64,000 nt of DNA from Geobacter sp. SVR (GTDB lineage Bacteria > Desulfobacterota > Desulfuromonadia > Geobacterales > Pseudopelobacteraceae), in assembly GCF_016865365.1 (NCBI RefSeq), contig NZ_AP024469.1:983001-1047000 (forward strand). The letters are read 5' to 3'. Shown piece after piece: positions 1-64,000 of the stretch. Both the position numbers and the translations under genes were made by a program. How positions within the stretch are numbered: position 1 is the stretch's first letter; the number at the start of each line of letters is the position of its first letter. The notes under the pieces were generated by a model, which did not search any database, was not told the origin of the DNA, and saw only the letters and a list, made by a program, of their open reading frames with translations.

Positions 1-1848
1 CACATTCAGGGTCCGTTTGAGGTGGCAGGAGTCGTGATAGGTGAGCGTGCCCAACCGCTGCCCCTCCTTCAGTGACAAACGCCCTTCGTCCACCAGGCGC
101 TTGGCCAGCGTCGAAAAATCGATGGTTTTGGCAGCCAACTCCCTGGCCTTGGGCATCCACTCGGTCTGGCCCAGGCTTTCGAAGGTGCTGACGAATTCAT
201 GCGCCAGCGCCACGGTGCAGGTCGGGCAGGCCGACACCACGTATGCGGCATCAACGCCGAGCAGCGCCTTGATATTGTCGATGGCGTTTTTCTCGGCTAC
301 CTCGTAAGCCCCGCTGTAGCGGGCGGGGGCACCGCAGCAGGTCTGCTCCTCCGGAAAGAGTACCTCGATGCCGGCCTTGTTGAGCAGCCGCACCAGCGCC
401 TCACCCATCTCCGGATAGGCGAAGTCGATCAGGCAGCCGGCGTAGAAAACCGCCTTTTCTGCGCATTGGGGCTGTTTGATGTCGTTGAAGCGGTCCCGGA
501 ACGGTTCCGCGGCGATGGCGGGCAGACTGCGGCCGTCGGTCATATCGGAAAGGAACAGTGGCAGGTGGCGCAGGAATTTGCCGGATGTGAAGGGCTTGGC
601 AGCCACCGAGGCGGCCCGCAGCATGCCGTGGAAGAGCTTGCGGTTGTTCACCACGCCGTAGATGGCCTTCTGGATCAGCGGGACACCCTGTTCCTTCACC
701 AGCCGGCGCCTGATCTCCATGATCATCTCGGGGATGTCCAGCTTGCCGGGGCAGATTTCCTTACAGTTGCCGCACTGGATGCAGAGCCCCTGGATGTCCT
801 CGGAATTCTGCAACTCCTCGAACCAGGCAGTCAGGATCGTGCCGATGCCGCCGGTATAGATGCTGCCGAAGACATGGCCCCCCACCAGGCGGAAGATCGG
901 GCAGACATTCAGGCAGGAGCCGCAGCGGATGCATTGCAGGGCCTGCTTGAACTTGGGGTCATCGGCCATTTCGGAGCGACGGTTGTCCATCAGGATGATG
1001 TGCAGGTCCTTGGGCAATCCGTCGGTATTCTCTCCCGGGCCGGTGATGATCGAAACGTAGCTGGTCAGCAGCTGCGCCGTGGCGCTGCGCGGCAGGGCAG
1101 TCAGGATCGGAGCCACGTCCTCGAATTTCTCCACGAACTTTTCGATGCCGACCAGGGCGATGTGAATCCGCGGCAGGGTGGTCACCATGCGGGCGTTGCC
1201 CTCGTTGGTCACCAGCACGATGCTGCCGGTTTCGGCTACGGCCAGGTTGGCGCCGGTAATGCCCATGTCGGCTGCCAGGAACTTGGAGCGCAGCTCGTTG
1301 CGGGCCACCTCCACCAGGCGCGGGATGTCGGTGGTCAGGCGCTCGTTGACCTCCTTGCTGAAGAGATCGGAAACCTCCTCCTTGGTCATGTGAATGGCGG
1401 GCATGACCATGTGGGACGGTTTCTGGCCCGCCAGCTGAATGATCCATTCCCCCAGGTCGGTTTCACCCACCGTGATCCCGTTTTTCTCCAGGTACGCGTT
1501 GAGGTGGATTTCCTCACTGGCCATGGACTTGGATTTGACCACGGTTTTGACGTCGTTCTCGCGGGCCACCTTGAGGATGTAGGCCTTGACCTCTTCCGGG
1601 TCGGTGGTCCGGAATACCTTGGCGCCCAGGGACTCGGCATTGCGGGTAAAGGCATCGGCCATCAGGTCCAGGTGCGAGGCGGCAAAGGATTTGCGCTCGG
1701 CGATGATCGTGCGCAACGCCTCGAAGTCGATGCCCTCATAGGCCTTGGCACGATTGACCTTGTACGCCTCCGAGAATTTGCCCAGCGCTCCGGTCAGGTT
1801 GGCGTCGTTGACAGCCCGCTCGATGGACTCCTTGAATTCCTTTTTCAT
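1..1848 (-). CDS. lutB: L-lactate oxidation iron-sulfur protein, LutB-LutA type fusion (3' end cut by window)
   Basis: Cytoplasmic iron-sulfur subunit of the LutABC (LldEFG) L-lactate dehydrogenase, expected to pass electrons from lactate to the respiratory chain. The 616 codons present show a LUD domain (about residues 60-300), two ferredoxin-like cysteine sets (CIRCGSCLNVCP near 305-316, CIQCGNCKEICP near 355-367), then a cysteine-rich CCG-type domain (TCCGAP and CPTC motifs) of the kind normally found in separate LutA/LldE proteins. This reads as a LutB-LutA fusion, longer than a standalone LutB of about 480 aa. The ATG at 1848 shares an ATGA overlap with the lutC stop, so the two are translationally coupled. 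The C-terminus lies beyond position 1. The long plus-strand reading frame over this gene is an antisense shadow. Confidence 0.9.
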   Translation of the reverse strand, partial: MKKEFKESIERAVNDANLTGALGKFSEAYKVNRAKAYEGIDFEALRTIIAERKSFAASHLDLMADAFTRNAESLGAKVFRTTDPEEVKAYILKVARENDVKTVVKSKSMASEEIHLNAYLEKNGITVGETDLGEWIIQLAGQKPSHMVMPAIHMTKEEVSDLFSKEVNERLTTDIPRLVEVARNELRSKFLAADMGITGANLAVAETGSIVLVTNEGNARMVTTLPRIHIALVGIEKFVEKFEDVAPILTALPRSATAQLLTSYVSIITGPGENTDGLPKDLHIILMDNRRSEMADDPKFKQALQCIRCGSCLNVCPIFRLVGGHVFGSIYTGGIGTILTAWFEELQNSEDIQGLCIQCGNCKEICPGKLDIPEMIMEIRRRLVKEQGVPLIQKAIYGVVNNRKLFHGMLRAASVAAKPFTSGKFLRHLPLFLSDMTDGRSLPAIAAEPFRDRFNDIKQPQCAEKAVFYAGCLIDFAYPEMGEALVRLLNKAGIEVLFPEEQTCCGAPARYSGAYEVAEKNAIDNIKALLGVDAAYVVSACPTCTVALAHEFVSTFESLGQTEWMPKARELAAKTIDFSTLAKRLVDEGRLSLKEGQRLGTLTYHDSCHLKRTLNV

Positions 1849-2402
1849 TGTTCTGCTCCCTCCGTTTCGTCGGCACAGACGATAACCAGTCTCTTGGGGC
1901 CGTGCACGCCGATGGTCAGCACCCGCTCGATATCAGCCGTACGGCTCGGGCCGGTAATAAACGCTATGTAGCGACTGGTGGCCGGAGTGATCCGGGTAAA
2001 GAGCGCGTTCTTGTCGGGCAGGACCCGTGCGGTGGAGATCAGCGCGATGTGGATGGTGGCAAGGGTGGAGACCAGCCTCTGGGCGGCGCCGCTCTGATCC
2101 GCGACCAGGGAGCCGGTATCGGCCAGGGCCCAGTCCATATCGCTGATGCCGACCAAGGCATCGGCGGCCAGTTCGCGATCAACATCGAAACGGAGACCCG
2201 GCACGCACGAGGTGAGCCGGGTGCGGTCGAGCCCTTCTAGGAACGGACCCTCAGCCCAGGCGGCAAAAGAGCCGGGAGCAGCGGCCACGCCTGCGGACGG
2301 CAGGAAGTGGAGGATGAATTCCAGGGCCTCCTCCCTTGTCTTGAAGCGGTGTACTTCTGCACCGACTCCTTCGGCCCTGGTTTTGAACTGTTGAAACAGC
2401 AT
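1845..2402 (-). CDS. lutC: Lactate utilization protein LutC (LUD domain)
   Basis: A 185-aa LUD-domain protein, third component of the Lut lactate oxidation complex. The start at 2402 was chosen because AAAGGAGG sits 5 bases upstream and the family begins with a short helix (MLFQQFKTR); an open extension to 2540 has no ribosome site. Family features seen: the stretch around GSFAAWAEGPFLE, and the ISDMDWALADTGSLV...LVSTLATIHIAL core shared with the LUD domain of LutB. The 3' end overlaps the lutB start by 4 bases, giving a lutC-lutB operon divergent from lldP. The role is inferred from family and context; exact biochemistry of LutC-type proteins varies between species. Confidence 0.88.
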   Translation of the reverse strand: MLFQQFKTRAEGVGAEVHRFKTREEALEFILHFLPSAGVAAAPGSFAAWAEGPFLEGLDRTRLTSCVPGLRFDVDRELAADALVGISDMDWALADTGSLVADQSGAAQRLVSTLATIHIALISTARVLPDKNALFTRITPATSRYIAFITGPSRTADIERVLTIGVHGPKRLVIVCADETEGAEQ

Positions 2403-2597
2403 ATCGCCTCCTTTTGTCGATCGCGCTGCGCATCCGGTTTCGGCCGATCCGCTGCCGAATGCTCGTATACGAGGAAAAACTTGTTTTATTGTTTTTATGG
2501 TTGAATTGTAAGACAAGGACCTTGAACTGCAAGAATACACTGGTTTAAAATTTGTAAAGCCAGGCGCCCATCTACGCTAAACGATTCATTTATTCCT

Positions 2598-2675
2598 TGT
2601 CAACAGGTATTTATCCGGTGTTGTAAAAAATCACTTGACAGTCAAAATGTATTTAAGATATTGGTAAGGCAAATT
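2598..2675. promoter_or_regulatory. Divergent lut/lldP control region with GntR/FadR-type operator
   Basis: The 354-bp gap between lutC and lldP holds a TTGACA at 2635-2640 with a GATATT 16 bp downstream (2657-2662) as a plausible sigma70 promoter for lldP. Over its -10 lies TATTGGTAAGGCAAATT (2659-2675), matching 13 of 17 positions of the cleaner site at 5683-5699 and resembling the AATTGGT-N3-ACCAATT operators of the FadR/PdhR/LldR family. On the minus strand a TTGACA (2603-2598) may be the -35 for lutC, with only a poor -10. Repression by the nearby lldR product is inferred. Confidence 0.55.
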
Positions 2676-2756
2676 TGCAAAACCCGATTTTACTGCCTTG
2701 CTATCGTCGGACCCGTTAGCGACGTTCACCCCCCTTATGTGGAAAGGAGAAGAGTC

Positions 2757-4709
2757 ATGCCCTGGATTCAAACGTACACCCCCGTAGCAGGTAGTCTCGG
2801 GATGTCGGCCCTGGTGGCCGCAATTCCGCTGGTCGTCATCTTCGTCTGTTTGGCCGTGTTGAAGATGAAGGCCCACAAGGCCGGTCCCCTGGCAGTTGCC
2901 TCGGCGATCGCCATTGCCATTGCCATATGGGGGATGCCGGCCAAGCTGGCTGGTCTGGCATTCGTGCAGGGTGCGGCTTTCGGTCTGTTCCCGGTCTTCT
3001 ATATCGTCATCACTACCCTGTTCCTCTATAACATCACCGTCAAGGGTGGCCAATTCGAGGTGATCCGGGCCTCTCTGGCCGGCGTCACCGGTGACCGCCG
3101 TATCCAGGCGCTCCTGATCGCTTTCTGTTTCGGAGCCTTTATCGAGGGGGCAGCCGGATTCGGTACCCCGGTTGCCATTGCCGGGGCGACTCTGGCTGGT
3201 CTCGGTTTCCGTCCGCTGTACGCAGCCGGTGTCTGCCTGGTGGCCAATACCGCACCGGTCGCCTTCGGCGCCATCGGGATCCCGGTCGTGGCGCTGGCCG
3301 GTGTCATGGGCTACGGCGACGACGGCATGATGAAACTCTCCACCATGGTCGGCCGCCAGCTCCCCTTTATCTCCGTCTTCATACCCTTTTACGTTATCCT
3401 GATCATGGTCGGTTTCAAGAAAACCATGGAAGTCCTGCCGGCAGTCATCGTCTGCGGGGTGACCTTCGCCGTTGTCCAATGGGCAACCGCCAGCTACCTG
3501 GGTCCCTACCTGCCGGACGTTACCGCTTCGCTGGCTTCGATCATAACTCTGGTACTGCTCCTCAAGGTCTGGCAGCCGAAAGAGAATTACGTCTTCGATC
3601 ATGAGACCGAAAGCACCGGCACCGCTACAGCCCACCATTACACGGCCGGAGAAGTTTTTCGCGCTTGGTCGCCGTACCTGGCCCTGACGATAATGGTACT
3701 TCTCTGGGGTATCCCCTCGATCAAGACGGTGCTGGATACCAAAACGGTCGAGTTCGAAGTACCCGGTCTGCACAATGCGATTGTCAAGAAGGTAAACAAG
3801 CCGGAAGATGGCCTGAAAAAGATCGCCAAGGTCAATGAAGAGATCGACAAGCAGTTAGCCACCCTGTCCCCCGCCGATCCCAAGCAGCAGGAGCTGGCCG
3901 CCAAGCTCAAGGAACTGAAAGGGCTGGAAGAGGCCTTCCAGCCGGTTGAAACGGGACTGGCCGGCAAGGGTGCGGTCCTGACCGACGAGCGCCTCAAGTC
4001 CTGCGACCTGGTTTCCAAGAAGATGGCTGAGACCAAGAAGCTTTGTGGTGAACTGGTGAAGGTCAACGCGGTCGGCAAGGACCAGCTCAAACCGCTGGAA
4101 AAGGCCGTTGCTGACCAGCTGCCGATCAAGATCGGCGCCAAGTACAAGTTCAACTTCTGGTCCGCAGCCGGCACCGCCATCCTGATCGCCGCCTTTATCT
4201 CGTCCTTGTTGTGCGGAGTCAGCATGGGTGATACCTTCCGCCTCCTGGGCAAGACCCTTTACGACATGCGCTTCCCGGCTTTAACGGTTGCTTCGGTGCT
4301 CGGCCTGGCTTACGTCATGAACACCTCGGGCATGACCAACTGCCTGGGTCTGATCTTCACCAAGACCGGCCACTGGTTCCCGCTGATCGCTCCGTTCCTG
4401 GGCTGGTTGGGCGTGTTCCTGACCGGTTCCGACACCTCCTCCAACGTACTCTTCGGCGGTCTGCAGAAGGCCACGGCAGAGCAGCTGGGGCTGAGCCCGA
4501 TTCTGACCGGTGCTGCCAACACCAGCGGCGGCGTCATGGGCAAGATGATCTCCCCGCAGTCGCTGGCAGTGGCAACCGCCGCGACCGGCATGGTGGGCGA
4601 AGAGGGCACGCTGTTCCGCTTCACTCTCAAGCATTCGCTCTTCCTGACGGTCATAGTCGGTATAATCGTTTACCTGCAGGCCTACGTACTGCAGTGGATG
4701 ATTCCCTGA
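2757..4709 (+). CDS. lldP: L-lactate permease, LctP/LldP family, with an enlarged hydrophilic loop
   Basis: Inner-membrane lactate:proton symporter that feeds the divergent lut genes. At 650 aa it is about 100 residues longer than the usual 550. Many transmembrane segments are visible, with family motifs such as EGAAGFGTPVAIAG and GSDTSSNVLFGGLQ near the C-terminus. The extra length is a lysine/glutamate/leucine-rich, probably helical segment at about residues 325-465 between membrane segments. The start at 2757 has GGAAAGGAG upstream; the open frame before it lacks a ribosome site. A strong terminator follows directly. Substrate is inferred from family and neighbours (glycolate is also transported by some members). 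Confidence 0.9.
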   Translation: MPWIQTYTPVAGSLGMSALVAAIPLVVIFVCLAVLKMKAHKAGPLAVASAIAIAIAIWGMPAKLAGLAFVQGAAFGLFPVFYIVITTLFLYNITVKGGQFEVIRASLAGVTGDRRIQALLIAFCFGAFIEGAAGFGTPVAIAGATLAGLGFRPLYAAGVCLVANTAPVAFGAIGIPVVALAGVMGYGDDGMMKLSTMVGRQLPFISVFIPFYVILIMVGFKKTMEVLPAVIVCGVTFAVVQWATASYLGPYLPDVTASLASIITLVLLLKVWQPKENYVFDHETESTGTATAHHYTAGEVFRAWSPYLALTIMVLLWGIPSIKTVLDTKTVEFEVPGLHNAIVKKVNKPEDGLKKIAKVNEEIDKQLATLSPADPKQQELAAKLKELKGLEEAFQPVETGLAGKGAVLTDERLKSCDLVSKKMAETKKLCGELVKVNAVGKDQLKPLEKAVADQLPIKIGAKYKFNFWSAAGTAILIAAFISSLLCGVSMGDTFRLLGKTLYDMRFPALTVASVLGLAYVMNTSGMTNCLGLIFTKTGHWFPLIAPFLGWLGVFLTGSDTSSNVLFGGLQKATAEQLGLSPILTGAANTSGGVMGKMISPQSLAVATAATGMVGEEGTLFRFTLKHSLFLTVIVGIIVYLQAYVLQWMIP

Positions 4710-4720
4710 CCCGGATAATG

Positions 4721-4751
4721 GAGGGCACCCCGGACCGGGGTGCCCTCTTTT
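4721..4751 (+). terminator. Rho-independent terminator of lldP
   Basis: GAGGGCACCCC and GGGGTGCCCTC form a perfect 11-bp stem with a GGACC loop followed by TTTT, 11 bases after the lldP stop. A second GC-rich hairpin (about 4781-4810) lies before lldR. Confidence 0.9.
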
Positions 4752-4832
4752 GCTGAACATGCCCTGGACATTCCCATATCGCGGCAGGCGTAAAAAAGCG
4801 TCTGCCGCTGCTGTATCGACCGCGGGGTTGCC

Positions 4833-5570
4833 ATGACCTTCAAACCCATCAGGCCCCAGAAGATAACGGTTCAGATCGCCGATCAGATCCGGGCGTCGAT
4901 TCTGACCGCTGCCTTCGGACCGGGCGAGAAATTGCCGACCGAGCGGGAACTGTGCAGGATCTTCGGGGTCTCCCGGCCATCGGTGAGAGAGGCCTTGAAT
5001 ATTCTGGCCGCTGCGGGGCTGGTGGAGTCCCATCAGGGTGGAGGGACCACTGTCAGGTCGCTGGTAGAGGCATCTGCGGGGAGTCCTCTTTCGGAGTTGA
5101 TAAAATATGAGCGCGAAAGGGCGCTGGACGTCATCGAGGTCCGTAAATCCATAGAGGCGTGTACCGCCTTCTATGCCGCCGACCGGGCATTGCCTGAGGA
5201 TGTGAGGCGACTGGAAAAAATCGTTTCCGAGATGGAGGAGAATCTGGCGACCGAAACCCCTTCCCTTGACCTGGATGCCGATTTTCACATTGCTGTTGCG
5301 CGGGCAACCCACAATGTGGTCTGGCTGCACCTGATGCAGAACATTTTCGATGCCATGCAGCAGTTCCAAAGGGGGGTCTGGCGGGCGGTCTATCTCACCG
5401 TTGACGATCATCGCACCCTCTACCGGCAGCATCGTGATGTTTTCGAGGCCATTCGGGACCGGCAGCCGGAATCCGCCCGGACAGCCATGCTGGTTCACCT
5501 GGGATTCGCCGAGCAGAGGAGCGGTATCTATGTCAGCCGGAACGGCGCTGACCGGACTGTTTCTCAGTAA
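4833..5570 (+). CDS. lldR: FadR-subfamily GntR transcriptional regulator, probable lactate regulator
   Basis: A 245-aa regulator with an N-terminal GntR winged helix (about residues 10-75; GEKLPTERELCRIFGVSRPSVREAL) and a C-terminal FadR-type all-helical FCD effector domain (about 90-235) with the usual D/H metal-ligand residues (LDADFHIAVARATHN). It follows lldP, and two FadR-type operator sequences lie nearby (2659-2675 and 5683-5699), so a lactate-responsive role is likely. Specificity is inferred; PdhR- or GlcC-like roles are alternatives. No strong Shine-Dalgarno precedes the ATG, but no better start exists. Confidence 0.82.
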   Translation: MTFKPIRPQKITVQIADQIRASILTAAFGPGEKLPTERELCRIFGVSRPSVREALNILAAAGLVESHQGGGTTVRSLVEASAGSPLSELIKYERERALDVIEVRKSIEACTAFYAADRALPEDVRRLEKIVSEMEENLATETPSLDLDADFHIAVARATHNVVWLHLMQNIFDAMQQFQRGVWRAVYLTVDDHRTLYRQHRDVFEAIRDRQPESARTAMLVHLGFAEQRSGIYVSRNGADRTVSQ

Positions 5571-5682
5571 GCTGCGCTTGATTCGTAAAGCCAAATTACC
5601 AACCGGTTCCGACGCAGGACGTGGCAGATCTTTTATCTCCCTTGCATTTAAAGAAAAATTGACTCTGTAACCGTGTTGTGGT

Positions 5683-5699
5683 AATTGGTATTACAAATT
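5683..5699. promoter_or_regulatory. Near-palindromic FadR-type operator upstream of the chemoreceptor gene
   Basis: AATTGGTATTACAAATT is an almost perfect palindrome close to known LldR/PdhR operator sequences. It lies 112 bp before the chemoreceptor start and 113 bp after lldR, which suggests the regulator also controls the chemoreceptor and perhaps the downstream glcDF genes. Inference from sequence resemblance only. Confidence 0.5.
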
Positions 5700-5810
5700 T
5701 AACAATGTTCTTTTCCACCGAAAACAACAGGTATCTCTTCCTTCCCTGCCGGATAAATAAAACGTTGGCGGTGTCTGCGGCTCCTGTAATTCCAGGCAAA
5801 GGAAAAAACA

Positions 5811-7571
5811 ATGGCAACACTGAGGTCGATCTATACCTTCGTTGAGAAGAACTTCTTCAACAGTCTGACCAAAAAGCTGGCAGGGAATATCCTGTTTCTC
5901 CTGCTGCTCCAGTCGTTGATGCTGGGAGCGGCACTGATGCATTCCTCTTCCGCAAAGGGGGGGGCGGCCACTGCGGAGGGGGTGTCCGACCAATCGGGCC
6001 TCTACCTCATGTTTGCCGCCTATGGCCTGTCGGTAGTGGCATCCATAGGCAGCATCCTGTTTCTGCGCTACCTGCTGATCAAGCCGCTGGCCCAGTTTGC
6101 GGCCACTCTGACGACCAAAGACCTCTCCAAGGATGCCCCCCTGATCTCCTACGACGAGATCCGCACCCTGTCCGGCAACTACAACCTGTTGTTGGAGGAT
6201 ATCCGCGACATTCTGCACAACACCAAGCAGATGGCCCTGCGCAGCGCCCTGGACTGCACCCGGGTAATGAAGCAGGTCAAGGACTCGCAGCACAATGCCC
6301 GCAAACAGGGGGAGTTGGCGGACATCATCCGCACCTCCAGCCAGGAGGCCAGCCAGGCCATCAATGACATCACCCACAGCACCCATGACATCTCCCGCTC
6401 GATCGACGATACCCACAAGACCGCAGTCGGGTCCTTGGCGGAGTTGCAGGAGGTCACCGACAACATCGAGAGCGTGGTCGCCAAGCTGGGAGACTTTTCC
6501 AACACCGTTGCCAGTCTCAATACCAATTCGGAAAAGATCCGCGACATCGTCTCGCTGATTCAGGATATTTCCGACCAGACCAATCTGCTGGCGCTCAATG
6601 CGGCCATCGAGGCGGCACGGGCCGGAGAGCACGGCCGCGGCTTCGCAGTGGTGGCCGACGAGGTCCGTGCACTGGCTGAACGCGTCAACCGGGCCACCCG
6701 GGAGATCTCGTGCAATATCGATGAAATGGTATGCAACGTCAGGAACACCCAGCAGGAAACCGCCGCGATCGGCAACCATATCGTGCGCACCCGCGAAGTG
6801 GTGGAACTGACCTCCCGGCATTTCGAGCACTTGGTCGGGGACTCGGAGAACAACAGTTCGCAGCTCTCGCGGATCGCCGCCGCTTCCGAGGAGCTCTCGG
6901 TCACCACTGCGGAAACGAGCCGGCAGGTTGCCGATGTGCATGCCCTGAGCTGCGATGTACTGGGCAATCTCGAACAATCCAATACCCTTTCCAGCAGCCT
7001 TCAGGAGGTAACCGAGAAGATGCTGGAGGTGGCATCGCGGTTCAGGATCGGTCGCGGCGAGGTGGAGGATCTGATCGGCAGGGCAGCCGCATACCGCGAT
7101 GTGCTGCGGGCCAGGATGGAGGAGATCGCGGCGCGCGGCATCGACGTCTTTGATCGGAATTACCGGCCGGTCCCCAATACCAATCCGCAGAAGTTCTCCG
7201 TGGCCTATAACGATTCCTTCGACCGTGAGTTGCAGCCGATGTTCGACAAGGGGCTGGAGATCTTTCAGGGGGCGATCTATTCTTTGGTAGTCGACGTGAA
7301 CGGCTATGTGTCGACGCATCACAGCAAAAATCAGAAGCCGCTGACCGGGAACTATGAAACCGACCTGCTCAACAGCCGGGAAAAGAGGGTCTACGCATCC
7401 AACACCTTGGAGATAAGGCGCGCCAAGAACGTTACGCCGTTCCTGCTGCAGACCTATGCCCGGGACACCGGCGAAATACTCAACGACCTCTCGCACCCCA
7501 TATTCATCAACGGCAGGCACTGGGGGGCTTTCATCATCGGTATCCGCCCGGAAATGCTCAGCCGCGGATGA
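5811..7571 (+). CDS. Methyl-accepting chemotaxis protein with C-terminal sensory domain
   Basis: A 586-aa chemoreceptor. Two hydrophobic segments (about residues 22-44 and 65-87) bracket only a short periplasmic loop, so there is no large N-terminal ligand domain. A HAMP-like linker is followed by the MCP signalling coiled coil with its invariant hairpin ([19 protein letters not shown] and [15 protein letters not shown]). About 140 residues follow the signalling region (VFDRNYRPV...[14 protein letters not shown]) and resemble a cytoplasmic Cache/PAS-like module, so sensing is probably at the C-terminus. AAAGGA precedes the start. Placement between lldR and glcDF, with an FadR-type operator upstream, suggests sensing of a carboxylate or redox state. 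Confidence 0.88.
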
Positions 7572-7656
7572 TGTCCCCCAACCGCGGCGGCTGTGAGCGG
7601 CAGGTGCCGTTTGTCGCAGCGCGGTACCGGAGTTAACGACAATAAAGGAGCATGCA

Positions 7657-9030
7657 ATGGAACAATCCCTCATTAACGATCTGAAAAACATCGTAGGCGA
7701 GCAATACACCCTGACCGACCGGGAATCGCTGGCAGTCTACGGCTACGACTCGACACCGGAGCTGGAGAGCAGGCCCGGGGCGGTGCTGCTGCCCGGAACG
7801 GCCGAGGAGGTATCCCGCATTGTCCGCCTGTGCCATGGCGCCGGCGTGAGCGTGACCCCGCGCGGTTCCGGCACCAACCTGTCAGGGGGCTCCCTGTCAA
7901 GCAATAGCGGCGTGGTGCTGCAGACCAGCCGGCTGAACCGGATCGTCGAAGTGGATGAAGAGAACCTGACCGCCACTGTGGAACCGGGTGTGGTCACCAG
8001 CGCCCTGCATCGCGAGGTGGAGTCGCGCGGGCTGTTCTATCCGCCCGACCCAGGCAGCATGAATATCTCCACCATGGGGGGCAACGTGGCCGAGAACTCA
8101 GGCGGCCTGCGCGGCCTGAAATACGGCGTTACGGCCGACTACGTCATGGGACTGGAGACTATCCTTGCCGACGGCGAGCTGCTGCGTACCGGGGGCAAGG
8201 TGGTCAAGGACGTGGCCGGCTACAGCCTCAATCCGCTGCTGGTCTCCTCGGAGGGCACCCTGGGGATCTTCAGCGGCATCACCGTCAAGCTGATCCCCAA
8301 GCCGCAGACCAAAGTCACCATGCTGGCGCACTTTCCGGCCCTGCAGGATGCAGCCCTGGCCGTTTCGGCCATCATTGCGGCCCGCGTGATCCCGGCTACC
8401 CTCGAATTCCTCGACAAGGTCACCATCAAATGCGTCGAGGACTACGCCCATGTCGGCCTGCCGCTGGACGTGGATGCCGTTCTGCTGATCGAGGTGGACG
8501 GCCATCAGGCGGTCACCGCGGAAGAGGCGGCTGCAGTGGCTGCCATCTGCAACAAGCACCGCTGCTCGTTTTTCCAGACAGCTCGGGATGCGGACGAGGC
8601 GCTCAAGCTGGCTGCCGCCCGCCGGACGGCGTTGTCCGCCCTGGCCCGTTTCAAGCCGACCACGATCCTGGAGGACGCCACCGTGCCGCGCAGTTGCATC
8701 GCTCCCATGCTGAAGGTCATCCAGGAGGCAGCCCAGAAGTACAACGTCACCATCGGCACCTTCGGTCATGCCGGCGACGGAAACCTGCATCCCACCTGCC
8801 TGACCGATGAGCGCGATGCCGACGAAATCAAGCGTGCCCACGCCGCCTTCGGCGAGATCTTCGATGCCGCCATCTCCATGGGGGGCACCATTACCGGCGA
8901 ACACGGCGTGGGGCTGGCCAAGAAGAAGTATCTCCCGAAGCTGGTCGGAGAGTCCGGCATCCGCGTGATGCGGGGAATCAAGGAAGCGTTTGATCCGAAA
9001 GGCATCCTCAATCCGGGCAAGGTGTTTTAG
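7657..9030 (+). CDS. glcD: FAD-linked oxidase, glycolate oxidase subunit GlcD / D-lactate dehydrogenase
   Basis: A 457-aa flavoprotein with an N-terminal VAO/PCMH-type FAD-binding domain (about residues 35-215; PRGSGTNLSGG, PDPGSMNISTMGGNVAENSGG) and a C-terminal FAD-oxidase domain with GTFGHAGDGNLHP and ITGEHGVGLAKK. It oxidises a 2-hydroxyacid (D-lactate or glycolate) and passes electrons to the Fe-S partner encoded next, GlcF. AAAGGAG precedes the ATG at good spacing. Given the adjacent L-lactate genes, D-lactate is a likely substrate, but sequence alone cannot separate D-lactate from glycolate. Confidence 0.9.
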   Translation: MEQSLINDLKNIVGEQYTLTDRESLAVYGYDSTPELESRPGAVLLPGTAEEVSRIVRLCHGAGVSVTPRGSGTNLSGGSLSSNSGVVLQTSRLNRIVEVDEENLTATVEPGVVTSALHREVESRGLFYPPDPGSMNISTMGGNVAENSGGLRGLKYGVTADYVMGLETILADGELLRTGGKVVKDVAGYSLNPLLVSSEGTLGIFSGITVKLIPKPQTKVTMLAHFPALQDAALAVSAIIAARVIPATLEFLDKVTIKCVEDYAHVGLPLDVDAVLLIEVDGHQAVTAEEAAAVAAICNKHRCSFFQTARDADEALKLAAARRTALSALARFKPTTILEDATVPRSCIAPMLKVIQEAAQKYNVTIGTFGHAGDGNLHPTCLTDERDADEIKRAHAAFGEIFDAAISMGGTITGEHGVGLAKKKYLPKLVGESGIRVMRGIKEAFDPKGILNPGKVF

Positions 9031-9151
9031 CGGTTGCGAATTTCCGGAACCTGGCGGCGTTGGCCTGCGGCCTCCTCTTGTGCGGCGTAGCGCTGCTACG
9101 CCTCCGCGGGAGTCCTTGTCCGCCTTGCCAGAACCCGAAACTTCACAACCG
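9031..9151. repeat. Intergenic palindromic repeat-like element between glcD and glcF
   Basis: The 161-bp gap is mostly one imperfect palindrome. Ends CGGTTGCGAATTTC (9031) and GAAACTTCACAACCG (ending 9151) are inverted relative to each other, and the centre has a perfect GGCGTAGC/GCTACGCC hairpin (9084-9091 and 9095-9102). It has the look of a dispersed chromosomal repeat rather than a terminator (no T-run). Copy number cannot be judged from one window. Confidence 0.5.
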
Positions 9152-9191
9152 GGAACACCTAAAATTCCTACCTTAATACAGAGGTAACAAT

Positions 9192-10430
9192 ATGGATTAC
9201 GTAAAACTGATCAATTGCATGCGCTGCGGCATGTGTCTTCCCAGCTGTCCCACCTACAAGGAAACCTTTCTGGAAACCGCTTCACCCCGCGGCCGGGTGG
9301 CGCTGGTGCGCAAGCTCCAGGAGGGGGAACTGGACCAGTCCGAGCGGTTGCTGGAATACCTTTCGCTCTGCCTGGACTGCCAGGCCTGCGCCTCGGCCTG
9401 TCCCTGCGGCGTCAATGCCGGCGAACTGGTGGCCGAGTTCACCTGTGAACGGAAGGCCGAGAGCGGCCTGGGCTTCATGGAAGACCTGATCCTGCGCAAG
9501 CTGGTGCCGCACCCGGACCGCCTGGAAACTTCCATGGCACCCATGCGGCTGTACCAGAAGAGCGGACTGCAGAAGCTGGTGCGGACTCTGGGGGTACTCA
9601 AGATGTTCCCGAAACCGCTGGAGCGGATGGAAGGACTGCTGCCCGAGCTGCCATCCAAGCCGTTGCGCCAGGCCATCCAGGAAGTGACTCCGGCCGAGGG
9701 CACGGAGCGCGGCACGGTCGGTTTCTTTCTGGGCTGCGTGATGAGCCTGATTTTCAGCGATGCCAGCCGCGCCACCGTCAAACTGCTCTCTTCGCTGGGC
9801 TACAAGGTCATCACCCCCCGCAAGCAGGTCTGCTGCGGCGCGCCCAATATGCTGGGAGGTGACCTGGACGGCCTGAAGGAGGCCGCCCGCACCAATGTGG
9901 AGCTGTTCGGCGGTTATGAGGTGGATTTCATCGTTACCGACTGTGGCGGCTGCGGCGCGGAGTTGAAGAAGTATAGCCATCACTTGGAGGGGGCCGCGGC
10001 GGCAAAAGCCTTCAGCGGCAAGGTCAGGGACATCGCCCAGGTACTGGCGCTGCATGGTGAGGAGTTGCGCGCCAAATTAAAGCCGGTGCCCTTCAGCGCC
10101 ACCTATCATGACCCATGCCACATTGCCCACTGCCAGGGCATCCGCAGGGAGCCGCGCGCGCTGCTCAAGCTGGTGCCCGGTCTGGAATACCGCGAACTGG
10201 AGGCGGCCGATGCCTGCTGCGGCAGCGCCGGCACCTACAACATCGCCAAGCCGGAGATGTCCGATCGTATCCTGCAGCGCAAGCTCGACACCATCCGCGC
10301 CACCGGCGCCGAGGTGCTGGTGACCAGTAATCCGGGATGTTTGCTGCAATTGAAGAAAGGGATGGCAGAGCAATTGCCGTCGGTCAGGATTATGCATCTG
10401 ACCGAGGTGCTGGCGCAAAGCATGAGGTAA
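9192..10430 (+). CDS. glcF: Iron-sulfur subunit of glycolate oxidase / D-lactate dehydrogenase
   Basis: A 412-aa electron-transfer partner of GlcD. N-terminal ferredoxin domain with two 4Fe-4S cysteine sets (CMRCGMCLPSCP near residues 9-20 and CLDCQACASACPCG near 59-72), followed by two CCG domains (VCCGAPNMLGG near 215; CCGSAGTYNIAKPE near 340). The family length is about 400. GAGGTAA lies before the ATG. It is separated from glcD by a palindromic repeat element but is probably cotranscribed. Confidence 0.9.
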   Translation: MDYVKLINCMRCGMCLPSCPTYKETFLETASPRGRVALVRKLQEGELDQSERLLEYLSLCLDCQACASACPCGVNAGELVAEFTCERKAESGLGFMEDLILRKLVPHPDRLETSMAPMRLYQKSGLQKLVRTLGVLKMFPKPLERMEGLLPELPSKPLRQAIQEVTPAEGTERGTVGFFLGCVMSLIFSDASRATVKLLSSLGYKVITPRKQVCCGAPNMLGGDLDGLKEAARTNVELFGGYEVDFIVTDCGGCGAELKKYSHHLEGAAAAKAFSGKVRDIAQVLALHGEELRAKLKPVPFSATYHDPCHIAHCQGIRREPRALLKLVPGLEYRELEAADACCGSAGTYNIAKPEMSDRILQRKLDTIRATGAEVLVTSNPGCLLQLKKGMAEQLPSVRIMHLTEVLAQSMR

Positions 10431-10477
10431 GCTAAAAAACGTCAGCCACAGAGGACACAGAGAAAAACTGAATAGAA

Positions 10478-10573
10478 CGCGGAAGCGGCCGGATTTAAAC
10501 GGATGTACGCGGATAACAAAGTAAATGATTAAAACCCGCGTGAATCGGCCGCATCCGCGTAAATCCGTGTTCC
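10478..10573. repeat. Imperfect inverted repeat downstream of glcF
   Basis: GCGGAAGCGGCCGGATTTAAACGG...ACGCGGAT is mirrored imperfectly by ATCCGCGTAAATCCGTGTTCC about 30 bases later. It is preceded by a CCACAGAGGACACAGAG tract. This resembles short dispersed intergenic repeats; function unknown. Confidence 0.4.
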
Positions 10574-10615
10574 ATTGCAGTTCAGATTTTGTTGTTTCCT
10601 CTGTCTTTGCAGAAT

Positions 10616-10655
10616 AAAAAAGGCCGGCCTGGAACGTATCCCAGCCGGCCTTTTT
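10616..10655. terminator. Bidirectional terminator between glcF and the quinone oxidoreductase
   Basis: AAAAAAGGCCGGCCTGG and CCAGCCGGCCTTTTT form a GC-rich stem (one bulge) flanked by A and T runs, so it can terminate convergent transcription from both sides. Confidence 0.85.
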
Positions 10656-10674
10656 ACGGGTTCTTTGTAAACTG

Positions 10675-11661
10675 TTACTGGATTTTCAGCACGATCTTGC
10701 CGAAATGCTTGTCCTCTTCCATCATGCGGTGCGCCTCAACCACCTGCTCGATCGGGAAAACCTTCTCGATGATCGGCACGATGGTGCGGTCGGCGAACTT
10801 GGGCAGCGCCCGGCGGGTGAATTCGGCCACGATCTCCCCTTTTTCCGGGACCGGTCGTGAGCGCAGCACGCTGCCGATGATCTGCTGGCGCTTGACCATC
10901 ATCAGGGCCAGGTTCAACTCGGCCTTGATGCCGCTGGTCACGCCGATGATGACCAGCTTGCCCTTGTAGGCCAGGGAGTTCATGTTGGGGGCCAGGTATT
11001 TGGCGCCGACATGGTCCAGGATCAGGTCGACCCCTTTCTTGTTGGTGAACTCCTTGACCACTTCGGTGAAATCGGGGTTGGCGGTGAAGTCGTTGATCAG
11101 GTCGGCCCCCAGTTCCCTGACCCGCTCGATCTTGCTGGGGTGGGCGGTTACGATCAATTTGGCAGTGGGGGTCAGGGCCTTGGCCAGTTGGATGGCCGCA
11201 GTGTTGACTCCTCCGCCGCCGCCGTGCAGGATGGCGGTTTGCTTGTCGCGGAACTCGCCGATCATGAAGACGTTCAGGAAAGCGGTGATGTAGGATTCGC
11301 ACACGCAGGCCGCCTCTTCGAACGACATCGACTCCGGGATCGCCATCAGGTGCGAGGCATAGGCCACGGCATATTCGGCATAGCCGCCGCCACCCACCAG
11401 CGTCATGACCCGCTGTCCGACCTGCCATCCGCTGACGCCGGCGCCCAGCTCCTCGATCACGCCGGCCACTTCCAGTCCGAGGATTTCAGAGTCGCCCGGA
11501 GGGGGGGGATACTTGCCCTCCCGCTGCACCAGATCGGGGCGGTTGATCGAGGTGGCGAATACCTTTACCAGCACCTGCCCCTCGCCCGGTACCGGACGCT
11601 CGGCCTCGCCCACCTTGAGCACCTCGACGCCTCCGAATCCTTCCATCAAAACTGCTTTCAT
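10675..11661 (-). CDS. Zinc-type alcohol dehydrogenase-like / NAD(P)H:quinone oxidoreductase
   Basis: A 328-aa MDR-superfamily reductase of the quinone oxidoreductase (PIG3/QOR) branch. It has an N-terminal GroES-like domain (EILGLEVAGVIEELG near residues 58-72) and a Rossmann NADPH domain with a glycine-rich segment (AILHGGGGGVNTAAIQLAK near 142-160). The catalytic-zinc cysteines of true alcohol dehydrogenases are absent. The start at 11661 has an excellent AGGAGG; the frame open to 11850 lacks one. It is monocistronic and convergent with glcF. Physiological substrate unknown. Confidence 0.82.
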   Translation of the reverse strand: MKAVLMEGFGGVEVLKVGEAERPVPGEGQVLVKVFATSINRPDLVQREGKYPPPPGDSEILGLEVAGVIEELGAGVSGWQVGQRVMTLVGGGGYAEYAVAYASHLMAIPESMSFEEAACVCESYITAFLNVFMIGEFRDKQTAILHGGGGGVNTAAIQLAKALTPTAKLIVTAHPSKIERVRELGADLINDFTANPDFTEVVKEFTNKKGVDLILDHVGAKYLAPNMNSLAYKGKLVIIGVTSGIKAELNLALMMVKRQQIIGSVLRSRPVPEKGEIVAEFTRRALPKFADRTIVPIIEKVFPIEQVVEAHRMMEEDKHFGKIVLKIQ

Positions 11662-11880
11662 AGTCGTAACCTCCTGGATAAATTGCATGTATGTGCATAG
11701 TAAAACCGGGTTTGGAGCAGCAAATGTACCTATTTGACCGCTCTTTGTAAACACAAAAGCGGGACAGCCACACCTGCCTTGATTTATGGCTGAAATTCTG
11801 CCATAAAGAGCCGGTTTTTCAACGCCCCCGATCGACTCAGGGAATTGCAAACCTGTTGCGGCAGATGGAGAAACTACTCA

Positions 11881-12624
11881 ATGCATATCATGGTCACCAA
11901 TGACGACGGCATTCACGCTCCCGGCATCCTGGCCCTGGCTTCGGCTCTGCGCGAACTGGGCGAGGTGACCGTGGTGGCCCCCGACCGGGAACGCAGCGCG
12001 GCCGGCCATTCCCTGACGCTGCATGCGCCGCTGAGGGTGTTCGAACTGCGGGAGAAATTCTACGCCGTGGACGGCACCCCCACCGACTGCGTCAACATGG
12101 GCATCCACAGCCTGCTTTCCTTTCGCCCCGACCTGGTTGTTTCGGGCATCAACCACGGTGCCAACCTGGGGGACGACATCACCTATTCCGGCACGGTGGC
12201 GGCCGCCATGGAGGCAACGCTGATGGGCATTCCGGCCATCGCCGTCTCGCTGGCCACCTTCGATGCCAGCGAGCACTTCCCGGTAGCGGCCCAGGTGGCG
12301 GTGCGGGTGGCGCGGCAGGTGCTGGCCAACGGCCTGCCTGCCGATACCTTTCTGAACGTCAATGTCCCCAACTGCTCCGCCGAAGAACTCAAGTCCCCTC
12401 TGGTCACCCGCCAGGGGCGGCGCTCCTTTGTCGGAACGGTGGTCGGCAAGACCGATCCCCGCGGCCGCAAATACTACTGGATCGGCAGCGATGAGCCCGA
12501 TTTCAACGATTATGAAGGCACCGACTTCTACGCCATCAACCGCCGGCACGTGTCTGTCACGCCGCTGCACCTCGATCTGACCAATTACGAAACGATGAAG
12601 ATCGTCGAGGGGTGGAAAATTTAA
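11881..12624 (+). CDS. surE: 5'/3'-nucleotidase SurE
   Basis: A 247-aa survival protein and metal-dependent nucleotidase. The N-terminal signature MHIMVTNDDGIHAPGI carries the DD metal ligands, followed by VVAPDRERSAAGHSLT and VSGINHGANLGDDITYSGTVAAA. Length matches E. coli SurE (253 aa). The upstream in-frame extension from 11845 lacks the family N-terminus, so the ATG at 11881 is used. First gene of a surE-pcm-rpoS cluster like that of enterobacteria but without nlpD. Confidence 0.93.
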   Translation: MHIMVTNDDGIHAPGILALASALRELGEVTVVAPDRERSAAGHSLTLHAPLRVFELREKFYAVDGTPTDCVNMGIHSLLSFRPDLVVSGINHGANLGDDITYSGTVAAAMEATLMGIPAIAVSLATFDASEHFPVAAQVAVRVARQVLANGLPADTFLNVNVPNCSAEELKSPLVTRQGRRSFVGTVVGKTDPRGRKYYWIGSDEPDFNDYEGTDFYAINRRHVSVTPLHLDLTNYETMKIVEGWKI

Positions 12625-12684
12625 GAGGGAGTTGCTGGACAGTATCGGGAAGGGTGGTATACTTTTGATTTTTATGGAGATGCA

Positions 12685-13332
12685 ATGAGTTTTGATGTGG
12701 CTCGCAGGAAGATGGTGCAGGAACAGATTGTGGCGCGCGGTATCAGTGATCGGCGGGTGGTCGAGGCCATGTTGAAGGTGCCCCGTCATATATTCGTCCA
12801 GGAGGCGTTCGCCGCCCAGGCCTACAGCGATTCATCGCTCCCGATCGGAGAAAAGCAGACCATCTCCCAGCCTTACACGGTGGCACTGATGACCGAACTG
12901 CTCGGTCTGACCGGCACAGAGAAGGTGTTGGAGATCGGCACCGGATCGGGCTATCAGACCGCCATCCTGGCCACCCTGGCAGACAGGGTCTTTACTGCCG
13001 AACGGATTCGCCCGCTGGCGCTGCGGGCCAGGAAATGCCTGGATTCACTGGCGCTGTTCAACGTCATGCTCCGGATCAACGACGGCGAAGGGAGCCCGAT
13101 CGGATGGGAGGAAGAAGCCCCTTTCGATGCCATCATAGTGACTGCCGGCGCTCCGGCGGTCCCCGCTGTTCTGACCGAACAACTGGCTCCCAACGGGCGG
13201 CTGGTGATTCCGGTCGGAGACGAAGAAGAACAGCGACTGCTCAAGATCGAGCGCCAGGCCGACGGCACATTTGAGACCGCCGTCTCGGTCGGCTGCAGGT
13301 TCGTTCCGCTTATCGGTAAACAAGGCTGGTAG
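12685..13332 (+). CDS. pcm: Protein-L-isoaspartate O-methyltransferase
   Basis: A 215-aa repair enzyme that methylates isoaspartyl residues with S-adenosylmethionine. SAM-binding motif [16 protein letters not shown] near residues 79-94; the family segment [17 protein letters not shown] near 49-65; the IIVTAGAP post-motif near 151. TATGGAGATGCA precedes the ATG. It lies 60 bp after surE and 34 bp before rpoS, consistent with one operon. Confidence 0.93.
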
Positions 13333-13366
13333 CTTTGAATCGTGATAAAGGGAGGCAGCGACAAAC

Positions 13367-14332
<966 letters not shown>

Positions 14333-14424
14333 ACCGGCGCGCCGGTATTGATATGATCCTGAAGCCGTGAAGGGTTCACGGAATCAGGAATGACATGAAC
14401 ATGTAAAAAAGGAGAGAGCGCTGT

Positions 14425-14940
14425 ATGGAAGACCTGAAGAGCATCATCCGCGACGTCCCCGACTTCCCCAAGAAAGGCATCATTTTCAAGGATATCACTA
14501 CCCTGCTGCAGGACGCCCGTTCCTATCAGCGCATGGTCGACCTGTTGGCGCACCGCTACGTCGGCCAGCATATCGAAAAGGTTGTGGGTGTCGAGGCCCG
14601 CGGTTTCGTCATCGGCTCCGCCCTGGCCTACAAGCTGGGGGCCGGTATCGTAATGGTTCGCAAGCCGGGTAAGCTCCCTTCCGAAACCTTCAAGAAGACC
14701 TATGACCTGGAGTACGGCACCGACACCCTGGAGATCCACTGCGACGCCATCAAACCGGGTGAGCGGGTCCTGATCGCCGACGACCTTCTGGCAACCGGCG
14801 GCACGATGTCGGCAGTGGTGGACATGGTTCAGAGCATGGGGGGGGAGATCGTCGAATGCTGCTTCATGGCCGAGCTCGACTTCCTCAACGGAAGAAACAG
14901 GCTGCCGGCCGGCAAGGTCTTTTCGCTGCTCAATTTCTAG
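14425..14940 (+). CDS. apt: Adenine phosphoribosyltransferase
   Basis: A 171-aa purine-salvage enzyme converting adenine and PRPP to AMP. The PRPP-binding motif [14 protein letters not shown] (near residues 116-129) and the family motifs [15 protein letters not shown] and [18 protein letters not shown] are present. Length is typical. AAAGGAGAG precedes the start. Last core gene before the tRNA used as an integration site. Confidence 0.95.
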
Positions 14941-14957
14941 TCCGCAGTGGAATTGGG

Positions 14958-14986
14958 TTGAAAGGAAGGGCCCGGTCTGCTATAAA
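14958..14986 (+). promoter_or_regulatory. Sigma70 promoter of tRNA-Arg
   Basis: TTGAAA (14958-14963), 17-bp spacer, TATAAA (14981-14986), 20 bp before the mature tRNA 5' end. Confidence 0.75.
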
Positions 14987-15006
14987 TATCCGGCTTTACA
15001 GCATGT

Positions 15007-15083
15007 GTCCCCGTAGCTCAGCAGGATAGAGCACTTCCCTCCTAAGGAAGGGGTCGGACGTTCGAATCGTCTCGGGGACGCCA
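15007..15083 (+). tRNA. tRNA-Arg (anticodon CCT)
   Basis: A full cloverleaf of 77 nt: acceptor GTCCCCG/CGGGGAC, D-arm GCTC...GAGC, anticodon arm CTTCC-CTCCTAA-GGAAG with anticodon CCT, T-arm GGACG-TTCGAAT-CGTCT, discriminator G and encoded CCA. The 3' half is part of a 46-bp direct repeat found again at 43638, so the gene is the integration site of island A, which rebuilds an intact 3' end. Confidence 0.96.
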
Positions 15084-15084
15084 A
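15039..15084. repeat. Left attachment site of island A
   Basis: The 46 bp from the anticodon loop through CCAA is repeated exactly at 43638-43683. With an integrase beside the right copy, this is the attL/attR pair of a tRNA-integrating element of about 28.6 kb. Confidence 0.92.
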
Positions 15085-15088
15085 TAAA

Positions 15089-15134
15089 AATAAGCACTTA
15101 CAATGATATTTTGTAAGTGCTTATTCTTTTTTTT
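15089..15134 (+). terminator. Island-supplied terminator after tRNA-Arg
   Basis: A perfect 15-bp stem, AATAAGCACTTACAA and TTGTAAGTGCTTATT, with a 7-nt loop then eight Ts. It lies just inside the left repeat, so the island replaces the tRNA's original terminator (now at 43693). Confidence 0.88.
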
Positions 15135-15137
15135 GAC

Positions 15138-15160
15138 AAAAGTGACTTCAGAAGTGACTT
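15138..15160. repeat. Putative integrase/excisionase arm sites, left end
   Basis: AAAAGTGACTT at 15138-15148 and AGAAGTGACTT at 15150-15160 are direct repeats at exactly 12-bp spacing. The same motif at the same spacing lies inside the right end (43471 and 43483). The arrangement is that of arm-type sites for a tyrosine integrase; binding is inferred. Confidence 0.6.
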
Positions 15161-15222
15161 ACAACTGCTTTGTCTGCCGATTTGTCCGCCAGATAACCCA
15201 AAGTTTGTTCCACCACGTTTCA

Positions 15223-15501
15223 TCAGTATTCATCCGGGAACAACACCGTCGTCACTGACCTATCCCATTCCGTGACGATCCATATCGGAGGCAGGCCTTC
15301 CCGCGTATAGGCGGAGAATAGCCGCTCGCCATCCATCAGGGCTGTCTCGTTGGTCAATTTATCCTCTGCTCTTATTTCTCCCCAATCCCCTGCCACATGC
15401 CGATTTAGCGATTTATAGATATGCGTGGCAAATTCCGTGTTCTCCATCATCATGGTGTACACACTTCTGGTTACGACTATCTTTCCTGGATTGAATTTCA
15501 T
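15223..15501 (-). CDS. Small conserved island protein of unknown function (RadC-associated)
   Basis: A 92-aa soluble protein (begins MKFNPGKIVVTRSVYTM; conserved-looking HVAGDWGEI and VTEWDRSVTTVLFPDEY). Proteins of this type are common beside radC in integrated elements and plasmids and are sometimes mislabelled as restriction subunit M; no such activity is visible here. The start at 15501 was chosen by family-like N-terminus; the frame open to 15633 overlaps radC. It ends close to the left island end. Confidence 0.72.
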   Translation of the reverse strand: MKFNPGKIVVTRSVYTMMMENTEFATHIYKSLNRHVAGDWGEIRAEDKLTNETALMDGERLFSAYTREGLPPIWIVTEWDRSVTTVLFPDEY

Positions 15502-15541
15502 GGCGAATGTTCCTGTAAATTTGCAAAGCTTGTGGATTCGG

Positions 15542-16042
15542 CTACAGCAGTCCGCGGCTGACGAAAGACACATGGCTGTCGCCGATGATGATGTGATCGA
15601 GTATTCGCACCCCGATAATTTCCCCTGTCTCACGTAACCGTTTGGTGATCTCGATATCCTCCCGGCTCGGTGTCGGGTCGCCGGTCGGATGGTTATGGAG
15701 CAGGATGATGGCTACCGCCGACGAGAGTAGAGCCGTCTTGAACACTTCCCGTGGATGTACGATGCTCTGGTTGAGCGAGCCGACCGATACCTCATCTACG
15801 CAGCAGATACGGTTCTTGCCGTCCAGGTGGATGGTGAAGAAATATTCCTTGGTTTCCTGCCGCAAGAAGCCGAACGTGGCGAAGACCTGGTCAGGACTGG
15901 TGTACCTGGTGAATGGCTTCAGGTAGCTGCCGACCTCTTCCTTTATGACCAGGGTTTCATATACGGCCCTGATTTGCTTGAGCTTAAGTGTTCTGGGTTT
16001 TGCCGAGGCCTGCTTCTGGCCGAACATGGTATCAGTTGTCAA
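15542..16042 (-). CDS. RadC-family JAB/MPN protein
   Basis: A 166-aa RadC-like protein. The JAMM-type metal motif is intact: H116-N-H118 with S126 and D129 in the LLHNHPTGDPTPSREDIE segment, ending with the usual IIGD...SFVSRGLL. Shorter than chromosomal RadC because the N-terminal helix-hairpin-helix is missing, as in mobile-element versions. The true role of such proteins is unsettled; a DNA-repair function is not established. Overlaps the upstream small gene by 11 bases. Confidence 0.87.
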   Translation of the reverse strand: MTTDTMFGQKQASAKPRTLKLKQIRAVYETLVIKEEVGSYLKPFTRYTSPDQVFATFGFLRQETKEYFFTIHLDGKNRICCVDEVSVGSLNQSIVHPREVFKTALLSSAVAIILLHNHPTGDPTPSREDIEITKRLRETGEIIGVRILDHIIIGDSHVSFVSRGLL

Positions 16043-16268
16043 GGGTTGCCCTCCTGAGCCGGTTGGTATCAGAGTCGATGGTGTAGCCGTTAGTTTCCAG
16101 AATCGACCAGAGGTCGCCTAAGGCCGAAGCAAGCAACTCGGCGTCATCCTTGCCGATGTCGTATCCCTCGATTGCCCCCGATATTGCCTCGATGTTTCTG
16201 ATTGCCGCCGTAACGGCTAGCAGAACCTTGCGGTCGATATGTTCTTCCGGTGAGAGCCGTAAGCTCAT
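16032..16268 (-). CDS. Small hypothetical protein upstream of radC
   Basis: A 78-aa protein (MSLRLSPEEHIDRK...). Start at 16268 chosen because AAAGGAGG lies 8 bases upstream; the longer frame to 16286 would begin at the ribosome site. No signal peptide or membrane segment, largely helical by composition. Overlaps radC by 11 bases, so the two are translationally coupled. Function not recognised. Confidence 0.65.
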   Translation of the reverse strand: MSLRLSPEEHIDRKVLLAVTAAIRNIEAISGAIEGYDIGKDDAELLASALGDLWSILETNGYTIDSDTNRLRRATLDN

Positions 16269-16286
16269 GAAGCCGCCTCCTTTCAC

Positions 16287-16535
16287 AGCTTGATATTGGA
16301 ATTGCGATGTTGCGGATCAGTTGGCGGGCTGCGAACGCACCACTGCCGCACCGATTGTCAGCACCTGGCAGGCGCGATAATCGGTCGATGACTGACTATG
16401 CCAATGACGAGCGCCGGGGCTCCCGATGCCGTCAGTTGTATGTGGTTTGGGGAAAATGAACTGCGGAGGAAAAACAGAACTGCGGGGAAAAGACTATATT
16501 TTTACGGTATTCAAAGTTGTCAAACCTACTGAAAA
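16287..16535. other. Intergenic, no feature seen
   Basis: About 250 bp upstream of the radC group. It should contain that group's promoter, but none stands out. No repeats or small coding frames supported. Confidence 0.4.
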
Positions 16536-17138
16536 TTAAACACGCACCCTCTTCAGTAAGAGACACACCCGATCATCGATGTCGCCAAGCGCATACTTGC
16601 GCCCATCCTCTTCTCTGGACTTCTTTATGCCTTTATCAAGCCATTTGCAGTGAATGCGTAAATTCGGCTTCTGACCAACTGTTGGGGAGAACTGAACGGC
16701 AGCGCCATTGATAAATCGCTTCGAGCGTGGCGAGGGGTCGTGGCAATGCAGCCAACCATCTTTGTAATAAAGAGCTATGATGTAGTGCCAATTATTACGG
16801 CTCGAATTTACACATAGCAAAGCCACCCCACCGGAATCCAAACATCGAATGATTTTCCCTGTTGGCCTCAGATGCACCTGATTGCCACTGATAAATTCTG
16901 TTTCAATGGTAAATGCGGAATATCGTTCTTCCCGATAGTGTTTGAACCAAAAACCGAGATCTTGAATCGCGTTGAACGATGTGCCGCGGGCACTATCTAA
17001 GTCGAGACACTCCTTGTACACCTGATGAACGACAAACGGCGGGATTTCCCGCCGGTCGAAGAGGTAGCTCAACGCATTAATTAACGCCGTTGGTCCGCAA
17101 TCGTATTCGGATACTTGCAACCGAAATGGCACTTTCAT
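16536..17138 (-). CDS. C39-like papain-fold cysteine peptidase
   Basis: A 200-aa protein with the C39 catalytic arrangement: C14 in EYDCGPTALINAL, H118 in NNWHYIIALYYKDG and D134 in HCHDPSP. The conserved Q8 before the cysteine fits an oxyanion-hole glutamine. No signal peptide or transporter domain, so it acts in the cytoplasm or is released otherwise. Neighbouring gene encodes a secreted protein on the same strand. The substrate is unknown; a role in processing or in interelement conflict would be speculation. Confidence 0.72.
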   Translation of the reverse strand: MKVPFRLQVSEYDCGPTALINALSYLFDRREIPPFVVHQVYKECLDLDSARGTSFNAIQDLGFWFKHYREERYSAFTIETEFISGNQVHLRPTGKIIRCLDSGGVALLCVNSSRNNWHYIIALYYKDGWLHCHDPSPRSKRFINGAAVQFSPTVGQKPNLRIHCKWLDKGIKKSREEDGRKYALGDIDDRVCLLLKRVRV

Positions 17139-17196
17139 TACGGTTCCATTCCCTTGGTCATGGTCATTGCTCGATTTTGCTCAGTCATACGAGCCT

Positions 17197-17688
17197 CTAG
17201 TTACCAATATCCAACACTGATTTTGGAGGTGCTTTACGCAGGTAGAAAACAGGGTGACCGGTTTTCTGAGTGTATCCGACTTGATCGCATACCCAATGGT
17301 AAGTGGCATCAATCGTCGTGCCTTGCTGATAGTTGTACCGATAGTCACGGGTATCAGCGGGAGGTATTTTTTGAAGAATTTTACCCTTAGCATTGTATAA
17401 GAACTGAGTGAACAGTAGTGCGGTGCCATCATCGCAATGAATTCTCCAGTTCTGTTCGTGCACAGCCAAATCCTTCATGCCATCATATATTTCCTTTATG
17501 CCGCGTTTCGTCGGAATAACCTTAGATATAAAATCCACTATGCCATCCCCATCACCAAGCGTCCTGAACTTCGCTGGGTCCACGTACAGCTTATATTGAG
17601 GGACATCTACCACCATTTGTGGTGAGGCAAACGCAGAAGAAGCCATTAAAGCCAAGAAACAGGTTGTTAAAGATTTCACAATGTTCAT
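17197..17688 (-). CDS. Secreted protein, surface-adhesin E-like
   Basis: A 163-aa protein with a clear signal peptide (about residues 1-22, cleavage after AFA) and a mature domain with two cysteines (near 84 and 134). The pattern YKLYVDPAKFRTLGDG...HCDD resembles the small surface-adhesin-E/CNP1-like family. Likely periplasmic or outer-surface. Function unknown; family link is by pattern only. Confidence 0.6.
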   Translation of the reverse strand: MNIVKSLTTCFLALMASSAFASPQMVVDVPQYKLYVDPAKFRTLGDGDGIVDFISKVIPTKRGIKEIYDGMKDLAVHEQNWRIHCDDGTALLFTQFLYNAKGKILQKIPPADTRDYRYNYQQGTTIDATYHWVCDQVGYTQKTGHPVFYLRKAPPKSVLDIGN

Positions 17689-17804
17689 AAGTTAGACCCC
17701 CTTGTCGTGATAGTGCGAGACTTCCATTCTTCACATATGCCGTCTCACCAAAGCATTGTTACCCAAATCAAAATCGTCATTGGAAAGCGAACTACAGTCA
17801 TATT

Positions 17805-17869
17805 TAGCCCATGTCAAATGCAATACTTCCTATATCATAGGCTATTTTTTTAATCAATAGCCCATGTCA
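17805..17869. promoter_or_regulatory. Repeated operator-like motif upstream of the XRE gene
   Basis: TAGCCCATGTCA occurs exactly at 17805-17816 and 17858-17869, and a degenerate inverted copy lies between them (about 17833-17846, ATATCATAGGCTAT). GGCTATT and AATAGCC also form an inverted pair. Position directly before the XRE gene suggests autoregulation. Confidence 0.5.
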
Positions 17870-17922
17870 TAAAGTTTTCTTTTCTGCTGGTTGAAATAGA
17901 ATTCACCAGCGGAGGATTGGTA

Positions 17923-18255
17923 ATGAAAGCGACAAAAGTGCTATTGGGCGAAAGAATCAGAGAGTTGCGTAGAAGCAGAGGCTTGACACAAGAGCAGTTT
18001 GCAGACTTGATTGGGGTCGAACAGAAGCACGTCAGCAGGCTGGAACTCGGTAAGAGCTTCCCTCCCATCGAGCGGTTGGAAAAAATTGCAGAGGCATTAC
18101 AAGTGCCGTTGAGAAATATCTTTGATTTTGTGCACTTGGCCGATCAAGAAGCTCGCACTGCCAGCCTTGATGAAATGATGAAACAGCTAAACGAGGAAAA
18201 CCAGAAAATTGCATACAAAGTTTTCAATTGTCTTGTCAGATCGCTGCAAGATTAA
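17923..18255 (+). CDS. XRE-family HTH regulator
   Basis: A 110-aa DNA-binding protein: helix-turn-helix at about residues 7-62 (LGERIRELRRSRGLTQEQFA, VEQKHVSRLELGKSFP) and a short helical C-terminus. Start at 17923 chosen with GGAGGA 6 bases upstream; a TTG two codons earlier is less likely. It is a close paralogue of the regulator at 46778 (shared QKH-S-LELGKS and LQVPL..IF-F-HLAD pattern), although the two lie in different mobile segments. Probable element regulator. Confidence 0.85.
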   Translation: MKATKVLLGERIRELRRSRGLTQEQFADLIGVEQKHVSRLELGKSFPPIERLEKIAEALQVPLRNIFDFVHLADQEARTASLDEMMKQLNEENQKIAYKVFNCLVRSLQD

Positions 18256-18382
18256 CCAGCAACGTGCAATTCTCAATCGCAATCAAAATAGCACAAAACT
18301 CCTATAAAATCAACTAGTTATTTCGATTGCCATAGTTTTTAATATAAAATCAAACATAAAACGCACATGGCGTGCGGTAGTG

Positions 18383-19351
18383 CTAAGTTCTCAGAAATGG
18401 CGGTATATCCGCCTGGTTATCATTCTCCAACGATTCAGGCAGTTGTGGTATCAGAGCCTTCCTGGGATATTTCTGTGAATCGCAACAATAGAGCATGACC
18501 GCGAATTGATCGCCAGTTTCGCCGTTGTTGTACAGCCCTATTGTACAGTCAGTGCTGTCAGGGACATTCTCTCGAACCAACCGATCAACCCCGGCAAAAT
18601 CTTCCATAGAAGCATCTTTTCCAACACTTGCCGAGACAACTACCGATTGGGCCTTGGCAACATCAAATCCTGCCAACAACGGGCTTGCGAGAGCCATCTT
18701 CGTAGCTTCTACAGCACGATTTCCCCCCGATGCCATCCCAACCCCAACCTTAATGTCCATGTAGCGGAAAATAGACTCTTTCAGGTCAACACAGTCAATG
18801 CCTACGAAACGCTGCTTTGTCACCAAATCAGTTATGCCGCCGATGATCGATCTGACAAGTATGCCGTTGGGTAGGACAAGCACGCTATGCCGCGACTGCA
18901 AGATACCCAAGGCTTCTTGAGCACCACCGTTGATGGCTGTACCTTCATGGTGAGAGGGTAGCGCTACCAAGCACATAACGCCTGCACCGATACCTTCGGC
19001 ATAATCGGCGATACGAACTGTGGCATCATGACCACAGGCATCATCAAGGCAACTAATTATGAAGACCATATCGGCATCCGCAAGGGCCTTACCGATATGC
19101 TTTACCGACTCGCAGTCTGCACCAGTCATTTCGTGAGGGTTGAGTGTTATTCTTGGCTGGACGTGACCCAACCTGACTTTAACCGAGGCCACCGACTGTT
19201 CCAACTGGCAGCGTTCGGTACCTGTGATAATAAAATCAACGCCATGGATTCCCAGTTCAATGAGCGTGTCAAGGATGTTGCAAGCTTCGTCGCCAACTGC
19301 AACTCCCTTTATTACCGGCTTGTATTCAACTTCTTCAGCAAAATTCTGCAT
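18383..19351 (-). CDS. FtsZ/tubulin-like protein lacking the GTP-binding signature
   Basis: A 322-aa protein colinear with the FtsZ core: IKGVAVGDEACNILD (N-terminal loop), DADMVFIIS, LPSHHEGT, VLVLPNGILV, a T7-like loop GIDCVDLKESIF (residues 184-195), VGMASGGNRAVEATKMALASPLL, then a C-terminal domain to DQFAVMLY. The tubulin signature GGGTGTG, needed for GTP binding, is replaced by LDDACGHDA (about 102-110), and the first glycine-rich loop is also altered. The aspartates of the catalytic T7 loop partly remain. It probably cannot bind GTP in the usual way. Start at 19351 has AGAGGGA; the frame to 19396 lacks one. No FtsZ C-terminal tail for FtsA/ZipA binding is seen. Overlaps the preceding frame by 17 bases. 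Confidence 0.78.
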   Translation of the reverse strand: MQNFAEEVEYKPVIKGVAVGDEACNILDTLIELGIHGVDFIITGTERCQLEQSVASVKVRLGHVQPRITLNPHEMTGADCESVKHIGKALADADMVFIISCLDDACGHDATVRIADYAEGIGAGVMCLVALPSHHEGTAINGGAQEALGILQSRHSVLVLPNGILVRSIIGGITDLVTKQRFVGIDCVDLKESIFRYMDIKVGVGMASGGNRAVEATKMALASPLLAGFDVAKAQSVVVSASVGKDASMEDFAGVDRLVRENVPDSTDCTIGLYNNGETGDQFAVMLYCCDSQKYPRKALIPQLPESLENDNQADIPPFLRT

Positions 19352-19645
19352 AGTCGCGTCCCTCTTTGCTTGAATGTTCCAACGCTGCGTCATCAATCCA
19401 CTTGAAATAAGCGTAGCCGATTACCTTCCCCCCGGCATCGGTATAGCCCTCGATGGAGTACGTCGAACCGTTGAAATCATATGACTGGTATATTCTCCTG
19501 GAACGAAACAGCCGTGTCCTTCGGCATTCATTTCCGACCGGGTTGGCTCTGGCCAGCTATCATATCCGATGTATTGCAATTTTCTCCGGCAAGGCTTACG
19601 CTCAAATGCGCCATCATTCTCGAAACCTTCTCGATGGTCTCTCAT
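19335..19645 (-). pseudogene. Small gene split by an apparent frameshift
   Basis: Reading from 19645 (ATGA overlap with the gene before), one frame gives a plausible protein to about VPGEYTS near 19490, then becomes unlikely and stops. Another frame continues naturally from about YDFNGSTYSIEGYTDAGGKVI through YFKWIDDAALEH to a stop at 19335, overlapping the FtsZ-like start. The two halves look like one protein of about 100 aa with a frameshift at 19480-19500. Could be mutation, sequencing error or programmed shift. Function not recognised. Confidence 0.45.
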
Positions 19646-19980
19646 TCTTCTGCCTCCAATTCCTGGTCATCGTCATCAGCAAAGGTGTCAATGATGTCGG
19701 GAATAAAGCGCTCCACGATCCTGTCCGGGAGCATGCGGTAATGCTCGAAATCATCCTCGCGTGCCATCAACAGAAAGTTGCTCAGCGGCACCAGCGCCTG
19801 CCCGCATTCTGAGAGCGCGGCGTTGATATCGCCTATAACACCTTCGTCAAGGCGTGGTACGGCCATTATCGAGCGGAGCTGTGGCCAGCTTATGCGGAAG
19901 GGGGCAAGGCTGTCCTGGTCAAACTGCTGATTGTATAGCTTGGTGAGAATCTGTGCGGTTTTCTCTGCTGTGCGAGCCAT
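19642..19980 (-). CDS. Hypothetical island protein
   Basis: A 112-aa soluble protein (MARTAEKTAQILTKLYNQQ...) with a very acidic tail (FADDDDQELEAEE). The stop overlaps the next start (ATGA), placing it in one unit with the split small gene and the FtsZ-like gene. A start preceded by AAGGGGGATCAT supports translation. No domain recognised. Confidence 0.65.
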   Translation of the reverse strand: MARTAEKTAQILTKLYNQQFDQDSLAPFRISWPQLRSIMAVPRLDEGVIGDINAALSECGQALVPLSNFLLMAREDDFEHYRMLPDRIVERFIPDIIDTFADDDDQELEAEE

Positions 19981-20444
19981 ATGATCCCCCTTGCGAGCGT
20001 GACGGCAATATTATCTCACAGAGGCATGACAGGAAACGTCACTTGGCAGCAAGTTTGCGAATACGCTTTCTGCTCCCATCCAAGCTCTCTTCACCTCATC
20101 TGACACGAATATTCCAGTTGGGGCTTCTGAACAGTCCTACTGGACTCATATCGAGCCACCCCCAGCAAAAAACTTCAGCAGAACATTCTCGAAATAATTG
20201 TAAACATTTCTCTGTAATTGACCTTTCCAATCATTTGTCTTTGAATTCTGAGCTGGTCCGTCGCAGTAATTCTCAGGGTTTCAAACTGCTACGAGAATAC
20301 TTCCTTTTGCATAAGTAAATATGTTCATAAATATACGAATTCCTTTAATGAAGAGGCTTTCCGATGGATATTTAATCCTAATTCTGATATCTAAAACACA
20401 TTTTAATCCTCACGCCACTTGGAATATATGAATAGACTTTCTAA
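19981..20444. other. Intergenic between divergent units, no feature seen
   Basis: About 460 bp, AT-rich to the right. It must carry the promoter for the minus-strand FtsZ-like unit and probably that for dptFGH, but nothing distinct is seen. Base composition changes to AT-rich here, where the phosphorothioation genes begin. Confidence 0.35.
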
Positions 20445-20906
20445 CATTCCATTCCCCCCATCCTGGATACCTCCAGTGGCGATATCATTCGTGATTTTTT
20501 CAACCCGGCCTTGGCTGTCTCGACGCGATATGATCGCGGGATCGGATTTTTTAGTGCTTCATGGTTGCGGCTGGCCGCACGGGGTATGGCTGATTTTGCT
20601 GCCAACAGCGGGCAGGCACGATGGGTTACTAGCCCGATTCTTGGTGAGGCGGATTGGAAGGCGTTGCAGGAAGGGAGTGCTGCGAGGACTGATGAAGCAT
20701 TAAAAATGGCGATGGAAGTTAATCTTCAATCGCTGAGAACCCACCTGGAGAAGGACACTCTTTCGGCTCTGGCCTGGATGGTGGCCGACGGCATTCTTGA
20801 TTTCAAGCTGGCGTTGCCGCGCAACAAGCTGGATCAGGGGGGCATGACAAGTTCGGCATTTAGCTTGATAGATAATGTAGCAACGAACCATCAAATACAT
20901 CAATGA
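20445..20906 (+). pseudogene. Remnant of a PLD-like-domain helicase N-terminus
   Basis: An open frame with no start codon (begins after TAA, reading ILDTSSGDIIRDFFNPAL) that continues STRYDRGIGFFSASWLRLAARGM, VTSPILGEADW and LAWMVADGILDFKLALPRNK. This matches the N-terminal phospholipase-D-like region of large DEAD/DEAH helicases found in restriction and defence loci. The match breaks at LDQGG; about 22 unrelated residues follow. Both ends are lost, so this is debris of an earlier defence gene just upstream of dptF. Confidence 0.6.
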
Positions 20907-20915
20907 GGCAACATA

Positions 20916-22508
20916 GTGGAAAGTGCAACGAATCTCAGAGAAGCATTAAATGTACTCAAAAAATCATCTCCTCAGGCAGTTGAAGTTGAGCGCCCAGATC
21001 GTTCGAGGGACATCCTGAAAAAATATTTGTACATTGAAACAAGCATTGAAAGAGACTTCAGGAAAAGACTTGAATCAATAGAATCAGGCCAAATTATATT
21101 TTTGTGCGGAAGTAGTGGCGATGGGAAGTCGGCAATATTAACCCGATATAGCAATGAATATGCTCACAAAGCCAATTTTCATCTCGATGCTACCCATAGC
21201 TCAGCCCCCCACCAAGATGCTATTACGACACTCGATCAAATTTTTAATGATGCAAAGAAGAGTAGTCGGCCTCTCGTTATTGGTATCAATATTGGAATGA
21301 TGGGAAACTACGCAGAAGGTGGGTCAGAAGAGAATGATACTATCAAAAGTTCAATGCGAGCCCATCTGAACAATGAGTCCACACCGGCAAATCATATATA
21401 CCTCGATTTTGAACGATACCCAAAATTTGTTTTTGGTGATAATGGGCAATTTTCGGAATTTGCAAAAGCATTAATGATGCGGCTCACAATGATCGGAAAT
21501 AATCCATTTCGGGATCTGCTGGAACAAGATAAACATTCAAAGAATGACCCTAGACTGACTGTAAATTTCAACTTGCTTGCATTGGAGTCCGTTCAAGACG
21601 TCTTGATTGAGACGTTGCTAAAATCGCGATTAGTTAAAGACCAGTTCATGACGGCTCGCTCCCTGCTAGATTTCATCCACCAATTACTTACGGGTGAGGG
21701 CTATCTGTTCGACAACCTTTTTGCAGGGGCAGATAACGAACTATGTCAACGGATTAAATTATTTGATCCGAGTTCATTGAGAACGAAGCATATTGATCAA
21801 TTTATCCTTCAATTTGGCCTGGGATTAGTTAATGCTGAATTCGAAGAATTTAGAACATACCTCGCCGCTTTTGGCATTACCGAAATTAATAGTCCAGCAT
21901 CATACATTCGGTTGTTTTTCCTACTTCGTTATGATCAGTTTGGAAACAACTTCCATCATTCATTTACTGGAGATTTTTCAGATGAACTTATCAATATGTA
22001 TGCAAAGTTTTGGAGTCTGCATACTCAATACGACGGTATCAAAGATTCTCAAATTGATCTTCAAAAGAATTTTTACAACAAAATACTGCTTGCAGCTATC
22101 CACAACTATATGAATCGGAATGCAGGAACACTAAAAAAAGGTCAGTATTTTATTGGTGAATATAATGGCTACCAACTAGCTGCACCATTAGAGGTAAAAG
22201 TAGACTTTGAGGCAATACAAAATGACTGTTATGACAAGATTGGTTACTTCAACGCTTACCTAAAGGTTTCAGGCAAACAACTGCCAGCACTGCCTGTAAA
22301 CATCAATCTTCTTGAACTCATGATTAAACTAACTCAGGGTTATCGGCCAAATAAACACGATAAAAACACAATTGTTATTCTTGATGAAGTTGTTGATAGA
22401 ATTACTGACTTTGCAAATAAAAGCGGAATATTGCTTATAACCAACGGTATTGCACAATACGAAGTTTCTGATCAAGGTAATGATATGTTCTCAGTAAGTG
22501 GAGTTTAA
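20916..22508 (+). CDS. dptF: DNA phosphorothioation-dependent restriction protein DptF
   Basis: A 530-aa component of the DptFGH (DndFGH) restriction complex, which attacks DNA lacking phosphorothioate. A P-loop FLCGSSGDGKSAIL lies near residues 62-75, consistent with the NTPase domain of DptF. Start is GTG with GAGG at 7 bases; the pseudogene stop precedes it by 10 bases. It is followed at 5 bp by dptG. Identification rests on overall family pattern, length and the F-G-H gene order beside a full dnd cluster. Confidence 0.85.
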   Translation: MESATNLREALNVLKKSSPQAVEVERPDRSRDILKKYLYIETSIERDFRKRLESIESGQIIFLCGSSGDGKSAILTRYSNEYAHKANFHLDATHSSAPHQDAITTLDQIFNDAKKSSRPLVIGINIGMMGNYAEGGSEENDTIKSSMRAHLNNESTPANHIYLDFERYPKFVFGDNGQFSEFAKALMMRLTMIGNNPFRDLLEQDKHSKNDPRLTVNFNLLALESVQDVLIETLLKSRLVKDQFMTARSLLDFIHQLLTGEGYLFDNLFAGADNELCQRIKLFDPSSLRTKHIDQFILQFGLGLVNAEFEEFRTYLAAFGITEINSPASYIRLFFLLRYDQFGNNFHHSFTGDFSDELINMYAKFWSLHTQYDGIKDSQIDLQKNFYNKILLAAIHNYMNRNAGTLKKGQYFIGEYNGYQLAAPLEVKVDFEAIQNDCYDKIGYFNAYLKVSGKQLPALPVNINLLELMIKLTQGYRPNKHDKNTIVILDEVVDRITDFANKSGILLITNGIAQYEVSDQGNDMFSVSGV

Positions 22509-22513
22509 AGCCT

Positions 22514-23842
22514 ATGATTCCAGTTCGACTTATTTTGCCTTCTACTTTAGATGATATGCCTAAAACAAACACACTAAATAGTTACTGGCCTCTAAGAAAT
22601 AACAAGAATGAATTCAATTGGGACGTAGTTGTCGGTTTATTTCTTGGAGCTGCGTGTCGGCAACAAATTCAAGGATATTCTCAGGACGAACTCATTGCGG
22701 ATTGTCGTAAAGCTTTTGAAGATAAATTGGATGACGTAGACTTCTGGAACATTTTGGAGCAGATGTATTTCGAGAATGGAGCTTTTTACAAAATTGCGCC
22801 TGAGTGTTTACTGTTTCGTGCACAGAAAACTAACATTAAGGCTGCTGACGTGCGTATTGCATCAATGTATTTGGGTCTTTTGAATGGTGTAGATTTGTCG
22901 AACTACCTTTGTTCAGAAGTTAATTTTATTGAGCAACAAATAGTCGATGTACTTCGCAAAAAAATCACTCCAGGGTTGATTTCTTCTGGTGAGTATCCGT
23001 ACCTGCCCTTTTTATCTGAATGCTTTCAAAAAGACCTTCTCTTCCTCTCTAGCAAGCCAAAATATATGCTTGGCGAGTTCAAAAATTTTCTCTCTTTTTA
23101 TGGCTTTCTCTATTGTTCACAGCTTGCTTTAAATTTACCTGAGTGGCGTAAAGGTGCTCCAAAATCAAAACCTTTATATTTCATAATGGATAATGAGAAA
23201 GCAAGTTCAGAGCGAACTGAAATTCAACGCTATGGCTGGAGATCTTTCCACGAAGCAGCCAACACACTATTCCCATTGTTATCAATGCTTGAAAATCTCC
23301 AGCTTGAAGACAAAAAATCAGTTAGATATCCCTTATGGTATATGGCTGAATCTTTGAAGGATCATAAAGATGCTTATCTCTATAGAGACTCAATTAAGAA
23401 ATTTGCGCTTGCCTTTAAAGAACAGCGTAATTTGAGCACAGAAATGAAACAGAGCAATGACGTCTTGGATTGGCTCGATAACTTGCAAAAACTTGCAGTA
23501 GCTCAGTTTGGGAAAGATCTTACTGACTCATCTCGATATGACGTAAATAGGAAATATGTGAATGAGCTGGTAGAGCTTATTTGTGGTGGTTTTGTACAGA
23601 GTCGAGGACGTGCCGGTCGAGTGTTAGTAATTAACCAAGATAATCTAATCCTCTTAACCAATATTTCGATTGGTAATAATGACAAACTTAGATTCCATGA
23701 ATTGGTTCGAGCTTTTGAAAATAGAGGCGTTTATTTGGACAAGCAAACACAACAGAAGCTGATTGAATTTTATGAACGTATTGGAAATGTAGAGCGAATG
23801 AGTGACAGTGGAGACGCGGTATATGTCAGAAAAACAATTTGA
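22514..23842 (+). CDS. dptG: DNA phosphorothioation-dependent restriction protein DptG
   Basis: A 442-aa protein, the middle component of the restriction complex. It has no obvious catalytic motif, as expected for DptG. It begins 5 bp after dptF and overlaps dptH by 20 bp, so the three are a single translational unit. Assigned by position, length and sequence pattern. Confidence 0.83.
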   Translation: MIPVRLILPSTLDDMPKTNTLNSYWPLRNNKNEFNWDVVVGLFLGAACRQQIQGYSQDELIADCRKAFEDKLDDVDFWNILEQMYFENGAFYKIAPECLLFRAQKTNIKAADVRIASMYLGLLNGVDLSNYLCSEVNFIEQQIVDVLRKKITPGLISSGEYPYLPFLSECFQKDLLFLSSKPKYMLGEFKNFLSFYGFLYCSQLALNLPEWRKGAPKSKPLYFIMDNEKASSERTEIQRYGWRSFHEAANTLFPLLSMLENLQLEDKKSVRYPLWYMAESLKDHKDAYLYRDSIKKFALAFKEQRNLSTEMKQSNDVLDWLDNLQKLAVAQFGKDLTDSSRYDVNRKYVNELVELICGGFVQSRGRAGRVLVINQDNLILLTNISIGNNDKLRFHELVRAFENRGVYLDKQTQQKLIEFYERIGNVERMSDSGDAVYVRKTI

Positions 23843-26800
23843 GGGTTTTCTTGTCAAAGCATTAATCGATTGGGCGAAAGAATCCGTGAGCCCAGGGTTT
23901 AGATATCAATTTAGAACCCCGAGTGATGATAACCGATTGAAACTTTACGAGGCAATGACCCGTGAATCAAATGATGAAGTATCGTTTATGGGGAGTAACC
24001 ATAAGGTCATTAATTTAGGTACACTTCGTCTGTTGCCTTTATTGCATTTAGATGATGATAGAGGCTTGAACGAACATTATATCGCAACACTGAGAGATTA
24101 TGTCGCTCCAGACCTTAATGGGCCTTTAGCAGGTTGTGTCGTAATTATAATTCACAATAGCGACCTCGATACTATCCACAATAGTTCTGATCGGTTGGAC
24201 AAGCATAACGGCATATGGAGCCCATTACGAATAAAGGAAATGCTTGGCAATTTAATAAATGAAAAAGATACAGGGAAAGATATCTCCCGTTGTTTACTTG
24301 ATTACCAGTTTGCAGCCATTCAAGAAGATGGAGCAACAATGTTCGGCTTCGCTCCATTATACAAGGCATTATTAGACGGAGACCTAAAGTTTGATGAGCT
24401 GTCTCTGCTTAATGACCCACTTATCGAAAGCTTTAGCGGTAAGCCACAGCAGATCAAGAAACGACTGGAAGAAAATAGAAAACTCTACAAAGAGCTCGAA
24501 TATGTTGTTGAACATTTCCCAAATCAACTTGAGAACAGGCTGCTAGATTTTGGCTCAAAGTTCATACAAAAAAGTTTTCCCGCTGACAACATTGATAATT
24601 GGAAACAAATAGATTTTCAGGTCTTTAGGGATGAGGCGAATAAGAATAAAAAGAAGACTCTTGAATTTGAAAATGAAATTGCTGGTAATGGCTTAAAATT
24701 ATTCGCTCGCGATCGTGGTGAGACAAAAGCGGGGAAACGAGAGCGAAATATAATAATTGTAGTTGACGATAATCAGGCTGAAATTGAATTTGAACTACAT
24801 TTCATAGGAAGTGATCTTGTAGACAAGCAGTTAAAAAAGGCATCAAAATGTCCATTTTCTCAAGCGGATTTTAAAGTTCTTAGCAAAGGGACAAAACGTA
24901 CAAAAACAATATGTAGGGCACCATTTGACGGCAACCCATTTTTTTTCACTTTGTCAACTGATCGCGATAAACCATCTGAAAGATTTAAATTTAATTGCCT
25001 CGCAGTACAGAAAAGTGACTTTTATATTGAGGCATTTAAAACAAATTTTGCCATTGCTCCAAATAAAAAAGAAGTTGTTCTCCAGACTGACAACTGCAAA
25101 CTGAAAATCAACTCTGAATTGTCAAATTGCTATCTTATTGAGAATATCAACCAAGAAGTAGATGCTGCATGCTATGGAGAGATTGATTATTCAAAGTTAG
25201 TGGACGAGTCTGACTTAGTTGAGTTTATCGTTAAGCGCGGTGCCCATAGTTTAAAATTTAGCATAGAGGGGCAGACCGCTACGGACTCACTTACACTACC
25301 TATATTGTTTGACAGTGACAGGTATATCCGCCTCCTTAAAGACGAGTATTACGGAGAGTTCAATAGATCAAAAAATGTTGTCATTATTGATAACAAAGAA
25401 GTAACCCCTGTCAGTATACGCCTCAATTTACTGAGATGGGAGGCGCGTTTTCTTGATGAGGAAATGATTGCATTCCCTGAAGCAGGTGGTGTGAAGTTAA
25501 GCGCCTTGGAACAAGTTGATCCTGCTTTATACCAAGCATACAGGAACTTATTTAGCTATCTTCAAAGTATTGAGACATTGCCTTCATTGGTTGGATGGGG
25601 ACCAGATTTCCGTCAACATTCGAAAGCAATTATTGAGTCATATATTTCCTACCTTGCAAAAATACCCAAAAATACGGCGTTAAATTCGGATCAAAAGCTG
25701 GCGATGAATTTAGGTATTGGAGTGTTTGACGGTAAAGAATACCTTACCCCATACAATCCTCTGATTCTTGCCTATTTTCTTTCCATAGCAGAGCACATTG
25801 CTCTTGATGCCGAAGATAGGAGCTTTGAGACATTACCCAAGGTAACCTTGGAGCGACTTACTCCAAGAGGACTATTACCCTATGTTTACAATAACAAGTG
25901 TGGTTTCTCTTATTCGCAACAAGTTAAAGAGAATGTGTTTTGGCTTGAGCTTGTTCCGCAACAAGAGAGCAGCTACCAGTTTGTTCGTAAACTCGTAAAC
26001 GAAAAAATACGTGAATTTAAACGAGCATTCAATCAGCTATTTGCTGCAAATAACGATAGTAAATTGATTATAAATGCTCTGAACCAACAGAGTAGCGAAG
26101 AGCTATTTCTCGGGTTGGTGGATTATTTCAAGGAGGAGCTGGATGAAGCCTGTCAGGTTCACGTAAATCTTTATGATGACTCTCTTCAGTTTAATGCATT
26201 TGACCGTTTTGCTGAAGAGTCAAGCCTTACTGAAATAAAAACTAAATTAGAACTAGACAGAGGCGCTTCAAAGGATAATGCAGACACAATAATAGACTTG
26301 CTTCGAATAAAGTTGACATACAGCAAATTTACGCATATCCAAGTGAACAACAAGCAGGCATACGCGCATCTTGCATTCTTTCGAAATAATCAAAAGATAG
26401 ATTGCCGGCAGGTTGATATTGATTCTGCATTGAGTGGAGTTGCGGCAGATGGATTCCTAGCCAACGAGGCTTCAGAAAATAAAAGCGGAAGCTACTACAC
26501 ATCGTTTGGCCTTAAAAAAGTTGACTACGAGGATATCCCACATCTCAGGCTAGCAAAGTTGTATGGATCACTTATGCGGCCTGCAAGAGAATCTAATGCC
26601 CAATTCACAGGTAGTAATGCTGTAACATTGGCTGTAAGTGATGATTTTAAAAACTTACTGGAGCAAGCGTACGACGCAGCAATTTGGACTACGATCATTG
26701 ACCCCAAGGTCACGCTGGAATTTTTTACCAGCAATCAGGATGTGGTGCTTATTCATTATTCTGACCAGTATTCAAGCTCAGCTAGCTATGATGCAATCAC

Positions 26801-28946
26801 TGTGACACGAGAAACTGAACTTTTTAGACGAGTACTCCAACAAGGGCAAGGTGGTAGCATTGATGAATTCAATGCTTTTAACGGTGAGTGGCTGCTAAAA
26901 ATGTTAACGGCTAGCGCCAATGAACGTAAAGGTATCGAAGGAATAATAGGTGCTTATAAGTTCATAACGGGTCTCATTATAGACTCAGACATTACTTGGG
27001 TACCACTTTCTGTTGCTGAGATGATTCGTGTTTCGGGTAATATTGGCTTGAAAATGTCAGATAGCGAATTTTCCAGAAACGTTCAGGGCTATCGCTCGGG
27101 TGCAATTTCTGATGATGTATTACTTGTTGGGTTCAAGGCACAAGAGCTTTACTTACTGCCTGTAGAGGTGAAAACAGGTGCCCGCCCTGATTACGTCAAA
27201 GCAGTTAAACAAGCAAAGGAGCTGAAACGTTATTTGGTAACGCTACTTGGTCCACGCGCATTTGCAAACAAGCTATATCGCGCTTTATTTATCCGGCAGA
27301 TATTAACACAAATCGACAAATATTGTTTATACAAGGTTTTCTCAGAGGATTATTTTGAACCCTCTCTTAACGATCGGGAAAAATGGCTTTGTGGCAATTA
27401 TCAGCTTGCAGACGTTGAAAATTACCCGCAAGGTTTTGTGGTTGCTCATGTTGATAGTGATACGGTCTTTGAGCCTACCTATATCGAAACAGAGTCTATA
27501 CTTAAAATCGAATTACCGTACAGCTTACTAACAGGGCTTGTTAAGACTCCGTTGCATGCATTGCTGGATAAGCGGGGAATCCAGAAACATTGTCATGTTC
27601 CAAATGAATATATATTGAGTGGCGAGACCAAATCTACCCCAGTAAATATTGTTGTTGATTTCATGCAGGAAGACGATGAGGTTCATCAAGATCCTGCCAT
27701 GACTTCCTTGCAAGATTTAACACCTGTAGAAATCAATCCGAAAGGATCCGACGGCCATAACGCAGTCGAAGTATTGCCTCAAATTGATAACTCACAAACT
27801 TTACCCCCGTCTGAGCCTCTAAAAATTCTATTCGGCCATAAAGTCATGACCCAGGAACCCATCTTCTGGGAGCCTACTAACACAAACAAGGTGTTTAACA
27901 CGAATACTGGTATTATAGGAACGATGGGAACGGGTAAAACCCAATTCACTAAAAGCCTGATCACACAAATGATTCGAAGCCAAAAGAACAATGTTGGTGG
28001 CAAAGGTATTGGCGTTCTGATTTTTGATTATAAAGCTGACTACGTGAAAGATGATTTTATCCAAGCGACCAACGCTAAAGTTTACAATCTTTTTAATTTG
28101 CCATTCAACCCCTTTGCTCTTCTAGGTAATAAGCCCATCTTACCAGTCCATACAGCCAGCCAATTTCGTGCAACGCTAAGCAGATCTTTTGGATTAGGAC
28201 CAAAACAAGAAAATCGCATTCATGGCTTGGTGATGGAAGCTTACGAGAAGGCAGGCATTTCACCAACAGACGCTAGCACCTGGACAAAGTCGGCTCCTAC
28301 GCTGAAAAATATTTGGGATCTCTACAATGAACAAGATAAGGTCGAGCAAGATTCACTCTATGCGGCTTTGTATGAATTGAACACATTTCAGATTTTTGAA
28401 CCAATGCCTGAAAAGACACAGTCACTTTACGATGTGTTGAACGGCGTAGTTGTCATCAATCTTTCTGGATATGATACAAAAATACAAAATCTTGTAGTGG
28501 CAATAACACTCGATATTTTTTATTCACAAATGCATCAGCATGGCAGTTCTCACCTGGATGGCAATTATCGTCAGATAACAAAGATGATTTTAGTGGATGA
28601 GGCTGACAATTTTATGTCCCAGGAATTTGAAAGCCTTAAAAAGATTCTTAAGGAAGGTAGGGAATTTGGGGTTGGAACAATACTTTCCACTCAAGAATTG
28701 ACTCATTTTAAGACCAGCGAAGCTGACTACTCAAGTTACATACTTACATGGATAATTCACCGTGTGTCACAACTAAAAAATCAGGAAATCAAGGCAATCT
28801 TTAACCCTAAGGACAAGCAGACTGAAGAAGATATTATGCAGCAAATTCGAACACTTGATAAGCATTATAGCTTGTATATAGATGGCGAAAAGAAAATAGC
28901 AAAGCTTAAAGATATGGCTTTCTGGCAGTTATTAATAAATGACTAA
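23823..28946 (+). CDS. dptH: DNA phosphorothioation-dependent restriction protein DptH
   Basis: A 1707-aa protein. The C-terminal third is a HerA/FtsK-like ATPase with Walker A GTMGTGKT (residues 1366-1373), Walker B MILVDEADNF (D1592/E1593) and a downstream STQELTHF sensor-like segment. The long N-terminal part has no domain recognised by eye. DptH is thought to supply the motor of DNA restriction with DptF and DptG. The ATG at 23823 (MSEKQFEGFL) fits family starts; a GTG 7 codons upstream is possible. The gene is full length with no breaks, so the system is probably active. Confidence 0.88.
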   Translation: MSEKQFEGFLVKALIDWAKESVSPGFRYQFRTPSDDNRLKLYEAMTRESNDEVSFMGSNHKVINLGTLRLLPLLHLDDDRGLNEHYIATLRDYVAPDLNGPLAGCVVIIIHNSDLDTIHNSSDRLDKHNGIWSPLRIKEMLGNLINEKDTGKDISRCLLDYQFAAIQEDGATMFGFAPLYKALLDGDLKFDELSLLNDPLIESFSGKPQQIKKRLEENRKLYKELEYVVEHFPNQLENRLLDFGSKFIQKSFPADNIDNWKQIDFQVFRDEANKNKKKTLEFENEIAGNGLKLFARDRGETKAGKRERNIIIVVDDNQAEIEFELHFIGSDLVDKQLKKASKCPFSQADFKVLSKGTKRTKTICRAPFDGNPFFFTLSTDRDKPSERFKFNCLAVQKSDFYIEAFKTNFAIAPNKKEVVLQTDNCKLKINSELSNCYLIENINQEVDAACYGEIDYSKLVDESDLVEFIVKRGAHSLKFSIEGQTATDSLTLPILFDSDRYIRLLKDEYYGEFNRSKNVVIIDNKEVTPVSIRLNLLRWEARFLDEEMIAFPEAGGVKLSALEQVDPALYQAYRNLFSYLQSIETLPSLVGWGPDFRQHSKAIIESYISYLAKIPKNTALNSDQKLAMNLGIGVFDGKEYLTPYNPLILAYFLSIAEHIALDAEDRSFETLPKVTLERLTPRGLLPYVYNNKCGFSYSQQVKENVFWLELVPQQESSYQFVRKLVNEKIREFKRAFNQLFAANNDSKLIINALNQQSSEELFLGLVDYFKEELDEACQVHVNLYDDSLQFNAFDRFAEESSLTEIKTKLELDRGASKDNADTIIDLLRIKLTYSKFTHIQVNNKQAYAHLAFFRNNQKIDCRQVDIDSALSGVAADGFLANEASENKSGSYYTSFGLKKVDYEDIPHLRLAKLYGSLMRPARESNAQFTGSNAVTLAVSDDFKNLLEQAYDAAIWTTIIDPKVTLEFFTSNQDVVLIHYSDQYSSSASYDAITVTRETELFRRVLQQGQGGSIDEFNAFNGEWLLKMLTASANERKGIEGIIGAYKFITGLIIDSDITWVPLSVAEMIRVSGNIGLKMSDSEFSRNVQGYRSGAISDDVLLVGFKAQELYLLPVEVKTGARPDYVKAVKQAKELKRYLVTLLGPRAFANKLYRALFIRQILTQIDKYCLYKVFSEDYFEPSLNDREKWLCGNYQLADVENYPQGFVVAHVDSDTVFEPTYIETESILKIELPYSLLTGLVKTPLHALLDKRGIQKHCHVPNEYILSGETKSTPVNIVVDFMQEDDEVHQDPAMTSLQDLTPVEINPKGSDGHNAVEVLPQIDNSQTLPPSEPLKILFGHKVMTQEPIFWEPTNTNKVFNTNTGIIGTMGTGKTQFTKSLITQMIRSQKNNVGGKGIGVLIFDYKADYVKDDFIQATNAKVYNLFNLPFNPFALLGNKPILPVHTASQFRATLSRSFGLGPKQENRIHGLVMEAYEKAGISPTDASTWTKSAPTLKNIWDLYNEQDKVEQDSLYAALYELNTFQIFEPMPEKTQSLYDVLNGVVVINLSGYDTKIQNLVVAITLDIFYSQMHQHGSSHLDGNYRQITKMILVDEADNFMSQEFESLKKILKEGREFGVGTILSTQELTHFKTSEADYSSYILTWIIHRVSQLKNQEIKAIFNPKDKQTEEDIMQQIRTLDKHYSLYIDGEKKIAKLKDMAFWQLLIND

Positions 28947-29283
28947 GATATGCACAATGAAATAATTACTTTCATGAAGGACGCTTTTTTGTGGTCTGCG
29001 AGTATTTGATATAACGGGGGGAGCGGCGGCCAATTGCCGGGAAGAAGTTGACAATTTTTCGCTGGACTAGGCTCAGTTCAGTTCACAGGTTGATATTATG
29101 CCAGAATGCCTCTTGACACCGCTCAAATTGATACCAGCGGAATAGACCTTGAGCTTTTCCCAAAGGATGATGTTTTAAATTTGCCAAGTTTTATAAATAT
29201 TTCCCAAACTTCTTAGAAACTGATTCGATTTAAGTCCAATAGAAAATTCCCAACATAAAGAAAAAAATTGACTTCCATTTAAT
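28947..29283. other. Intergenic between dptH and dndB
   Basis: No gene or clear terminator follows dptH. GACTTCCATTT near 29271 repeats the half-site of the palindrome at 29284-29321, suggesting more than one binding site for the same protein. It must contain the dndB promoter. Confidence 0.4.
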
Positions 29284-29321
29284 CTTATTTTAACTTCCAG
29301 TTCGGTGGAAGTTAAAATAAG
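29284..29321. promoter_or_regulatory. Perfect 16-bp inverted repeat before dndB, putative operator
   Basis: CTTATTTTAACTTCCA and TGGAAGTTAAAATAAG are perfect inverted repeats separated by GTTCGG, ending 9 bp before the dndB start. No T-run follows. DndB proteins are described as negative regulators of dnd operons, so this is a candidate site for autoregulation; a leader hairpin is the alternative. Confidence 0.6.
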
Positions 29322-29330
29322 GGGGCGGTT

Positions 29331-30425
29331 ATGTCTATTGGGGAATATTCTTTTTCTGCCATCAAGGGAAGGCAGGCAGGACGTGAATTTTACATCTCCA
29401 TGTGTCCCTTGAAAATAGTCCCCCGCCTTTTTCTGTTTCAACCCGAAGAATTGCCTCCTGAACTTCGCTCCCAGCGAGTATTGAATAGAAATCGCATTCC
29501 TGAAATGTCACGGTATATAACTACCAATCGCCAAAATTACATTTTCTCTGCAATTACCGCTTCAATTGATAGCCAAGTGATATTTGACACGCTTATCGTT
29601 GATGGCAAAGAACACCAAGACATTGGTACACTTCGAATACCTATTGAAGCCCGTTTCATTTTGAACGATGGTCAGCATCGTAGAGCCGCAATAGAAGAGG
29701 CATTGAAGGAACAACCGGATCTGGGTGACGAATCAATTTCTGTTGTATTTTTCATCGACAAGGGGCTGAAACACTCCCAGCAGATGTTCGCCGACCTCAA
29801 CAAGCATGCCCTCCGTCCCTCACGTTCAACCGGAATTCTGTTTGACCACCGCGACCCATTATCCAGCCTTGCCTGCGAAGTAGTCGAAAACATCCCTGTC
29901 TTCAGAAACCTTACTGAGATGGAAAAGACTTCCATCTCCAATCGATCCACCAAACTATTCACTTTGAGTGGCATTTATCAAGGCACACTGGCGCTTTTAC
30001 GTAGGACAGAAAAGTCTAAGACAATTTCTGATGCTGAAATGAAGGTAGCTTTTGATTATTGGAGTTGCGTTACTGAAAATATGCGCGACTGGAAACTTGC
30101 GGCATCAAAGGATATCAGTACTTGCGAGTTGCGCTTGGACTATGTACATGCTCACGCGCTTGCCTTACATGCTATTGGTAAGTTGGGGGCTGCCCTACTG
30201 TCTACACCTGGCCGTGACTATAAAGTAGACCTTAAAAAACTGGATGATATTGATTGGTCAAGAAAGAATAGCGCTCTGTGGGAAGGGCGCGCCATGCACT
30301 ACGGTAAAATCAGCAAATCTCATACCTGCGTTGCCTTGACAACCAACTACCTCAAAAACTATTTTGATCTCCCACTATCACCTGAAGAACGCCAGATTGA
30401 AGATACATTCCTAAGGAAATCCTGA
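29331..30425 (+). CDS. dndB: DNA sulfur modification protein DndB (regulator)
   Basis: A 364-aa DGQHR-domain protein. The defining motif is at residues 113-117 (LNDGQHRRAAIEEAL). DndB controls expression and extent of phosphorothioation rather than catalysing it. GGGGGCGG precedes the ATG. First gene of dndB-C-D-E-A, with 6 bp to dndC. Confidence 0.92.
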   Translation: MSIGEYSFSAIKGRQAGREFYISMCPLKIVPRLFLFQPEELPPELRSQRVLNRNRIPEMSRYITTNRQNYIFSAITASIDSQVIFDTLIVDGKEHQDIGTLRIPIEARFILNDGQHRRAAIEEALKEQPDLGDESISVVFFIDKGLKHSQQMFADLNKHALRPSRSTGILFDHRDPLSSLACEVVENIPVFRNLTEMEKTSISNRSTKLFTLSGIYQGTLALLRRTEKSKTISDAEMKVAFDYWSCVTENMRDWKLAASKDISTCELRLDYVHAHALALHAIGKLGAALLSTPGRDYKVDLKKLDDIDWSRKNSALWEGRAMHYGKISKSHTCVALTTNYLKNYFDLPLSPEERQIEDTFLRKS

Positions 30426-30431
30426 CCATAT

Positions 30432-31805
30432 ATGGATAAAATAACCGAGATCAAAGAACACATCAAAAAGGTGTATCTGGCCTATAATCGTCCGTTTGTG
30501 GTCGGTTACTCAGGCGGCAAAGACTCCACCGTTGTCATGCAGCTTGTCTGGGATGCAATCGAAGAAATCCCCCATGACCAACTTAAACAGGATGTTCATG
30601 TTATTTCCACGGACACTCTGGTTGAAACGCCGTACATCATCGACTATGTGGCAAAAACTCTGGAGCAGATCAATGTGGCTGCCCGTGCCAGCAACTTGCC
30701 TATCCATGCCCATCGCCTGAGGCCTCTGTTCAAAAATAGCTTCTGGGTGAACCTGATTGGCAAGGGCTACCCCGCACCAAGTCGCAATTTCCGCTGGTGT
30801 ACAGAACGGCTGAAGATAGAACCGGTAAACCGCTTTATTTCCGATTATGTTGATAGATGGGGAGAGGCAACCGTAGTGCTTGGTGCCCGCCGTGACGAGA
30901 GCGCTTCCCGTAGTCAGGTGTTGAGCAGTAAGGTGAGGGACCACATGGGGCTTTCCAAGCATCCGACTCTGCCAGCTGCCTTCGTATTTACCCCTATTGA
31001 GGAAATGACGACTGATGATGTCTGGATGTATCTACTGAGCCATAAATGTCAGTGGGGTGGCAATAACCGTGACCTTGCCGCTATGTATCAGAACGCCAGC
31101 GGTGGTGAGTGTCCAATGGTGGTCGATAAATCAACTCCGTCTTGCGGTAGTAGCCGTTTTGGCTGCTGGACCTGTACACTGGTTCAGCAGGACACCACCA
31201 TGGAAAACCTGATCGATAATGGTGAAGAGTGGATGACGCCTTTGCTTGAGTTTCGGGATTTTCTGAGCGATACCCAAGACCCGGAGAAGAAGCATATCTA
31301 CCGCAGTCACAAAAGACGTGACGGCAAAATTACTTACGTGCGAGATGGATCACGTATTGCCTATGGTCCGTATAAACTGGAGTGGCGCAAGGAGTTTCTA
31401 AATAAACTTCTACAGATTCAGAATGACATCCGCAAGAATGGCCCCGATCCTGCCGTCAGTCTGATTTCCTTTGAAGAACTGGAATATATTCGTGATTACT
31501 GGCGGGAAGAGGAGTGGGCTGATTCTGTCCCGGACATTTATCGGCAGGTCATCGGTGATGATCATATTTGGTTACATGAGGATGGCGTGAAATTTTCAGA
31601 GGAAGATTTCCGACTTCTTAAGCAACTCTGTGAAGAGGAAGGTATCAACACTGGATTGCCGACAAAGTTGATTGATCAGGAACGCCGAATGCAGAGCATG
31701 AGCCGTCGAGCGGGTATTTTGCAGAAAATTGACCGTATTTTCAATGAGGACTGGGACACAGAGGAAGAAATCCTGGAGTCACTTGGGTCGCAAAATGATA
31801 TTTAA
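30432..31805 (+). CDS. dndC: DNA phosphorothioation sulfurtransferase DndC
   Basis: A 457-aa PAPS-reductase-like ATP pyrophosphatase. The PP-loop SGGKDS is at residues 27-32. Cysteines in RWCTERLK and in the cluster GECP...SCGSSRFGCWTCTL fit the 4Fe-4S cluster known for DndC. It activates and transfers sulfur from DndA to the DNA backbone in complex with DndD and DndE. Its 3' end overlaps dndD by 11 bases. Confidence 0.93.
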   Translation: MDKITEIKEHIKKVYLAYNRPFVVGYSGGKDSTVVMQLVWDAIEEIPHDQLKQDVHVISTDTLVETPYIIDYVAKTLEQINVAARASNLPIHAHRLRPLFKNSFWVNLIGKGYPAPSRNFRWCTERLKIEPVNRFISDYVDRWGEATVVLGARRDESASRSQVLSSKVRDHMGLSKHPTLPAAFVFTPIEEMTTDDVWMYLLSHKCQWGGNNRDLAAMYQNASGGECPMVVDKSTPSCGSSRFGCWTCTLVQQDTTMENLIDNGEEWMTPLLEFRDFLSDTQDPEKKHIYRSHKRRDGKITYVRDGSRIAYGPYKLEWRKEFLNKLLQIQNDIRKNGPDPAVSLISFEELEYIRDYWREEEWADSVPDIYRQVIGDDHIWLHEDGVKFSEEDFRLLKQLCEEEGINTGLPTKLIDQERRMQSMSRRAGILQKIDRIFNEDWDTEEEILESLGSQNDI

Positions 31806-33804
31806 TAAACTGGCAGTGACAAATCTCGGTAATTTTTCCGGTACGCATGTGTTACGGCTTCGTGCGAGTGATCCCCAAAGCAGTAAACCTATCGTCCTTT
31901 TTGGTGGCCTGAACGGTGCGGGTAAAACCACTATTTTTGATGCCATCAAGCTCAGTTTGTATGGTTCAGAAATGTTTGGTGCCATTAGCACTGCCAAGTA
32001 TCACGAATACCTGAAACAGAAAATCCACTGTTCCAAGGTTACGGTGGTTCAGCCAAACAACGCCTCGATTGCCGTGGAGTTTGAGTATGCACATCTCGGA
32101 GCGGTTCATACCTATCTGGTGGAACGGATGTGGGAAGTCGCGGGCAAGAAAGTGCATGAAACCTTGACCATTGAAAAGAATGGTAATCCGTTGGATGACA
32201 TTGAAAGAGATGGATGGCAGGACTTCATCAAGGAGATCATCCCACTGGGATTGTCGCAACTATTCTTTTTTGACGGTGAAAAAATTCAAAAGATGATGTC
32301 CGACGATAGTAGTGAAGAACTGAAGAGGTCAATCCTGTCCTTGCTGGGACTAGATCTAGTCGAACGATTGCAAGCGGATTTAAAGATCTATCGGAGTAAG
32401 TTTCTTAAAGAACTTTCTACGGAAAACTTCACCAGGGATATTACAGCACTGGAAGCACAATTAGAAGAGACCGAAACGCAAATCAACATCGTGATGGATG
32501 ACAAAGCCTCATTGGAAAACTCAATTCAACATTTGAATAGTCGAATCACGGATTACAGGAATAAAATGGCGGCACAGGGCGAAGGATATTATCGCAACCG
32601 AGTCAGTCTTGAAGAGAAGCAAGGTAGTCTTGAGAGTGATATTGATTCGCTCAAGGACAAATTACGAGAGCTGGCAGCCGGCTTGCTGCCGTTGGCGATA
32701 GTGTCAACGTATGCCATGAAACTGAAGAAGCAGATTGAGAATGAAAGCAAGTATAAGGCAAATACGTTGCTGTCTGAAAACCTTAAGAAAAAACATGATG
32801 AAATGCTTTCGATCATCAGCTCGTCGGGCTTCTTGAAAATTGATGGTCTTGATTCACGCACTCTCCGAAAGATTAAGTCCCAACTTAAAACTGAAATTGA
32901 AATACTTTTTTCGGTTGAAACCAAGCAGGAAAAACAATCGGAGATTTTTGGATTTTCACAGAAACAGGCATTGGAAATTCTGGGGTTGATTGAAAGAGCT
33001 GTCAACGTGATCCCATCTGAAATGGCTGTCTTGACTGATATGTATGAAGTCAAATTTCGAGAATTGCGAGATACTATTGCCCAACTTGCCAAGGTGCCGG
33101 ATGAAGAGTTCATTAAACCAATGTATGAAACGCTGGACGGTCTGAATATTGAGCTTGGTGGGATTACCGAGAAGCAAGCCACTCTGGACGTACAGTTGGC
33201 GGAACTGACCAGTACCCGTAGTGAACTGGTCCGCAAGATTGAACAGATAAACCATAAAATTGCGGCTTCCAACGAGCAGGATGAAAAGCTGCAATCTGTG
33301 CTGAAGGTGGAGAAAGTGTTGGCAAAGTATCATCTGCACCTCGCCAAACAAAAAATCAACAGCTTGCAAGAGGAGTTCACAAAAATTTTCAAGGTGGTTC
33401 ATCGCAAGGACGATATGATTGCCCGGGTCGAAATTGATCCTGAAACCTTCTCTGTCACTTTGTATGACCGCAGGGAAAGGCTTATCAACAAGAGCAGTTT
33501 GTCATCCGGCGAATTGGAAATTTATGCCATGTCCATGCTGTGGGCCTTGGCAAAAACCTCCGGGCAAAAGCTGCCATTCATCGTAGATACACCCTTGGCG
33601 CGTCTGGATTCAAAGCACCGGGATAATCTTATCGAACTGTTTTTCCCGAAGGCATCGCATCAGATGATGATTTTTTCCACCAACACTGAAGTCGATCAAC
33701 AATACTTCAACCGGCTCCGCCCACACGTAGCTAATGCATATAATCTTGAATATTGCGAAGAAAGCAAATCGACTGTGGTAAAGGAAGGCTACTTTTGGAA
33801 CTGA
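31795..33804 (+). CDS. dndD: DNA sulfur modification ATPase DndD
   Basis: A 669-aa SMC/Rad50-like ATPase. Walker A GLNGAGKT at residues 38-45, long central coiled-coil stretches (about 200-540), ABC signature SSLSSGELE and Walker B region FIVDTPLARLDSKHR near the C-terminus. It is believed to open or nick DNA at modification sites. Start at 31795 fits the family N-terminus MIFNKLAVTNLGNF; upstream extension overlaps dndC. Confidence 0.92.
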   Translation: MIFNKLAVTNLGNFSGTHVLRLRASDPQSSKPIVLFGGLNGAGKTTIFDAIKLSLYGSEMFGAISTAKYHEYLKQKIHCSKVTVVQPNNASIAVEFEYAHLGAVHTYLVERMWEVAGKKVHETLTIEKNGNPLDDIERDGWQDFIKEIIPLGLSQLFFFDGEKIQKMMSDDSSEELKRSILSLLGLDLVERLQADLKIYRSKFLKELSTENFTRDITALEAQLEETETQINIVMDDKASLENSIQHLNSRITDYRNKMAAQGEGYYRNRVSLEEKQGSLESDIDSLKDKLRELAAGLLPLAIVSTYAMKLKKQIENESKYKANTLLSENLKKKHDEMLSIISSSGFLKIDGLDSRTLRKIKSQLKTEIEILFSVETKQEKQSEIFGFSQKQALEILGLIERAVNVIPSEMAVLTDMYEVKFRELRDTIAQLAKVPDEEFIKPMYETLDGLNIELGGITEKQATLDVQLAELTSTRSELVRKIEQINHKIAASNEQDEKLQSVLKVEKVLAKYHLHLAKQKINSLQEEFTKIFKVVHRKDDMIARVEIDPETFSVTLYDRRERLINKSSLSSGELEIYAMSMLWALAKTSGQKLPFIVDTPLARLDSKHRDNLIELFFPKASHQMMIFSTNTEVDQQYFNRLRPHVANAYNLEYCEESKSTVVKEGYFWN

Positions 33805-34175
33805 GCGGACTAAATTTCAAGCGCATCAAGCTTTCGCAGGAATCAACCAAGAAACTGCAATTGTTTAAGAGCCGCACCGGCCTGACGCCGAACGTCGCCT
33901 GTCGTCTTGCCTTGGGTATTTCCATTGCCGAAAATGGCATACCGGCGCTGGAACTGTTTACTGAGGAATCTGGGCAGGAGATCAATCGCTACACCTTATT
34001 GGGTGAGCATGAACTGGTACTTACATCACTGTTCCTGCAATGGTGCCATGAAAAGCACATCAAGGCTAAGGATAGAGATGATTATTTCCTCGCCCATATC
34101 AATCGCGGTGTTGAGTTGCTTGTGAATCGCGTCCGGGGGCTGGAAAATTTGGCGCAGTTGATAAAGGCAAACTGA
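33795..34175 (+). CDS. dndE: DNA sulfur modification protein DndE
   Basis: A 126-aa protein that binds nicked DNA in the modification complex. Start is the TTG at 33795: AAGGAAGG lies 6 bases upstream and the N-terminus LELSGLNFKRIKLSQES matches the family; a longer ATG frame from 33753 lies within dndD. Family segment SRTGLTPNVACRLALGISI present. It overlaps dndD by 10 bases. Confidence 0.88.
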   Translation: MELSGLNFKRIKLSQESTKKLQLFKSRTGLTPNVACRLALGISIAENGIPALELFTEESGQEINRYTLLGEHELVLTSLFLQWCHEKHIKAKDRDDYFLAHINRGVELLVNRVRGLENLAQLIKAN

Positions 34176-34178
34176 GCA

Positions 34179-35327
34179 ATGGAAGAACCGATCTATCTCG
34201 ACCATAACGCCACAACACCAGTTGACAGGCGGGTGTTGGAGAAAATGTTGCCGTATTTCTGCGAGGTCTACGGCAATGCTGCCAGTATCGATCATATCCA
34301 CGGGAATAAGGCGAAACAGGCTGTTGATGAGGCACGGCAAACCATCGCAAAGCTTCTTGGCTGCCGTAAGGAGAGTGAGATTGTCTTTACCAGTGGTGCG
34401 ACTGAAGCAAACAATCTGGCCTTGATCGGGGCGTTTCGCAAGTTTCGGGATAAAGGCCGTCACATCATCTCATCCATAATTGAGCATCCTGCTGTGCTGG
34501 ATACCCTGAACTATCTGAAATGTGAGGGTGCCGAGATAACGCTCGTGCCGGTGGACGCTTGTGGAGTTATTGATCTTGAAGCATTGGAAGCGGCCATTAC
34601 CAAGGAAACCATCTTAATCTCGGTAATGTTTGCCAATAATGAAATCGGCACAATCCAGCCGATCAAAGAGATCGGCGCATTGGCTAAATCAAAAAGCATT
34701 CTCTTTCATACTGACGCCGCTCAGGCAGCTGGCCACGAGAAGATCAACGTCTATGATATGGACATTGACTTGTTGTCTTTTAGTGCTCACAAGTTCTGCG
34801 GTCCAAAAGGCATTGGCGGGCTTTTTGTCCGCTCTTATTCACCGTTGATCAAGCTAAGCCCAATTTCCTTCGGTGGCGGCCACGAAAAGGGGATGCGTTC
34901 GGGAACGCTGAATGTGCCGGGAATTGTCGGAATGGCGGAAGCCCTGTCCTTAGCGAATAAAGAGATGAAAGCTGAAAATAATCGGCTGATGGAGGTAGCG
35001 AGCCTGATTTGCCAACGAATTCAGCAAACATTTCCGGACATCAAGCTCAACGGGCATCCTCAGAAGAGGCTTTCCCATAATCTGAATCTTACCATCCCCG
35101 GTGTTGAGGCAAAGGCCCTAATCCATCTGCTGAAAAACAAACTCTCATTTTCAGCTGGCTCAGCCTGTTCCACAGTCAAGGTCGAACCCTCACATGTTCT
35201 GAAATCAATTGGTATCACCGATGAAGAAGCTTTTCAGACAATCAGGCTTGGACTCGGGCAATCCACTCTCGATGCCCAACGAATTGCGGATGCTCTCATC
35301 CAGGGTATTCTCCGAATAAAGGGATAA
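34179..35327 (+). CDS. dndA: Cysteine desulfurase DndA
   Basis: A 382-aa class-V PLP enzyme that supplies persulfide sulfur to DndC. PLP lysine in SFSAHKFCGPKGIGG (near residue 205), histidine in IIEHPAVLDTL, catalytic cysteine in SAGSACSTVKVEPSHVL (near 330). It sits 3 bp after dndE. Many dnd clusters rely on a chromosomal IscS; this one carries its own, but after dndE rather than in front of dndB. Confidence 0.92.
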   Translation: MEEPIYLDHNATTPVDRRVLEKMLPYFCEVYGNAASIDHIHGNKAKQAVDEARQTIAKLLGCRKESEIVFTSGATEANNLALIGAFRKFRDKGRHIISSIIEHPAVLDTLNYLKCEGAEITLVPVDACGVIDLEALEAAITKETILISVMFANNEIGTIQPIKEIGALAKSKSILFHTDAAQAAGHEKINVYDMDIDLLSFSAHKFCGPKGIGGLFVRSYSPLIKLSPISFGGGHEKGMRSGTLNVPGIVGMAEALSLANKEMKAENNRLMEVASLICQRIQQTFPDIKLNGHPQKRLSHNLNLTIPGVEAKALIHLLKNKLSFSAGSACSTVKVEPSHVLKSIGITDEEAFQTIRLGLGQSTLDAQRIADALIQGILRIKG

Positions 35328-35352
35328 TTTGGAATTTGTAGGGGAAACCTTT

Positions 35353-38328
35353 ATGCCATTAAACTCTGATCGAGATCCCGCTTCAGAGCTTCTTAGCCCC
35401 GACGAGGCCGCCCATTTTCTCGGGGTCACTCCAGAGTTGTTATTTGCCTACGCTGTTTACCCACCCAAAAAAGCCGCTGGAGACGATTTTACCCTAAAAT
35501 ATACAAGTGAAGGTGGATGCGAAGGGTTTCTCCGCGCAGACCTTGAAACCTTCGACGAATACTTACGACAGCCGTGGTCAGAGCTTGGCACACCCCGCCC
35601 CTCACTTCCTTCATACATTGGTGATTACCTGAAGGTAGAGTGCGGCGGCAAATGCGCGAGGTGTGGGAGGGGCTACAAGCTTGAGAATGCTCACATAGTA
35701 CCATACGCTGAGTCCCGTTCACACCACCACCACAATCTGATCCGTTTATGCGTTGAGTGTCATGAAAAGTTTGAGACCAAACGACTGATTCCATACTCTG
35801 AACTGAATGAACTCAAACTGCGGCTAATCGCCGAAATACGTGACCGTTTACTTCCACGTTTGAATACAACGCAAAGTGTAGTAGGTCGTATGCCTAATCC
35901 CGCATCGCAATTTATTGGCCGCCAACATGATCTGGGGGAGTTGGTTGAAACGCTCAGGCAGAAAAGGTCAGTAAGTATTGAGGGGCCTGGAGGAATTGGC
36001 AAGACTCAGATTTTGCTTAATGCTCTTAAGCTCAGTTCTGATCCACGTCCTGTTCTTTGGATGAATATTGAAGCTTACAGGACCGTGAACGATCTCAAAC
36101 GTGCCTTGTTGTCAGCGCTTTCAAAGCCAGGCAGTCCTGCTGACTCTTGCTCGATTGTAGACATGTTAGCTGATAAAGAAGTTCGTCTCGTTTTTGATGG
36201 AGTCGAGCAAATGTCTCCTGCTGACATGGACGATATAGAGGATTTCTTCGGAACTCTCTTGACAATGACAACTACACCGCAGTTCATTTTCACGTCTCAG
36301 GTCGAATTGATCAACCTGGATCTTGAAAAACGTCTCCAGCTTGATCCTATTAGCAAAGAGTCCAGTTTACTAATTCTTGAATCTGCGCTTGTACCAGAAT
36401 TGAGAAACTTTGACTGTGAGACAGAAGTACTGTGTTCACTGGTTGAGTTTTGTCAGGGGCATCCTCTTACGCTACAAATTACGGCAGGCCTCCTGAGGTA
36501 CTTTAAGTCTGCATCAACAGTGATGGAGAAGATTCAAAGAAGCGGAAGTGTTGCGATCCAAAATCCTACACGCCGGCGGCAGAATACCCATACGTCTCTT
36601 CACGCTTGTTTGTCCGTGTCTTACCAAACTCTCACTTTTGAACAACGTAAAGTGCTCTGGATGGCAGCTCAGTGTCCGGCTGGTTTTCTTGTTGATATGC
36701 TGGCTGAAGCAATTGAATTCGGATTCGTTGATTATATGGCGGATGTTGCAGCCCTTCGTCGTTGGCATCTTGTAGATGTTAATAATACCATGCCATTTGG
36801 AACTCGACTCTATGTTCTTTCGCCAATTCGGGCGTTTGTCAATTCTGAGTTTCATGAAAATTCTTCTCATGATATTGAGGAACTTGAGTGTCTGCTTGTA
36901 ATGGACATGACCGCGCAGGCGAGATTTCTTGATAGCAATTTCATGCAGGTCGGCGATGTGGCGTTGGGACTTCAATTGTTTAGCATCGAGTTACCTAATT
37001 TCTTGAATGGCTTGCAAATATCGCTGGATCGTGCGAGTGAGAAATCCCTTAAACTTGCCGCCAGCATGGCAGGATGCCTAATGGTATATTGCTTTGTCAA
37101 CGGTTTCGTACAGCTTGGTATTGAGATATTGCAGATGGGGGCCGACGCAGCTGCGCGGATAGGGAATAAACATCAAGCAAGTGAGCTCTTAGTCCGCTTA
37201 CTTGCCCTTGCCGAACGCTCCGCAAATACCGAAATAGCCAGTTCTACGGTTTCGGAGCTTATCAGTTTAGCAGATGACTCGTCAGACCCAGTTTTAATCG
37301 CCAATGCCGCGAATGGCCGCGGTGTGCTTGCTCAAATGAACAAACAAACTGATGTTGCATCTGAAGCCTTCGCAGTCGCTGCGGTTGAATATGAAAAAAT
37401 TGCTCAGATGACAGCTAATAAGTTTGGTCAAACAAATGAGAATGAATATCAGGGCAATTTCAATTGGGCCAAACATATGTTGGCGATGACCCTAAAACAA
37501 CAAGGTACACTGCATGAACACGCCAGACGACCAGTTGATGCCTTACAATATTATGAGCGGGCAATTGCTCTTGTGGAGGAGGGAAGTGATCAGATTAATA
37601 TCGGGTCTCTCCTGCACCATATGGGGAATTGCGCCGCTGAGATGAATCAGAAGCAAAAGGCATTTGAATATTATTTGGCTGCTGCAAATAAGTTCCAAAC
37701 CATCCAATTTGAAGAGTATCTGAGTAATAGCCTTGCCGAGCTAGGATATCTACTTGTGGGATGGGAGCCGCCATCGCCGTTCGACTCTCTTCTTACAGAG
37801 GAGTTAATGGCGGATGGACTTCTTGATGTAGCACGGCAGGTGGAGCGGGCGTTTTTGCCTTTATCATCTGAACTTAGCGGTCAATGTTCTCAAACTCTGC
37901 GTAAAGTATTTGGCATATTTATACTTGCGAGCTTTTCGTCGAAAAACCGTCTCCTGGCAGACTGGGCTTTTCACCTGAGAGAGGAAGTAATACTTTCGTT
38001 CGTGGAGCAAGAAGGCTGGGGTGAGCGAAGCATGGGTGACAAAATATGGATCATGTATTTAGACCTTACCTTGGCATTAGCTGGGAGTGTATCCGCAGTG
38101 GAACAACCAGACGGAATTGGGACGCCCTCCTCGCTCTCAGAGATTGAACACTACGCGCGACTTTGCTACAAATATTTCGATTTCGGTTGGGAGATATTTC
38201 ATCCTTTTGAGTGGCTGACAATATATCTTTGCCGGCATCGTGGACTTTCAGCTATTCAGCCAGATACACTTCTATCTGCGGCAGAGGCAGCCGAAACGCT
38301 GGGACACGACTTCTCAATATTTCCCTAA
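35353..38328 (+). CDS. HNH nuclease - STAND (NB-ARC-like) ATPase - helical-repeat protein, dnd-associated
   Basis: A 991-aa multidomain protein directly after dndA (25 bp). Residues about 12-75: a small MerR/excisionase-like DNA-binding region (LLSPDEAAHFLGVTPELL). Residues about 95-140: HNH nuclease core with C101/C104, H114 in AHIVPY, N128 and C133/C136, a zinc-ribbon HNH. Residues about 185-470: NTPase with Walker A GPGGIGKT (211-218) and Walker B-like LVFDGVEQM, then a winged-helix/ARC-like region. Residues about 600-850: TPR-like repeats (RPVDALQYYERAIALVEEG). This fits a STAND sensor-effector in which ligand binding by the repeats triggers the nuclease. Start at 35353 has AGGGGA. Same operon position suggests linkage to phosphorothioation, as a second restriction or abortive-infection factor. 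I do not know a described dnd component with this architecture. Confidence 0.8.
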   Translation: MPLNSDRDPASELLSPDEAAHFLGVTPELLFAYAVYPPKKAAGDDFTLKYTSEGGCEGFLRADLETFDEYLRQPWSELGTPRPSLPSYIGDYLKVECGGKCARCGRGYKLENAHIVPYAESRSHHHHNLIRLCVECHEKFETKRLIPYSELNELKLRLIAEIRDRLLPRLNTTQSVVGRMPNPASQFIGRQHDLGELVETLRQKRSVSIEGPGGIGKTQILLNALKLSSDPRPVLWMNIEAYRTVNDLKRALLSALSKPGSPADSCSIVDMLADKEVRLVFDGVEQMSPADMDDIEDFFGTLLTMTTTPQFIFTSQVELINLDLEKRLQLDPISKESSLLILESALVPELRNFDCETEVLCSLVEFCQGHPLTLQITAGLLRYFKSASTVMEKIQRSGSVAIQNPTRRRQNTHTSLHACLSVSYQTLTFEQRKVLWMAAQCPAGFLVDMLAEAIEFGFVDYMADVAALRRWHLVDVNNTMPFGTRLYVLSPIRAFVNSEFHENSSHDIEELECLLVMDMTAQARFLDSNFMQVGDVALGLQLFSIELPNFLNGLQISLDRASEKSLKLAASMAGCLMVYCFVNGFVQLGIEILQMGADAAARIGNKHQASELLVRLLALAERSANTEIASSTVSELISLADDSSDPVLIANAANGRGVLAQMNKQTDVASEAFAVAAVEYEKIAQMTANKFGQTNENEYQGNFNWAKHMLAMTLKQQGTLHEHARRPVDALQYYERAIALVEEGSDQINIGSLLHHMGNCAAEMNQKQKAFEYYLAAANKFQTIQFEEYLSNSLAELGYLLVGWEPPSPFDSLLTEELMADGLLDVARQVERAFLPLSSELSGQCSQTLRKVFGIFILASFSSKNRLLADWAFHLREEVILSFVEQEGWGERSMGDKIWIMYLDLTLALAGSVSAVEQPDGIGTPSSLSEIEHYARLCYKYFDFGWEIFHPFEWLTIYLCRHRGLSAIQPDTLLSAAEAAETLGHDFSIFP

Positions 38329-38389
38329 AATGCTAACATTCTATCCCCTATGCAAGCAAACCTTGGTAATCAAAGAGACAGACTAAACC

Positions 38390-38590
38390 GTGTGCGGTTG
38401 CTTTGTCACAGGCATACCCTATGAGGAACTGAAGCAGATTTTCGACCTTATCGAAAGTTCCACCCGTACTGAATCGCGTTACAACGTTGCACTTTACTCA
38501 GCAGGTTACAGTTGTCCGCAGTATGGAGAAGGCAGATACCCTCTAACGCGACCTTTTTTCAATTCCATTCAAGTCACAACAGCGGATTAA
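38390..38590 (+). pseudogene. Degenerate SRAP (YedK/HMCES-like) fragment
   Basis: Opens with GTG as MCGCFVTGIPYEELKQIFDL and later SRYNVAL, which resembles the start of SOS-response-associated peptidases (usual MCGRF... and RYNIAP) including the catalytic Cys2. The remaining 150 or more residues of the domain are absent and the frame ends at 66 aa. Remnant. Confidence 0.55.
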
Positions 38591-38603
38591 ACCAGGAGAG
38601 TCT

Positions 38604-38909
38604 ATGATTAAAATCACGCGAGTCAATAGCATAAACCAGCCATATATTTTCTGTGATATATGTGGCGAGAAAATCACTGTAGCCGGTATGGGCACGGCTT
38701 TGAATGAATATGACGAAAAAGGCAATTCAGTGGTTGAAGTTATGTATGCGCATAAGGGCAATTGCTTTAAGGAAGCTGAGAAAAGGCTTACTGCTAAATA
38801 TGGCTCTATTCCGCAATGGCATGAACTTGATAAATTTTTGACCTGGTTACTACAAAATTCAGGCATTTCGCCGGAGCGCTTGCGTGAATTGGCACAGGAC
38901 GACATGTGA
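38604..38909 (+). CDS. Hypothetical protein with a CxxC pair
   Basis: A 101-aa soluble protein with FCDICGEKI near residues 16-24, a possible zinc knuckle with later Cys54. AGGAG lies 6 bases upstream of the start. Function not recognised; island cargo. Confidence 0.65.
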   Translation: MIKITRVNSINQPYIFCDICGEKITVAGMGTALNEYDEKGNSVVEVMYAHKGNCFKEAEKRLTAKYGSIPQWHELDKFLTWLLQNSGISPERLRELAQDDM

Positions 38910-38997
38910 CCTTGCGTTTGTAGCAACCTGATAGACTATTTGCGGTAATCTACGTGGATCTTATGCTTGGCAACCGGACGGGTTTAGTAGAGTCGTT

Positions 38998-39618
38998 TTA
39001 GAAACTATCAGACAATCCATTCTTTCCAATGATCTTGAGATGGTCAAGATTTCGGTCTTCTATTTGCTTGAAGCAGTAACGAATCCTGAGATCATTTCCT
39101 GCCTCTCGAATATCTATGCAATCATGCTTGAACACTTTTTGACCTCCTACGACGACTTTATCCGCAGCCTTATGGAAAATATCCGTATGTGTCTTGAGGT
39201 TCCAACCGGCATATCTATAATTACTATTGACGAGCAAATGGACATGATAACGATCCGGAAATTCGATACTAGGGTGCTCTTCAAAAAAGGCATAACCTTC
39301 CATATGGTCATCTCGTTTTAAGTAATCCGGTCCAAAGATCATCTTGTTGTGTTTTTTGATAAATCGACTGGTGTATTTGCATCTGTGAAAATAGGACATA
39401 GTTAAAGGAAAAGTCAGGGTCATAAACAAGTAATACGGCCTATCCCTATAAACCAGTTCCTTATATGCCTGCGTCATCTTTTTGTAGGGGTTTGCCTGAT
39501 CTGCTTCAGTAAATATTTGATCTCGATAACATGGCATCTGGATGTTGAATCGCTGAAAGCCCACCTTAGCTCGCACATCACTCTGTGTCTCTGATTTTAG
39601 CTTAAGCTGTTTTGCCAT
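38998..39618 (-). CDS. Putative HUH-type replication initiator/relaxase-like protein
   Basis: A 206-aa basic protein. YYLFMTLTFPL (near residues 62-72) and DRYHVHLLVNSN (near 122-133) look like motif 1 and the HUH (HxH) metal motif 2 of small rolling-circle Rep proteins; tyrosines further on could be catalytic. AGAGAGGG supports the start at 39618. It may allow replication of the excised island. A perfect hairpin about 270 bp upstream could be its origin. Confidence 0.55.
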   Translation of the reverse strand: MAKQLKLKSETQSDVRAKVGFQRFNIQMPCYRDQIFTEADQANPYKKMTQAYKELVYRDRPYYLFMTLTFPLTMSYFHRCKYTSRFIKKHNKMIFGPDYLKRDDHMEGYAFFEEHPSIEFPDRYHVHLLVNSNYRYAGWNLKTHTDIFHKAADKVVVGGQKVFKHDCIDIREAGNDLRIRYCFKQIEDRNLDHLKIIGKNGLSDSF

Positions 39619-39654
39619 GTTACAACCCTCTCTTAAAATGGTGTGTAGGTACAC

Positions 39655-40110
39655 AAAGCAACAGTTTATCCAGTTAGTTAGGCAGTTAAATATCTAAACT
39701 AAAATTCAGTTGGTCTAATGGTAGCTGGTTGTATTACTCTCCATTGTCATCATGACTTTTAAGTTTATATGTTTAAATGCCTAATTAACTAATTGATCTA
39801 AAATATTGAACGAAAGTGATTATTTAATGGCATATGGTTAAATGTGTAATGACTGATTTATAGTGACCTATTGGCAATATTCTTCTATCTAGAAAGCATA
39901 TTTTTTGCTTTCTAGTGGTACTATTTGACCCGTGGATGAATAAATGAATGCTACACGATGGTAAGACAACATTTATTGGTTACACCCTTATGTATAATAC
40001 TATTTACAGAACTACCTTCTAGTTGCTAGCCACTTATAAATTATTATTATCAGAATTTTACTCACCAGCGCATTGCAGGTTCAAAATGTGACTTGAAATG
40101 ACTCGCATTC
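39655..40110. other. AT-rich noncoding stretch with a perfect hairpin, possible origin
   Basis: About 455 bp, strongly AT-rich and without coding frames. Contains CTAGAAAGCA (39889-39898) and TGCTTTCTAG (39906-39915), perfect 10-bp arms with a 7-nt T-rich loop. A rolling-circle origin for the adjacent Rep-like protein is possible. No iterons were seen. Confidence 0.4.
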
Positions 40111-40317
40111 CTATTGTTCTATGCGGTCTTCGATCCAGCGCTCGATATCAGAACGCCTATACCCTATCGAATGCCGAGTAAGGCGAATCTTTTGAACAAA
40201 TTTCCCCTCCTGTTCGAGCCGCCAGATTGTAGTCCTTGATAATCCAGTAAATTTTTGCAGGTCGCGTGGACGAATTATTTCACCAAGAGCATACGCCCTA
40301 TGAATTTCTCTCGACAT
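40111..40317 (-). CDS. AlpA-family HTH regulator
   Basis: A 68-aa excisionase/AlpA-type DNA-binding protein: IIRPRDLQKFTGLSRTTIWRLEQEGKFVQKIRLTRHSIGYRRSDIERWI. Such proteins activate integrase genes or promote excision in P4-like islands. Start at 40317 has GAGG; the longer frame is noncoding. Fits the island's P4-type integrase. Confidence 0.85.
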   Translation of the reverse strand: MSREIHRAYALGEIIRPRDLQKFTGLSRTTIWRLEQEGKFVQKIRLTRHSIGYRRSDIERWIEDRIEQ

Positions 40318-40564
40318 ATAAACCTCACTGATTAGTTTCATATGTACATTATTACAGAAGTCATTTTGATGCCTCGAAATGGGACATTTAAATTGCAAAT
40401 TGAATGATAGATGAGGCAAAAGGCAAAAATCAGGCGTTAAATATATGAACCGTAAAATTACTGAATAAAATATATGCAGAGTGATTTTATACAAAATTTC
40501 ACATTTATATTTTTTCGGAACTTAAACATATGAACCGCATATATTATGTGTTATGTGATTTCCT

Positions 40565-41413
40565 ATGAAAAAAATTGACGCCAGAAAGCTGAATCCTGAA
40601 GCCCAACAAAAATTACGCAAACGACTCATTCGTCTTCGGGAAAAAGGTATGAGCAACCAGCTTGCAGCTCAAACGGTTGGGATCAGCGAGACCAGAGCTA
40701 GCTCGATTTGGCAACTCTATTGGAAGGGTGAAAGCGATATTCTCAAGGTAAAACATCGAGGTCGAAAGCTTGGAGAGCATAGACTGTTGACTCCAAAAGA
40801 GGAGAGAACAGTCCAAAAAATTCTGCTGAACAAGACACCTGACCAGCTTGATTTGGGTTGTAATTTGTGGACAAGAGAAGCAATCCGCTTGACTATTACT
40901 CAGGAGGCTGGCGTCGAAGTATCACTCCGAGCAATTACAGAATATCTGGAACGTTGGGGCTTTACACCTCAGATGCCTACAAAGGGCATAAACAAGCTGA
41001 GTAGGAGAGAATTGCTGAAATGGCGCAAAACGGAATACCCAAGCATTGTGGATAAATCTCAGGAAGAAGGGGCAGAAATTCACTGGCTCGATTTTGACAG
41101 GATATGCATCGGCAGCAAAGATCAAATAGCTGAAGCTGAAATCAATACAGCCAAAGGGAATATTTACAGAATATCTTCCCTAACCAATCGGAAAACAGGC
41201 CGTTTCATGCTGTATCAGGAGGAAATGACCATAAGCCTTTTACGCAACTTTCTATCAAGATTGTTTAAGGATCGTAATCGAAAAATATTTCTTATCTCAT
41301 ACAACCACCACGTGCTCCATAAAGTACTTCCCATTCGTGGTGTAGGAAATTTTACCAATAAGTATGAGCTTTTCTGTCTGCCATCGACGTTGCCGGAGCA
41401 CAATCCGGAATAA
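40565..41413 (+). CDS. Degenerate IS630/Tc1-like transposase
   Basis: A 282-aa frame with the N-terminal helix-turn-helix typical of IS630 transposases (SNQLAAQTVGISETRASSIWQLY) and the winged-helix region. The first catalytic segment reads HWLDFDRI instead of the usual W.DE, and the frame ends within LPEHNPE at the point where the final catalytic Glu region begins, short of the normal C-terminus. No flanking inverted repeats found. Probably inactive or exapted. Confidence 0.6.
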   Translation: MKKIDARKLNPEAQQKLRKRLIRLREKGMSNQLAAQTVGISETRASSIWQLYWKGESDILKVKHRGRKLGEHRLLTPKEERTVQKILLNKTPDQLDLGCNLWTREAIRLTITQEAGVEVSLRAITEYLERWGFTPQMPTKGINKLSRRELLKWRKTEYPSIVDKSQEEGAEIHWLDFDRICIGSKDQIAEAEINTAKGNIYRISSLTNRKTGRFMLYQEEMTISLLRNFLSRLFKDRNRKIFLISYNHHVLHKVLPIRGVGNFTNKYELFCLPSTLPEHNPE

Positions 41414-41448
41414 AATGTGAGCCTTAGATTGAAATGCTATACCAGGAT

Positions 41449-41739
41449 TTAACCATGCAGAGCCTTCATAGCAGTTTCCGGTTCACGGTCAAATATAGTC
41501 AGAAGCGCAGCTGCCGCACCGGTAGGGCTACGCCGGTGCTGCTCCCAATTTTGCAAGGTTTTTACCTTCACACCAATCATTGCGGCGAACATGGCTTGTG
41601 ACAGCCCCGTTTTTTCGCGCACGGCCTTCACGTCAGGTGACTCGACAGTGAATACTCTTGATGGCATCATTTCGCCTTTGGCAATCGCAACGGCTTCTTT
41701 CATACTTTTGTGTAATTGGTCAAATAATTCTTTATCCAT
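41449..41739 (-). CDS. Type II antitoxin, NadS/HigA-like HTH
   Basis: A 96-aa antitoxin with a C-terminal XRE helix-turn-helix (VKAVREKTGLSQAMFAAMIGVKVKTLQNWEQHRRSPTG). Toxin-first order, overlapping the toxin stop by 8 bases, as in higBA-type pairs. Likely represses its own promoter through the palindrome at 42067-42085. Confidence 0.88.
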   Translation of the reverse strand: MDKELFDQLHKSMKEAVAIAKGEMMPSRVFTVESPDVKAVREKTGLSQAMFAAMIGVKVKTLQNWEQHRRSPTGAAAALLTIFDREPETAMKALHG

Positions 41740-42055
41740 GACGTTCCAACTCCTTCACTAATGACTTGAGTATGGCTACCTGCTCCGGCTCAAGATTCTC
41801 TTTCTTTGCCTTGGCGTATGCCAGCAGCATGTAAATTTTATCCCTGGATGTCTGCCAATAGTAAATGAGGCGGGCACCGCCCCGCTTGCCCGTGCCGGGC
41901 AGCGCGAAGCGAAGCTTACGAATCCCACCGCCGCCTTGAATCAAGTCGCCTAATTGCGGGTTCTTAGCAATATCGTCTTGGAGAAGGCGGTAATCATCAT
42001 CGGGCAACATAGTTGCTATCAGCTTTGTGAATACTGGGGTCTCGATAAATTCCAT
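41732..42055 (-). CDS. Type II toxin, RelE/HigB-like
   Basis: A 107-aa RelE-superfamily mRNA-interferase-like toxin: IETPVFTKLIATMLPDDDY, GDLIQGGGGIRKLRFALPGTGKRGGARLIYYW, followed by the usual basic/aromatic core. Start at 42055 (MEFIETPVF) agrees with family starts; the ATG at 42076 lies inside the promoter palindrome. The start is almost at the predicted transcription start, so the message may be nearly leaderless. Confidence 0.87.
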   Translation of the reverse strand: MEFIETPVFTKLIATMLPDDDYRLLQDDIAKNPQLGDLIQGGGGIRKLRFALPGTGKRGGARLIYYWQTSRDKIYMLLAYAKAKKENLEPEQVAILKSLVKELERHG

Positions 42056-42064
42056 GCTTATTCT

Positions 42065-42092
42065 ATTATCCGCCATTGGCGGATAAAGTCAA
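42065..42092 (-). promoter_or_regulatory. Toxin-antitoxin promoter with embedded palindrome
   Basis: On the minus strand: TTGACT (42092-42087), 16-bp spacer, GATAAT (42070-42065). The spacer and -10 contain TATCCGCCA-T-TGGCGGATA (42067-42085), a perfect 9-bp-arm palindrome placed to block polymerase; a probable antitoxin operator. Confidence 0.7.
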
Positions 42093-42114
42093 GTTCGTTT
42101 TCTATTTTGCTTTG

Positions 42115-43440
42115 TCAAGATTGACTGGCATCAGCTTGGGGTTCTGTGACTGTAACGATGCTTATCAGCTTTTGCTCCCACATTTCAAGAGCCTTCTGTT
42201 TTTCTTTGTCATAACGATACAGATTATAAACCTTAATAATTCCCTGTTTTGAGTGGTTCAGGACAGCATCAATCACTTCATCCATTTCGCCCGATTCGGC
42301 CATGAAGCTTGCAGCCGTCCGCCTAAGATCATGGGGGGTGAATGTAGTGATTCCCAGTGTAGTCAAACCATCCTCTGATTCATTGCGCTTTAATGCCTTA
42401 CTGAAAGAATGGCGCTCAATTGGCTTATCCTTTTTGAGGTGTGGGCATGGAAATATGTAGCCGCAATATTCCTTCTCCTCTGATACCTTTCTCGAAATAT
42501 TGTCTTCCCGAGCTTTTCTAGCCTCAGCTCTTTTTTGAGCTGCCTTAGCCTCCACAATGGCCTTGGCAATGATTTCACGAGCGAGGGGAGACAAATATAC
42601 TCGGTGCGCTTTCTTATTCTTCGATCTGTCGGCAGGGATAGTCCACCAGTTACCGTCAATCTCCTTGGTATGCATTCCAGAGACCTCGCCGGGCCTTTGT
42701 GCTGTTAACAGAATTAATTTGATTGCGTGGCGAACTTCAACGGTCATCGAAGCATCAGGGTTATCAAGCGAGTTCCAGAAGGTTTTGATTTCTGCTGCAC
42801 TTAGAACGCGGTCTTTTGCTGTGATTGCGGCAGGCGCCTTTACCCCAAGGCATGGGGATATTTTTAATCGATCCTTTTCGACTGCCCAATTGAACATCTT
42901 GCGGATGATCTTGAATATGTTGTTTGCGGTCTGAGGGCTGCCACGATCAACAACTTTATCCAATAGATCGTTAACGTGCCTTTTCGTTATGTCCTGAGCT
43001 TTCCTCTTTCCCCATGCGGGATAAACCTCTTTCTCAAGAATGCGCTGATCTTCCAGCCAGCTCTTTTTATTTGCCATGGCATGACGTTCAATATATTCTT
43101 CGGCAAGTTTTTTGACCGTAGGAGCAGCCTCAAGTTCGATCTTTTTATCTTCTTCAACTGTTGCCGGGTTTTTACCGCTGGCGAACACTTGCCAATGCCT
43201 TTCAAGTTCTCTTGACGCGTCGGCAAGACTCATGGTCGGATACTTCCCCAGGGGGAGAAAGCACCGCTTTCCTTCAAAGCGATAAATGAAAAACCAGCTC
43301 TTCGTGCCGGATGGGTATTTCTGGCTTGCCGGGTATACGCAAATTGCGAAGCCATGCCTGCCGTTACTCATATCTCCGTGAATATAATATTTAGAATCCC
43401 GAGGCTTCAGGTTCTTTATGGCAGTGTCAGTCAACTTCAT
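42115..43440 (-). CDS. P4-type tyrosine integrase of island A
   Basis: A 441-aa phage-integrase-family recombinase with N-terminal DUF4102-like domain (DTAIKNLKPRDSKYYI...FFIYRFEGKR..PLGKYPTMSLADA). Catalytic residues R249 (TAQRPGE), H370/R373 (FTPHDLRRTAAS), H396 (LNHSK) and Y405. It lies 198 bp from the right tRNA repeat, the standard position, and is complete, so the island may still be mobile. Confidence 0.93.
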   Translation of the reverse strand: MKLTDTAIKNLKPRDSKYYIHGDMSNGRHGFAICVYPASQKYPSGTKSWFFIYRFEGKRCFLPLGKYPTMSLADASRELERHWQVFASGKNPATVEEDKKIELEAAPTVKKLAEEYIERHAMANKKSWLEDQRILEKEVYPAWGKRKAQDITKRHVNDLLDKVVDRGSPQTANNIFKIIRKMFNWAVEKDRLKISPCLGVKAPAAITAKDRVLSAAEIKTFWNSLDNPDASMTVEVRHAIKLILLTAQRPGEVSGMHTKEIDGNWWTIPADRSKNKKAHRVYLSPLAREIIAKAIVEAKAAQKRAEARKAREDNISRKVSEEKEYCGYIFPCPHLKKDKPIERHSFSKALKRNESEDGLTTLGITTFTPHDLRRTAASFMAESGEMDEVIDAVLNHSKQGIIKVYNLYRYDKEKQKALEMWEQKLISIVTVTEPQADASQS

Positions 43441-43455
43441 GTCCAGACAAGACCC

Positions 43456-43493
43456 AAGTCACTTTCTGTAAAAAGTGACTTCAAAAGTGACTT
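43456..43493. repeat. Putative integrase/excisionase arm sites, right end
   Basis: AAAAGTGACTT at 43471-43481 and again at 43483-43493 (12-bp period), with an inverted copy AAGTCACTTT at 43456-43465. Same motif and spacing as at 15138-15160. Confidence 0.6.
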
Positions 43494-43637
43494 CAATGGC
43501 CTGGATTCGGACGGAATCAACAGGAGTTATTTGAAACAACATTACGACATAATGTGCTGTTTTTCAATATAAATTACGATACTTAAGCGATATGATTGAA
43601 ACCGGTTTGGAATACATGAAACAGTAAATACATTTAA

Positions 43638-43683
43638 CTCCTAAGGAAGGGGTCGGACGTTCGAATCGTCTCGGGGACGCCAA
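43638..43683. repeat. Right attachment site of island A (tRNA-Arg 3' fragment)
   Basis: An exact 46-bp copy of 15039-15084, from the anticodon loop to CCAA. It is the displaced original 3' end of the tRNA gene. Confidence 0.92.
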
Positions 43684-45245
43684 CCTTTATTGAAATTGAG
43701 TACCTCGTGAGGGGTACTCAATTTCTTTTTTTGGGCCGCAAGTTTCACAGCCCCTGCCAGCGGCACACGCCCACCCGTTATCTTCACGTGGTCCTCGTTC
43801 AACACAATCTTGCTCACGAGCAGTTGCAGTAATTCTTTGGTGGTGGAGCGCGACGTGTCCAGCAATTGCTGCCGAAGCAGCGAGCAGAACGTGGCGATCT
43901 CCGCCTTGTCGATGGAATCCGTCAGCGCTTGGGGCGATTGCTCATAGACGGCGATGCGGCTTGTTATGTCCGACTCTTGCTGCTTGAGTTTGGCCAGGTT
44001 CTCCCGGAACACATCATCCAACTCAATGCCGTTTTCGATGGCTCTATAGACATTGGCCAGCCGGAAGCGCACTGCTTCCAGCTGTTTTGTCAGGTCCGAC
44101 AGTGTTGCCCCTTTCCCATTGTTTTGTCGCCGTTCGGCCAAATGTGCCGCCACCCGTTCCGGCGTAAAGACGCGATCAGCCAGCATCTCAAGGATAGCTT
44201 GATCCAGTTTTTCCATTGGTGCCGGACGGGATGTGCATAGGTCCAGGTGTTTTTTGATGCGGGTGGAGCATTTGTAATAGTGATACAAGTTCCGTTTACC
44301 TGTTGCTGCGATCATTCGGGCGCCGCACACACCGCACTTCAGAATCGAGGTCAGCAACCGAGGGGACGACACCAGGCGGGGATGGGACATTGCCGGGCTG
44401 CGCTGCTTCAGCTTCTTTACCGCCAAATCAAACACATCCGGGTCAATGATCGCCTCGATAGTTGTCCGCACCCACTCTCCCTCTGGCTTCTCCGTGCCGC
44501 TTTTCCAGTGGATCTGATTGAAGAGCCGTTCTCCACGGTAGATAGGGTTGGTTAGGACATGATGGATCGTGGTCGTGCTCCAGGCGTGGTCCCGGCGCAG
44601 CACTTGCCGACCGTTCAGCTGTGACGCCACGCCCTTGAGCCCGCCGCTCCCCTCGATATACAGAGAGAAAATGGACCGCACCACCTCCGCCTCTTTCTGA
44701 TTCACCACCAACCGCTTTTTGGGCTTCTTGTGCCCGATGATTTCCACCTCTTCCACGTCGAAACCGAAAGGGGGCTGCGATCCATTGTGGAATCCCTGCT
44801 TGGCGTTTTCCCGCATCGCCCGCAGAGTGTGCTTCGAATTCTCCAGGCTCGAAAACTCGTCGAACATGGCGATCACCCGCCTAGTCAACTCGCCGCTGTG
44901 GTCATCGGCAGTGAGTTGAGTGATGGAGATCAGGACGACAGCGTTTTTGCGCAGTTTCCGCTCATAGCTGCACAAACTGATCTGATCGCGGAAAAACCTG
45001 GATAGGCTATGGACGATGATAGCGTCGTAGGGCCTGTGGGAGTCGCACGCTTCGCCGATCATCTCTTGGAACTCCGGGCGGCGGTCATCCATGGCACTGG
45101 CCCCCGGCTCAATGAACTCCCGCACCACTTCATATCCGTTTTGCTCACACCAAGAGCGCATGGAACTCAACTGGTCGGGGATCGACAGATCGGCCTGGGC
45201 CTGCTTCCCCGTCGACACGCGAGCGTAAAGGGCGGCTTTCTTCAT
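43641..45245 (-). CDS. Large serine recombinase
   Basis: A 534-aa site-specific recombinase: N-terminal resolvase domain with catalytic S11 in YARVSTGKQ, FSSLENSKHTLRAM helix, recombinase domain, zinc ribbon (KCGVCGARMIAATG...YYKCSTR) near residues 305-335, coiled coil, C-terminal tail. GGAAGGAGG precedes the start. The last residues (RPRDDSNVRPLP) are encoded antisense to the tRNA-Arg fragment and the stop lies in the former anticodon loop, so the gene abuts the tRNA site. Belongs to a second mobile segment adjoining island A. Confidence 0.92.
   Translation of the reverse strand: MKKAALYARVSTGKQAQADLSIPDQLSSMRSWCEQNGYEVVREFIEPGASAMDDRRPEFQEMIGEACDSHRPYDAIIVHSLSRFFRDQISLCSYERKLRKNAVVLISITQLTADDHSGELTRRVIAMFDEFSSLENSKHTLRAMRENAKQGFHNGSQPPFGFDVEEVEIIGHKKPKKRLVVNQKEAEVVRSIFSLYIEGSGGLKGVASQLNGRQVLRRDHAWSTTTIHHVLTNPIYRGERLFNQIHWKSGTEKPEGEWVRTTIEAIIDPDVFDLAVKKLKQRSPAMSHPRLVSSPRLLTSILKCGVCGARMIAATGKRNLYHYYKCSTRIKKHLDLCTSRPAPMEKLDQAILEMLADRVFTPERVAAHLAERRQNNGKGATLSDLTKQLEAVRFRLANVYRAIENGIELDDVFRENLAKLKQQESDITSRIAVYEQSPQALTDSIDKAEIATFCSLLRQQLLDTSRSTTKELLQLLVSKIVLNEDHVKITGGRVPLAGAVKLAAQKKKLSTPHEVLNFNKGWRPRDDSNVRPLP
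43693..43732 (+). terminator. Original terminator of tRNA-Arg, displaced
   Basis: AAATTGAGTACC and GGTACTCAATTT form a 12-bp stem with an 8-nt loop, then TTTTTTT. It lies right after the attR copy and so was presumably downstream of the tRNA before the island arrived. It overlaps the 3' coding end of the convergent serine recombinase. Confidence 0.8.
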
Positions 45246-45427
45246 TGTTCTTCCTCCTTCCTACGGTCCGCTGTGGCGGCCCGATCACGTAGCAAATCAT
45301 CAATACAGCGGCGCACAATGGACAGTTCGGTTAAAGAGATGTAGCGGTCAAGATGGTCCAATCCTTCAACTATCAACACATACTCGCCCTGCGACTTGCT
45401 GCTGGGCCTGTTTGTTTTAACCTTCAT
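45242..45427 (-). CDS. Small protein coupled to the serine recombinase
   Basis: A 61-aa charged protein (MKVKTNRPSSKSQGEYVLIVEGLDHL...) whose stop overlaps the recombinase start (ATGA). Translational coupling suggests a partner function, perhaps a directionality or accessory factor; no domain recognised. Confidence 0.6.
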   Translation of the reverse strand: MKVKTNRPSSKSQGEYVLIVEGLDHLDRYISLTELSIVRRCIDDLLRDRAATADRRKEEEQ

Positions 45428-46077
45428 AACTGGAGTCCTGTTCCGCGACAGGTTCCAGTTAAAGTGATATGGAGTACCGCCCCCCGATGGGACAGCCCCT
45501 ATGTCGAACTCAATCTACACTGAATAAAGGTTCATTGGAATTTTGGGACGAATGGCATGCCTGGTGGCACATGAACATTGATTGTACTGCTCCATGATAG
45601 AGGATCATTGGCCAGGAAAAGAGTAGGATATATCTGTTGGTATAATCCAAACTAGGACCTCCTTCGGCAATTCTGGCCGACGGTATTATAGTTTAGAAAT
45701 TGATGATTTATGAATTTTGGGATGCTGGATTTTGAGGCGGGAAGGGAGGCGCTAAAAACGCCTGTATCTCTGCGGATTGATAGATCACTATTATGACATG
45801 GCGTTCGATGAACCTGTCGCGTGACATGGACGCCATGTGCTCACAAAATCACCAGATTGTCTGGCTGGTCCCCCGAAGGGTTCCGCAACGCTGGGCTGCG
45901 GTTGAATGATACGAATCGCACCCTATCCCCGTCAAAACCAAAAAGCAATAGCAAAAGCGAACTTCGGTTATTTTTTTAAAAATTGTCACCCGTTAAGTTG
46001 ACGAGTCATTGTAATAGGCCTATTGGCCCCTGCGGGGGGGGGGCGTCGTTGGTGTTTTTAAGATCTAAAGGTGCAAT
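45428..46077. other. Long noncoding gap, nothing clear
   Basis: About 650 bp upstream of the recombinase pair. No coding frame, RNA gene or repeat family could be supported; a G-run (10 Gs) near 46036 and a few short hairpins only. Promoters for the leftward recombinase must be here. Confidence 0.35.
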
Positions 46078-46335
46078 TCATTTGCGCGTCCAGTCAATTT
46101 TGCCAGTTAACCAGAGGGTCGACCAACATTGTTGAAAAGTAAGGTTACTGGTACATACTGCAAAAGGTAATCCTACCACGAGCGCTGCGCCACCAGCAAT
46201 TCGGATCATCCAGAACACTACTGTCCGGTAGGCTTCCCATGCCGGTGTATGGACATGAAGGGTAGCTATTGCCAGTCCCATGAGAAGGATAGCTGCTATC
46301 CCCGCCCCAAGTATTGTCTTAACCATTCTGTTCAT
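46078..46335 (-). CDS. Small membrane protein, copy 1 of a tandem pair
   Basis: An 85-aa protein with two hydrophobic segments (about residues 9-28 and 42-60). N-terminus MNRMVKTILGAGIAAILLMG parallels that of the next gene (MNRTFKTILGTITAAVLFGG), pointing to an old tandem duplication. GGGGGAAAG precedes the start. Function unknown. Confidence 0.6.
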   Translation of the reverse strand: MNRMVKTILGAGIAAILLMGLAIATLHVHTPAWEAYRTVVFWMIRIAGGAALVVGLPFAVCTSNLTFQQCWSTLWLTGKIDWTRK

Positions 46336-46346
46336 CTTTCCCCCTC

Positions 46347-46622
46347 TTATTCTTCGTACCAGATATTTCCGGGGAATCTGCTGAATATGGGATCAAGGTA
46401 AATGTTGAATTTGTCGTTGTCTTCGGAGTGGGTAGCCCGTGCTTTCCCTTCCATGCGAGTATACGGTGTGGTAACGGCCAAGAGGATGCCCCCGACGATG
46501 ACCAGCGCGAATACCCCGGCAACCACTCCTGCAAGCGCGTCGCTGAAGGTGAATGCTGCGAACCCGCCGAAAAGAACCGCTGCGGTGATCGTTCCAAGTA
46601 TTGTTTTAAAAGTTCTATTCAT
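46347..46622 (-). CDS. Small membrane protein, copy 2 of a tandem pair
   Basis: A 91-aa protein with two hydrophobic segments (about 7-27 and 31-51) and a hydrophilic tail. Similar N-terminus and layout to the protein at 46078. AGGATCGGAA precedes the start. Divergent from the XRE gene. Function unknown. Confidence 0.6.
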   Translation of the reverse strand: MNRTFKTILGTITAAVLFGGFAAFTFSDALAGVVAGVFALVIVGGILLAVTTPYTRMEGKARATHSEDNDKFNIYLDPIFSRFPGNIWYEE

Positions 46623-46696
46623 TTCCGATCCTCTTGATGTTCAAGTGGCTTTATCTCCATTTATTGTAGGCGTGTTGAATTTGTACCATATATTAT

Positions 46697-46719
46697 ACGT
46701 AAAGTAAAGATATTTACGT
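46697..46719. promoter_or_regulatory. Palindromic operator candidate between membrane genes and XRE gene
   Basis: ACGTAAA and TTTACGT, perfect 7-bp inverted repeats 9 bp apart, with another TATACGTTTA just after, in a very AT-rich divergent promoter region. Probable binding site of the XRE protein. Confidence 0.45.
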
Positions 46720-46777
46720 CTATATATACGTTTAAATCCCTTCAATTGCCAGCCATCTTGTGCTGGGAGGGATGTGC

Positions 46778-47098
46778 ATGCAGACGGTAAATGAGATGTT
46801 GGGGCTACGGATTCGGGAGCAACGAAAAAGAAAGGGCCTGAATCAGGAACAACTGGCGGAAAAACTTGGGATTGACCAAAAACATATGAGCAAAATCGAG
46901 CTCGGGAAAAGCTATCCTTCCCTCGATAGGCTGATTAGAATAAGCGAAGTACTGCAAGTTCCTTTGCCCCGCCTCTTCGAGTTTCAGCACTTGGCCGATG
47001 CTGGAGATTTAGAAAAACAGATCTGTGACATGGTACAGATGCTGAGCGAAACCGATCAGCGTCGGCTATACAAAATCGTGAAGGCGTTTTTGGACTGA
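46778..47098 (+). CDS. XRE-family HTH regulator (paralogue of 17923)
   Basis: A 106-aa regulator with the helix-turn-helix at about residues 9-64 (LGLRIREQRKRKGLNQEQLAEKLGIDQKHMSKIELGKSYPS) and the same LQVPLPRLFEFQHLAD linker as its paralogue in island A. Start at 46778 chosen with GGGAGGG at 6 bases; the upstream GTG frame lacks a site. Probably controls segment B genes. Confidence 0.85.
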   Translation: MQTVNEMLGLRIREQRKRKGLNQEQLAEKLGIDQKHMSKIELGKSYPSLDRLIRISEVLQVPLPRLFEFQHLADAGDLEKQICDMVQMLSETDQRRLYKIVKAFLD

Positions 47099-47954
47099 AT
47101 GTTCCCCCCGCAAAGTCCCTAACAGCCTCTATTCAAAGGCAGTATCTTCAGCCAACGCAAACGTTCTCCAAAACCTCAGCAGTTCAGGTGGTTGGCTGCG
47201 GTGGCATCATATTTCCCCATTGTTGTCAATAGTGAAAGCAGCGATATATTATATAGTTATGTAAAAAACCGCTGGACATTCCCCCTTGGGCATGGTATCC
47301 ATCATGCATCTCCATCTATCCCGAAAGGGAACTGCCGCTTGCGGCATCCAGCCTGTCTCCAGGCTTCCAAGTTCTCGTTTAGTACGTTCATCTTGAACGC
47401 AAGGTGTTACTTTATCCGATGATCCCCTGTCAGGCGCCTTAAGCGCTTGGACTCCTCCGACTCACCTGTCCTCCATTTTTCGCATCTACCATCTCAGCGC
47501 AGGAAATGTTTTGATGTGGATTTGGGGCGTCTCTTGATTCAAGCCGTAAGGCTTAGCAGAAGACGAACCCCGTTCGCCCTTGTCCGCCGCGCACTGGACG
47601 ACTTCTTCCGCATTCAGATAGATCGTGGCGATCTCAAAGACGAATGAAAACGGCACCTCGACGGTGCCGTTTCATGGCTTTTCATAGCTTGTTCAGGTAT
47701 TCGAAGGTGGACGCTGCCCTTTCTCATGAAGTTCAAATTTTTTCTCGTTAGTAAAACTCCCTCTTGATTATCGATATAAATAGGTATTTATTTCAGTAAG
47801 ATACAGAATCGCGAACTTATATATAAGAATTTGGTCGCGAAGCGTCCATGCAGTGGTTGTATTTGGGTGCGCAGCACCCATGCCTTGAATTCAGTCTTCT
47901 TGGTTTTTGATGATAAAGGGTCTTCCCGCCTGAAGCATTTAATCCCTTGCTAAC
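47099..47954. other. Noncoding stretch before the structured RNA
   Basis: Includes a low-confidence frame (47447-47647), a hairpin AAACGGCACC/GGTGCCGTTT (47648-47672) without a good T-run, and TGGGTGC-GCA-GCACCCA (47864-47880). The AT-rich part around 47740-47810 may contain a promoter, but no well-spaced boxes were found. Confidence 0.4.
47447..47647 (+). CDS. Doubtful small ORF
   Basis: 66 codons from a TTG without a ribosome site; the second half (VDLGRLLIQAVRLSRRRTPF, RRALDDFFRIQID) reads like genuine protein, so this may be the end of a lost gene. A hairpin follows the stop directly. Confidence 0.25.
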   Translation: MDSSDSPVLHFSHLPSQRRKCFDVDLGRLLIQAVRLSRRRTPFALVRRALDDFFRIQIDRGDLKDE

Positions 47955-48702
47955 AAAATGTGTGTGTACAGCCACAATCACCCGGATCTAGCCAATCAGG
48001 GAAAAGATGTGGTGCATGGTCGTTACTACCGGGTTGCCAACCTGGCACATAGACCATGCGGGTGTCGCGCAGTGCAACGAGAGTTGCTCGCTGCGTGGCG
48101 ATGGGGGCTGTCCTCTGTAATGGGGGCTTCTACCCACTGGTAAAGCTGTGTCTGGGCGACGCGGAAATTGTGCCTCGGCGGCTAGTTCGAGGTGCACGAC
48201 ATATGCGAAGCGGTGTAAATCCGCTCTGCGGGACGTGGGTAACCACGTAACGCCAGACCTGGCGGGGGAGCTTGAAATAAGTAATTATTTCAAGTAAATA
48301 GCTCAACCCGTTAAGGCCCGTGCCAATGCTGCACGGCCAAAGCGCCCATGAGGGTGCAACCAGGTGAGACGACAGGAAGAGGTTAGGCCAAACCGCGATG
48401 AAATTCACGAGTATCCCAAATTTGCCGGGATTGTCGGCAAAAAGTAAGGGGGGACTTCCAGATTCGCCCCCGTGCCTCGCGGCACACAATCGTGAATGGA
48501 GCAGCCTGATCCTGCCGTTGACGCATATGTCTAACGCGGAAAAGACCGACCGGGTCATCGAAAGATGGCTGCGAGGTCTGATTAGCGCGAATCAGTACCT
48601 TTGAAGGGAACGGGCAGGGCAGTCCGTTCCCGTTGTCCTGCCGAGTGGCATCGGCAGCAGTAAGGACGAGGGAAAGTTCGCACCTTTGTACACACATGTT
48701 TT
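47955..48702 (+). ncRNA. Candidate large structured RNA (about 748 nt), apparently undescribed
   Basis: The ends pair in one continuous 16-bp helix: 47955-47970 (AAAATGTGTGTGTACA) with 48687-48702 (TGTACACACATGTTTT), including two G-U pairs that exist only in the plus-strand RNA. Inside lie many perfect helices: 48014-48021/48052-48059; 48169-48177/48188-48196 (two G-U); 48233-48238/48243-48248 with a GUAA loop; 48268-48304 enclosing a 9-bp stem with GUAA; 48403-48410/48490-48497 (8 bp, long range); 48422-48427/48435-48440; 48472-48476/48481-48485; 48578-48583/48590-48595; 48606-48613/48624-48631; 48639-48644/48651-48656. No convincing reading frame spans it. No group II domain V or reverse transcriptase seen. 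The layout recalls ornate large RNAs such as GOLLD, ROOL or OLE, but I do not recognise the sequence. Confidence 0.6.
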
Positions 48703-48821
48703 GGGGCTTGGCCGCCCCTCCGTGTCCGCGAGCCGCTTGGTTCGTGAATAGGGAGGTGCGGCCTAACTTGGGCCGGAAGGCTCACGTCGACCGTGCCGCA
48801 TTCCAACCGGGAGGTGATGGT

Positions 48822-49490
48822 ATGCGGTATCAAGCGGCAGACTGGCAGGGATACGTACAACAGATTGTTAATTTGATGGGACACGGATATCAGGATTACT
48901 GTCTCGTCAAACTGCCAATGAAGAAACAGGCGGAATGGGGGACAATTGACCAGAGAATCGCGGGGAAGTACTGTGCTGATTTGGGGAAGGACAAACGGTA
49001 CCGGCGGCAGTTGAAAGGACTGGCGAACTATGCGTATCTACGGTGGGAAGATGCCGCCGTGATTCTACGTACGAATGGCGAGCCATTGCCAACCACGGAC
49101 CGCTTTGTATCTCTCCACGATAAACCGTTACAAGTCCGCGTTGGGGAATCAACCGTCCTTAAAGTCGTCCCGGCATCACACAAGGGGCGCAAGGTCACGG
49201 TGTACCTCGCTAAGGACAAGTATCGGGAAATCAAGGCCGGACTTCTGGATAACGTTCGACATCGGCAACTGGATGTCCTGCATGGAGCGTTCTCGCGCCT
49301 TGACGGTTTACCACCATACGCCGGTATCGTGCGCCAGAAGGCAGAGCTTGTAACGGCCATAGTTTTGGAAGGCAAGCGTCATGGTCTGAAACTGTGCCGC
49401 AAGGATTTTCCGTTTCGGACCAAGCGTCGCAATAAGCCGGTGTTTGCCGAAGATCAATGTGGCCAGGCACAAGCTTCCGCCGGCACATGA
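48822..49490 (+). CDS. Orphan protein downstream of the structured RNA
   Basis: A 222-aa basic protein (MRYQAADWQGYVQQIVNLMGHG...). The C-terminal third is rich in K/R (FPFRTKRRNKPVF), which would suit nucleic-acid binding. GGAGGTG lies 5 bases before the ATG at 48822; the longer frame from 48633 would read through the RNA's 3' helix. It begins 120 nt after the RNA and lies on the same strand, so the two may be one RNA-protein unit. No RuvC, HNH, LAGLIDADG or RT motif seen. Function unknown. Confidence 0.65.
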   Translation: MRYQAADWQGYVQQIVNLMGHGYQDYCLVKLPMKKQAEWGTIDQRIAGKYCADLGKDKRYRRQLKGLANYAYLRWEDAAVILRTNGEPLPTTDRFVSLHDKPLQVRVGESTVLKVVPASHKGRKVTVYLAKDKYREIKAGLLDNVRHRQLDVLHGAFSRLDGLPPYAGIVRQKAELVTAIVLEGKRHGLKLCRKDFPFRTKRRNKPVFAEDQCGQAQASAGT

Positions 49491-49668
49491 CGGGAGATGT
49501 GCGTCCTTTTCATAAAACAAGACCCGCTTTTCTGGGGGGGGGGTGTTATTGTCCCGCAAAGTCCATTGGCGTTAAGATGTTTGTGACCCGAAAGGGTCAT
49601 CAAAGAGATAGGCCATGGCGACAAAGACAAATTGGGCCATTACTGCCAGATGAACCTGAAAATAAAAG

Positions 49669-49704
49669 AACCCCCCGACGGAATTGATGCCGCCAGGGGG
49701 TTTT
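49669..49704 (+). terminator. Rho-independent terminator after the orphan gene
   Basis: AACCCCC and GGGGGTT enclose an inner CGG/CCG pairing and are followed by TTTT. Probable 3' end of the RNA-orphan-gene transcript. Confidence 0.6.
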
Positions 49705-49768
49705 CTGTTTCTAGGGTGGAGGTCGTGCCGGCAGATGGCGGTGCTAAGCTGACGCGCTACGCTTGTCT

Positions 49769-49816
49769 CCTGGACCTTTTAATGCAACGATGAAGCTATT
49801 GAATTAAAGGTCCAGG
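49769..49816. repeat. Inverted repeat
   Basis: CCTGGACCTTTTAAT and ATTAAAGGTCCAGG are inverted repeats (one extra T) around a 19-nt centre. Could be the trace of an insertion sequence end or a structured site. Confidence 0.4.
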
Positions 49817-50101
49817 GGTATCTGAAATTGAGACACTACCCCACGACAGACAATATTGATAAATTATGCCGCTTTTTTTGGTTGCAGCGTTGACAAGCTG
49901 ATGGAGTACGTGCCGGATGAGGAGGTTGCCGGGCGGACAATCGACTAATCATTTCTAATGAATATTTTTTAGAAAAATTAAATAGTTAGCCCATACATTT
50001 TATTGACATCTAATAGTCAATTTGTTACTCAAGGTAATGCATTTTTAATGTGCCGCCCCCTGGAGGGATGATGTATGGTCTTGAGTAGGAATAATTGAAT
50101 G

Positions 50102-50134
50102 CCCCGCATTCCGGTAACGGAATCCGGGGTTTTT
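50102..50134 (+). terminator. Strong terminator before the carbohydrate operon
   Basis: CCCCGCATTCCG, loop GTAA, CGGAATCCGGGG (one A-C mismatch near the base), TTTTT. No gene ends just upstream, so it may end a short transcript or an attenuated leader of the following operon. Confidence 0.75.
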
Positions 50135-50228
50135 GCGTTCAGGACCGAATATTCGAAGATGCGATCCCAACCACAAAATAGGACCGGCCAAGCCGGTCAA
50201 TTCAGTCACCGTTGATGAGGTTATGTAA

Positions 50229-51083
50229 TTGAGCGATTCCACCGAGGCCGATCACCGCGCGCGCTCCAACTTTGTTCAAGGATGTGTGCAGCAATCACCT
50301 GATTCCGATGTCGCGTCATCCGTATTCCCCAGAAAGCCGCCCAAGAGAATCGTACAGTTTTGGAACGACCTGGACCGTTTGCCTGGAGACGTTAGAGATT
50401 GTCTCGAATCATGGAGAACGGTTGAGGAGCAAGGCTTTGAATTAGTCTTATTCGACGAGAGCAAAGCAGGAGAGTTTATTCACCGAAAACTGGGGCCCCG
50501 TTACAAGAACGCGTACGACAAATGCTATCATCCAGCAATGCAGTCTGACTTTTTTCGGCTCTGCTATATCCTCGTGGAGGGTGGGTGCTATGTGGATGCG
50601 GACGATGTTTATCATGGCCATGCTATCCAACATCTCTTCAACGATGGGCGACTAAAAATTCAGCCTCTATGCTACGACATGTCAACACATGGAATGGTGT
50701 CGCCATCAGCATTCACTAAACCGGGGGTAAACGACCCGAACTGGATATTTTACTTTAATAACAACCCACTTATTGCAGGTCGAGCACACCCCATCATAGA
50801 ACTGGCACTTGCAAGAGCTACGTTAGCTCTTGAGCGTGATATTGCGGACGAGCTGCCAGACATCCAGTCGACAACCGGACCCGGAAACCTGACCAAAACA
50901 ATTTTCGATACTGCAATAAAGAACGACGAGACAAGGAAAACTTTGGTTGTCCTCTGCGATTGGGAAAATATTGCTACCAGCAAATGGCCTCTCAGCTATA
51001 GGAACGACGAAAGGAACTGGAGACTCTCGGACCGAAGGGAATATCGACGATCTATCCTACAAAACGACAAGGGAGATGCATGA
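50229..51083 (+). CDS. Glycosyltransferase, GT32-like (DXD motif)
   Basis: A 284-aa cytoplasmic sugar transferase. After PPKRIVQFWNDLDRLP, the family core HPAMQSDFFRLCYILVEGGCYVDADD carries the DXD at D123-D125 that binds metal and nucleotide sugar. Start is TTG at 50229 with GAGG upstream. It overlaps the next gene by 4 bases (ATGA); first gene of a tight three-gene operon. Confidence 0.82.
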   Translation: MSDSTEADHRARSNFVQGCVQQSPDSDVASSVFPRKPPKRIVQFWNDLDRLPGDVRDCLESWRTVEEQGFELVLFDESKAGEFIHRKLGPRYKNAYDKCYHPAMQSDFFRLCYILVEGGCYVDADDVYHGHAIQHLFNDGRLKIQPLCYDMSTHGMVSPSAFTKPGVNDPNWIFYFNNNPLIAGRAHPIIELALARATLALERDIADELPDIQSTTGPGNLTKTIFDTAIKNDETRKTLVVLCDWENIATSKWPLSYRNDERNWRLSDRREYRRSILQNDKGDA

Positions 51084-53260
51084 ACCTCAGCAGACCCTTA
51101 CTAGCACCTTCGAAACTTCTGTATGGAATCGCTATGAGATGTCGAAGGCTACTGCCAAGGCAAATCTCTCGGACATTCGGCTTCTCCAGCCCAGGGGAAG
51201 GACCTAAGATTGAGCGGATCTATGTCATCAATCTAGATCGCCAGCCAGCTCGTTTGGCCGAGATGGAACAGGAGCTAAGACACGTTTTGAATTGGTCTGG
51301 AGTTGAACTTTGGAACCTTACTGAGCGATCTGCTGCCGTCGATGCTAATCACTTTATGCTGGAACCGCTAAAAGATGCCGACATCGATCCAAGTTACACT
51401 CTCGGTGAACAGCTCTTCGTCGAGCCCCAACCGCTAGCTCTCCCCACCCGACTAGAACTCAATTCTCCGATCCAAATGAGTCGACCTGAGATTGCAGTCG
51501 CTCGCTCACACATCAACGTCTGGCGACAGGTGGCGGCGAGTAATCATGAGTACGCTCTCGTCCTAGAGGACGATGTGTGGTTTCGATCCGGGTTTGCCTC
51601 ACATCTGGACCAGGCGTGGGGTGAAATCGAGGCCAAAGGCGACAGGAAAAGCAATTTCGACATTCTCTATTTGTCTTACGAGGAGGTAAAACACGGCGCC
51701 CCGAAGACCTTCCTCTCAAGTAATGTGTTCCGCCCACTGCGCGGGCTCTGGCATCTGTCCGGGTACGTTATTTCGCGCGAAGGCGCTGAGAAGCTCCTTC
51801 GACTCCTCCCTTGTCGGGGACCAGTGGATCTATGGATAAATCACCAGTTCAAAGTTCTGGATGTACACGCGACAAGACGGTCTATCATCAGCCAGCGACG
51901 AGATTTTAGCTCCACTAACTCATATTCAATACTTCCCTCACTCACGAAAATTGGCGCTATCACCAGTGAGGGTGCATCCTTGTTCCACGTTCGCCCAAGT
52001 GAGCGGCCTGTGTTTGCATTTGGGCCAGGAAGTTCTGGCCTTTCATCACTTGCAATGGCCCTGTCAATGCTCGGATACAGATGTTGCAGCGATCTCCAAA
52101 CGCTCCCAAGTCCTGAATTTGAGATGCTCCTTACAGGAAGAGGTGATCGAGTTTTTGATGCATATGTTAACATCGGGTCTTTGAGGGGGGAGGTCCGGGC
52201 CCTCAGAGAGCGTTACCCTCAGGCTAAATTCATTGTCACCACTAGCAAGATTGAAGTTACAGATGAAGACGATTTTAAAATTCTAGATGATCTCAATGGT
52301 GCTGATATCGCCGTACTTCATTTAGAGTCATTCAATAAATGGCAGATTGTTTGCGAGCACCTCAGAAGCGCACCGCCAGCTTGTGCCTTCCCTGAGTTTG
52401 CTGACCTTGGACAGAGACAGCTCCTCTGCGGAACCATTGAAGCGGACGCGGTCCTGAACTGCGAGACGCCTAAACGTGATAAGTCGCCATGGGTTGTTGA
52501 GCCACGTCAGTGGTGGCAAGGTATTCGTTCCGTCCCGATAGAAGGGGGATCACCTATCACTACAGCTCCCGTTAGAGCAAGCGACTGTTTAAAATTTCTC
52601 GATACAAGACTTTGGCTTCTTCGAAATGATACCTTCACGGGCAATCTGGCGTTGTTTCGTCCCTCAAACATCGAATTCCGTTCTGGGCTCGGGGCTGCGC
52701 TCAATATCAAAAAGGAATCCTTAGGTGTTCGAGAATATAGCGCTGCATCGTTAACCAGTCGCGACCGATACCTATTCGGAAGATTTGAGGCAACCATTAA
52801 GGCGTCGAACGTACCTGGTGTGGTTACCGGTTTTTTTCTCCATCGCGATTCACCGAGGCAGGAAATTGATATTGAAATTGCGGGAAATCGAACAGATCGT
52901 CTCTTGGTCAATGTCTTTTACAATCCTGGTGACGAAGGCGCGAAGTTTGACTATGGATATAGAGGTGCACCAAGCTATATCGACCTTGGCTTTGACGCAG
53001 CTGAATCTTACCATCGGTTCGCTATAGAATGGGGTCCGTGCGAGATTCGCTGGTATGTTGACAATCGTCTGGTTCATAGGCGCGCTGATTGGGAACCCAC
53101 GCCAATTCCCCACCTTCCAATGGCCCTCCATGTAAACGCTTGGCCATCTCGTTCCAAAGAACTTGCTGGTAGGCTAACCAACCGACGACTCCCAACAACA
53201 ACTTTCATAAGATCAATCACGCTGGAAGCGAATCGACACCGGAGGTCTCTATCATTATGA
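51080..53260 (+). CDS. Multidomain GT25 glycosyltransferase - central domain - GH16 glycoside hydrolase fusion
   Basis: A 726-aa fusion. Residues about 45-300: GT25 (LPS-type) transferase (IERIYVINLDRQPARL, SRPEIAVARSHINVWRQ, ALVLEDDVWF, LSGYVISREGAEKLL). Residues about 310-460: a segment FAFGPGSSGLSSLAMALSML...RERYPQAKFIVTTSK resembling a P-loop sulfotransferase. Residues about 515-720: GH16 beta-jelly-roll with catalytic E595-I-D597-I-E599 and a following FGRFEATIKAS/GFFLHRDSP pattern. No signal peptide, so the GH16 domain would be cytoplasmic and may act as a transglycosylase or be used for binding. Overlaps both neighbours by 4 bases. Confidence 0.75.
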   Translation: MNLSRPLLAPSKLLYGIAMRCRRLLPRQISRTFGFSSPGEGPKIERIYVINLDRQPARLAEMEQELRHVLNWSGVELWNLTERSAAVDANHFMLEPLKDADIDPSYTLGEQLFVEPQPLALPTRLELNSPIQMSRPEIAVARSHINVWRQVAASNHEYALVLEDDVWFRSGFASHLDQAWGEIEAKGDRKSNFDILYLSYEEVKHGAPKTFLSSNVFRPLRGLWHLSGYVISREGAEKLLRLLPCRGPVDLWINHQFKVLDVHATRRSIISQRRDFSSTNSYSILPSLTKIGAITSEGASLFHVRPSERPVFAFGPGSSGLSSLAMALSMLGYRCCSDLQTLPSPEFEMLLTGRGDRVFDAYVNIGSLRGEVRALRERYPQAKFIVTTSKIEVTDEDDFKILDDLNGADIAVLHLESFNKWQIVCEHLRSAPPACAFPEFADLGQRQLLCGTIEADAVLNCETPKRDKSPWVVEPRQWWQGIRSVPIEGGSPITTAPVRASDCLKFLDTRLWLLRNDTFTGNLALFRPSNIEFRSGLGAALNIKKESLGVREYSAASLTSRDRYLFGRFEATIKASNVPGVVTGFFLHRDSPRQEIDIEIAGNRTDRLLVNVFYNPGDEGAKFDYGYRGAPSYIDLGFDAAESYHRFAIEWGPCEIRWYVDNRLVHRRADWEPTPIPHLPMALHVNAWPSRSKELAGRLTNRRLPTTTFIRSITLEANRHRRSLSL

Positions 53261-54867
53261 ATATTCTCTCCTATAACCCCGGTCATGACGGTGCAATCGC
53301 CTACCTGAAGGATGCTCAATTGCTGTTTTCTATTGAGGCAGAGAAGAACTCGAACTACCGATACTCACCTATATCCAGTCCTGACGTGTTCAACGCTCTT
53401 GGTGAACTCGACGAAATCCCCGACGTCATTTGTACAGGTGGTTGGTGGCCACGCGACCACTACGACTATTTACACGGGTCGAATGTTCATGTCGGGTACC
53501 GCGGCATGACGAAGAGCGACGTCATCGTAGACAAACGGCGCCTATTAGGAAGGCCAGTCCACTATTTCTCGTCTTCTCACGAGCGGTCGCACTTACTTTG
53601 CGCTTTCGGCATGTCAAGTCTACCGAAAGGGACTCCATGCTATGCGTTGGTATGGGAAGGGGCGATAGGCGCTTTCTACGAGATCGATTCCGAACTGAAC
53701 ATAACACTGCTTGCCGATGTCCTGAATCAAGTGGGGAATCGCTATGCCCTACTCTACGGCTTAGCCGATCCAACCTTTCCTAAGGATGGACCCTATCCTT
53801 GCTTCGAGTACGCAGGTAAGCTCATGGCCTTGGCCTCATTTTCAAATCGCAACACGCCTTCAGCCGAAGAAAGGAAACTTCTCGATTTTCTACTGGACAG
53901 TCCGTACCGAGAACTGAGCGCGTACGAAGGCCTTGAAAGTTCGAGATACTACAACGTGGGGGTGGATGATCCGGAATTTCGCAACTTCGCTGGTATTTTT
54001 AGCGACAAGATCTTTGATGTTTTTTATCAATTCGCGAAAACGAACATGAAAAAAAGAATGCCGCTAATCATCGCAGGTGGGTGTGGCCTAAATTGTGACT
54101 GGAATACCAAATGGAAGGAATCAGGCCTTTTCCCCGAGGTTTTCGTGCCGCCTGTTGCAAATGATTCAGGTTCTGCGATCGGGACGGCGATCGACGCCCA
54201 GTTCCACTTTACTGGAAACCCAAAGATCGATTGGAACGTCTATTCAGGGCTTGGCTTCGATACGGCAGGAGCTTTCGATATGGCGATGTATGATCTCTGC
54301 GAGGCTGATAATGAAAGGATTGCCGACATGTTAGCCAATGACCTAATTCTGGGATGGGTGAGCGGCAAATATGAAATCGGCCCTCGGGCATTGGGCAACC
54401 GTTCAATTCTCGCCGCACCATTCCAAGAAAGCACCAGAACGCGGTTGAATGAGATAAAGCAGCGCGAGCAATTCCGTCCGATTGCTCCTGTTTGCTTGGA
54501 AGAAGATGCTGCGCGGTGGTTTGGCTGCGACCACGCGAGTCCGCATATGCTTTATACATATAGAGCAAGAACGGATGCGCTAGCGGCTGTTACTCACGTG
54601 AATAAGACTGCCCGCATTCAGACAGTGTCATCTGCGACCAACCGAAGCTTGTACAACTTGCTCATCGCATTCAAGGCGCGTACTGGTTACGGCGTCTTGT
54701 GCAATACCTCGCTGAACTTCAATGGTAAAGGATTTATAAACAAGATAGATGATCTTTCATCATATGTCGTAAAGCATAATTTGGATGGCTTTGTTGTTGA
54801 AGGGCGAAGCTATATCTTGAAGTCGTCGAGGCGTTATCAGGCATACTTAGGCATGAGCAGCCTTTAG
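53257..54867 (+). CDS. Carbamoyltransferase, NodU/CmcH/TobZ family
   Basis: A 536-aa enzyme. Kae1-like N-terminal part opens with ILSYNPGHDGAIAYL; the C-terminal part contains GWVSGKYEIGPRALGNRSILA and REQFRPIAP, the carbamoyl-phosphate-linked signature. It transfers a carbamoyl group to a hydroxyl of a sugar or small molecule through carbamoyl-AMP. ATGA overlap with the preceding fusion gene implies the product of the two transferases is carbamoylated. Confidence 0.88.
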   Translation: MNILSYNPGHDGAIAYLKDAQLLFSIEAEKNSNYRYSPISSPDVFNALGELDEIPDVICTGGWWPRDHYDYLHGSNVHVGYRGMTKSDVIVDKRRLLGRPVHYFSSSHERSHLLCAFGMSSLPKGTPCYALVWEGAIGAFYEIDSELNITLLADVLNQVGNRYALLYGLADPTFPKDGPYPCFEYAGKLMALASFSNRNTPSAEERKLLDFLLDSPYRELSAYEGLESSRYYNVGVDDPEFRNFAGIFSDKIFDVFYQFAKTNMKKRMPLIIAGGCGLNCDWNTKWKESGLFPEVFVPPVANDSGSAIGTAIDAQFHFTGNPKIDWNVYSGLGFDTAGAFDMAMYDLCEADNERIADMLANDLILGWVSGKYEIGPRALGNRSILAAPFQESTRTRLNEIKQREQFRPIAPVCLEEDAARWFGCDHASPHMLYTYRARTDALAAVTHVNKTARIQTVSSATNRSLYNLLIAFKARTGYGVLCNTSLNFNGKGFINKIDDLSSYVVKHNLDGFVVEGRSYILKSSRRYQAYLGMSSL

Positions 54868-54946
54868 GGGGCGCCCTTCATATATTCACATTTGAGGAAG
54901 AGAGAGATTCAAGTGATTAATCCATTTACTGTTGACGGGGGCTAAT

Positions 54947-55939
54947 GTGGGAATCTTGAGCTTTCTATTCGGCCAAAAGAACGTCCAAGACGGGGCTAGC
55001 AAGGTGGCTACAGGTCATGCGGGAAACAAAGACATTTCATTTATAGGTGGCATTGCTGAAATCAAGTCTATTGATTTCATGGGGGAATATCAAAAGTCTC
55101 CTTCTGGAGAATGGGTAATCTGTTGGGCAGATTCTGATAGAGAGGACTCCCGAGGAGGTTATCGGGATAGCGGGTATGGCTCATTCGTACTCTACAACTT
55201 CGTTGAGAACAGGATATTCGCCAAGGGAAGATTGGAGCGACCGAATCACGGCTCCGTTTCGGATAAGGGCACTTTCTCGCTGGAGGATTGGCTATTTGGT
55301 GGTGGTCTGAATGGCGTCTTCTGTGCCTTTACTCCTACAGGAGAAATCATATGCAAAAAGAAATTTGAGGCCAATCTGTTAAATAGTGCCATTTCAAACG
55401 ATGGTACCATGGCAATTTGTCAAACAGCGAATAACCCCAAGGGAGATGACGGAAACTTGCTCACGGCTTTCGACCTGGAAAGAAAGACCGAATTGTTTTC
55501 GATTCACCCTGAAACAGGTTGGGCCAACGAGTATGAGTTTAATGAGAAGGAGAAACAGTTCATCATTGTTCAGAAGGATATCGGTAAATTCTCCTACGAC
55601 AAGACGGGAAATCTTCTCGATAAAGACCACTTTGAGACCACTAGGTTGACCTGCAAGAAATATGACATGATTCTGTTCACTGCAGAGGATGTACTGAAGC
55701 GGGAAACCGTACCGAAGGAACACGTTGAGTTGGTTCTTAAATCTATTCTCAATGCTAGAAATCTAGGAGCTGATAAGGATCATGGATGGAAGGCGATGGC
55801 CCTTAAACTTCAAGGGATTGCCCTTGAGGCGTTAGGTAGGAATAAAGAAGCGCTTGAGGTGTACGACGAAGCTTTGAGCATCAATCCAAAGGTTGGGGTA
55901 AAACGCAAAGCTGACAGTATTAGGAAAAAAGTCATTTAA
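54947..55939 (+). CDS. Hypothetical protein with C-terminal TPR
   Basis: A 330-aa soluble protein. The first 230 residues have repeated beta-strand-rich blocks (SPSGEWVICWADS, SNDGTMAICQTAN) like a small propeller; the end has a TPR-like helix pair (ALEALGRNKEALEVYDEALSINPKV). GTG start at 54947 with GGGGG at 5 bases. Function not recognised. Confidence 0.6.
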   Translation: MGILSFLFGQKNVQDGASKVATGHAGNKDISFIGGIAEIKSIDFMGEYQKSPSGEWVICWADSDREDSRGGYRDSGYGSFVLYNFVENRIFAKGRLERPNHGSVSDKGTFSLEDWLFGGGLNGVFCAFTPTGEIICKKKFEANLLNSAISNDGTMAICQTANNPKGDDGNLLTAFDLERKTELFSIHPETGWANEYEFNEKEKQFIIVQKDIGKFSYDKTGNLLDKDHFETTRLTCKKYDMILFTAEDVLKRETVPKEHVELVLKSILNARNLGADKDHGWKAMALKLQGIALEALGRNKEALEVYDEALSINPKVGVKRKADSIRKKVI

Positions 55940-55995
55940 ATAATAATCGTATCGAATGCTTTAAACGTGAAGTCGCAAGAGAATTTCGGTTTAAT

Positions 55996-56274
55996 GTGCT
56001 TAATGATATCGGTCCAGCTCTCGCTGACGTATCAGTATATAAAGCAGACCAATTATTCAACATGCGATGCATGTGCTTTTGGCAATGCTCGAAATTGAAC
56101 CGAAATACAACCTGGTATAGAGATGAGGGTCTAAGTAATAGAGGTAGATATTGTGGAATTACAGTTTGGAAAGCTCTTGATGAAATTCGTATCAGGCTTG
56201 AAGATGAAGAAGACTGTAAAAACAATGCCATATGCGGAGGTGAGCAATTAATTGAAATACATACCATTATATAA
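55996..56274 (+). CDS. Doubtful ORF, possibly a truncated gene
   Basis: Ninety-two codons from a GTG without a ribosome site; the frame is open upstream to about 55924 but has no better start. Reads protein-like (VTVWKALDEIRIRLEDEED). Overlaps the next gene by 23 bases. May be a 5'-truncated remnant. Confidence 0.3.
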   Translation: MLNDIGPALADVSVYKADQLFNMRCMCFWQCSKLNRNTTWYRDEGLSNRGRYCGITVWKALDEIRIRLEDEEDCKNNAICGGEQLIEIHTII

Positions 56275-56890
56275 GGACTTAACTGAAGAATCTGAAATTT
56301 GTCACTTCTGTAAAAGACCTTTGAGGTCATTAAAGGTATGGGTTCTTCAGGAGTCAATTTCTAAAGTGATTGTTTACTCAGGGCCGAACTGTGCAGAAAA
56401 GAATATTGATCCTGCCACAACCCTTAAGGATTTGCCTGATCTGACAAAGTTTACATCTTCGGCAGCTGGCGGCCCTGGGGGAAGTGGCGGAAGTGGTAGT
56501 TCTGGTAGCCATGCTTCTGATAGGAAAAGGGCTATTGAATATCTTGTGTTACGTGAAGAGAAGCTTGTCAGTAGCTTTAATACTAGTTACACCGTGTTAA
56601 AAGCTTATTATAACAAAATGCAAACCACTGAGCTCACTGATGAGGAAATCAAACACATAAATATTATCGAGTCCCATGCTCCTCAAGCCCTGAAGCTTAC
56701 ACAACTGCAGAAGTGTTACAATTACAACTTTTGGTTAGAGGTTGGTATCAAACGACTTGGCCCCCAGGATAATGGTTATCTAAAAGGTATCCGTGACATT
56801 CTCATAAAAAATCACGATATTCCAGCTGATAAATTGAAAGCCACGAACAAGTGGCTGAAGAACATTGATGGCGTCCCGCAACTAAAATAG
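56252..56890 (+). CDS. Hypothetical protein with zinc knuckle and Gly/Ser linker
   Basis: A 212-aa protein: N-terminal CHFCKRPL (zinc-binding-like, with Cys47 near), a Gly/Ser-rich linker (about residues 72-86), and a helical C-terminal domain (REEKLVSSFNTSYTVLKAYYNKM..., LTDEEIKHINIIESHAP). TTG start with GGAGGTG 9 bases upstream. Linker-joined two-domain design; function not recognised. Confidence 0.55.
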   Translation: MKYIPLYKDLTEESEICHFCKRPLRSLKVWVLQESISKVIVYSGPNCAEKNIDPATTLKDLPDLTKFTSSAAGGPGGSGGSGSSGSHASDRKRAIEYLVLREEKLVSSFNTSYTVLKAYYNKMQTTELTDEEIKHINIIESHAPQALKLTQLQKCYNYNFWLEVGIKRLGPQDNGYLKGIRDILIKNHDIPADKLKATNKWLKNIDGVPQLK

Positions 56891-57155
56891 GATTAATGTA
56901 TTGAGAAGCGGACTCTTGAGCTTGACTCGTGAGGACTGACAAAGGCATGACTTATAAGATAATTATGCAAGTTGTAGAGGAAACTCAGGCGGGATTTCAT
57001 CGCGGACGCAAAAAATAATTATAAAGTCACCTATGCTGGAGAGAAAGGTAAACCTTTAGATTGGCCCAAAAACTGGCCGGCCTGCTTTGTGACGTTGTGG
57101 AGTTGGGGTGTGGTTACCTTTTATGGCGTTAGTAATTCAACGTGTGAGGTGTGCG
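56891..57155. other. Intergenic before the protease gene, no feature seen
   Basis: About 265 bp. No coding frame, hairpin or promoter could be supported with confidence. Confidence 0.35.
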
Positions 57156-58157
57156 ATGTCGAATAAACTTCTGATAGTGTTTTTACCATTTTTTCTGCTG
57201 GTCTCAAGTGCAATCGCAGAAGATGCAACTGGCAAAGTAACGCCTGAAATCTTGAGATGCGTGGTTAAGCTGGAAACCAATCCTGACGCAAGTGGAAAAT
57301 ACGAACGTGGCACAGGCTTTTTCGTTTCAGAATCAGTTTCACGGGGAGGCAAGCAAACTCGTAGAACATTTTTAGTGACCAACAAACATATGGTGGGTGA
57401 CTGGACGTGGAGCTCTCCAGTTATTAAAAATTACAAGGATTATATAAATGCTATTGTATACACAGTCCACCCTATTGAAGGGAAATATTACAAAAAGCTT
57501 AGAGTCAATATAAAGGAAAGGGATAATAATTTAAATCATATATTAAGAATACATCCCAACCCTAATATAGATGTTGTTATTTTTGACTTGACAGAAGAAA
57601 TAGATAAAACAGATGATTTAAATATAAGATCGTTTGATGTTAGCTATTTGATGCCATTTTATAGTATCAGCGATCAACTTATCGGTATTGGAGATCAAGT
57701 TTTTGCATTAGGTTACCCATTTGGCATATCGTCGGTTAAACATAATTTTCCCATAGCTAAATCCGGATATATAGCTTCAATTCCTAGTGAACCCTTTTAC
57801 TCACAAGTCTTAATTGATGAAGATTCTGATCAACCTGTAATAAAACGCGTTGCTGCAGATATTACAGTAATCGATGGGCTTATCGTTCCAGGGAACAGTG
57901 GCGGTCCAGTCATTTTAGCGAATGAATTGAAATCACGTAGAGATCCGAAAACAAACCAAGTACAATTTTCTTCAAAGCAAACTGAAAATTATATTATTGG
58001 CATAGTTTCGTACGGGTTTAGCGGGTCCGGGCTCAGTTTTGTATTTAGCACAGATTACATCCGCTCCTTGATAGAGACATACATAGAAGAAAAGTTTCCT
58101 GTACCCAGACTAAAACTCATAAATGACCCTAGCAATTTAAGTAATCGTGATGACTAA
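57156..58157 (+). CDS. Exported trypsin-like serine protease
   Basis: A 333-aa S1-type protease with a signal peptide (about residues 1-21, SSAIA) and the full triad: H78 (TNKHMV), D139 (NIDVVIFDL), S248 (PGNSGGP). No PDZ domain follows, unlike DegP. Start at 57156 has GAGGTG; the frame from 57108 lacks it and hides the signal peptide. The next gene, 98 bp on, encodes a 2-TM protein, and both may act together. AT-rich, unlike the core genome. Confidence 0.82.
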   Translation: MSNKLLIVFLPFFLLVSSAIAEDATGKVTPEILRCVVKLETNPDASGKYERGTGFFVSESVSRGGKQTRRTFLVTNKHMVGDWTWSSPVIKNYKDYINAIVYTVHPIEGKYYKKLRVNIKERDNNLNHILRIHPNPNIDVVIFDLTEEIDKTDDLNIRSFDVSYLMPFYSISDQLIGIGDQVFALGYPFGISSVKHNFPIAKSGYIASIPSEPFYSQVLIDEDSDQPVIKRVAADITVIDGLIVPGNSGGPVILANELKSRRDPKTNQVQFSSKQTENYIIGIVSYGFSGSGLSFVFSTDYIRSLIETYIEEKFPVPRLKLINDPSNLSNRDD

Positions 58158-58255
58158 ATGGTTGACCGGAGAAATGTAGCGAAGTCGGAGCGTCTGACTG
58201 GATGAGGTTTTCAGGTAGCTCCAGCAGACTCGAAGGCTCGCTAAGTGAGGTAAAG

Positions 58256-59887
58256 ATGGAATTACGAGAATGGGAAATTTGGCATACGTATTCTAGCACC
58301 TTGAGAGCTCGTGAGATCCATCTAGAATCCTTAGCCGAAATGCTTGTTCATGAAGGCGTGGCCCAGACAGTTCTTCATCGAGATGGACTTACATTTTGGC
58401 GTGGGAATGAGAGAGTGGGAAGAGGTACGACTGATGTAAATATTAATTCTACTGGAGTAATGGCAGAGATTAAATTTCAACCAGAGAACGATCAACAGCC
58501 TGAACTTTCCGGGTTTGCTCGGGAAGCCTGGTATCAAGCATCCCATTTTAGATTTAATGAAAAGCGAATCTTTCACCCCGATTCCGATTTGCCACCTCCA
58601 TATGTCAGAGTTTATCTTGGGCAGTGTAATCTCGTGAACGAAGAAGAAGATACGTGCATTCGTATTTATCCAGTAGTTGTTATCTATGAAACGGGTGTAA
58701 TTCTAGTCGAATTCCGAACAATTTCGCCTGACCGCGCCATTGAGGTGTCAGATTTCATTAGTGGCGCTATAAATCTGTTTCAGTATGGCTTTCAAAGAAT
58801 CGAATGTTCTCCTGGTCTTGTGCGACTCGCCTCAAGAGTTTGGTACCACTCTCACCCACGTTGGCGTCTATATCATCGCGCAACGTTACTTTTTCTTGAA
58901 CGAGGACATGATATCGCGGTCAAACACAATTCGAGAATTGACGATGAAGGTGATTTTGAGTTCGAGTTGGCTCCACTTCCAAATGCAGGTGAGGAAGAAC
59001 GTTTAGATTCATTTGCCTTAACGATAATGCACGTGATTGCATACCTGGCAATTATGCCTCGCAAAGGATTCAGCTTTCTTTTCCGCGGACAGAAAGCGCT
59101 TCCGGGAATTGGAGATTACTGGGTCGGAAGGCCTCACATTTATCTAATAGATTTCGAAGGACAGAAAGAAACATCAGAAGAAAATCTTAAGGCTCACCAT
59201 AAAGTTTTTGCTTCAATACTGGCACGAATCGAATTTCAGGACCACGAGATACCAGACCATCTTATGCCGGAAGACAGTAGGATTTTTTCAGACTACAATG
59301 CCTTCATTAACAAGGAAGCGTCGCTTTGGGTGTGGTCCCTTAGCGGGAAGCGGCGCCAGGGACAATGGGCAGATCAGAATCGTGGACACCTAATCTATGA
59401 ACGTCAAGCGACGATGGAATTGCTGGAATACGGTTACATGTTGCATCACCGTGTCTTGGAAAAGGCGATGGAACTTTCGCGCTCTATGGATGTCTTGGAC
59501 GCTCGCGAGGATCTTCTCGCTTTGGATGCCCGTATAGACCGTATCAGCGCGTTTGGAGAAATACGCCAACTTCTTTCGACAGGATGGAGTCGGTTTGGGG
59601 TGAAGGGGATTAGAAGGCAAATTAACGAAGCCCTGGCTGTCAGGGGACAGAAGGCGGCAACCAAGGAGCAAGTTATTGCTCAAGCACTTACGACTCGGCT
59701 GGCAATTGTCTTCGGTCTGGTCGCGGTGCCCGCTTTAGCAAGTCAGGTGCTGGAGCCATTGTGGGGGTGGTTGGACTTACCTCGCCCTGCAGACAAAAGT
59801 GCATTTATGACTATGTTAAATTTACTCGCTCTTACCGGTGTAGGTGCCATAGTTTCTGTTTCTTTTAGGAGACGGAGCTTCAATTAG
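58256..59887 (+). CDS. Hypothetical protein with C-terminal two-TM anchor
   Basis: A 543-aa protein, about 470 residues cytoplasmic (MELREWEIWHTYSSTLRA...), a coiled segment, and two C-terminal transmembrane helices (about 487-510 and 518-537, LAIVFGLVAVPALASQVL and FMTMLNLLALTGVGAIVSVS) ending FRRRSFN. The two-helix C-terminus recalls the CorA layout but no GMN motif is seen. Start at 58256 with GTGAGG; an ATG at 58202 is less likely. Paired with an exported protease; defence or envelope role possible. Confidence 0.6.
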   Translation: MELREWEIWHTYSSTLRAREIHLESLAEMLVHEGVAQTVLHRDGLTFWRGNERVGRGTTDVNINSTGVMAEIKFQPENDQQPELSGFAREAWYQASHFRFNEKRIFHPDSDLPPPYVRVYLGQCNLVNEEEDTCIRIYPVVVIYETGVILVEFRTISPDRAIEVSDFISGAINLFQYGFQRIECSPGLVRLASRVWYHSHPRWRLYHRATLLFLERGHDIAVKHNSRIDDEGDFEFELAPLPNAGEEERLDSFALTIMHVIAYLAIMPRKGFSFLFRGQKALPGIGDYWVGRPHIYLIDFEGQKETSEENLKAHHKVFASILARIEFQDHEIPDHLMPEDSRIFSDYNAFINKEASLWVWSLSGKRRQGQWADQNRGHLIYERQATMELLEYGYMLHHRVLEKAMELSRSMDVLDAREDLLALDARIDRISAFGEIRQLLSTGWSRFGVKGIRRQINEALAVRGQKAATKEQVIAQALTTRLAIVFGLVAVPALASQVLEPLWGWLDLPRPADKSAFMTMLNLLALTGVGAIVSVSFRRRSFN

Positions 59888-60284
59888 ATGGTTTACGGAA
59901 TCCCTCAAGGAAATGTAAGTGAGATTCGGAGAATTGGAGGGAAACCCGATCGGATAGTGAAACACACAGGGGCCTGCCCTTGGCATGAGACAATGTTCCA
60001 CTGCAACAGATATGCTCTAAACTACTAACCTATTAAATTAACATCAATTTCCCAGTACTCATTTTTATTTGCGCTGGGACGCCAGATTTCAAAAAGGTCA
60101 CTTTTCTGCAGAGAAGTGGCCTTTTCCTTTAGTGCATCGTTTGAATCTACAATGATATCAAAGTGTTTTCTGAAAATAGGCGCCAGTTCACCACCCACTC
60201 AAAAAAGGTTCGAGTACACCGAATTGAGCAATCTGCGTTTTTCGGCCGGGTTTCTGTGCGGAGTAAAGACTAGCTGTTAGGGAG
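59888..60284. other. Intergenic with one hairpin
   Basis: No gene. AAGGTCACTT (60094-60103) and AAGTGGCCTT (60114-60123) form a 10-bp stem (one G-U) with a following T-rich stretch, a likely terminator for the upstream pair. Confidence 0.5.
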
Positions 60285-60542
60285 CTACGCACGGTTCTCA
60301 AGGGCAAGATCGGCGTATATTCGCTTGAGACGGCTCATTTCCGCTTCCATCTCCTTCATCCGCTTGAGATCGGAAGTCTCCATGCCGCTGTACTTCGACT
60401 TCCAGTTGTTAATAAGTGGCGTTGCTGATTCCTGCTTGCGGCAAACATCTTTGCCCTGCATGCCGGGCTCGGTGAAACGGGCTTTCTGTATTGGGCAACC
60501 TCCTGGCGCTTTAGAATGCCAGAAAGCCCCACTTTTTTTCAT
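60285..60542 (-). pseudogene. IS3-family transposase OrfA remnant
   Basis: CRKQESATPLINNWKSKYSGMETSDLKRMKEMEAEMSRLKRIYADLALENRA matches the OrfA helix-turn-helix/leucine-zipper region. The N-terminus is scrambled, the frame stops right after ENRA, and OrfB is absent. Insertion-sequence debris next to ribB. Confidence 0.75.
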
Positions 60543-60548
60543 GTCTCA

Positions 60549-61193
60549 TTATTGGGGAAGCTTACGACTCCATTTCCGATACGCGATAAGATCCTGCACT
60601 GTAACCACCGGAAGACCGTGGTGCCGTGCAAATTTCATGATCTCGGGCAGTCGGGCCATGCTGCCGTCAGGATTGGTCAGTTCACACAGCACACCGTACG
60701 GTTTCAGCCCTGCCAGCCGCATCAGGTCCACCGTCGCCTCGGTGTGTCCGGGGCGTTCCAGCACACCGCCGGGACGGGCTCGGAGCGGGAAGACGTGTCC
60801 CGGACGGCGCAGGTCTGAGGGACTGGCATGGTCGGCCACAGCGGCCGCGATCGTTGCCACTCGATCCGCAGCGGAGACACCGGTTGTGACCCCTTCTGCC
60901 GCCTCGATAGAAACGGTAAAGGCCGTCTGGAACCGGCTGTTGTTCTCCTCTACCATCATGGGGAGCTCCAGTGCCCTGACCTTTTCATCAGTCAGACAGA
61001 GACAGACGATGCCGCTGCAGTCGCGAATCAGCATGGCCATCTGGGCCGTGGTGAGGGATTCGGCGGCAAAGATCAGGTCACCTTCGTTCTCCCGCTCCTC
61101 GTCATCGGTTACGAGGACGCCGTTGCCGCCGCACAGGGAAGCAAGCGCCCGCTCAACTCGTTCAAGTGAGTGTGCTGCAAGAGGGTGATGCAT
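60549..61193 (-). CDS. ribB: 3,4-dihydroxy-2-butanone-4-phosphate synthase
   Basis: A 214-aa riboflavin-pathway enzyme converting ribulose 5-phosphate to the four-carbon precursor. Signature [16 protein letters not shown] (residues near 31-46), then [23 protein letters not shown] and [13 protein letters not shown]. No GTP cyclohydrolase II domain, so RibB rather than RibBA. GGAGG supports the start at 61193. Under FMN-riboswitch control. Confidence 0.93.
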
Positions 61194-61244
61194 GGTAGAG
61201 CCTCCAGAAGATTGAAGTGGCTTACCGACATCAGGGCGGACGGA

Positions 61245-61272
61245 CGCTCCGCGCACGGATGTGCGCAGAGCG
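61245..61272 (-). promoter_or_regulatory. GC-rich hairpin in the ribB leader
   Basis: On the minus strand, CGCTCTGCGCAC, loop ATCC, GTGCGCGGAGCG: a 12-bp stem (one G-U or mismatch) between riboswitch and start codon, suitable as the expression platform. Confidence 0.6.
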
Positions 61273-61310
61273 CCGGACAGGGGAATGGTTCCAGAGGGAA
61301 AAACCGCTGT

Positions 61311-61452
61311 CCTATCCTCTTTCATCCGGACTGTACCGTCGGCTCCGGCATTTCACCGGATCTGCTGGCCTTTCCCATACCGGGAAAGCGCTTGCGGGCT
61401 CTCCGGCGCACGCCGGAATACCGCCGGTGGGGAATTGCACCCCGCCCCGAGG
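61311..61452 (-). promoter_or_regulatory. FMN riboswitch (RFN element)
   Basis: Minus-strand RNA contains the conserved RFN blocks in order: CGGGGCGGGGTGCAATTCCC, ACCGGCGGTATT, GCCCGCAAGCG, GGCCAGCAGATCCGGTG, AATGCCGGAGCCGACGGT, ACAGTCCGGATGAAAGAGGA. Senses FMN and represses ribB. Confidence 0.95.
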
Positions 61453-62083
61453 ATAAGTAGCCCCATCTATAGATGAACCGCATGAAGCTGTCAAGCAGCC
61501 GCTCTGAAAGAGCACGGCGGATCGGATGGAAAGCGGGGTGTCAACGCCTAGGGTAACTTGCCAAATCAACGCCTGAGAACAAGATTCGGCTGAGAAGAAA
61601 GGAGTCCTTGGAGAGTAGCAAGAATCAACGGCCGTTGACGGATGTTCAGCCGGACTTTGTTTTTCTGAAACGAGAGTTGGCACATCAAGATATCGGCAGG
61701 GCTAAGGCTAAGTGGCGGGGATCGGTATGGCAAGATTTGCTTGTTCGTTGTCATTGCATGGGAGACAGTGATCTGCCAATATCCTAGATAATTTACTTAT
61801 CTGGGACAGCCCCAAATAAAATGACCTCGCCGCCCCCTCAGCCAAGAACTGCTGCAGCAGCTACCACATTCCTGATTCCGCTCCGAGTAAAAAGCGCTCT
61901 CGTCTCCTAATACCTGTCACTACTCAAAGTAATATTTTTCCAGCCGTCAAATTTCAACATCAACTACTATAGTTGTTTTTGCAGTCTCTCAGTAACCACG
62001 TATCCGTTGCCGTGGCATATATCACATCATCCATGCCCCGGAGGGGGGTGTCAGCATGTGGGGTATGGAACGTTGAGCCGAAA
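61453..62083. other. Noncoding stretch upstream of ribB
   Basis: Contains the ribB promoter region. A plus-strand frame without start (about 61590-61785; FVFLKRELAHQDIGRAKAKWRG) might be gene debris. CCATGCCCC and GGGGTATGG (about 62031-62068) can pair. Nothing else supported. Confidence 0.35.
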
Positions 62084-62118
62084 GTTCGAAGTGCGTTGAC
62101 TAGGGGACGCCAGTAAAA
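62084..62118. repeat. Degenerate tRNA 3'-end-like sequence, probable old attachment site
   Basis: GTTCGAA (62084-62090) then GGGGACGCCAGTAAAA (62103-62118), which matches 15 of 16 bases of the left junction of tRNA-Arg (15074-15089). The sequence between does not form a proper T-arm. It is followed by a terminator, arm-like repeats and a truncated integrase, the order expected at an element end. Confidence 0.45.
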
Positions 62119-62120
62119 TC

Positions 62121-62156
62121 AAAGGGTTCAGCGTATATAAAAGCTGAACCCTTTTT
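62121..62156 (+). terminator. Rho-independent terminator
   Basis: AAAGGGTTCAGC and GCTGAACCCTTTTT form a 9-12-bp stem with a T-run, as found after tRNA genes. Confidence 0.8.
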
Positions 62157-62177
62157 ACGTGACCCTTTGCGTGACCC
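62157..62177. repeat. Arm-site-like direct repeats
   Basis: ACGTGACCC (62157-62165) and GCGTGACCC (62169-62177) at 12-bp spacing, the same spacing as the arm sites of island A but a different motif. Likely belonged to the truncated integrase that follows. Confidence 0.45.
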
Positions 62178-62499
62178 CTTTTTCGGACATGCCACTTTTT
62201 TGGGTCAACTGGTGGTTCACCATGCGAACTTTCTGTGGCGATCCTTCATCCAATATTCCGGCGCAATGGTATTTAATTACTTCCGCGTAGATATCCCCAA
62301 CGACCTATCCCATTACTTCCCTGTATCCGAAATCAAACGATCCCTGAAAACAAAAGACCTTGATGCTGCCAAGAAGAGGGAGATACGGAAAGCGATACTC
62401 GTTTTTTCTTATGCTCGTGCCGTTGCCAGTCTGAGGCAGGTCCCCCATGAGCGGCGGCGCGCTGACACCAACTGCGAGGAGGCCAACATCTCCCCTTAA
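62167..62499 (+). pseudogene. Truncated tyrosine integrase, N-terminal part
   Basis: NYFRVDIPNDLSHYFPVSEIKRSLKTKDLDAAKKREIRKAILVF corresponds to the N-terminal arm-binding domain of DUF6538-type integrases. The core-binding and catalytic domains are absent; the frame ends in unrelated sequence. The first residues are probably not genuine coding sequence. Confidence 0.7.
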
Positions 62500-62648
62500 A
62501 TTGTAACGTGTCTTGTTGTCGTTATACTTAATAGCGGGATTTTTCGATGCCCGAACTTTCAAGGGAAGCAAAGATGATAATTATATTGGACCTGACTATT
62601 GTCTCAGCTATCAGAGATGCCACCAAGATAATCAAGATCGCTCGGTAA

Positions 62649-62786
62649 TCGTATCCTGGAAATTTGGTCACTCAGACGGCGCCACCAGCTGCCTTTTTCC
62701 TGATTCTGATTGCCATGGTGCTGGCCTACCTGCTCGCGGTAGAAGGGATGAAGCGGGGGTTCTTCCATCACTTTGCCCTGGAGTGA
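62649..62786 (+). pseudogene. 3' fragment of a P-type cation ATPase
   Basis: Forty-five residues after a stop: NLVTQTAPPAAFFLILIAMVLAYLLAVEGMKRGFFHHF, matching the last membrane helix and tail of MgtA-like or proton-efflux P-type ATPases. The rest of the gene is gone, apparently lost with the element insertion. Ends 12 bp before yihY. Confidence 0.55.
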
Positions 62787-62797
62787 AGTATCATCAT

Positions 62798-63685
62798 ATG
62801 ACGAACAATCGACAAGGCATACATGGATCCATCGTTCGTCTGTTTAGCTTCTTACGGCGGGTGGCGCATGGATTTTTCCGTAATCAGGGGCTCTTGTTGT
62901 CCGGTGCCGTTGCCTATTACACCCTGTTGTCAATTGTGCCGTTGTCTATTCTCTCCCTCATTGTGCTGACGCATTTCATAGAAGAGCAACAGTTGATTCA
63001 AACCTTGTCCATCTACCTGGAGATGGTTATTCCCGGCTATGCGGCAACCTTGGCTGAACAGGTGCGGGAATTTCTCAAGCACCGCAATGTGGTCGGCATC
63101 CTAGGCTTCCTTGTCATGCTTTTTTTCAGTTCTACAGCGTTTACCACTCTCGAGAACTCCATGGCGGTGATCTTTTTTAAACAAGTAAGGATCAAACGCA
63201 GAAACTTTCTTATCTCCGCAATTATTCCGTATGCGTACATGCTATCAATGGGGCTGGGTATCGTGCTGGTGTCGGTTATTGTCGGCGCCATTGAGACGCT
63301 GGAAAGCAGGCATTTGACGATACTAGGCTGGAGCCTGAACCTTGACGGCGCTACCGGGGTGGCGCTGTACGTCCTGGGTATAGTTGGCGAGACGCTGATA
63401 CTTACTTCCATCTATCTGGTGATGCCGCCGGTGCGCGTCCGGTTTCGCCACGCGCTCATCGGTGGAACAGTCACAACCGTTTTATGGGAGATCTCCCGCC
63501 GCGTCCTGATCTGGTATTACGCGGCCATCTCCATGGTAAATGTGATTTACGGTTCAATCGCCACTACAGTGGTGGCCCTTCTCAGCATAGAGGTCGTTGC
63601 GGGGATCCTGCTGCTGGGCGCACAGATCATTGTTGAGCTCGAGGACAAATGCACAGAGAAAGAGAAGTCTGGATTCAGGAGATGA
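62798..63685 (+). CDS. YihY/BrkB-family inner-membrane protein
   Basis: A 295-aa protein with six hydrophobic segments. Family patterns: GLLLSGAVAYYTLLSIVPLSIL near residue 30, FFSSTAFTTLENSM near 110, and SIATTVVALLSIEVVAGILLLGAQI near the end. The family was once called ribonuclease BN; that assignment was withdrawn, and a transport or lipid role is not settled. Start at 62798 gives the family N-terminus; the frame to 62513 covers debris. Confidence 0.88.
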   Translation: MTNNRQGIHGSIVRLFSFLRRVAHGFFRNQGLLLSGAVAYYTLLSIVPLSILSLIVLTHFIEEQQLIQTLSIYLEMVIPGYAATLAEQVREFLKHRNVVGILGFLVMLFFSSTAFTTLENSMAVIFFKQVRIKRRNFLISAIIPYAYMLSMGLGIVLVSVIVGAIETLESRHLTILGWSLNLDGATGVALYVLGIVGETLILTSIYLVMPPVRVRFRHALIGGTVTTVLWEISRRVLIWYYAAISMVNVIYGSIATTVVALLSIEVVAGILLLGAQIIVELEDKCTEKEKSGFRR

Positions 63686-63786
63686 TTTTCACTTGCTTTG
63701 GCAGGGTTACGGTTCGTGAGCGCACTTTCGGTCGGGCGATATCATGTTAAAATTGACATTAAATCCGTCCGCTCGAAGAGACTCAA

Positions 63787-64000
63787 ATGAAGATTCTACT
63801 CGTATATCCAAAATATCCAGATACGTACTGGAGCTTCCAATATGCATTGCCGTTCATAGGCAAAAGAGCGGTTTTTCCGCCGCTCGGACTCCTCACGGTG
63901 GCAGCTATGCTCCCGGCTCATTGGGAAATGAGGCTCATCGATCTGAACATCGGCTCGCTTTCGGACAGCGACTTGTTGTGGGCCGACTATGTTTTCGTAA
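63787..64000 (+). CDS. B12-binding domain radical SAM protein (5' part only)
   Basis: Seventy-one codons before the window ends. [23 protein letters not shown]..., [14 protein letters not shown] and LIDLNIG fit the N-terminal cobalamin-binding fold of B12-dependent radical SAM proteins (DUF4070 type). The radical SAM cysteines lie beyond the window. Confidence 0.8.

Follow-up and report, generated by a model that had tools for sequence, protein, structure and literature searches.

The region at positions 47954-48703 on the plus strand is almost certainly a circularly permuted (CP) group II ribozyme. Positions refer to the window, which is the whole stretch of 64,000 nucleotides from Geobacter sp. 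SVR that was analysed. The gene that follows at 48822-49490 is very probably acpG, the published partner gene of this ribozyme class. We consider it probable that the whole locus is explained by a CP group II RNA paired with acpG, with AcpG as a derived maturase. The class was described by Roth et al. 2021 (PMC8637638) as a 'T-large' RNA. The main text of that paper gives the domain order D5-D6-D1-D2-D3-D4, the splice sites NU and GGGCG, and circles of 15-86 nt. It names acpG as the partner gene, with no function assigned to it and no homology of AcpG to any known protein class. It also reports that the RNA reacts in vitro without protein, that some genomes with the RNA have no acpG, and that RNA and acpG are divergent at many loci. 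The element in the window is an ordinary but good member of this known, poorly understood class. The RNA class and its partner gene were already known, and the RT/maturase-like fold of AcpG is the new proposal made here. No statement that AcpG is RT-like was found in the literature covered, with subscription journals and preprints mostly outside the scope of the search. No other paper devoted to the CP group II class or to AcpG was found there; a reference passage is in PMC10085705.

The region had been noticed as a large, ornate RNA with paired ends, and the main observations behind this reading were reproduced. The 16 terminal pairs claimed in the first-pass annotation (14 Watson-Crick and two G-U) are present, and the helix in fact extends to 18 bp. 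At least ten perfect hairpins had been claimed. We counted 15 non-overlapping hairpins of at least 6 bp, compared with a mean of 9.0 in shuffled sequences, and a count of 15 was reached in one of 200 shuffles. GUAA loops were seen on two perfect hairpins, as had been described. The region also holds no credible gene: its internal ORFs (minus-strand frames of 142 and 104 aa, for example) look fortuitous, and no ORF for an intron-encoded protein was found inside the element. Both strands folded better than 20 of 20 shuffles, with z values of -8.2 for the plus strand and -8.4 for the minus strand. The folding energy was lower for the plus strand (-335 kcal/mol) than for the minus strand (-296.5 kcal/mol). 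The strand was not settled by energy alone, because both strands folded far below their shuffles. It was settled as plus by the homologues and by the identity of D5 and D6. Homologues and compensatory changes support an RNA that is structured, large and ornate, lies on the plus strand and belongs to a mobile segment, as had been described.

The proposed novelty of the RNA did not survive. The region had been likened to GOLLD, ROOL and OLE RNAs, and a previously undescribed class of large non-coding RNAs like these would agree with its size, its ornate folding, its mobile setting and the blank in Rfam. The Rfam search that had been proposed (Rfam 15) gave no match at gathering thresholds, nor any up to E = 1 in 47700-48850, and the GOLLD, ROOL and OLE models likewise gave no match to the region in 47700-48850 up to E = 1. 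However, the group II ribozyme elements D5, D6, EBS1, delta and the splice-site motifs are found in the region in CP order, and acpG, known as the partner gene of this class, adjoins the RNA. A group II intron match, named beforehand as a finding against a new RNA, was obtained. The region belongs to the published CP group II class, and a new class is practically untenable. The earlier reading also missed the link to the gene directly downstream, acpG, which belongs to the RNA.

The planctomycete copy of the element matched the Rfam group II intron model over D5-D6 (L012:2620-2725). This match comes first in the element, 5' of all the rest, and the CP group II class was therefore suspected. 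In the window, D5 and D6 are placed 5' of D1, and all features described below are on the plus strand. D5 was located at 48064-48099 by profile and covariation. It has the triad CGC at 48066-48068, a GAGA tetraloop and a 2-nt bulge, with five pairs between the triad and the bulge (columns 3-7 with 27-31; bulge columns 25-26). D6 was located at 48100-48138 by alignment and covariation. It contains the bulged branch-point A48132, and this column (101) is A in 30 of 30 rows. The reversed internal splice sites NU ... GGGCG are present with a short linker between them. The 3' splice site is predicted after 48138, and it is followed by the predicted 15-nt circle of joined exons at 48139-48153, with IBS1 at its 3' end. 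The predicted 5' splice site GGGCG is at 48154-48158, where domain I starts. By the column scan, a terminal loop of domain I holds delta (C48459) and, directly after it, EBS1 (48460-48465).

The AGC triad of the published D5 consensus was not found in the window, which has CGC instead. Over the 30 places compared, the triad was AGC in 18, CGC in 10, AGT in one and GGC in one. CGC was treated as a variation within the class and not as a ground for exclusion, because the other CGC copies are the same element beside acpG. The CGC triad could also be taken as a sign of a decayed, inactive CP group II remnant, and the element is single-copy in its own 4.7-Mb genome, which would fit such decay. However, the D5/D6 pairs, the branch A, both splice sites and the EBS1 and delta pairings are all intact, and pairing is kept among the copies with CGC. 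We judged a decayed remnant to be very unlikely. GIIM and RVT_1 models gave no match anywhere in the genome of the window, so no RT able to move the RNA in trans was found there.

A D5-D6-5'SS profile was built from a seed of four sequences, namely, the window, two related genomes (G029 and G091) and Planococcus. It identified 32 places in the 51 sequences searched. The copy on pPNAP05, a plasmid of Roth et al., was matched with E = 3.1e-16 when pPNAP05 was left out of the profile, and with E = 7.6e-5 when the four-sequence seed was used alone. The published pTT8 RNA scored only E = 0.95 at the right place, and pTT8 counts against the class call. The compensatory changes that the first-pass annotation had proposed to look for were observed in D5 and D6 across 30 sequences. 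This set comprised 30 of the 32 places and left out L054, which is partial, and L048, which nearly duplicates L049. The 23 proposed pairs gave 673 cells, and 96.9% of these were paired. The controls gave 42.8-49.3% for slid versions and 70.0% for shuffles. Changes on both sides were found in 18 of the 23 pairs. Just below the invariant bulged A of D6, the pair changed between G-U and C-G (19 and 11 sequences).

The test of EBS1 and delta covered 11 of the 32 places, which form the window group. IBS1 and EBS1 were complementary at 53 of 66 positions at the best of 383 columns, and the next column reached 42. At the same best column of 383, delta and delta' formed a Watson-Crick pair in 10 of 11 sequences, and the next column reached eight. 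In the window itself the EBS1-IBS1 pairing is modest, with five of six positions paired and four of these contiguous, and the delta pair is C48459-G48139. In an alignment of 19 sequences, column 459 was richest in perfect complements (5/19), mostly from the plasmid group; for the window group of 11, EBS1 is indicated at column 527. This group was picked after the 19-sequence table had been seen, and its permutation p-values of 0.0001 and 0.0018 are uncorrected for that choice. The scan over 383 columns is a fairer control than these p-values. A candidate EBS1 further upstream, AGAC/AGAU, was dropped; the column scan picked another loop. The predicted circles measured 12-24 nt across the 11 sequences.

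The element was compared with the CP group II RNAs in the main text of PMC8637638. It was alike in domain order, in D5/D6 anatomy, in the NU and GGGCG splice sites, in EBS1 and delta, in the acpG neighbour and in the plasmid or mobile setting. It differed in the triad, which is CGC in the window and AGC in the published consensus, and in length, which is about 750 nt compared with about 900. The predicted circle is 15 nt in the window, 14 nt in L008 and L024, and 12 nt in L009, whereas the published circles are 15-86 nt. In addition, the helix that closes the ends in the window is not mentioned in that main text.

This closing helix is 18 bp long, with its 5' strand at 47954-47971 and its 3' strand at 48686-48703. 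In the outer 200-nt ends, 18 bp was reached in 0 of 500 dinucleotide shuffles and at least 16 bp in three of 500. The helix joins the region before D5 with the region after D3, which is the place of D4. It would thus occupy the topological place of domain IV, and D4 is inferred to contain the natural permutation point. A helix between the part upstream of D5 and the 3' part was testable at 29 places. It was reached by at most seven of 200 shuffles at 10 of them, and the other 19 had no significant closing helix by this simple test. In the window, L049, L014, L018, L025 and L047, the helix was located at about -99 to -120 from D5, its sequences being unrelated. The other four significant helices were elsewhere, at -36, -54, -83 and -185 from D5. 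L009 and L040 had 12 and 14 bp at about the place of the window's helix, which was below significance.

The acpG gene (48822-49490, plus strand) encodes 222 aa with a predicted RT palm-thumb fold without the catalytic DD. A Shine-Dalgarno-like GGGAGGTGAT was read from the sequence before it at 48809-48818 on the plus strand. The first-round AcpG profile, built without pTT8 or pPNAP05, matched the pPNAP05 protein with E = 1.8e-18, and the match to the pTT8 AcpG was weaker (E = 0.011). The protein resembles the published AcpG (TTHC007 family), as described in the main text of PMC8637638, in this profile match and in its place beside the RNA; it is 222 aa long, compared with about 260 for the published protein. 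The gene starts 118 nt past the end of the RNA on the same strand, and this arrangement would suit a cis-acting leader that regulates acpG. However, the same-strand order was found in the window's group, whereas RNA and acpG are divergent in the E. coli plasmids and in several others (for example, L014, L047-L049, L055, L056 and L058). The RNA is therefore not merely a leader, and a leader function as its explanation is highly improbable.

The CP group II RNA and acpG were followed in other genomes. Similar DNA was found in three of 147 genomes, namely, the own genome, G029 and G091. The DNA identity of the RNA was 72% over 630 nt in G029 and 68% over about 250 nt in G091. A relative of the protein of 48822-49490 was encoded in the same three genomes only, with identities of 52% and 37%. 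A plasmid protein search with AcpG gave Planococcus, planctomycete, Calothrix and E. coli plasmids (13 records). In these four kinds (L011-L014), 1.3-1.7 kb without annotated genes lie directly upstream of acpG. The RNA profile matched 16 of the 18 tested plasmids that had been fetched by protein alone. The other two, from Gluconobacter and Novacetimonas (L050 and L051), have an acpG homologue and no recognised CP group II RNA in the stretch examined. On the Calothrix plasmid, one acpG is preceded by two D5-D6 copies (L013:641-769 and 2792-2911), which share a strand and are separated by about 2.1 kb.

A scan of 84,980 species' genomes with an RNA-only pattern gave 23 matches, and 12 of these fit the RNA profile. 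acpG was found with nine of the 12, one of them a fragment. For the remaining three (L027, L030 and L037), the DNA examined ends about 300 nt or less past the 3' side of the match. The other 11 genome matches and five viral-contig matches failed the RNA profile at E 0.02 and were rejected as chance. Seven Bacteroidota contigs (L021, L023, L032-L035 and L042) fit the RNA pattern with an identical 31-base spacing and did not fit the RNA profile; these matches are perhaps a conserved coding stretch. Of 5,426 complete E. coli genomes, 21 were positive, at 23 places in all, each of them on a plasmid. No acpG was confirmed in IMG/VR viral contigs and none was found in phage records, and blastn found no RNA in plasmids and phages. 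In a sample of the phylum, acpG was found in the own genome only (1/395). With members in Cyanobacteriota, Planctomycetota and also a Nitrospirota MAG, the class extends past the phyla of the main text of PMC8637638.

The fold of AcpG was examined with predicted structures. The first AF2 model was made with nine sequences and had a pLDDT of 86.5 and a pTM of 0.80. In a Foldseek search of the PDB, its top two matches were chain D of group II intron RNPs with probabilities of 0.99 and 0.69; the E-values were weak (0.02 and 0.044). With VIA-align, the best five matches were all to group II intron proteins, with Z 9.7-9.1 and 179-187 residues aligned, covering 1-218 of the model, and retron RTs were near Z 7. 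A second AF2 model, that of the Salirhabdus AcpG, had a pLDDT of 84.1, and the other four of the series had 62.4-47.2. The six sequences of the Salirhabdus model were also in the first alignment, and the two models are not independent. With VIA-align, its three highest matches were again group II intron proteins (Z 9.4-9.0, 190-201 residues). Foldseek did not have group II intron proteins among the top 50 for this model. In 8t2s, the match begins near residue 107, which suggests that the fingers are missing from AcpG as modelled.

In addition, the AcpG sequences were compared with group II proteins. The alignment comprised 27 of 31 acpG matches and left out the L025 fragment, L029, L041 and L051. 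The acpG genes of L015 and L016 (further E. coli plasmids), those of the L029 type and fragments were kept out of the alignments. In hhalign, the 27 AcpGs were aligned with 14 group II proteins from the same order, with LRWED on RYADD and onward into the thumb. The core score of AcpG against IEP was 28.3. With shuffling, it never exceeded 22.6 (columns, 300 shuffles) or 25.7 (blocks, 300 shuffles). The catalytic DD was present in one of the 27 aligned AcpGs (YIDD in L056), and the window reads WEDA. Judged by this motif, AcpG should not synthesise DNA, because DD is found in only one of the 27. In L056, which is the Paraphotobacterium plasmid p1, acpG at 3905-4627 has YIDD exactly at the YADD position of group II RTs. 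In this AcpG the catalytic motif may have been kept, or the resemblance may be a coincidence.

HMM searches of AcpG reached no RT family (RVT_1, GIIM) and no RT structure, so AcpG was classed as a likely IEP derivative rather than as an IEP. A BFVD fold search gave nothing telling, and a PDB sequence search gave chance-level matches only. In NCBIfam, PHROGs and PADLOC, no family was matched by more than one of eight AcpG members; a PADLOC match to Cas11a (E = 0.00018) in one of the eight was taken as chance. The weak Foldseek E-values and the HMM result would also be expected if AcpG were not derived from an RT and the fold match were a coincidence of a common alpha/beta arrangement. AcpG would then be, for example, a regulator or a plasmid-maintenance protein. 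Designed helical repeats score Z 8-9 by matching just the thumb helices, which is in line with such a coincidence. However, the match is near full length with group II proteins on top for both models, and the profile-profile register on the YADD hairpin is independent of them. We consider a coincidental fold match unlikely, at a level that still deserves attention.

The models thus incline us, with moderate confidence, to read AcpG as a miniature, catalytically dead descendant of a group II intron RT turned dedicated maturase. Compared with group II IEPs or maturases (8h2h, 8t2s, 8t2r, 8fli and 6me0), AcpG is predicted to have a palm and a thumb that follow one another as they do in those proteins, and its modelled hairpin is in place of the YADD hairpin. 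In contrast, it is without the fingers, the catalytic DD and an RT family match, and it is a separate gene outside the ribozyme. The RT-like domain of Prp8 (4i43) is alike in the RT palm-thumb fold predicted for AcpG and was listed for both AcpG models, with Z values of 7.3 for the first and 6.6 for the second, below the telling level of VIA-align. Prp8 differs as a much larger protein of the spliceosome.

The proposed mechanism is as follows. D5, D6, the 15-nt exon, D1 and the further domains would be arranged in this order, with the ends zipped by the 18-bp helix at the place of domain IV. A48132 would attack the bond before G48154, with chemistry as in other members (Roth et al.). The freed 3' end of the exon would then attack after U48138, and the products would be a 15-nt circle and a T-shaped branched RNA. 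The splice sites in the window were inferred from motifs and covariation. AcpG would be a shrunken group II intron-encoded RT in which the palm and thumb were kept and the fingers and catalytic aspartates were lost. As a dedicated maturase, it might hold the permuted ribozyme in its active fold, and the models lean, somewhat tentatively, towards this role. AcpG may also be dispensable, or may have another job, because, according to the main text of PMC8637638, the RNA reacts in vitro when protein is absent, and acpG is missing from some genomes that have the RNA. If AcpG is a dead RT or maturase, RNA and protein would form one ribonucleoprotein. The CP element would then be a stripped, non-retromobile RNP in which a dead RT palm-thumb cradles the group II active site. 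It would mirror Prp8 and the spliceosome in bacteria, and would be a natural bacterial case of an RT shrunk to a ribozyme-holding scaffold. The RT domain of Prp8 is dead and cradles the RNA core of the spliceosome, and the shrinking of an RT to a scaffold is the route long proposed for Prp8.

The surroundings of the RNA were also examined. Just upstream of the RNA, a tyrosine integrase (42115-43440) adjoins a large serine recombinase (43641-45245), both on the minus strand, and this pair supports a mobile segment. The claimed nearness to a tRNA is weak: the sole tRNA found in the window (15007-15083) is 33 kb off. In the relative G029, a tRNA is directly behind the integrase (L008:9942-10013). 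A gene for an XRE-type HTH regulator is upstream of the RNA both in the window (46760-47098) and in G029 (L008:5086-5415), and it may be part of the same mobile unit as the RNA. Elsewhere in the window, an FMN riboswitch was found at 61310-61458 on the minus strand (Rfam RF00050, 117 bits).
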